DNA of 18,159 nucleotides from Desulfarculus sp. (GTDB lineage: Bacteria; Desulfobacterota; Desulfarculia; Desulfarculales; Desulfarculaceae), in the NCBI GenBank assembly GCA_020216805.1, contig JAIWNN010000003.1:1-18159 (forward strand), given 5' to 3'. Both the position numbers and the translations under genes were made by a program. Of this stretch, positions 1 through 18,159 are shown one piece after another. Below the pieces are notes generated by a model that saw only the letters and a list, made by a program, of their open reading frames with translations, was not told the DNA's origin and did no database searches. Position 1 is the stretch's first letter; each line of letters begins with the position of its first letter.

Positions 1-87
1 CACGATGCGCCGGCCGGCTTCCTCTCCGCTCTCCACCCCCTGCCGTTTGAGGGTGTCGATCAGCTCCTGCAGCTTTGCATCCGCCAT
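1..87 (-). CDS. 5' end of a minus-strand gene, function unknown (partial)
   Basis: The first 29 codons of a gene that runs off the left edge are visible. The start is ATG at 87, preceded on the minus strand by a clear AAGGAG ribosome binding site about 7 bases upstream. The visible protein begins MADAKLQELIDTLKRQGVES and continues charged and helical. This amphipathic start, with its Gly-Val-Glu and Ala/Glu-rich continuation, resembles the N-termini of V/A-type ATP synthase subunit E or F-type subunit b stalk proteins, but 29 residues cannot settle the family. The gene reads away from everything else here. Confidence 0.6.
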   Translation of the reverse strand, partial: MADAKLQELIDTLKRQGVESGEEAGRRIV

Positions 88-184
88 ACGCCAATCTCCT
101 TAGGTCGCTCTAGCCGGCTTCATCACTTGCGTTGGCGCGCGCTCGCGGCGCCAAAACAAAAACCGGGGCCCGTCGTCGGACGGC

Positions 185-206
185 CTGGTCCCCTAACCGG
201 GGCCAG
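185..206. other. Hairpin, 8-bp stem with 6-base loop
   Basis: CTGGTCCC at 185-192 pairs with GGGGCCAG at 199-206 (one G-T pair) around the loop CTAACC. It lies about 100 bases upstream of the minus-strand start at 87, so it may sit in that gene's 5' leader. There is no U-run on either strand, so it is not a convincing terminator. Confidence 0.35.
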
Positions 207-374
207 CCCCACGGTTATTCTCCAGGCTTGTTGAATTTTTCACTTGGTCTGCAAGAACCGGACCCCAGATGCCAACCCGAGCCACGATCAAAACCGGTGG
301 AGGTATTCGGCGCTTTTTCAGTCAATTGCAGCTGAGCCCGATTCAGACATACGGAACGTGGAGCTAGGGTATTA

Positions 375-417
375 TTGCATTTTGCAGTTGCCAATCAACC
401 AATTTCTTGCATTTTGC
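375..417. repeat. 11-bp direct repeat TTGCATTTTGC, two copies 32 bp apart
   Basis: TTGCATTTTGC occurs at 375-385 and again at 407-417, about three helical turns apart. The copies sit in an AT-richer island and are separated by a CCAATCAACCAATTT-like spacer. Helically phased repeats of this kind can be paired regulator sites, but no promoter or gene directly beside them supports a target. Confidence 0.5.
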
Positions 418-632
418 GATTAGCCGCACCATCCTTGCGCTGGTTTGCACAACGGCGGGGGCCGGGATTGTGCAGGCAAATGTCCTATCGCTTAGTGGGG
501 TTAGTCGCGTCCAACCCGAACCCGCCCGACTGGGCGCGCGCCTTGGCGGCGCTGGTTGGCTTTGCGCTTTGCCGCGGGGCAGGGTCGGGTGAGATGGCGT
601 TTTGCAACCCCGCGCGCCCTCCGCCGGAGACT

Positions 633-705
633 CGGATGGATCCGACCAGGCCAGGGCCAGACTATACCATCCAAATTCAAAGTGTTAGCGGGTCAGATCC
701 ATCCG
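633..705. repeat. 10-bp inverted repeat CGGATGGATC / GATCCATCCG
   Basis: CGGATGGATC at 633-642 is the perfect reverse complement of 696-705, separated by 53 bases. It lies upstream of the small gene at 804. The role is unknown; chance is possible in GC-rich DNA. Confidence 0.35.
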
Positions 706-803
706 GGGAACGGCCAAGCGGGTTTTGGCATCGGACTAGCTACCCAAATCCTTTCGAAAGGCGCCTGTCAACTGCCGTGTTCCACAACCGCGGAGGTGAT
801 TTG

Positions 804-1130
804 GTGTTCGGCTTTAGGAAAAAGGACAAGGCGACGGGCGAAGCAGGGGCGTTGGACCTGCCCAAGCCCAAGGACATCCCGCAGTCCCTGGGTCAGCACC
901 TGGTGGTCAACCAGCGGCAGAACCCGGAGTGGGTGTGGCGTCTGAAAAGCGTGACCCGCTCGGCCAAGGGAGCCAGTTTGGTCGAATTCCGAATCTTCGA
1001 CCCCGAATCGGCCCTGAGCCGCAAGCTGCGGGTGGATGACTACAACTCCCTGGACTCCCACCCCGACCTGATCCTGTTCCAGGGCGTTTTGGACAAACGC
1101 ACCCACCAGGCCCAGTTCCAGGACCTCTAG
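804..1130 (+). CDS. Small conserved-looking hypothetical protein, 108 aa
   Basis: A GTG start at 804 is chosen because a perfect GGAGG at 792-796 stands seven bases before it. The open frame continues upstream to 375, but that part has no start signal and a different composition. The protein begins MFGFRKKDK, has a short basic lead-in, and then a soluble mixed alpha/beta body. That body includes the segments LGQHLVVNQRQNPEWVWRLK, LVEFRIFDPESA and DSHPDLILFQG. There is no signal peptide, membrane segment or cysteine. I do not recognise a named family; the style is of a small conserved cytoplasmic protein. It converges with the gene at 1204-1536, with a hairpin between them. Confidence 0.7.
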   Translation: MFGFRKKDKATGEAGALDLPKPKDIPQSLGQHLVVNQRQNPEWVWRLKSVTRSAKGASLVEFRIFDPESALSRKLRVDDYNSLDSHPDLILFQGVLDKRTHQAQFQDL

Positions 1131-1157
1131 CCCTCTCCGGCTGCGCGGCTCGCCCGG

Positions 1158-1187
1158 GCGAGGCCCCGGAGCCCTCCGGGACCTCGC
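1158..1187. terminator. Hairpin between convergent genes, possible bidirectional terminator
   Basis: GCGAGGCCCCGGAG at 1158-1171 and CTCCGGGACCTCGC at 1174-1187 form a long stem with one mismatch. It lies in the 73-bp gap between two convergent genes. There is no T-run on either side, so the termination role rests on stem strength and position. Confidence 0.45.
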
Positions 1188-1203
1188 GCCGCCGGTTCCG
1201 GTC

Positions 1204-1536
1204 TCAGACCACGGTTTTGAAGATCGATCCCGATCCACCAAGACTGGAGGACGAACTCAGACCGCGGCTGCGCCCCGGACCGATGGCCAGGGCCGCTTGG
1301 CCAATGGCCATCAGGTCGTTCTTCAGGCCAGCGCCGCGCAGGCGGCCGCCGTCATTCTTGTCGCCGCCCAACAGGGTGTTGACCAGGCTGGAGCCCTCGT
1401 CCTTTTTCATCAGGTTGGCGATGCCCAGGGCATTGGCCTCGGTCTGCCCCAGACCCGCGCTTTTGGCCTGTGCCAGGCCCAGATTGAGGGCGTTTTGCGC
1501 GCTGACTTTGGCGATGTTGGAGAAAGTGAAAGCCAC
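1204..1536 (-). CDS. Small hypothetical protein, Gly/Ala/Leu/Ser-rich, 110 aa
   Basis: The start is GTG at 1536, supported by AAGGAGGTGT at 1541-1550 on the minus strand with normal spacing. The protein begins MAFTFSNIAKVSAQNALNLG. It is rich in Ala, Gly, Leu and Asn, has a Lys/Asp-rich middle (LMKKDEGSS, LLGGDKNDGG), and ends in a Ser/Gly tail (SSSSSLGGSGSIFKTVV). There is no Cys and no typical signal peptide or clear membrane helix. I do not recognise the family. The strong ribosome binding site argues that it is expressed. It is divergent from the peptide operon starting at 1848 and shares that upstream region. Confidence 0.6.
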   Translation of the reverse strand: MAFTFSNIAKVSAQNALNLGLAQAKSAGLGQTEANALGIANLMKKDEGSSLVNTLLGGDKNDGGRLRGAGLKNDLMAIGQAALAIGPGRSRGLSSSSSLGGSGSIFKTVV

Positions 1537-1613
1537 GGGAACACCTCCTTAGCGGCGTCCTCCCTGGACAACTGCGAGCCTTCCTTGGGGATTATCGGTG
1601 GGTCTACTTTACC

Positions 1614-1642
1614 AACATAACATTTAATCCCCTCCAAGCCAA
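1614..1642 (-). promoter_or_regulatory. Candidate sigma70-type promoter for the gene at 1204-1536
   Basis: On the minus strand, TTGGCT (1642-1637) and TATGTT (1619-1614) are separated by 17 bases in an AT-rich stretch. They lie about 80 bases upstream of the GTG at 1536. Each hexamer matches consensus at four of six positions. Confidence 0.35.
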
Positions 1643-1698
1643 GGGATATCGCGCCGGGGGCGGCACTTTATCCCGCCAGGCCGGCCCAGAATGGCTTT

Positions 1699-1739
1699 CA
1701 AGATGTTGTTTGATGTGACTATCAAATAACAATATCTTG
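1699..1739. promoter_or_regulatory. AT-rich imperfect inverted repeat, candidate operator
   Basis: CAAGATGTTGTTTGAT at 1699-1714 mirrors ATCAAATAACAATATCTTG at 1721-1739 with small bulges. The core is TTTGAT-N6-ATCAAA (1709-1726). It is one of the most AT-rich spots in the window. It is centred about 60 bases upstream of the -35 box at 1778 and also lies upstream of the divergent gene at 1536. The half-site TTGAT/ATCAA is that of CRP/FNR-superfamily boxes, but FNR uses a 4-base rather than a 6-base gap. It could also be an RNA hairpin ending near TTGTTTT. Confidence 0.5.
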
Positions 1740-1777
1740 TTGTTTTATCCCGAGTGGGCCGCCCCTTGCCCGAGGGC

Positions 1778-1806
1778 TTGACATTCTCTGATTCCGGCGC
1801 AACAAT
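1778..1806 (+). promoter_or_regulatory. Sigma70-type promoter of the peptide/radical SAM operon
   Basis: A perfect -35 TTGACA (1778-1783) and a -10 AACAAT (1801-1806, four of six) are exactly 17 bases apart. Transcription should start near 1813 and give a leader of about 35 bases before the ATG at 1848. This is the best promoter match I found in the window. Confidence 0.65.
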
Positions 1807-1820
1807 TTTAGCAAACAAAT

Positions 1821-1835
1821 GCCCCATGAAGGGGC
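1821..1835 (+). other. 5'-UTR hairpin beside the ribosome binding site
   Basis: GCCCC (1821-1825) pairs with GGGGC (1831-1835) around the loop ATGAA. It sits directly against the AAGGAGG ribosome binding site (1836-1842) of the 20-codon ORF. It would form near the 5' end of the mRNA and may stabilise it or tune initiation. Confidence 0.45.
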
Positions 1836-1847
1836 AAGGAGGCAATC

Positions 1848-1910
1848 ATGAAGATCCGGAAAATCGAGCGCACCCAGCGCGGGCTCTGCAAGTGCAAGAG
1901 CTCCTGCTAG
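1848..1910 (+). CDS. 20-aa Cys-rich cationic peptide: putative RiPP precursor (or attenuator leader peptide)
   Basis: The ATG at 1848 follows a strong AAGGAGG (1836-1842) at a five-base spacing. The product is MKIRKIERTQRGLCKCKSSC, ending at TAG 1908-1910. It has three cysteines (14, 16, 20) in the last seven residues, four Lys, three Arg and one acidic residue. The layout is a short basic leader and a Cys-dense core after a possible Arg-Gly break. It has its own promoter, and a terminator follows. Downstream lie a Cys-rich protein, a PqqD-like/radical SAM/SPASM enzyme and a cupin, which is the usual company of a RiPP precursor; PqqA is similarly tiny. The main alternative is a leader peptide whose Cys codons sense charged tRNA-Cys. 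I know of no named family that it matches. The translation signals are very strong, so translation is likely even if the role is open. Confidence 0.7.
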   Translation: MKIRKIERTQRGLCKCKSSC

Positions 1911-1921
1911 CCTAGGCTAGC
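1906..1921. repeat. Perfect 16-bp palindrome with three CTAG tetramers over the stop codon
   Basis: GCTAGCCTAGGCTAGC at 1906-1921 is a perfect palindrome and overlaps the TAG stop of the 20-codon ORF. In RNA it can fold as a 6-bp hairpin with a CUAG loop. In DNA it could be a dimeric regulator site. It directly precedes the terminator. Confidence 0.6.
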
Positions 1922-1925
1922 CTGG

Positions 1926-1957
1926 AGGGGGAGGCTCGAGCCTCCCCCTTTCGTTTT
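1926..1957 (+). terminator. Intrinsic terminator between peptide gene and downstream operon
   Basis: The nine-base arm GGGGGAGGC (1927-1935) pairs perfectly with GCCTCCCCC (1940-1948) around the loop TCGA. An outer A-T pair (1926/1949) adds to the stem, and TTTCGTTTT (1949-1957) follows. It lies 16 bases after the peptide stop and 17 before the next ATG (1975), where I see no separate promoter. Partial read-through would give abundant peptide mRNA and less maturase mRNA, as is common in precursor-maturase operons. It could also be a regulated attenuator. Confidence 0.85.
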
Positions 1958-1974
1958 GCCTCGCGGGGGGTCCC

Positions 1975-2298
1975 ATGCGCCACCTGATTTGTCCCCGCCT
2001 CTGTCGCTACTTCAAGCCCGACCGCCCCGAGCGGGATGGCTGCGGCGGACTGACCTGGCTGGTCGCCCATCCCAGCCTGGAAGCGGCGGTGGCCACCCTG
2101 GCTCCGGACCCCGGCGCGCCCCTCTACGGCCTGGCCGAGGACGACCACCGCCTGCTGCGGGTCTGCGCCGCCTGCCCCTACCGCCCGGACGGCTGCGACT
2201 TCCGCGACCCGTCCGTCCCTCGCGATCAATGCGCGCCCTGCGGCGGCCTGCGGGCGGTGGCCGGGCTGTTGGCCGCCGGCCATCATCTGGAGCTCTAG
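1975..2298 (+). CDS. Cys-rich 107-aa accessory protein, likely metal or Fe-S binding
   Basis: The ATG at 1975 follows a G-run (1965-1970) that can serve as a ribosome binding site. The TAG stop is only three bases before the next start. There are eight cysteines at 6, 10, 23, 64, 67, 74, 86 and 89. They fall in two groups, Cx3C-x12-C near the N-terminus (CPRLCRYF ... GCGG) and Cx2C-x6-C-x11-Cx2C near the C-terminus (CAACPYRPDGCDF ... CAPCGG). There is no signal peptide, so it should be cytoplasmic. The spacing suggests Fe-S or zinc ligation in two sites. Its tight position in front of the radical SAM gene suggests a partner of that enzyme, such as an electron donor, scaffold or peptide-binding subunit. 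It could alternatively be a second, larger modified substrate. I do not recognise a named family. Confidence 0.75.
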   Translation: MRHLICPRLCRYFKPDRPERDGCGGLTWLVAHPSLEAAVATLAPDPGAPLYGLAEDDHRLLRVCAACPYRPDGCDFRDPSVPRDQCAPCGGLRAVAGLLAAGHHLEL

Positions 2299-2301
2299 CC
2301 C

Positions 2302-3495
2302 TTGCCGGCCGACCCCGACCACTTCGTGCGCCTGGCCGATCACGTCTGCCTGCGCCGCTTGGAACAGCCCTGCCTGTATGACCGCCGGGCCGACGAACTC
2401 TACGAACTGAGCCCCGAGGCCTGGGAGGCCCTGGCCCGGTGCCGGGGGCAGATTAGTCTGGCCCAGGCCGGGTTGGACCCCGAGTTCCAGGCCTATTGTC
2501 TGGCCGAAGGGCTGCTGGAGCTCAGCCCCGAACCACGGCCGCACCCCCTGCCCCTGGGTCCCGGCCCGACTCCCTCCCTGCGCTACCTGGAGCTGCAGAT
2601 CACCTGGCGCTGCAACCTGGCCTGCGCCCACTGTTATCTGGGACCGGCCCGGGGGGTGGACCTGCCGGTGCCGGTCATCGCGGCGACCCTGCGCGAATTC
2701 GAGGCCATGAATGGCCTGCGCCTTCTGATCAGCGGCGGCGAGCCTCTGCTGCACCCTCGATGGCCCCAGGTCAACGCCCTGCTCTCCGCCCTGCCGGTGC
2801 GGCGGGTGTTGCTGAGCAATGGCCTGCTTCTGGACGACCAGCGCCTGGCCGAGCTCCATTGCGACGAGGTGCAGATCAGTCTGGACGGGCTGGAGGACGG
2901 GCACCAGGCCCTGCGCGGCCCGGGCAGTTTTGCCCGGGCGGTGGAAGCCGCCCGCCGGGTGCGGGCGGCGGGCCTGGACCTGTCCATCGCCACCATGGTC
3001 CACGCCGCCAACCTCAATGAGTTCGATGGCCTGGCGGAACTGGTCCAGGAGTTGGGGGCACGGGAGTGGGGCATCGACGCCCCCTGTCCCGCCGGCCGCC
3101 TGGAGGCCGATCCCGCCCTGGTGGTCAGCCCGGCGCTGGCCGCCCAGTGCATGGCCCACGCCTTTGGCGGGGCCTATCACGGCAGCGGCCAGGGCCCCCA
3201 GGGCCAGGCCATGGCTTGCGGACTGCACCTGTGCACCGTGGCCGCCGACGGCCGGGTGGCCCAATGCGGTTTTTACCTGGACAGCCCCCTGGGACGGATC
3301 GAGGAGGGCCTCTGGACCTGCTGGCACCGGCGGACGCCCCGGGAGCTGGCGATGGTGGCGGGTTGTCGCAGTTGCCCGGTGGCCGTCGATTGCGGCGGGG
3401 GCTGCCGCTTCCGGGCCCCGGCTCCGGACCGGCCCGATCCGGTGATGTGCGCGCTCATGGAACAAACCCCCGATTGGGAGAATCAGGCATGCTGA
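2302..3495 (+). CDS. Radical SAM/SPASM peptide maturase with PqqD-like N-terminal domain, 397 aa
   Basis: The enzyme should use S-adenosylmethionine and Fe-S clusters to modify a peptide. Residues 7-75 (FVRLADHVCLRRL, YDRRADELYELSPEAWEAL) look like a PqqD/RRE peptide-binding domain. The radical SAM CxxxCxxC is C104, C108, C111, and GGEP is at 145-148. The C-terminus fits the SPASM pattern, with C306-x10-G317-x4-C322 and then C355-x2-C358-x5-C364-x3-C368, with a further C383. That predicts two auxiliary clusters. The TTG at 2302, after GGAGC (2289-2293), is chosen because a later start would cut the PqqD-like domain. The stop overlaps the cupin ATG (ATGCTGA), so translation is coupled. RRE plus SPASM architecture is typical of RiPP maturases that form thioether or carbon-carbon links. 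The precise reaction cannot be read from the sequence, and I cannot place it in a named subfamily. Confidence 0.9.
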   Translation: MPADPDHFVRLADHVCLRRLEQPCLYDRRADELYELSPEAWEALARCRGQISLAQAGLDPEFQAYCLAEGLLELSPEPRPHPLPLGPGPTPSLRYLELQITWRCNLACAHCYLGPARGVDLPVPVIAATLREFEAMNGLRLLISGGEPLLHPRWPQVNALLSALPVRRVLLSNGLLLDDQRLAELHCDEVQISLDGLEDGHQALRGPGSFARAVEAARRVRAAGLDLSIATMVHAANLNEFDGLAELVQELGAREWGIDAPCPAGRLEADPALVVSPALAAQCMAHAFGGAYHGSGQGPQGQAMACGLHLCTVAADGRVAQCGFYLDSPLGRIEEGLWTCWHRRTPRELAMVAGCRSCPVAVDCGGGCRFRAPAPDRPDPVMCALMEQTPDWENQAC

Positions 3496-3842
3496 AGGTG
3501 TACGACCTGGCGGGGCGCGCCCCGCGCGAGGGCGGCGAGACGGTTCTGGGGCTCAAGGACCTGGGCACCCACGCCTGCTATCTGCTCTACGGCATCTTGG
3601 CGCCGGGCGAGCCGGCCCGGGTGCTGCGTCCCGGGCCGGGCCACGAGGAGATCATCCTCTGCCTGTCCGGTTCCATGCGCCTGGAGGGCATGGGCCAAAG
3701 CCTGATTCTACAGGCCGGCCAGGCGGTGCATCTCAGGGCCGAAGACACCCTCGAGGCCACCTGCGCCGGCCCCCTGGAGACGCGTTACGCCGCCGCCGGC
3801 GGCCATTCCGGCGAGGAAAGTCACCACCACCATCATCACTAG
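3489..3842 (+). CDS. Cupin protein with natural C-terminal six-histidine tail, 117 aa
   Basis: The ATG at 3489 overlaps the radical SAM stop by seven bases. It is a small single-domain cupin. Motif 1 is PGPGHEEIILCLSG, with H52 and E53/E54 as likely metal ligands. Motif 2 is LQAGQAVHLRAED, with H81. N-terminal strands include LGTHACYLLYGILAPGE. The protein ends GGHSGEESHHHHHH, with six consecutive histidines just before the TAG, encoded by mixed CAC/CAT codons. The tail suggests metal capture or delivery, for example Ni, Zn, Cu or Fe. In this operon the cupin may bind, oxidise or isomerise the modified peptide, sense it, or supply metal. It has no signal peptide. Its stop shares the CTAG at 3839-3842 with the convergent ANTAR gene. 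Confidence 0.85.
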   Translation: MLKVYDLAGRAPREGGETVLGLKDLGTHACYLLYGILAPGEPARVLRPGPGHEEIILCLSGSMRLEGMGQSLILQAGQAVHLRAEDTLEATCAGPLETRYAAAGGHSGEESHHHHHH

Positions 3843-4459
3843 CCGACACGGGATCGTCGACGTCGCGGTTGGCCCGCCAGCAGGCGCTGGGACTCCACCA
3901 CCGCCTCGGCCGCCTGGTGCAGGGCATAGCCTTGGGCCTGGGCGGCCTCCTCCAGGCGGGCCAGGGCCCCGGCCTCGTCCACCTGGAGCTGGACCATGAG
4001 CAGGCCCTTGGCCCGCTCCAGGAGCTTACGCCGGCGCAGACCCTCGCGCAGGTCGGCCACCTCCGCGGCCAGGCGGCTTTCGCGTCCGAAGTTGCGGTGG
4101 GCCATCTCCAGCGCCAGCCCCAGCACCGCCGCCTCCACCGGGGCCATCAGGCAGGACCGCACTCCCGCCCGCTGGGCCCGCTCCAGAAAAGCGCGGTCGT
4201 CGCGCTCGGCCAGCAGCACCACCGGCAAGGGATGACACCGCAACATCGCCCGCGCGGCCTCGACGCCATCGCCCCCCGGCAGGTCGCTGGCCACCAGGGC
4301 CAGATCCGGGGCTTGGCGGGCGCACACCAGGCAAGCCTGCTGGCCGTCGGCCGCCACCCCGGCCAGGACGAAGCCCAGATTTTTCAGGTCGCGGGCCAGG
4401 GTCTGGGCCCGCTCCGGACGCGCCTCCACCACCAGCACCCCGAGGGCTCGGTCAGGCAT
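3839..4459 (-). CDS. ANTAR-domain RNA-binding response regulator with degenerate receiver, 206 aa
   Basis: The C-terminal ANTAR domain (about 133-190; LRRRKLLERAKGLLM, AQGYALHQAAEAVV) belongs to the family that binds paired RNA hairpins to prevent transcription termination, as in AmiR and EutV. The N-terminal fold (5-120) is a CheY-like receiver, but the key residues are gone. The acidic pair is E12-A13, the phospho-acceptor position is A57 (in LALVASDLPGGDG), the Thr/Ser position is A84 and the Lys position is A106 (CLMAPVE). Phosphorylation at the usual site is therefore unlikely, although D59 lies two residues away. The ATG at 4459 overlaps the kinase stop by eight bases; an in-frame ATG at 4474 is a less likely start. 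It ends in a basic tail (QPRRRRSRVG). Its 3' end converges on the cupin gene. Confidence 0.88.
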   Translation of the reverse strand: MPDRALGVLVVEARPERAQTLARDLKNLGFVLAGVAADGQQACLVCARQAPDLALVASDLPGGDGVEAARAMLRCHPLPVVLLAERDDRAFLERAQRAGVRSCLMAPVEAAVLGLALEMAHRNFGRESRLAAEVADLREGLRRRKLLERAKGLLMVQLQVDEAGALARLEEAAQAQGYALHQAAEAVVESQRLLAGQPRRRRSRVG

Positions 4460-5129
4460 CGCGATTGTGGGCATGCAAGGTCGCCGCCGGCACCCAGAGC
4501 CGCACCTCCAGGCCGGGAGCGGCGTTGACCAGCTCCAGGCGGCCGTGCAGGTCGATATCGGCCACGGCCTGGGCCAGATAGAGCCCGAAACGACGCCGCT
4601 GGGGGAGATCGAAATCCGGCGGCAACCCGGAGCCGTTGTCCGCCACCCACAACAACAGGCCATCGTCGTCCAACCGACCGCCCAGGGACAGGATCGCGGG
4701 GCCAACCTGGGGCCGGCCGTGAAGCACGGCGTTGCCGATGATCTCGTATAGCCACAGGGACAGGGGGGAGCAGAGACGCAGGCTCAAGGCCAACTCGGGG
4801 AGGTCGCGCTGGATCCGCAGTGGCAAAACACTGCGGCCCTGGCAGCGACGGACGATCTCGGCTGCCAGGCGGTCCAGGGTGGGCTGGGCCCCGGTCGCGT
4901 GAATCAGGGAGTAGGAGACCGCCAGGGCCCCCACCCGCCCCTCCATGGCCTCGGTCAACTCCTCCGGGGTGCGGGCGTAGGGACAGGCCATGGCCATCAG
5001 GTTGGCGATGGCTTGAAAGTCGTTCTTGGCCCGATGGCAGACGCCGCCGGCCAGGTCGCGATAGGGCTTGACGGACACGGCCGCGCCCTCGGCGCCGGTC
5101 CCCAGCCCCTCCCCTCGATCCCCCGCCAT
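4452..5129 (-). CDS. Soluble HisKA_2-type sensor histidine kinase, 225 aa
   Basis: The H-box is GGVCHRAKNDFQAIANLM with H32, of the HisKA_2/HWE type. The ATPase domain keeps its N-box (E129 and N133 in YEIIGNAVLHG), the ADNGSGLP nucleotide loop (D164-G168) and a second glycine box (RRFGLYLAQAV). The start at 5129 follows a G-rich ribosome binding site. There is no sensory domain and no membrane segment; only about 25 residues precede the H-box. The input must therefore come from a partner protein or cytoplasmic ligand. It is translationally coupled to the ANTAR regulator downstream, as in EutW-EutV pairs. The kinase looks catalytically intact although its neighbour's receiver does not. A GTG at 5078 is an alternative start. 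Confidence 0.88.
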   Translation of the reverse strand: MAGDRGEGLGTGAEGAAVSVKPYRDLAGGVCHRAKNDFQAIANLMAMACPYARTPEELTEAMEGRVGALAVSYSLIHATGAQPTLDRLAAEIVRRCQGRSVLPLRIQRDLPELALSLRLCSPLSLWLYEIIGNAVLHGRPQVGPAILSLGGRLDDDGLLLWVADNGSGLPPDFDLPQRRRFGLYLAQAVADIDLHGRLELVNAAPGLEVRLWVPAATLHAHNRDA

Positions 5130-5202
5130 GGTCCCCCCCAGGCTTTTGGCTGCCGGGCCGGACGCGGATATGGGCCGCCGCCGGCCTCGACGATGGCGAA
5201 GA

Positions 5203-5227
5203 GGCCCCGCCTGGCGCGGGCGGGGCC
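5203..5227 (-). terminator. Hairpin downstream of the NifU-domain gene
   Basis: GGCCCCGCC (5203-5211) pairs perfectly with GGCGGGGCC (5219-5227), beginning 12 bases after the stop of the gene at 5240. The minus-strand continuation (CTCTTC) has only a weak T content, so termination is probable rather than certain. Confidence 0.5.
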
Positions 5228-5239
5228 GTTGGCCGGGCC

Positions 5240-5461
5240 CTAGACCGACTCGACGCTCTTGATTTCGGGCACCGCCTGCCTGACGACCTTCTCGATACCC
5301 ATCTTCAGCGTCATCTGGCTCATGGGGCAGCCACCGCAGGCGCCCTTCAGGCGCACCTTGACCACGCCGTCGTCGCCGACATCCACCAGCTCGACGTCGC
5401 CGCCGTCGCGGTTCAGGGCGGGGCGAATCTTGTCCAGGGCCGCTTGCACTTTTTCCTTCAA
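5240..5461 (-). CDS. NifU C-terminal (Nfu-type) Fe-S scaffold protein, 73 aa
   Basis: This is a stand-alone Nfu domain that carries or transfers an Fe-S cluster through the CxxC in [15 protein letters not shown]. The N-terminal part ([18 protein letters not shown]) is typical of the family. The TTG at 5461 is preferred because AAGGAG lies eight bases upstream and the protein then starts at the family's usual [12 protein letters not shown] point. The open frame can be extended to another TTG at 5500, but that would put the ribosome binding site inside the gene. It lies 77 bp downstream of purC on the same strand. It may help mature Fe-S enzymes such as the multi-cluster radical SAM protein nearby, but that link is only by proximity. 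Confidence 0.88.
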
Positions 5462-5538
5462 CTTACTAGCTCCTTTTCGGTGGGGCGTGGGTGGGGCCAA
5501 TCTAGCACAGGCGGTTTCGCACCGCTAATTAATTCAGA

Positions 5539-6429
5539 CTATTTCAGCCCACCGCCGGTCAGCCGCTCCAGGGCCTCAAGGTAGCGGGACCGGGTGCCCT
5601 CGATCACCTCCGCCGGCAGCCTGGGGGCCGGCGGCTGCTTGTTGAAGCCTATGCTCTCCAGGTAGTCGCGCACGTACTGCTTGTCGAAGCTGCGCTGGCC
5701 GCGTCCAGGCTCGTACTCGTCGGCCGGCCAGAAGCGGCTGGAGTCCGGGGTCAGGATCTCGTCGATCAGGATCAGCTCGCCGTCCTTGCGCCCGAACTCG
5801 AACTTGGTGTCGGCGATGATGATGCCGGCCCGAGCCGCGATGTCGCGCGCGCGGGCGTAGATGGCCAGGGCCCGGTCGGCCACCTGGCGGGCGATCTCCT
5901 GGCCCACGATCTTCTCGGCCTGGGCCAGGGAGATGTTCTCGTCGTGCTCGCCCAGCTCGGCCTTGGTGCTGGGGGTGAACAGGGGCTCGGGCAGACGGTC
6001 GCTCTCCCGCAGGCCGGCCGGGAGCCGGTAGCCGCAGACCGAGCCGGTCTTCTGGTAGTCGCTCCATCCGCTGCCGGCCAGGTAGCCGCGCACGATGGCC
6101 TCGATGGCCAGAGGCTGGCACTTCTTGACCAGCATCGAGCGCCCCTCCAACTGGTCCCGATAGGGTTGCAGGATTTTGGGGAAGTCCTTCATCTCCCAGG
6201 CCACCAGGTGGTTGGGGGTCAGGTCGGCCATCTGGCCAAACCAGAAGACGCTGATCTGGGTCAGCACCTTGCCCTTGTCCGGGATGGGGTCGGGCAGGAT
6301 GACGTCGAAGGCGCTCAGGCGGTCGCTGGCCACGATCAGCAGATGCTCGCCCAGGTCGTAAATGTCGCGCACCTTGCCCCGGCCGAGGAGTTTCACGTCG
6401 GGAAGATTGGTTTGCAGTATCGCGCTCAT
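5539..6429 (-). CDS. purC: Phosphoribosylaminoimidazole-succinocarboxamide synthase (SAICAR synthase)
   Basis: The enzyme joins CAIR and aspartate with ATP in de novo purine synthesis. The 296-residue protein is the length of the longer bacterial and yeast-type PurC. Recognisable motifs are [14 protein letters not shown] and [19 protein letters not shown] near the N-terminus, [38 protein letters not shown] and [10 protein letters not shown]. The start ATG at 6429 has an AGGAG about 13 bases upstream and a closer GAGAGA. It is divergent from mdh and shares a 288-bp intergenic region with it. No other purine genes are adjacent. Confidence 0.97.
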
Positions 6430-6495
6430 GGTCTCTCTTCGCTCCTGTGGTGCGTCGTCCCTGGGCCCTTCCGGCCAGATTTTCGCCGGGGGTGG

Positions 6496-6525
6496 TTGAC
6501 GCGGGGTTTGTGGCGAGACTATGCT
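6496..6525 (+). promoter_or_regulatory. Candidate sigma70-type promoter for mdh
   Basis: TTGACG (6496-6501) and TATGCT (6520-6525) are separated by 18 bases in the purC-mdh intergenic region. It predicts a start near 6532 and an unusually long leader of about 185 bases before the mdh ATG. Confidence 0.55.
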
Positions 6526-6651
6526 CTCATAATCCTGTGCGAAAAGCCGTCCGGCGTCAATGCCGGCGCGGCGGGGAGGCCCGCGGGTCGCTCAGGTCAT
6601 CGGCAGACACCTTCACCGCGCCGAACTTGCCCGCGGCCGGGTCTCCGGGCC

Positions 6652-6674
6652 GCCGGGGGGTGTTTGCCCCCGGC
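6652..6674 (+). other. Leader hairpin upstream of mdh
   Basis: GCCGGGGG (6652-6659) pairs with CCCCCGGC (6667-6674) around a 7-base loop, about 45 bases before the mdh start. No T-run follows, so it is not a terminator. It may be a structured 5'-UTR element. Confidence 0.4.
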
Positions 6675-6717
6675 TTCACCGGTCAAGCCTAGCATAAAGA
6701 ATCAGAGGGAGAAACAG

Positions 6718-7653
6718 ATGCTGCAGAAAATCACGGTTATCGGCGGCGGCAATGTCGGCGCCACCTGCGCCCAGCGCGCGGCCGAAAAAGAGCTGGCGGA
6801 TGTCGTCCTGGTGGACGTGGTGGAGGGCATGCCCCAGGGCAAGGGGTTGGACCTGTGCGAGGCCGCGCCAATCGAGAAGCACGACGCCCGGGTGGTGGGC
6901 TCCAACGACTACAAGGCCACCGCGGGCAGCGACGTTATCATCGTCACCGCCGGCATCGCCAGAAAGCCCGGCATGAGCCGCGACGACCTGATCAAGACCA
7001 ACGCCGGCATCGTGGACACCGTGGTCAAGGCCGCCGCCCAGGAAAGCCCCAACGCGGTCTTCATAATCGTCAGCAATCCCCTGGACGCCATGTGCCACGT
7101 GGCCTTGAAGGCCTGCGGCTTCCCCCCCCAGCGGGTGATCGGCATGGCCGGGGTGCTGGACTCGGCCCGCTTCCGCTACTTCATCGCCGAGGCCCTGGAC
7201 GTCAGCGTCGAGAACTGCCACGCCTTCGTGCTGGGCGGCCACGGCGATACCATGGTGCCCCTGCCCCGGCTGTCCAACGTCAGCGGCGTGCCCCTGCCCG
7301 AGCTCTTGCCGGCCGACAAGATCGCCCAGCTCTGCCAGCGCACCGCCCAGGGCGGGGCCGAGATCGTCAGCCTGCTGAAGACCGGCAGCGCCTTCTACGC
7401 CCCGGCCTCGGCCGCGGTGGAGATGGCCGAGGCGGTGCTCAAGGACAAGAAGAAGGTCCTGCCCTGCGCGGCCTACCTCACCGGCCAATACGGCTACCAC
7501 GACCTGTTCATCGGCGTGCCGGTGAAGCTGGGCCAGGGCGGAGTGCTGGACGTGCTGGAGATCAAGCTGACCGCCGAGGAGAAGGCGGCCCTGGACAAGA
7601 GCGCCGACGCGGTGCGGGGCCTGGTGAAGATCCTGGGCGAGCTGGGCTTCTAG
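6718..7653 (+). CDS. mdh: Malate dehydrogenase, LDH-like (type 3), 311 aa
   Basis: It interconverts malate and oxaloacetate with NAD. The Rossmann motif is [14 protein letters not shown] (GxGxxG at 9-14) and D33 ends the second strand for NAD binding. The substrate loop [11 protein letters not shown] carries R82 and R88. Arg rather than Gln at this loop marks malate over lactate specificity. R151 and the catalytic H175 ([11 protein letters not shown]) are present. The ATG at 6718 follows GAGGGAG at the right spacing. The open frame upstream of it is not coding. It is monocistronic, with its own promoter and a terminator just after it. Confidence 0.96.
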
Positions 7654-7678
7654 CCGGCCGACATCCCGAAAACAGCGA

Positions 7679-7711
7679 CGAGGCCCGCGACCGACATGGC
7701 CGCGGGCCTCG
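7679..7711. terminator. Bidirectional terminator between mdh and the convergent beta-helix gene
   Basis: CGAGGCCCGCG (7679-7689) pairs perfectly with CGCGGGCCTCG (7701-7711). It stands between the mdh stop (7653) and the stop of the minus-strand gene (7746). On the minus side it is followed by TCGCTGTTTTC. Confidence 0.75.
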
Positions 7712-7745
7712 CCATTCGCCGGATGAGAGGACCGGACTCGGCCCC

Positions 7746-8549
7746 CTAGCGGATCACGCTGCGGGGGGGGTGATACCCGCCGGGCACCGCCTGGCAGGGG
7801 GCCACCAGGCAGCGGGGGCCCAGGATGGTGCCGGGGTTGGTGACCGAGTTGCAGCCGGTTTCGCAACCATCGCCCATGATGGCCCCGAACTTGCGGCGTT
7901 CGATGCTGTGCACGGTCTCGCCCAGCTTGACCCGGAAGGGCCGGTCCACGATCTTGAGGTTGGCCAGCTTGGTGCCCGCCCCCAGGTTGACCTCGCGGCC
8001 CAGGATGGAGTCGCCCAGATAGGCGAAGTGCCCGGCCTTGGCACCGTCCAGCATGGCCGAGTTCTTGATCTCGGTGGTGTGGCCCACCACGCACCCCGCG
8101 CCGATCAGGCAGCCGCCCCGCAGATAGGCCCCCTGGCGCACCTCGCTGTTGGGTCCGATGAAGCTGGGTCCCTTGATCAGGGCCCCGGGCTCGATCACCG
8201 CCCCGGGCGCGATGTGGATCAGCTCGTCCATCAGGGCCGCGCCGGCGTGGATCACGCTGACCTTGCCCACCTCGCGGCCCTGGAGCCGCACCCGGAGCTT
8301 GCCCTTGGTGGGGTCGCCACCCAGCAGCTCGAAGCCGTCCTCGTAGATGCGGCCGTCCACGATGACCACGGTTCGGGGCAGCACCTCGCCGTGGCCGCGC
8401 AGGGGGCCGGCGTTGGGGCCGGCCTCCTCCACCACCTGGCGGGTGTAGGCCTCGATCTTGCCCAGGGCCTCCCAAACGAACTCCAGGCCCGCGAACAGGC
8501 CGGCGTGGGTGAGTCCCTCCAGGTTGAACAGATCCTTGGGCGCCAGCAT
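7746..8549 (-). CDS. Left-handed beta-helix (hexapeptide-repeat) protein, GlmU-C-like, 267 aa
   Basis: The ATG at 8549 follows GGGAGGG. The N-terminal 100 residues have an all-alpha/mixed segment (LFNLEGLTHAGLFAGLEFVW, VEEAGPN) and a short strand-rich piece (TVVIVDGRIYEDGFELL). From about residue 108 come hexapeptide repeats of the left-handed beta-helix type (IHIAPGAVIEPGALIKGPSF, then VRQGAYLRGGCLIGAGCVVG). The end, FGAIMGDGCETGCNSVTNPG, resembles the acetyltransferase half of GlmU. No nucleotidyltransferase domain is present, so it is not a full GlmU. A role as a sugar-nucleotide acetyl/acyltransferase or a regulator is likely. Such proteins are often labelled UDP-GlcNAc pyrophosphorylase-like without proof. 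It lies 29 bp after hisF and is probably co-transcribed. Confidence 0.82.
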   Translation of the reverse strand: MLAPKDLFNLEGLTHAGLFAGLEFVWEALGKIEAYTRQVVEEAGPNAGPLRGHGEVLPRTVVIVDGRIYEDGFELLGGDPTKGKLRVRLQGREVGKVSVIHAGAALMDELIHIAPGAVIEPGALIKGPSFIGPNSEVRQGAYLRGGCLIGAGCVVGHTTEIKNSAMLDGAKAGHFAYLGDSILGREVNLGAGTKLANLKIVDRPFRVKLGETVHSIERRKFGAIMGDGCETGCNSVTNPGTILGPRCLVAPCQAVPGGYHPPRSVIR

Positions 8550-8578
8550 GGGTCCCTCCCGCCCGGCGGCCGGCCGGC

Positions 8579-9358
8579 CTACCAGTAGCGCCGCACCGGG
8601 ATGCCGGCCCGGTGCAGGTGGTCCTTGATCTGGGCCACGGTGTAGTGGCCGTAGTGAGTCATGGAGGCGATCAGGGCCGCGTCGGCCTGGCCCTGGGTGA
8701 GGACCTCCACCAGGTGCCGAGGCTCGCCGGCCCCGCCGCTGGCGATGACCGGAATGCTGACGTTGCTGCTGATCAGCCGGGTCAGGGTCAGCTCGTAGCC
8801 GGTCTGGGTGCCGTCGGCGTCGATGCTGTTCAGGCAGATCTCGCCCGCGCCAAGGTCCTGGGCCTGTTTGGCCCAGGCCAGGGCGTCGATGCCCATGCGC
8901 TTGCGGCCGCCGTGGATGACCATTTCGTAGCCGCTGGGGATCTGGGGGGTGGCCTCCACCTTCAGCACGTCCATGCCCAGCACGATGCACTGGCTGCCGA
9001 ACTGGCGCGCGCCCTCGGCGATGATCCGGGGGTTGGTCACCGCCGCCGAGTTCACGCTGACCTTTTCCGCCCCGGCCGCCAGGCAGTCGTACATGTCGGC
9101 CACGCCGCGGATGCCGCCGCCCACCGAGAAGGGCATGAAGATGGTGGCCGCCACCCGGCGCACGACGTCGATCATGATGTTGCGGGCGTCGCTGCTGGCG
9201 GTGATGTCGTAAAAGACCAGCTCGTCCGCGCCCTGCTCGTAGTAGAAGGCGGCCATCTCCACCGGGTCGCCGATGTCCACGTTGCCCTTGAACTTGATCC
9301 CCTTGGTCAGCCTTCCGTCGCGCACGTCCAAGCAGGGAATGATGCGCTTAGAGAGCAT
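8579..9358 (-). CDS. hisF: Imidazole glycerol phosphate synthase, cyclase subunit
   Basis: With HisH it converts PRFAR and ammonia to imidazole glycerol phosphate and AICAR in histidine synthesis. The 259-residue TIM barrel has the catalytic aspartates D11 ([11 protein letters not shown]) and D130 ([12 protein letters not shown]). Phosphate loops are at [13 protein letters not shown] and [12 protein letters not shown], and [16 protein letters not shown] is typical. The ATG at 9358 overlaps the end of hisH by 11 bases, which implies translational coupling for the 1:1 complex. The rest of the his pathway is not in this window. Confidence 0.97.
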
Positions 9359-9995
9359 CGGCCCCCTCCTTTCCGTCCCAGGCCAGGAAGTTGCCCAAAA
9401 TGGTCAAGCCCGGACGGCCCGACTTCTCGGGATGGAACTGCACCGCCACCAGGTTCTCGCGGGCCACGGCGGCGGCGAAGCGCAGGCCGTACTCGGTCCA
9501 GCCCACCACGTCCTCGGCCCGGGCCGGCGCGGGGTGGTAGGAGTGCACGAAGTAGAACTCGGCCTCGGGCGGCAGGCCGGCGAAGACCGGGTGGGGCCGG
9601 GTCCAGGCCACCTGGTTCCAGCCCATGTGGGGCACCTTCAGGGGGTGGCCGGCGGCGTCGCGGTGGTCGAGCGGGAAGCGCACCGTCTGGCCGGGCAGGA
9701 TGCCCAGGCAGGTGGCGGCGTCCTCCTGGCTGCTCTCGAAGATGATCTGGGTGCCCAGGCAGATGCCCAGCACCGGCTTGCCCTGGTCCAGAGCCTGCTT
9801 GAGCGCGCGGTCCAGGCCCAGGCGCTTCAGGCTGGCCATGGCCGCGCCGGCCGCGCCCACGCCGGGAAAGATCACCCGCTCGGCGCCGGCGATGAACTCC
9901 AGGTCGTTGCTGATCCGGCAGGGCGCCCCCAGGTGGTCCAGCGCCCGTTTGACGCTGGTGAGGTTGCCGGCCTCGTAGTCGATGATGGCGATCAC
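9348..9995 (-). CDS. hisH: Imidazole glycerol phosphate synthase, glutamine amidotransferase subunit
   Basis: This class I glutaminase supplies ammonia to HisF. The triad is C79 ([11 protein letters not shown]), H188 and E190 ([11 protein letters not shown]). The oxyanion loop motif is PGVG at 44-47. The length of 215 aa is slightly over the family's usual 200-210. The start at 9995 follows AGGAG. A gap of about 105 bp separates it from hbd upstream, in which I see two small hairpins but no clear promoter. Confidence 0.97.
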
Positions 9996-10053
9996 TGCTA
10001 AAGCTCCTCCCGCCCCGGTCCGCCGATCCTTGCGGCCTTTTAGGAGGGGATGC

Positions 10054-10079
10054 GGGGTTACCCCTTGGCTGGCGCCAAG
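10054..10079 (-). terminator. Two small hairpins after hbd, weak terminator candidate
   Basis: CTTGGC (10064-10069) pairs with GCCAAG (10074-10079), and GGGG (10054-10057) with CCCC (10061-10064). They follow the hbd stop on the minus strand. There is no T-run, and the hairpins overlap by one base. They may only attenuate read-through into hisH. Confidence 0.25.
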
Positions 10080-10100
10080 ACGGTTCCCCCGCTTTACTTC

Positions 10101-10949
10101 CTAGTACTGATAGAAGCCCCGGCCGGATTTGCGGCCCAGCCAGCCCTGGTCCACGTACTTGCGCAGCAGGGGGCAGGGGCGGTACTTGCTGTCGCCCAGG
10201 CCCTGGTGCAACACCTCCAGGATGGCCAGGCAGGTGTCCAAACCGATGAGGTCGGCCAGGGCCAGGGGGCCCATGGGATGGTTCATGCCCAGCTTCATCA
10301 CCTGGTCAACGTCCGCCGGCTGGCCCACGCCCTCCATCACGCAGTACACCGCCTCGTTGATCATGGGCAGCAGGATGCGGTTGGCGATGAAGCCCGGGTA
10401 GTCGTTGGCCGGCACCGGGGTCTTGCCCATCTTCACGGCCAGGTCCAGGGTGAGCTGGTGGCAGGCGTCGCTGGTGGCCAGGCCGCGGATGACCTCCACC
10501 AGGGCCATCATCGGCACCGGGTTCATGAAGTGCATGCCGATGACCAGCTCGGGGCGGCTGGTGGCGCCGGCGATCTTGGTGATGCTGATGCTGCTGGTGT
10601 TGGAGGAGAGCACCACCCCGGGCCTGCAGATGGCGTCCAGCTTGCGGAAGATTTCGAGCTTGAGCGCCACGTTCTCGGTGGCGGCCTCGACCACGAAGTC
10701 GGCCCCGGCCATGTCCTCCAGGCGGGTGCTGGTCTTGATCCGGCCCAGGATGGCCTTCTGATCCTCGACGCTTAGCTTTTCTTTCTTGACCAGGCGGCCC
10801 AGGCTGGTGTCGATGGTTTTTACGCCCCGGGCCACGAACTCGTCCTTGATGTCGTTCATGATCACGTCGAAGCCGGCCGCGGCCGCCACCTGGGCGATGC
10901 CACTGCCCATCTGTCCGGCGCCGATCACGCCGATGGTCCTAACTTCCAT
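10101..10949 (-). CDS. hbd: 3-hydroxybutyryl-CoA dehydrogenase (3-hydroxyacyl-CoA dehydrogenase)
   Basis: It reversibly oxidises 3-hydroxyacyl-CoA to 3-ketoacyl-CoA with NAD(H), in beta-oxidation, butyrate or aromatic degradation pathways. The Rossmann motif is [15 protein letters not shown] (GxGxxG at 10-15). The catalytic dyad is H140 ([10 protein letters not shown]) and E152 (LVEVIRG), with the SNTSS loop (116-120) and N190 (PGFIANRIL). The length of 282 aa is exact for Hbd/PaaH single-domain enzymes. The start at 10949 follows AGGAGAG at a good distance. It lies 38 bp downstream of the TPR gene. No other acyl-CoA genes are visible, so its pathway here is open. Confidence 0.93.
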
Positions 10950-10987
10950 GCCGTCTCTCCTTGTGTCGCGGGCTTCATGGTTGGCGA

Positions 10988-11728
10988 TTATTTGCAGTCC
11001 GGATCATTTTCCATGCTGGCCAGGTAGCAGGACGCCTCGTTGAGGGCGGGATTGATGTCCAGGGCCCGCTGGATGGCCGCCTTGCCCTTTTCCTTCTGGC
11101 CGCCTTCAAAAAGCGCGCGGCCCAGGTTGAACCAGAGGTTCTCGTCTCCCGGAGCCAGGTTGATGGCCCGGGTGTAGTGGCGCACCGCCTCGGCGTAAAG
11201 GCCCATCCGGCGCAGCTGGATGCCGAACTCGTTGAAGATGTGCTTGTTCTCCGGCTCCAGCACCGCCTCGATGGTGCCCAGCTTCTTGAAGACCGCCGCC
11301 GCCTTCTCGGTCTCGCCCAGGGCCAGGTAGGTCTTGCCCAAGCCGAAGTTGGCCCGCACGTTCTCCTCGTGCAGTTTGACCGCCTTGCTGAACTCGAACT
11401 CGGCCGAGAGGAACTCGTTGTCGGCCAGATGGCGCTCGGCCCGGGCGGCCAGGCGATCGGCCTGACGTTGCTGGATGCTGATATTCTTGGGCACGAAATC
11501 CGGCAGATGGCGAAAGCGCTTGGCGAACTCCTCCAGGGGCACCAGGTCGATGAAGCCGGAGCGCTCCTCGTTGATGTCCAGCAACTCCATCTTGACCTGG
11601 TCGTCCTCCTGCCCCACCAGCAGCCAGTAGTTCTCCATCTTGGCGTCCTTGGCGGTATCGCCGGTGCCGACCTTGCTGGAGATGCTCTCCAAATAGTATC
11701 CGGGCAGGACCTTGGGATTTTCGGACAT
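10988..11728 (-). CDS. TPR-repeat protein, 246 aa
   Basis: Residues 1-65 form a distinct N-terminal segment ([20 protein letters not shown], then [10 protein letters not shown]). The rest is tetratricopeptide repeats, including [39 protein letters not shown] and [20 protein letters not shown], ending DPDCK. There is no signal peptide, so it should be a cytoplasmic scaffold. The ATG at 11728 is preferred because the AAGGA at 11738-11742 is nine bases away; the ATG at 11734 is only three bases from it. It follows the phosphatidyltransferase gene closely, and the AAGGA ribosome binding site lies at that gene's stop. The similar TPR architecture of the CheY-TPR protein at 15923-17083 suggests related scaffolding roles, but no specific link is shown. 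Confidence 0.85.
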
Positions 11729-11741
11729 AGCCATGCTTCCT

Positions 11742-12395
11742 TCAGGCGAAATCGCCCCGCCACCAGGCCCGAAAATAGTTCACCAGGGCGATGAACCCCA
11801 GGCCCAGCGCGCCCCAGATCCCGGCCGCGCCCACCAGCCGCAGCCAAGTCCACTCCGCCCAGGCGGCGATGACGGTCAGCCCCATGCCCCAGGCGAAGAA
11901 GGCGGTCTTGAGTTTTCCCCAGCGGTTGGTCTGCACCCAGGGCGCCGGCCAGAGAGGCTGGCCGCGTCGCAGACGTCCGATGACGATCAACAGCGGGATG
12001 GCCACCACGTGCAGGTCCATGGCCACCACCAACGCCAACACCCGCCAATCGAACAGCCCGCGCCACCACAAGGTCAGGATCAAGGCCAGAGCGTAGATTT
12101 TGTCGGCCAACGGGTCCAAGAAAGCCCCCAGCTTGGAAACCAGGCCCCGCTGGCGGGCCACCATGCCGTCCAGGTTGTCGCTGATGCCGGCGCTGAAGCC
12201 CACGATGATCAGCCAACCCAGGCCCACCGAGGGGGTGAAGGTCATCCAGATCAAAGCCAGAGAGCCCAGGATGCGGCAGACAGTGAGGTGGTTGGGGGTG
12301 ATCCAGCGTGGCACCAGGCTCACCACCGCGGCCTGAAAACCACCCCGACGGGGGCCGCCCCCCCTTTCGCCGATCGCGTCTTGTGCCTGCGTCAT
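11742..12395 (-). CDS. CDP-alcohol phosphatidyltransferase family membrane protein, 217 aa
   Basis: It should transfer a phosphatidyl group from CDP-diacylglycerol to an alcohol in the inner membrane, as PgsA and cardiolipin-type synthases do. The complete signature D73-x2-D76-G77-x2-A80-R81-x8-G90-x3-D94-x3-D98 is present (SDNLDGMVARQRG, LGAFLDPLADK). Several hydrophobic helices follow, for example at 40-70, 99-115, 120-140 and the C-terminal third. The substrate (glycerol phosphate, inositol or other) cannot be read from this. The N-terminus is basic and Gly-rich (GERGGGPRRGG). The ribosome binding site is weak. It follows mnmG after 139 bp. Confidence 0.88.
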   Translation of the reverse strand: MTQAQDAIGERGGGPRRGGFQAAVVSLVPRWITPNHLTVCRILGSLALIWMTFTPSVGLGWLIIVGFSAGISDNLDGMVARQRGLVSKLGAFLDPLADKIYALALILTLWWRGLFDWRVLALVVAMDLHVVAIPLLIVIGRLRRGQPLWPAPWVQTNRWGKLKTAFFAWGMGLTVIAAWAEWTWLRLVGAAGIWGALGLGFIALVNYFRAWWRGDFA

Positions 12396-12534
12396 GAGAA
12401 ACGGCCCCCGCGCGCCCTGCCCGGCGCTCGCGCCGGCCTGGACCAGGCTTCCAGCCCAGGGCCTTGTTCTGGCAGACGATTTTATCCCACGCCCTCGCCA
12501 GCGGCAAGAACCAAAGCTCGCCTCCGGCCTCGAT

Positions 12535-14424
12535 CTAAGCCGGCGGCCGCCCCTGACGTGCCAGGTGCAGGGAAAGCACCATCAGGGCGGCTGGGGTGAC
12601 GCCGCTGATGCGTCCGGCCTGGCCCAGGCTGGTCGGACGGACCCGGTTCAGCTTTTCCTGTACCTCCCGACTCAATCCCGGCAGGCCGGAGAACGAAAAC
12701 TCCGGCGGGATGCGGGTGGCCTCCAGGGTTCGAAAACGGGCCACCTGCTCCCGCTCGCGCTGTTCATAACCGGCGTAGCGGGCCCGAATCTCCAGTTGCT
12801 CCACCACCGCCGCCGGCAGCCGGTCCAGCCCCTCCAAAGCCGGGTCCAGGCCAACCAGGGCTTTAAGGTCCAAACCCGGCCGGCGCAGCAACTCGGAGGC
12901 CCTTTGCGGGCCGCGCAGGGGCGCCAGCCCCAACTCGACCAGGCGCTGGTTCAGCCCGGGAGTGGGGTTGAGTCTGACCCCCTCCAGGCGCTCCCAGGCC
13001 CGGTCCATGGCCGCGCGCTTGGCGCAAAACACCCGCCAGCGCTGGTCGTCCACCAGGCCCAGCTCGCGGCCGATGGGGGTCAGGCGCAGATCGGCGTTGT
13101 CCTCGCGCAGGGTCAGACGGAACTCGGCCCGGCTGGTGAACATGCGGTAGGGTTCGGCGGTGCCCTTGGTCACCAGGTCGTCGATCAGCACCCCGATATA
13201 GGCCCGTCCGCGATCCAGGATCAAGGGCTCCCGGCCTTGGCTGGCCAGGGCGGCGTTGATCCCGGCCATTAGCCCCTGGGCCGCCGCCTCCTCGTAGCCG
13301 CTGGTGCCGTTGACCTGGCCGGCCAGGTAGAGCCCGGCCAGACGCTTGGATTGCAGATCCGGCGTCAGGTCCTGGGGGTCGCTCATGTCGTATTCGATGG
13401 CGTAGCCGGGGCGTACCAGATGGGCCCGCTGGCAGCCCGGCAGGCTGCGCACCAGCTCGACCTGGGCCGCCAGGGGCAGGCTGGTGGGGATGCCGTTGGG
13501 GTAGATGAGCTGATTGTTCAGCCCCTGGGGCTCCAGGAAAACCTGGTGGCTCTCCCGCTCCGGGAAGCGCACCACCTTGTCCTCGATGGAGGGACAGTAG
13601 CGCGCGCCCACCCCGGTGATGACCCCGGCGTACATCGGCGCCTGATCCAGGTTGGCCCGGATCACGGCGTGGCTCCGGGCGGTGGTGCGGGTGATCCAGC
13701 AGCCCACCTGGGGCAAGGACGGCGCGTCGCTCAGGAAACTGAACAGGCGGGGGGCCGGGTCGCCTAGTTGCAGGGGCAGACCCTCCAGGTCCAGGCTGCG
13801 GCGGTCCAAACGGGGGCAGGTGCCGGTCTTGAGCCGACGCAGGCTGAAGCCCAGGGCCTGGAGCTGCTGCGAGAGGGCGTTGCTGGGCGGGTCGCCCAGG
13901 CGGCCGGCCGGCCGCTGGCGCAGGCCCACGTGCACCACCCCGCGCAGGAAGGTGCCGGCGGTGATGACCACGGTTTGAGAGCGGATCGCATGGCCCAGAT
14001 GAGTGATCACGCCGGCCACGCGGCCATGGTCGATCAGCAGTTCGTTGGCCTCGGCCTCCAACAGCCACAGCCCGGGCTGCTCCATCAGCACCCGGCGCAT
14101 GCGGCGGGGATAGAGGTCCATGTCCACCTGGGCCCGGCTGGACCAGACCGCCGGTCCCTTGCCTTGGTTCAGCAGCCGGAACTGGATGCCGGCCGCGTCG
14201 GTGTTGCGGGCCATCTCCCCGCCCAGGGCGTCGATCTCGCGCACCAGGTGGCCCTTGGCCAGGCCGCCCACCGCCGGGTTGCAGGAGAGCGCGGCGATGT
14301 GCTCCAGGTTCAGGGTGACGAGCAGGGTGGGAGCGCCCAGGCGGGCGGCGGCCAGGGCCGCCTCGCAGCCGGCATGGCCGGCCCCCACCACGATCACCGC
14401 GAAGCTGTCCGGTGGCGGGTTCAA
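12535..14424 (-). CDS. mnmG: tRNA uridine-5-carboxymethylaminomethyl modification enzyme MnmG (GidA), 629 aa
   Basis: With MnmE it installs the cmnm5 group on U34 of certain tRNAs. The FAD site is VIVVGAGHAGCEAALAAA (G14, G16, G19). Other family motifs are CNPAVGGLAKGHLVREID, RNTDAAGIQFRLLNQGKGP, RPGYAIEYDMSDPQDL, LAGQVNGTSGYEEAAAQGL and the C-terminal GRISGVTPAALMVL. The length is normal for the family. No ATG lies before the FAD motif. The TTG at 14424 overlaps the flavin reductase stop as TTGA and gives the expected N-terminus, so I choose it. The frame can be extended to 14514, but that part overlaps the upstream gene. mnmE and rsmG are not adjacent. Confidence 0.95.
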   Translation of the reverse strand: MNPPPDSFAVIVVGAGHAGCEAALAAARLGAPTLLVTLNLEHIAALSCNPAVGGLAKGHLVREIDALGGEMARNTDAAGIQFRLLNQGKGPAVWSSRAQVDMDLYPRRMRRVLMEQPGLWLLEAEANELLIDHGRVAGVITHLGHAIRSQTVVITAGTFLRGVVHVGLRQRPAGRLGDPPSNALSQQLQALGFSLRRLKTGTCPRLDRRSLDLEGLPLQLGDPAPRLFSFLSDAPSLPQVGCWITRTTARSHAVIRANLDQAPMYAGVITGVGARYCPSIEDKVVRFPERESHQVFLEPQGLNNQLIYPNGIPTSLPLAAQVELVRSLPGCQRAHLVRPGYAIEYDMSDPQDLTPDLQSKRLAGLYLAGQVNGTSGYEEAAAQGLMAGINAALASQGREPLILDRGRAYIGVLIDDLVTKGTAEPYRMFTSRAEFRLTLREDNADLRLTPIGRELGLVDDQRWRVFCAKRAAMDRAWERLEGVRLNPTPGLNQRLVELGLAPLRGPQRASELLRRPGLDLKALVGLDPALEGLDRLPAAVVEQLEIRARYAGYEQREREQVARFRTLEATRIPPEFSFSGLPGLSREVQEKLNRVRPTSLGQAGRISGVTPAALMVLSLHLARQGRPPA

Positions 14425-14909
14425 CTCAGGCCCAGGTAGGGGTGGCCGCTGACGGCCGCCGATAGAGTCTGGCCGGGGCGTTGACCGGCCGCGCCCACCA
14501 CCTCGCCCAGGCAAAGCCGGTGGTCGCCGGGTTGACTCACCTCGCGGACTCGGCAGACAACCGCCCCCAGGCCCCCGGCCAGCACCGGCAAGCCCAGGGG
14601 GCCGGTGATCAGCTCCACCCCGGAGAAGCGCTGGTCCGCCGGACGGGCCAGGCTGGCCAGGAGGGCGCGGTCGACGGCGGGCAGCAGGTTGAGGGCCAAG
14701 CCCGCGCCCGGGACCAGGGCCGGGGCCAGAGAGCGGTTGTGGCGCACCGCCACCAGGATCAGGGGCGGTTCGCCCGAGACCTGGCTGACCCAGGAGACCA
14801 AGAGGCCCTGGGGCGCGGCCGGGGAGCCCACGGTGAGGAAATACAGGCCATAGCTCAGGCGACCCAGGACCTGGCGGATGGGGTCGTCGATCGGGTTTGG
14901 CGACGGCAT
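14421..14909 (-). CDS. Flavin reductase-like FMN-binding protein, 162 aa
   Basis: This is a small split-barrel protein of the flavin reductase domain family, which binds FMN and reduces it or passes electrons. The evidence is the N-terminal pattern VLGRLSYGLYFLTVGSPA and GLLVSWVSQVSGEPPLILVAV, followed by RHNRSLAPALV and LALNLL, and VEVxTGPLGLPVL-like and VCRVREV strands. The ATG at 14909 follows AAGGAGG at nine bases. An upstream ATG at 14996 would add a low-complexity Ala/Gly tail and is rejected. Its stop overlaps the mnmG TTG, so the two are coupled. The real partner (rubredoxin, rubrerythrin or a monooxygenase) is not visible. Confidence 0.82.
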   Translation of the reverse strand: MPSPNPIDDPIRQVLGRLSYGLYFLTVGSPAAPQGLLVSWVSQVSGEPPLILVAVRHNRSLAPALVPGAGLALNLLPAVDRALLASLARPADQRFSGVELITGPLGLPVLAGGLGAVVCRVREVSQPGDHRLCLGEVVGAAGQRPGQTLSAAVSGHPYLGLS

Positions 14910-15003
14910 TGGCTCACCCCTCCTTGCATCATCGCCGGTGCGAGGGCGCGCCCCGGCGGCGCCGGCAAGGCTAACACCTCCGGCCGCGCCGGGCAAGCCA
15001 GGC

Positions 15004-15810
15004 TCAGGGCGCCGCGGCCTTGGCCGGAAAAAGCCCCAGCGCTCCGCGCAGGCGCAGCCAGGTCAGACCCACATACTCATAGGACGCGGCCTCGCTGCCG
15101 GCCAGGGCGGCGGCGGTGGGCATCACCAGCTCGTAGTTCCATTCCAGCTTCCGGGCCTGGAAGTCCGCCGGGGCCGGCTGAGGATGGGCGCCATGGGCCC
15201 GGAACATGATCAACGCGCGCGGCAGGTGGGCGGCCGAGGTGACCAGGGCGAAGGGTTCGCGCCCCAGGCGCGCGGCCAGGATCCGGGCCTGGTCCTCGGT
15301 GTCCCAGGAGGCGGTCTCCAGGACCAGGGCCTCCTCCGGCGCGCCCAGATCCCGCGCCAGCGCCGCCATGGCCTCCGCCTCGGGCTGGCCGGGCGGGTAG
15401 GCGCCGCCGGAGAGGATCAGGGTGGAGCCGGGCAGGGCCCGCCACAGGCGCAGGCCCTCCAGCAGGCGCTTCAGGGTGTGCCGGCCCAGACGGTCGCCGG
15501 GGGTCAGATCGCCGGGGTTCACACCGCCGGCCAGGACCACCACCCACCGCACCCCCAAGGCGGCCAGACGGGCCGGGTCGGCGTAGTCGCCGGCCTGGGC
15601 CTCCAGGGAGGCCACCAACCAATGGCTTACCAGGGGGCTGGCCAGGAGAAAAAGCAGCAAGCCGGCCAGGGCCAGCAACCAGCCCCCGGAACGGCTGCGG
15701 GGCCGCAGCCAGCGCAGGAGCCCCCCGGCCAGTCCCAGGCCCAGGATCAGGCCCACCGGAAACACCAACCGGCTGACGAGCTTCTTGGCGACGAACCACA
15801 ATCCATCCAA
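15004..15810 (-). CDS. ElyC/SanA/YdcF-family (DUF218) membrane protein, 268 aa
   Basis: Two hydrophobic segments (about 12-34 and 43-63) anchor the protein in the inner membrane. The DUF218 domain follows from about 88. Its marks are VRWVVVLAGGVNPGD, STLILSGGAYPPGQPEAEAM, VLETASWDTEDQARIL and FALVTSAAHLPRALIMF. In Escherichia coli, ElyC affects peptidoglycan and undecaprenyl-phosphate lipid carrier metabolism; that is family knowledge, not proof for this gene. The start at 15810 follows GGAGGGG about nine bases upstream. It is separated by 112 bp from the CheY-TPR gene. Confidence 0.87.
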   Translation of the reverse strand: MDGLWFVAKKLVSRLVFPVGLILGLGLAGGLLRWLRPRSRSGGWLLALAGLLLFLLASPLVSHWLVASLEAQAGDYADPARLAALGVRWVVVLAGGVNPGDLTPGDRLGRHTLKRLLEGLRLWRALPGSTLILSGGAYPPGQPEAEAMAALARDLGAPEEALVLETASWDTEDQARILAARLGREPFALVTSAAHLPRALIMFRAHGAHPQPAPADFQARKLEWNYELVMPTAAALAGSEAASYEYVGLTWLRLRGALGLFPAKAAAP

Positions 15811-15922
15811 CGGCGCCCCTCCAGATCCGGGAAGGCGGGCGATGATCCTGGGCGATCAATCCAGGGTCGACAAGCGCAGCGCGGAAGCTGGCCAACGCGC
15901 GCGGCGCCTGAATCGCGGCAGC

Positions 15923-17083
15923 CTAGCCGGCGGTCAGGGTGGCCATCAATTCGCGCGCCTCCTCGAAGTCCGGTTTGAGCTTGAGGGACCGGTGCAAGCC
16001 GGCAAGGGCCGCCTTGCGGTCGCCGGCATCAAGGTAGGCCCGGGCCAGATTGAAATGCAACACCTCGTTGTCTGGGGCAATGGACAAGGCGCGACGGTAG
16101 TTCTCCACCGCCTCCCGAAACTTGCCCTGCTTGCGGAAGGCGATGCCCAGGCGGTTGAACAGGTGGAGGTCCTGGGGATTGACCTCCAAGGCCTGGCGGA
16201 AGGCGTCCTCGGCCTCGTCGTTGAGGCCCATGGCCAGCATGGCCTCGCCCACCCGGCGGGCCACTTCAGAAGATTGTTCCCGGGCCACTTTCATCACGCT
16301 CTTCAAGACCTTGACCGCCTCGTCGTTCTGACCGTTGGCCATCAGGGCCTGGGCGAGTTGGAAATGGCGCTCCACGTTCTTGGGGCTGATGGCGGTGGCC
16401 TGCCTGAGGTGCCGGGCGGCCTCGTCCTTGCGATCCAGGCGCTGGTAGAGCCGGGCCAGGGCCTCATGGGCGCGCAAGAACTTGGGCTGGATCTTGACGG
16501 CGCCCTGATAGCACTCCAGGGCTCGCTTGTGCTCGTCCTGGGCCTCGAAGACCTGGCCCAGCGCCAGGAGGGTGCGGGGACTCTTGGGGTTGATCTTCAG
16601 CGCCTCCTGGTATTCGGCCAGGGCCTGATCCAAATTTCCGGCCCGCATATGGGCCTGGCCCAGGTCCAGGTGGGTGTCGATGGGCGAGAGCGAGCGTCGC
16701 TTTTCCAGGGCCTCGTTGATCTTTTCCTCGAGAGTGCTCAGGGTGAAGGGCTTGAGTAGGTAGGCGTCCACCTCGTACTCGCCAGCCTCGGCCACGACGG
16801 CCTCGTTCATTTCGCCGGTGATCATGATGAAGGGCATGCCGCGCAACTGCTCGTCATCACGTAGGAACTTCAGGACTTCCACCCCGTTCAGACGTGGCAT
16901 CCGCCAATCGCTGAGCACCATGTCCACGTCCTGATAGCGCAGCTTCTCTATGGCTGAATCGCCGTCGTCCGCCTCCAGGAAGTTTTGGTAGCCGATCCGC
17001 CGCAACATCTCCTTGATGGTCCAGCGCATGCGCTGCTGATCATCGACGATCAAAATGTTCAGGCTCTTGTCCGGCATTGGCAT
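15923..17083 (-). CDS. Response regulator with CheY receiver and C-terminal TPR array, 386 aa
   Basis: Residues 8-125 form an intact receiver. The acidic pair is D14-D15 (LIVDDQQRMRW), the phospho-acceptor is D59 (VLSDWRMPRLNG), T89 is in FIMITGE and K111 in LLKPF. From about 137 to the end are roughly seven TPR units, for example LDLGQAHMRAGNLDQALAEY, LALGQVFEAQDEHKRALECY and NRLGIAFRKQGKFREAVENY. There is no DNA-binding or enzymatic output domain, so phosphorylation probably controls a protein interaction. The start is ATG at 17083 with AAGGG upstream; an ATG at 17077 is also possible. No kinase lies next to it. The receiver keeps every residue that the ANTAR regulator at 3839-4459 has lost. 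Confidence 0.93.
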   Translation of the reverse strand: MPMPDKSLNILIVDDQQRMRWTIKEMLRRIGYQNFLEADDGDSAIEKLRYQDVDMVLSDWRMPRLNGVEVLKFLRDDEQLRGMPFIMITGEMNEAVVAEAGEYEVDAYLLKPFTLSTLEEKINEALEKRRSLSPIDTHLDLGQAHMRAGNLDQALAEYQEALKINPKSPRTLLALGQVFEAQDEHKRALECYQGAVKIQPKFLRAHEALARLYQRLDRKDEAARHLRQATAISPKNVERHFQLAQALMANGQNDEAVKVLKSVMKVAREQSSEVARRVGEAMLAMGLNDEAEDAFRQALEVNPQDLHLFNRLGIAFRKQGKFREAVENYRRALSIAPDNEVLHFNLARAYLDAGDRKAALAGLHRSLKLKPDFEEARELMATLTAG

Positions 17084-17143
17084 CGTTCGCGCGCCCTTCC
17101 GGCAATCAAGCCCGCCGACCGCGGACGATCGCCCCATGTTGAT

Positions 17144-17172
17144 AGCGTAACAAAACCATCCCGCCCTGTCGA
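17144..17172 (-). promoter_or_regulatory. Candidate promoter for the CheY-TPR gene
   Basis: On the minus strand, TCGACA (17172-17167, five of six) and TACGCT (17149-17144, three of six) are 17 bases apart, about 60 bases before the ATG at 17083. The -10 match is weak. Confidence 0.35.
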
Positions 17173-17291
17173 TTCAGTGGCGACGCCTGGCCAAGCATTC
17201 CTGGACCGGGGGTTGGTTGTGGCTCTATCATAATGCAAGAGGGGGCGAGCCCCGCAGGAAGACCCTGGCCCAAGTTAACCGGGAGGCGATC

Positions 17292-17918
17292 ATGAACGTC
17301 AAGGTTCAAGTCATTTTCTACAGCATGTTCGGCCATATCCACAAGATGGCCGTGGCGGTGGCAGAAGGTGTCGACCAGGTGGACGGGGCGATCCCGGAGT
17401 TGTATCAGGTGGCGGAGCTGGTGCCCGAGGCGGCCTTGGAGCGCACCGGCGCCAAAGCCCTGCGCCAGGCCTTCGCCGGGGTGCCGCTGGCCGATCCCAG
17501 CCGGTTGCCGGAGGCCGACGCGGTGATCTTTGGCACCCCTACCCGCTTTGGCATGATGTGCGCCCAGATGCGCAACTTCCTGGACCAGACCGGCGCGATC
17601 TGGGCTTCGGGGGGCCTGATCGGCAAGGTGGGCAGCGTCTTCACCTCCACCGCCACCCAGCACGGCGGTCAGGAGACCACCCTGGTCAGTTTCCACACCA
17701 CCCTGCTCCACCACGGCATGATCGTGGTGGGGGTGCCCTTCAGCAATCCCTTGCTCAGCGCCCAGGGCGAGATGACCGGCGGCACGCCCTATGGCGCCAG
17801 CACTATCGCCGGCGCCGACGGTTCGCGTCAACCGACCTCGGCGGAACTGGACCTGGCCCGGATTCAGGGACGGCGGGTGGCGGAGATTGCCCTGGCCTTG
17901 AAGCGTGGGCAGGCTTGA
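17292..17918 (+). CDS. wrbA: NAD(P)H:quinone oxidoreductase, WrbA-type flavodoxin-like, 208 aa
   Basis: It reduces quinones by two electrons using FMN and protects against redox stress. The N-terminal FMN loop is [19 protein letters not shown]. The WrbA hallmark segment [20 protein letters not shown] is followed by [34 protein letters not shown] and [20 protein letters not shown]. The ATG at 17292 follows GGGAGG (17281-17286). The length is standard (about 200 aa). It is divergent from the CheY-TPR gene, with a 208-bp intergenic region, and ends at a strong terminator, so it is probably monocistronic. Confidence 0.95.
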
Positions 17919-17945
17919 AACCTGTCGCCAGGGGCGCCAAAGGAG

Positions 17946-17974
17946 AGGGCCGGGGTCGCAAGACCCCGGCCCTT
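17946..17974. terminator. Bidirectional terminator between wrbA and the outer-membrane protein gene
   Basis: AGGGCCGGGGTC (17946-17957) pairs perfectly with GACCCCGGCCCT (17962-17973) around a GCAA (GNRA) tetraloop. It lies between two convergent genes, 28 bases after the wrbA stop. The downstream T content is low in both directions. Confidence 0.8.
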
Positions 17975-17998
17975 CCTGGGTGATTTTAGGCTAGGCGA

Positions 17999-18159
17999 CT
18001 AGAACACGAAGCGGAACTGGAGGCCCAGCATCCACTCGTTGCCCTGGTCGGAGTTGGTGACGACCGAGTCGCCGTAGTTGAAGTAGTTGAACTCGGGGTG
18101 AATCGAGAAGTTCTTGGTGACGGTGTAGGGGAAGGCCACGAACATGCCCTGACGGGTGT
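17999..18159 (-). CDS. C-terminal end of an outer-membrane beta-barrel protein (partial)
   Basis: The last 52 codons before the TAG (18001-17999) are visible; the gene continues beyond the right edge. They encode alternating aromatic/polar strands: MFVAFPYTVTKNFSIHPEFN, NYFNYGDS and the final EWMLGLQFRFVF. A C-terminal Phe with alternating hydrophobic residues is the usual recognition signal for the BAM outer-membrane insertion machinery. This identifies a barrel protein and a Gram-negative host, but not the exact family. Confidence 0.8.
   Translation of the reverse strand, partial: TRQGMFVAFPYTVTKNFSIHPEFNYFNYGDSVVTNSDQGNEWMLGLQFRFVF

Follow-up and report, generated by a model that had tools for sequence, protein, structure and literature searches.

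Gene organization of the locus

The analysed stretch of DNA from Desulfarculus sp. (18,159 nucleotides, hereafter the window) contains a compact locus with the following features:

1778-1806, + strand: sigma-70-like promoter of the peptide gene, TTGACA-17-AACAAT (10/12 matches; 0.1 expected)
1820-1836, + strand: 5' RNA hairpin TGCCCC-ATGAA-GGGGCA just upstream of the ribosome binding site, also formed in the MFE structure
1848-1910, + strand: putative precursor peptide gene (component A), 20 aa, MKIRKIERTQRGLCKCKSSC, ORF read directly
1924-1957, + strand: predicted intrinsic terminator at the peptide gene/operon boundary (12-pair stem at 1924-1951, T-rich tail)
1975-2298, + strand: 8-Cys two-module protein (component B), predicted all-helical, with eight Cys invariant among orthologues
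2302-3495, + strand: RRE-radical SAM-SPASM enzyme (component C), TTG start, assigned by Pfam PF04055 and predicted fold
3489-3842, + strand: small cupin with a C-terminal His tail (component D, accessory), assigned by a weak Cupin_2 match and aligned members

The peptide encoded by the first ORF ends in CKCKSSC and has, when unmodified, an average mass of 2368.9 Da. The ribosome binding site of the ORF, AGGAGG (1837-1842), has its last base 5 nt before the ATG. The sequence-only reading had described a tiny Cys-rich ORF with a strong ribosome binding site and promoter, followed by a terminator and three tightly packed genes. Direct reading of the sequence confirmed this description, and the coordinates confirmed the packing, with a 3-base gap between the 8-Cys and the radical SAM ORFs and a 7-base overlap between the radical SAM and the cupin ORFs. 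Similar signals recur at related loci. Of the 45 peptide genes outside the actinobacterial set, 31 have the element TTGAC[AT] 25-130 nt upstream, versus 22 of 279 control ORF starts, and hairpins with an ANGAA loop lie within 60 nt of 30/66 peptide genes versus 4/456 control starts. A terminator was detected by a strict rule at 33 of the 66 peptide genes, where mononucleotide shuffles expect 0.7.

The radical SAM enzyme resembles RiPP maturases in predicted structure

The enzyme of the window carries the radical SAM motif C104-x3-C108-x2-C111 and the SPASM cysteines C306, C322, C355, C358, C364, C368, and C383. All ten cysteines are invariant in an alignment of 106 members, so that the CxxxCxxC motif and complete SPASM pattern noticed in the single sequence hold throughout. 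Pfam PF04055 was detected in 106/106 members and Pfam SPASM in only one. The AF2 model (pLDDT 94.5) places strands at residues 8-11, 15-19, 23-27, 32-35, 48-52, and 72-75 and helices at 38-45, 53-56, and 60-68 of the N-terminus, a block with pLDDT 94-98. This predicted fold supports a winged-helix RRE (PqqD-like) domain, as had been proposed, although the Pfam matches of the 106 members did not include PqqD. The best solved whole-length matches of the model were RRE-bearing RiPP maturases, with SkfB at the top (aligned from residue 13) and SuiB (aligned from residues 8-9); PqqE was also among the solved structures matched.

The proposed check against curated radical SAM/RiPP models was run, and every NCBIfam model listed for the enzyme stayed below its cut-off. 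The window enzyme scored 60.8 bits with PqqE (cut-off 381.35), 67.9 bits with mycofactocin MftC (cut-off 265), 67.9 bits with GeoRSP (cut-off 400), 71 bits with ACGX (cut-off 400), and 55.3 bits with the sactipeptide model StsB (cut-off 625). The 25 models listed for this enzyme included neither the PapB nor the SCIFF maturase model; over 106 enzyme members, the best E-value among 25 listed models was 6.5e-35. Three other members (L081, L077, and L079) gave 55.5, 41.1, and 49.4 bits with the PapB model (cut-off 340). By these scores, assignments to the mycofactocin system and to PapB-type ranthipeptides were rejected. The PQQ system was rejected on the PqqE score and also on the peptide, since Tyr is absent from all 49 distinct peptides and the PQQ precursor is described as requiring Glu and Tyr (PMC8326336).

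The peptide is conserved and co-inherited with the enzyme

Counted from a conserved M-x-I start, members of the peptide family are 20-21 aa long and end in CKCxx[S/T/A]C(G). The DNA pattern encoding CKCKSSC and a stop codon was present in 17 of 60 related genomes, whereas the reversed control pattern was present in none of the 60, which shows that the ORF did not arise by chance. A close orthologue of the radical SAM enzyme occurs in 18 of these genomes, including all 17 with the pattern; in the eighteenth (G013), the enzyme lies at one end of a contig of 4 kb. At invariant residues of the peptide, codons differ in their third base (TGC/TGT, AAG/AAA) without a change of amino acid, as would fit a translated peptide; the apparent exceptions in the codon table are two rows out of register. 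M1, I3, and K5 are conserved alongside the Cys codons. Trp, like Tyr, is absent from all 49 distinct peptides, making a Lys-Trp crosslink within the peptide impossible.

Among 395 genomes of Desulfobacterota, the enzyme profile matched 39, and the peptide profile matched these 39 and, weakly and in part, one further genome. In 296 genomes of an actinobacterial phylum, the enzyme profile matched 23 and the peptide profile 20, all within those 23; in the remaining three, a weaker-scoring peptide adjoins the enzyme. RiPP systems are recognized by a short, genetically encoded precursor that adjoins its modifying enzyme or is inherited together with it, and here the peptide accompanies the enzyme in 39/39 enzyme-positive Desulfobacterota. 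In total, 66 peptides were recovered at 64 of 72 loci after two duplicate loci had been dropped. At genome level, an enzyme without a small ORF was found only in G013 (71% complete) and G065, in both of which the enzyme lies at a contig end. The upstream position of the ORF, expected from the window, is not the rule: the peptide gene may lie upstream, downstream, divergent, or unlinked. At most actinobacterial loci it is downstream of the enzyme, in three it is divergent, and in several genomes unlinked; such copies keep their own start signals. Isolates with the system include Desulfarculus baarsii, Desulfoferula mesophila, and Desulfocarbo indianensis. Genome comparison shows the peptide, the RRE-radical SAM-SPASM enzyme, and the Cys-module protein to be a co-inherited set in two phyla, Desulfobacterota and Actinomycetota.

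The Cys-module protein and the cupin

The eight cysteines of component B are invariant in 16 orthologues, and 92 homologues were found. Its AF2 model (pLDDT 92.8), predicted to be all-helical, had no match among PDB structures. The protein consists of two copies of a smaller Cys module, which lies upstream of 68 of the 72 enzymes and is fused to 10. The 8-Cys protein singled out by the sequence-only reading is real, but it represents only one form of this module. The cupin scored 22.4 bits with Cupin_2 (cut-off 27.2), and its 16 aligned members share GHEE and AGGH motifs and an H-rich tail. It was found at 30/72 loci and at none of the 24 actinobacterial loci. Judged by this distribution, the cupin is an accessory rather than a core component; the proposed four-gene set is complete in the window, but the core set does not include the cupin.

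Genomic neighbours

Metal-transport genes, encoding a metal-type importer and a Cu/Zn efflux pump, flank the locus in one family only, the Desulfarculaceae, and may reflect mere synteny. No partner enzyme tracking the system was found in comparisons of CODH/ACS (31/36 enzyme-positive versus 28/36 enzyme-negative genomes) and dsrA (above cut-off in 22/31 positive versus 13/34 negative Desulfobacterota, and in 2/12 positive actinobacterial genomes). No protease gene for leader removal was identified nearby, most neighbour clusters having been judged by eye.

A candidate system for a peptide-derived cofactor

The co-occurrence of peptide and enzyme points to a peptide-derived molecule not described before, a cofactor or a metal binder, and the radical enzyme probably modifies the peptide. 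We consider it likely (probability about 0.7) that the locus encodes an undescribed RiPP-type maturation system, here termed the CKC system, in which enzymatic modification of the CKC core gives an intracellular redox or metal-binding cofactor. The suggestion of an undescribed RiPP cluster is supported by the near-perfect co-occurrence, the NCBIfam scores below cut-off, and the RRE-bearing maturases as best structural matches; a full-text literature search found no description of the CKC system. By analogy with other systems, the basis for inferring both a modification and a cofactor role, the basic N-terminal half of the peptide (M-x-I-x-K) would be held by the winged-helix domain, and the radical SAM centre and SPASM iron-sulfur clusters, aided by component B, would oxidatively modify C-K-C-x-x-[S/T/A]-C. 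Crosslinks through Cys14, Cys16, and Cys20, as thioethers or of another kind, would be the most likely outcome. The product would be a conserved cofactor retained inside the cell rather than a variable secreted antimicrobial, and the His-tailed cupin a lineage-specific metal-binding accessory. A more specific version is tentative, at somewhat under even odds: a ribosomally encoded cofactor, functionally akin to PQQ and mycofactocin, that serves as redox carrier or metal ligand, with the three cysteines crosslinked or metal-bound and component B as a new type of maturase partner domain.

The peptide could instead be a small polypeptide that binds metal or a cluster and is used unmodified, with the radical SAM enzyme acting on another target such as component B. 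The resemblance of CKCxx[S/T/A]C and of the Cys modules to metal sites, the occasional fusion of B to the enzyme, and the metal-transport genes in Desulfarculaceae would fit, but the one-to-one co-occurrence, the RRE fold predicted in the enzyme, and a length of 20 aa, the size of known radical SAM precursors (PqqA averages 23 aa; PMC3023750), make this unlikely. Rather less probable is an exported and cleaved antimicrobial or signalling peptide of the sactipeptide or ranthipeptide kind, as the Cys-rich core and a SPASM enzyme closest to the sactisynthase SkfB might indicate: the core is near-invariant across two phyla, the peptide is sometimes unlinked from its enzyme, no plasmid or phage match was found, and the nearby transporters are of metal type and confined to one family.

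We regard it as very improbable that the enzyme is a drifted member of a known family (PQQ, mycofactocin, GeoRSP, SCIFF/ranthipeptide, or ACGX) with which it has the radical SAM/SPASM core in common, given the scores far under the PqqE, mycofactocin, GeoRSP, and ACGX cut-offs, the best E-value among the 25 listed models, and a different precursor motif. The order of a short Cys-containing ORF, a terminator, and an operon in the window recalls attenuation, with ribosome stalling at Cys codons governing the terminator. Such a leader must lie directly upstream of its operon, which the downstream, divergent, and unlinked copies with their own start signals contradict, and conservation extends to M1, I3, and K5 beyond the Cys codons; a regulatory leader is therefore hardly credible.

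Comparison with known systems

Peptide-derived cofactors are rare, and both PQQ and mycofactocin act in redox. We know of no such cofactor in these bacteria or with such chemistry. Mycofactocin was predicted from a pattern of this kind, in which a SPASM enzyme adjoins a tiny ORF whose C-terminus is invariant (PMC3023750). The CKC system shows the pattern in Desulfobacterota and Actinomycetota, with near-perfect co-inheritance, a core unlike that of PQQ or mycofactocin, and a Cys module that had no match among solved folds. Since the carriers include named isolates, the product is open to direct search.

Like PQQ (PqqA, PqqD, PqqE), the CKC system combines a very short conserved precursor, a PqqD-type recognition domain, and a SPASM radical SAM enzyme, but its RRE is fused to the enzyme, its core is CKCxx[S/T/A]C, and it includes Cys module B. 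With mycofactocin (MftA, MftB, MftC) it shares occurrence across phyla and a tiny precursor with an invariant C-terminus, of a kind frequently missed by gene callers (PMC3023750), adjoining a SPASM enzyme; it differs in the Cys core, the Cys-module partner, and in that no set of dependent enzymes is known yet. The lack of Trp sets it apart from the system of the streptide enzyme SuiB. Sactipeptide (SkfB and others) and ranthipeptide (CteB/SCIFF) systems likewise pair an RRE, radical SAM, and SPASM enzyme with a Cys-bearing core, whereas the CKC precursor has only 20 aa with a conserved core and its thioether is a proposed one.

The CKC locus and its peptide gene

The four genes of the CKC locus lie together on the forward strand of the window, followed by neighbours on the minus strand.

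Features of the window
1820-1836, hairpin with an A-N-G-A-A loop before the peptide gene
1848-1910, + strand, peptide ORF (A) of 20 aa, MKIRKIERTQRGLCKCKSSC, read from sequence
1975-2298, + strand, 8-Cys protein (B), read from sequence
2302-3495, + strand, radical SAM/SPASM enzyme (C), read from sequence
3489-3842, + strand, small His-tailed cupin (D), read from sequence
3839-5129, minus strand, ANTAR-domain response regulator and HWE-type histidine kinase, neighbours
5240-5500, minus strand, gene with a NifU-like domain, near the locus

The peptide ORF has a good ribosome binding site and a sigma-70-like promoter and is followed by a terminator. The 3-base gap and 7-base overlap that the sequence-only reading had placed between B, the enzyme and the cupin were exact when the window was read again. 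The source genome is incomplete (55% complete, 1.83 Mb, 171 contigs).

Among 60 related genomes, 18 carried a close orthologue of the enzyme (E <=5e-103, next match 1.2e-23). A DNA pattern for CKCKSSC followed by a stop codon occurred in 17 of the 60, all within these 18, and its reversed control in 0/60. The enzyme of the 18th orthologue genome (G013) is terminal on a 4-kb contig. G020 belongs to the same order as the window and has peptide and enzyme on separate contigs. All 17 pattern-positive relatives encode a 20-aa peptide with the consensus MKI.K(I/V)..(T/S)..GLCKCKSSC, and their genes have a GGAG-type site and a terminator-like stem (judged by eye). Across 68 peptides from 66 loci, a table that includes two duplicates and two rows out of register, third codon positions of the invariant Cys and Lys residues varied while the amino acids stayed constant. 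Judged from its sequence, the peptide is a real gene. Three close relatives without an enzyme orthologue (G003, G006 and G011) gave no peptide match either; G003, from the same genus as the window and 97% complete, is the natural comparison for what the CKC system does.

Peptide family, distribution and co-inheritance

The sequence-only reading had suggested scanning upstream of homologues of the enzyme for short ORFs with a conserved Cys-rich C-terminus. A peptide gene lay at most about 1.6 kb from the enzyme in 64 of 72 distinct loci, giving 66 peptides (74 loci were read; L102 and L170 are duplicates). Peptide starts were picked by script near 20 aa, with which the conserved M-x-I agrees. 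The peptide gene precedes the enzyme on the same strand in Desulfarculales and in many further members of the Desulfobacterota; it follows the enzyme in most actinobacterial loci and in family f13, and in L091, L177 and L178 it is upstream and divergent. Eight loci had no nearby peptide; six of these genomes carry it elsewhere (G020, G066, G078, G359, G706 and G278, in the last about 21 kb from the enzyme). Only G013 and G065 had an enzyme and no peptide found, the enzyme being at a contig end in both and the search pattern possibly unsuited to the clade of G065. Residues C14, K15, C16 and C20, numbered as in the window peptide, were retained in every peptide read, CKC having been demanded in one peptide search and residue 15 left free in three others. 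Position 19 is Ser, Thr or Ala (Ala in G278), and many actinobacterial peptides have an extra terminal Gly.

Scanned with the enzyme profile, named genomes yielded 27 loci. Desulfocarbo indianensis strain SCBM and other 'Deltaproteobacteria' are represented, as are Actinomycetota, among them Candidatus Solincola and Geothermincola. Matches at the protein level include Desulfarculus baarsii and Desulfoferula mesophila, and those of a more divergent profile include Thermoleophilia MAGs. Named isolates allow the product of the CKC system to be tested for directly.

The enzyme profile (A4) matched 39 of 395 Desulfobacterota genomes at E <=1e-60 (23 of 245 genera). At E <=0.01 the peptide profile (A5) matched 40, namely the same 39 and G176, where the match is partial (residues 11-20, E 0.0047); the two draws of 395 were taken as identical from handles and tallies. 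Among 296 Actinomycetota genomes (the phylum of G064) the enzyme was found in 23 and the peptide in 20, all within the 23; in G478, G626 and G684 the peptide adjoins the enzyme but scores below threshold. Chance overlap is negligible, even counted by genus, in a statistic uncorrected for kinship and with a peptide profile that was itself derived from enzyme-proximal peptides. A single peptide copy was present in 37 of the 40 peptide-positive Desulfobacterota genomes and two copies in G016, G320 and G373, the second copy in G320 being unlinked and diverged. Tandem peptide genes were seen at locus L071 (5326-5388 and 5511-5573), each with its own hairpin and terminator, the second with CKCHSSC. 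Searches of plasmid and phage collections were negative at E 1e-40 and 1e-30, and no description of a CKC peptide was among the entries listed by full-text searches of an open-access library. The CKC genes, their co-inheritance and the conserved core are shown by comparison; the RiPP-type system CKC is real and is inherited widely, and we did not find it described.

The Cys module and the enzyme

B of the window, which has 92 database homologues, keeps all eight Cys invariant in 16 orthologues. Its sequence is read as the module C-x(2,3)-C-x-[F/Y]...C-[G/S] occurring twice; in actinobacterial loci and in f13 the module occurs once. A pattern search that did not require a start codon found the module ahead of 68 of 72 enzymes. 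In 10 of these loci it is fused to the enzyme, and in the others it is a gene of its own. The fusions, also seen in proteins P0124, P0206 and P0208, are in frame with the module at the enzyme N-terminus. The three module arrangements require only 3 changes in all on a 67-row enzyme tree. The tree has long branches at L184, L169 and L179, and it labels as 'double' two loci, L156 and L168, in which no module was found. The AF2 model of two-module B is confident (pLDDT 92.8) and all-helical, and had no match among solved structures. We infer that B is a metal-binding helper that acts on the enzyme by donating a cluster, donating electrons or clamping the peptide. The enzyme fold is a prediction. 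Inside its predicted RRE domain, C47 and C66 are invariant and at least 90% conserved (106 members); a domain that only binds peptide would not be expected to have them.

Expression signals and neighbouring genes

Within the 60 nt before the start, 30 of 66 peptide genes have a short hairpin with an A-N-G-A-A loop, compared with 4 of 456 control starts; 29 of the 30 are non-actinobacterial, many in Desulfobacterota. The stem varies between loci by paired changes. Pairing was, however, a criterion by which these hairpins were picked, and the weight rests on the control rate, not on the table of paired changes. A hairpin with an A-N-G-G-A loop precedes 14 of 66 peptide genes, all actinobacterial (control 8/456), and contains the ribosome binding site within the loop in 13 of the 14, an arrangement that recalls CsrA sites. 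A strict rule finds a terminator after 33 of the 66 peptide genes vs 0.7 expected. Together, upstream hairpins and following terminators suggest from sequence that the peptide transcript is short and separately regulated.

The cupin occurs in 30 of 72 loci and 0 of 24 actinobacterial ones; its GHEE and AGGH motifs are conserved and its tail is rich in His. Every other recurrent neighbour is limited to a single family. Eight Desulfarculaceae loci (L035, L036, L038-L043) have the genes of an ABC importer of metal or cofactor type upstream of the peptide gene and on its strand: those for a substrate-binding protein, a FecCD permease and an ABC ATPase. From the end of the ATPase gene to the peptide gene there are 72-119 bases in seven of them and 434 in L043. 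The one set tested (L040; Peripla_BP_2 95 bits, FecCD 312, ABC_tran 124) has B12 and heme importers as nearest named relatives, below cut-off. Nine loci have a permease gene downstream, on the opposite strand; the member tested belongs to the SO_0444 family of Cu/Zn efflux transporters (408 bits vs cut-off 300). A secreted-looking DUF192 gene sits between peptide and B in L035, L036, L038-L041 and L043 (one member of the cluster of seven tested). In seven f13 loci, including L157 (5923-6837), an ATP-grasp-like gene follows the enzyme near the peptide (28.5 bits vs cut-off 23.2, one tested); ATP-grasp enzymes can modify peptides too. The metal genes beside the locus fit a metal-related role and could be mere synteny. 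Relatives of the ANTAR regulator and HWE kinase were also seen near the CKC locus in L031 and L032, so this pair is a neighbour in the genus, outside the CKC core. A full NifU gene was seen near the locus in f13 (L163-L165, one tested); with the NifU-like domain of the window this makes two lineages that have Fe-S assembly genes of NifU type nearby, which may be a coincidence.

Proposed mechanism and role

The peptide would be translated from a short transcript of its own. The basic N-terminal half of the peptide would bind the enzyme RRE, and the radical SAM/SPASM centre, assisted by B, would oxidatively modify the CKC core, with the product retained inside the cell. Binding, modification, location and role of the product are all put forward here as inferred. 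Two candidate users of the product were rejected: CODH/ACS was present in 31 of 36 enzyme-positive vs 28 of 36 enzyme-negative genomes and was not found in G002 (enzyme-positive, 99% complete), and dsrA was over cut-off in 22 of 31 positive vs 13 of 34 negative Desulfobacterota and in 2 of 12 enzyme-positive actinobacterial genomes.

We favour a cofactor-like or metal-handling role, and not an antimicrobial one, because the core is near-constant across two phyla, the peptide is mostly single-copy in Desulfobacterota, the plasmid and phage searches were negative at the thresholds given above, and no export, protease or immunity genes were identified among the locus neighbours, whose clusters were mostly judged by eye. 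The metal-transport neighbours make an antimicrobial peptide slightly less probable still, leaving it improbable; the same neighbours slightly raise the odds that the peptide stays unmodified and itself binds metal, a reading that is unlikely and yet the better placed of the two. The same type of argument was made by Haft for mycofactocin (PMC3023750), where it served as a start and did not amount to proof.
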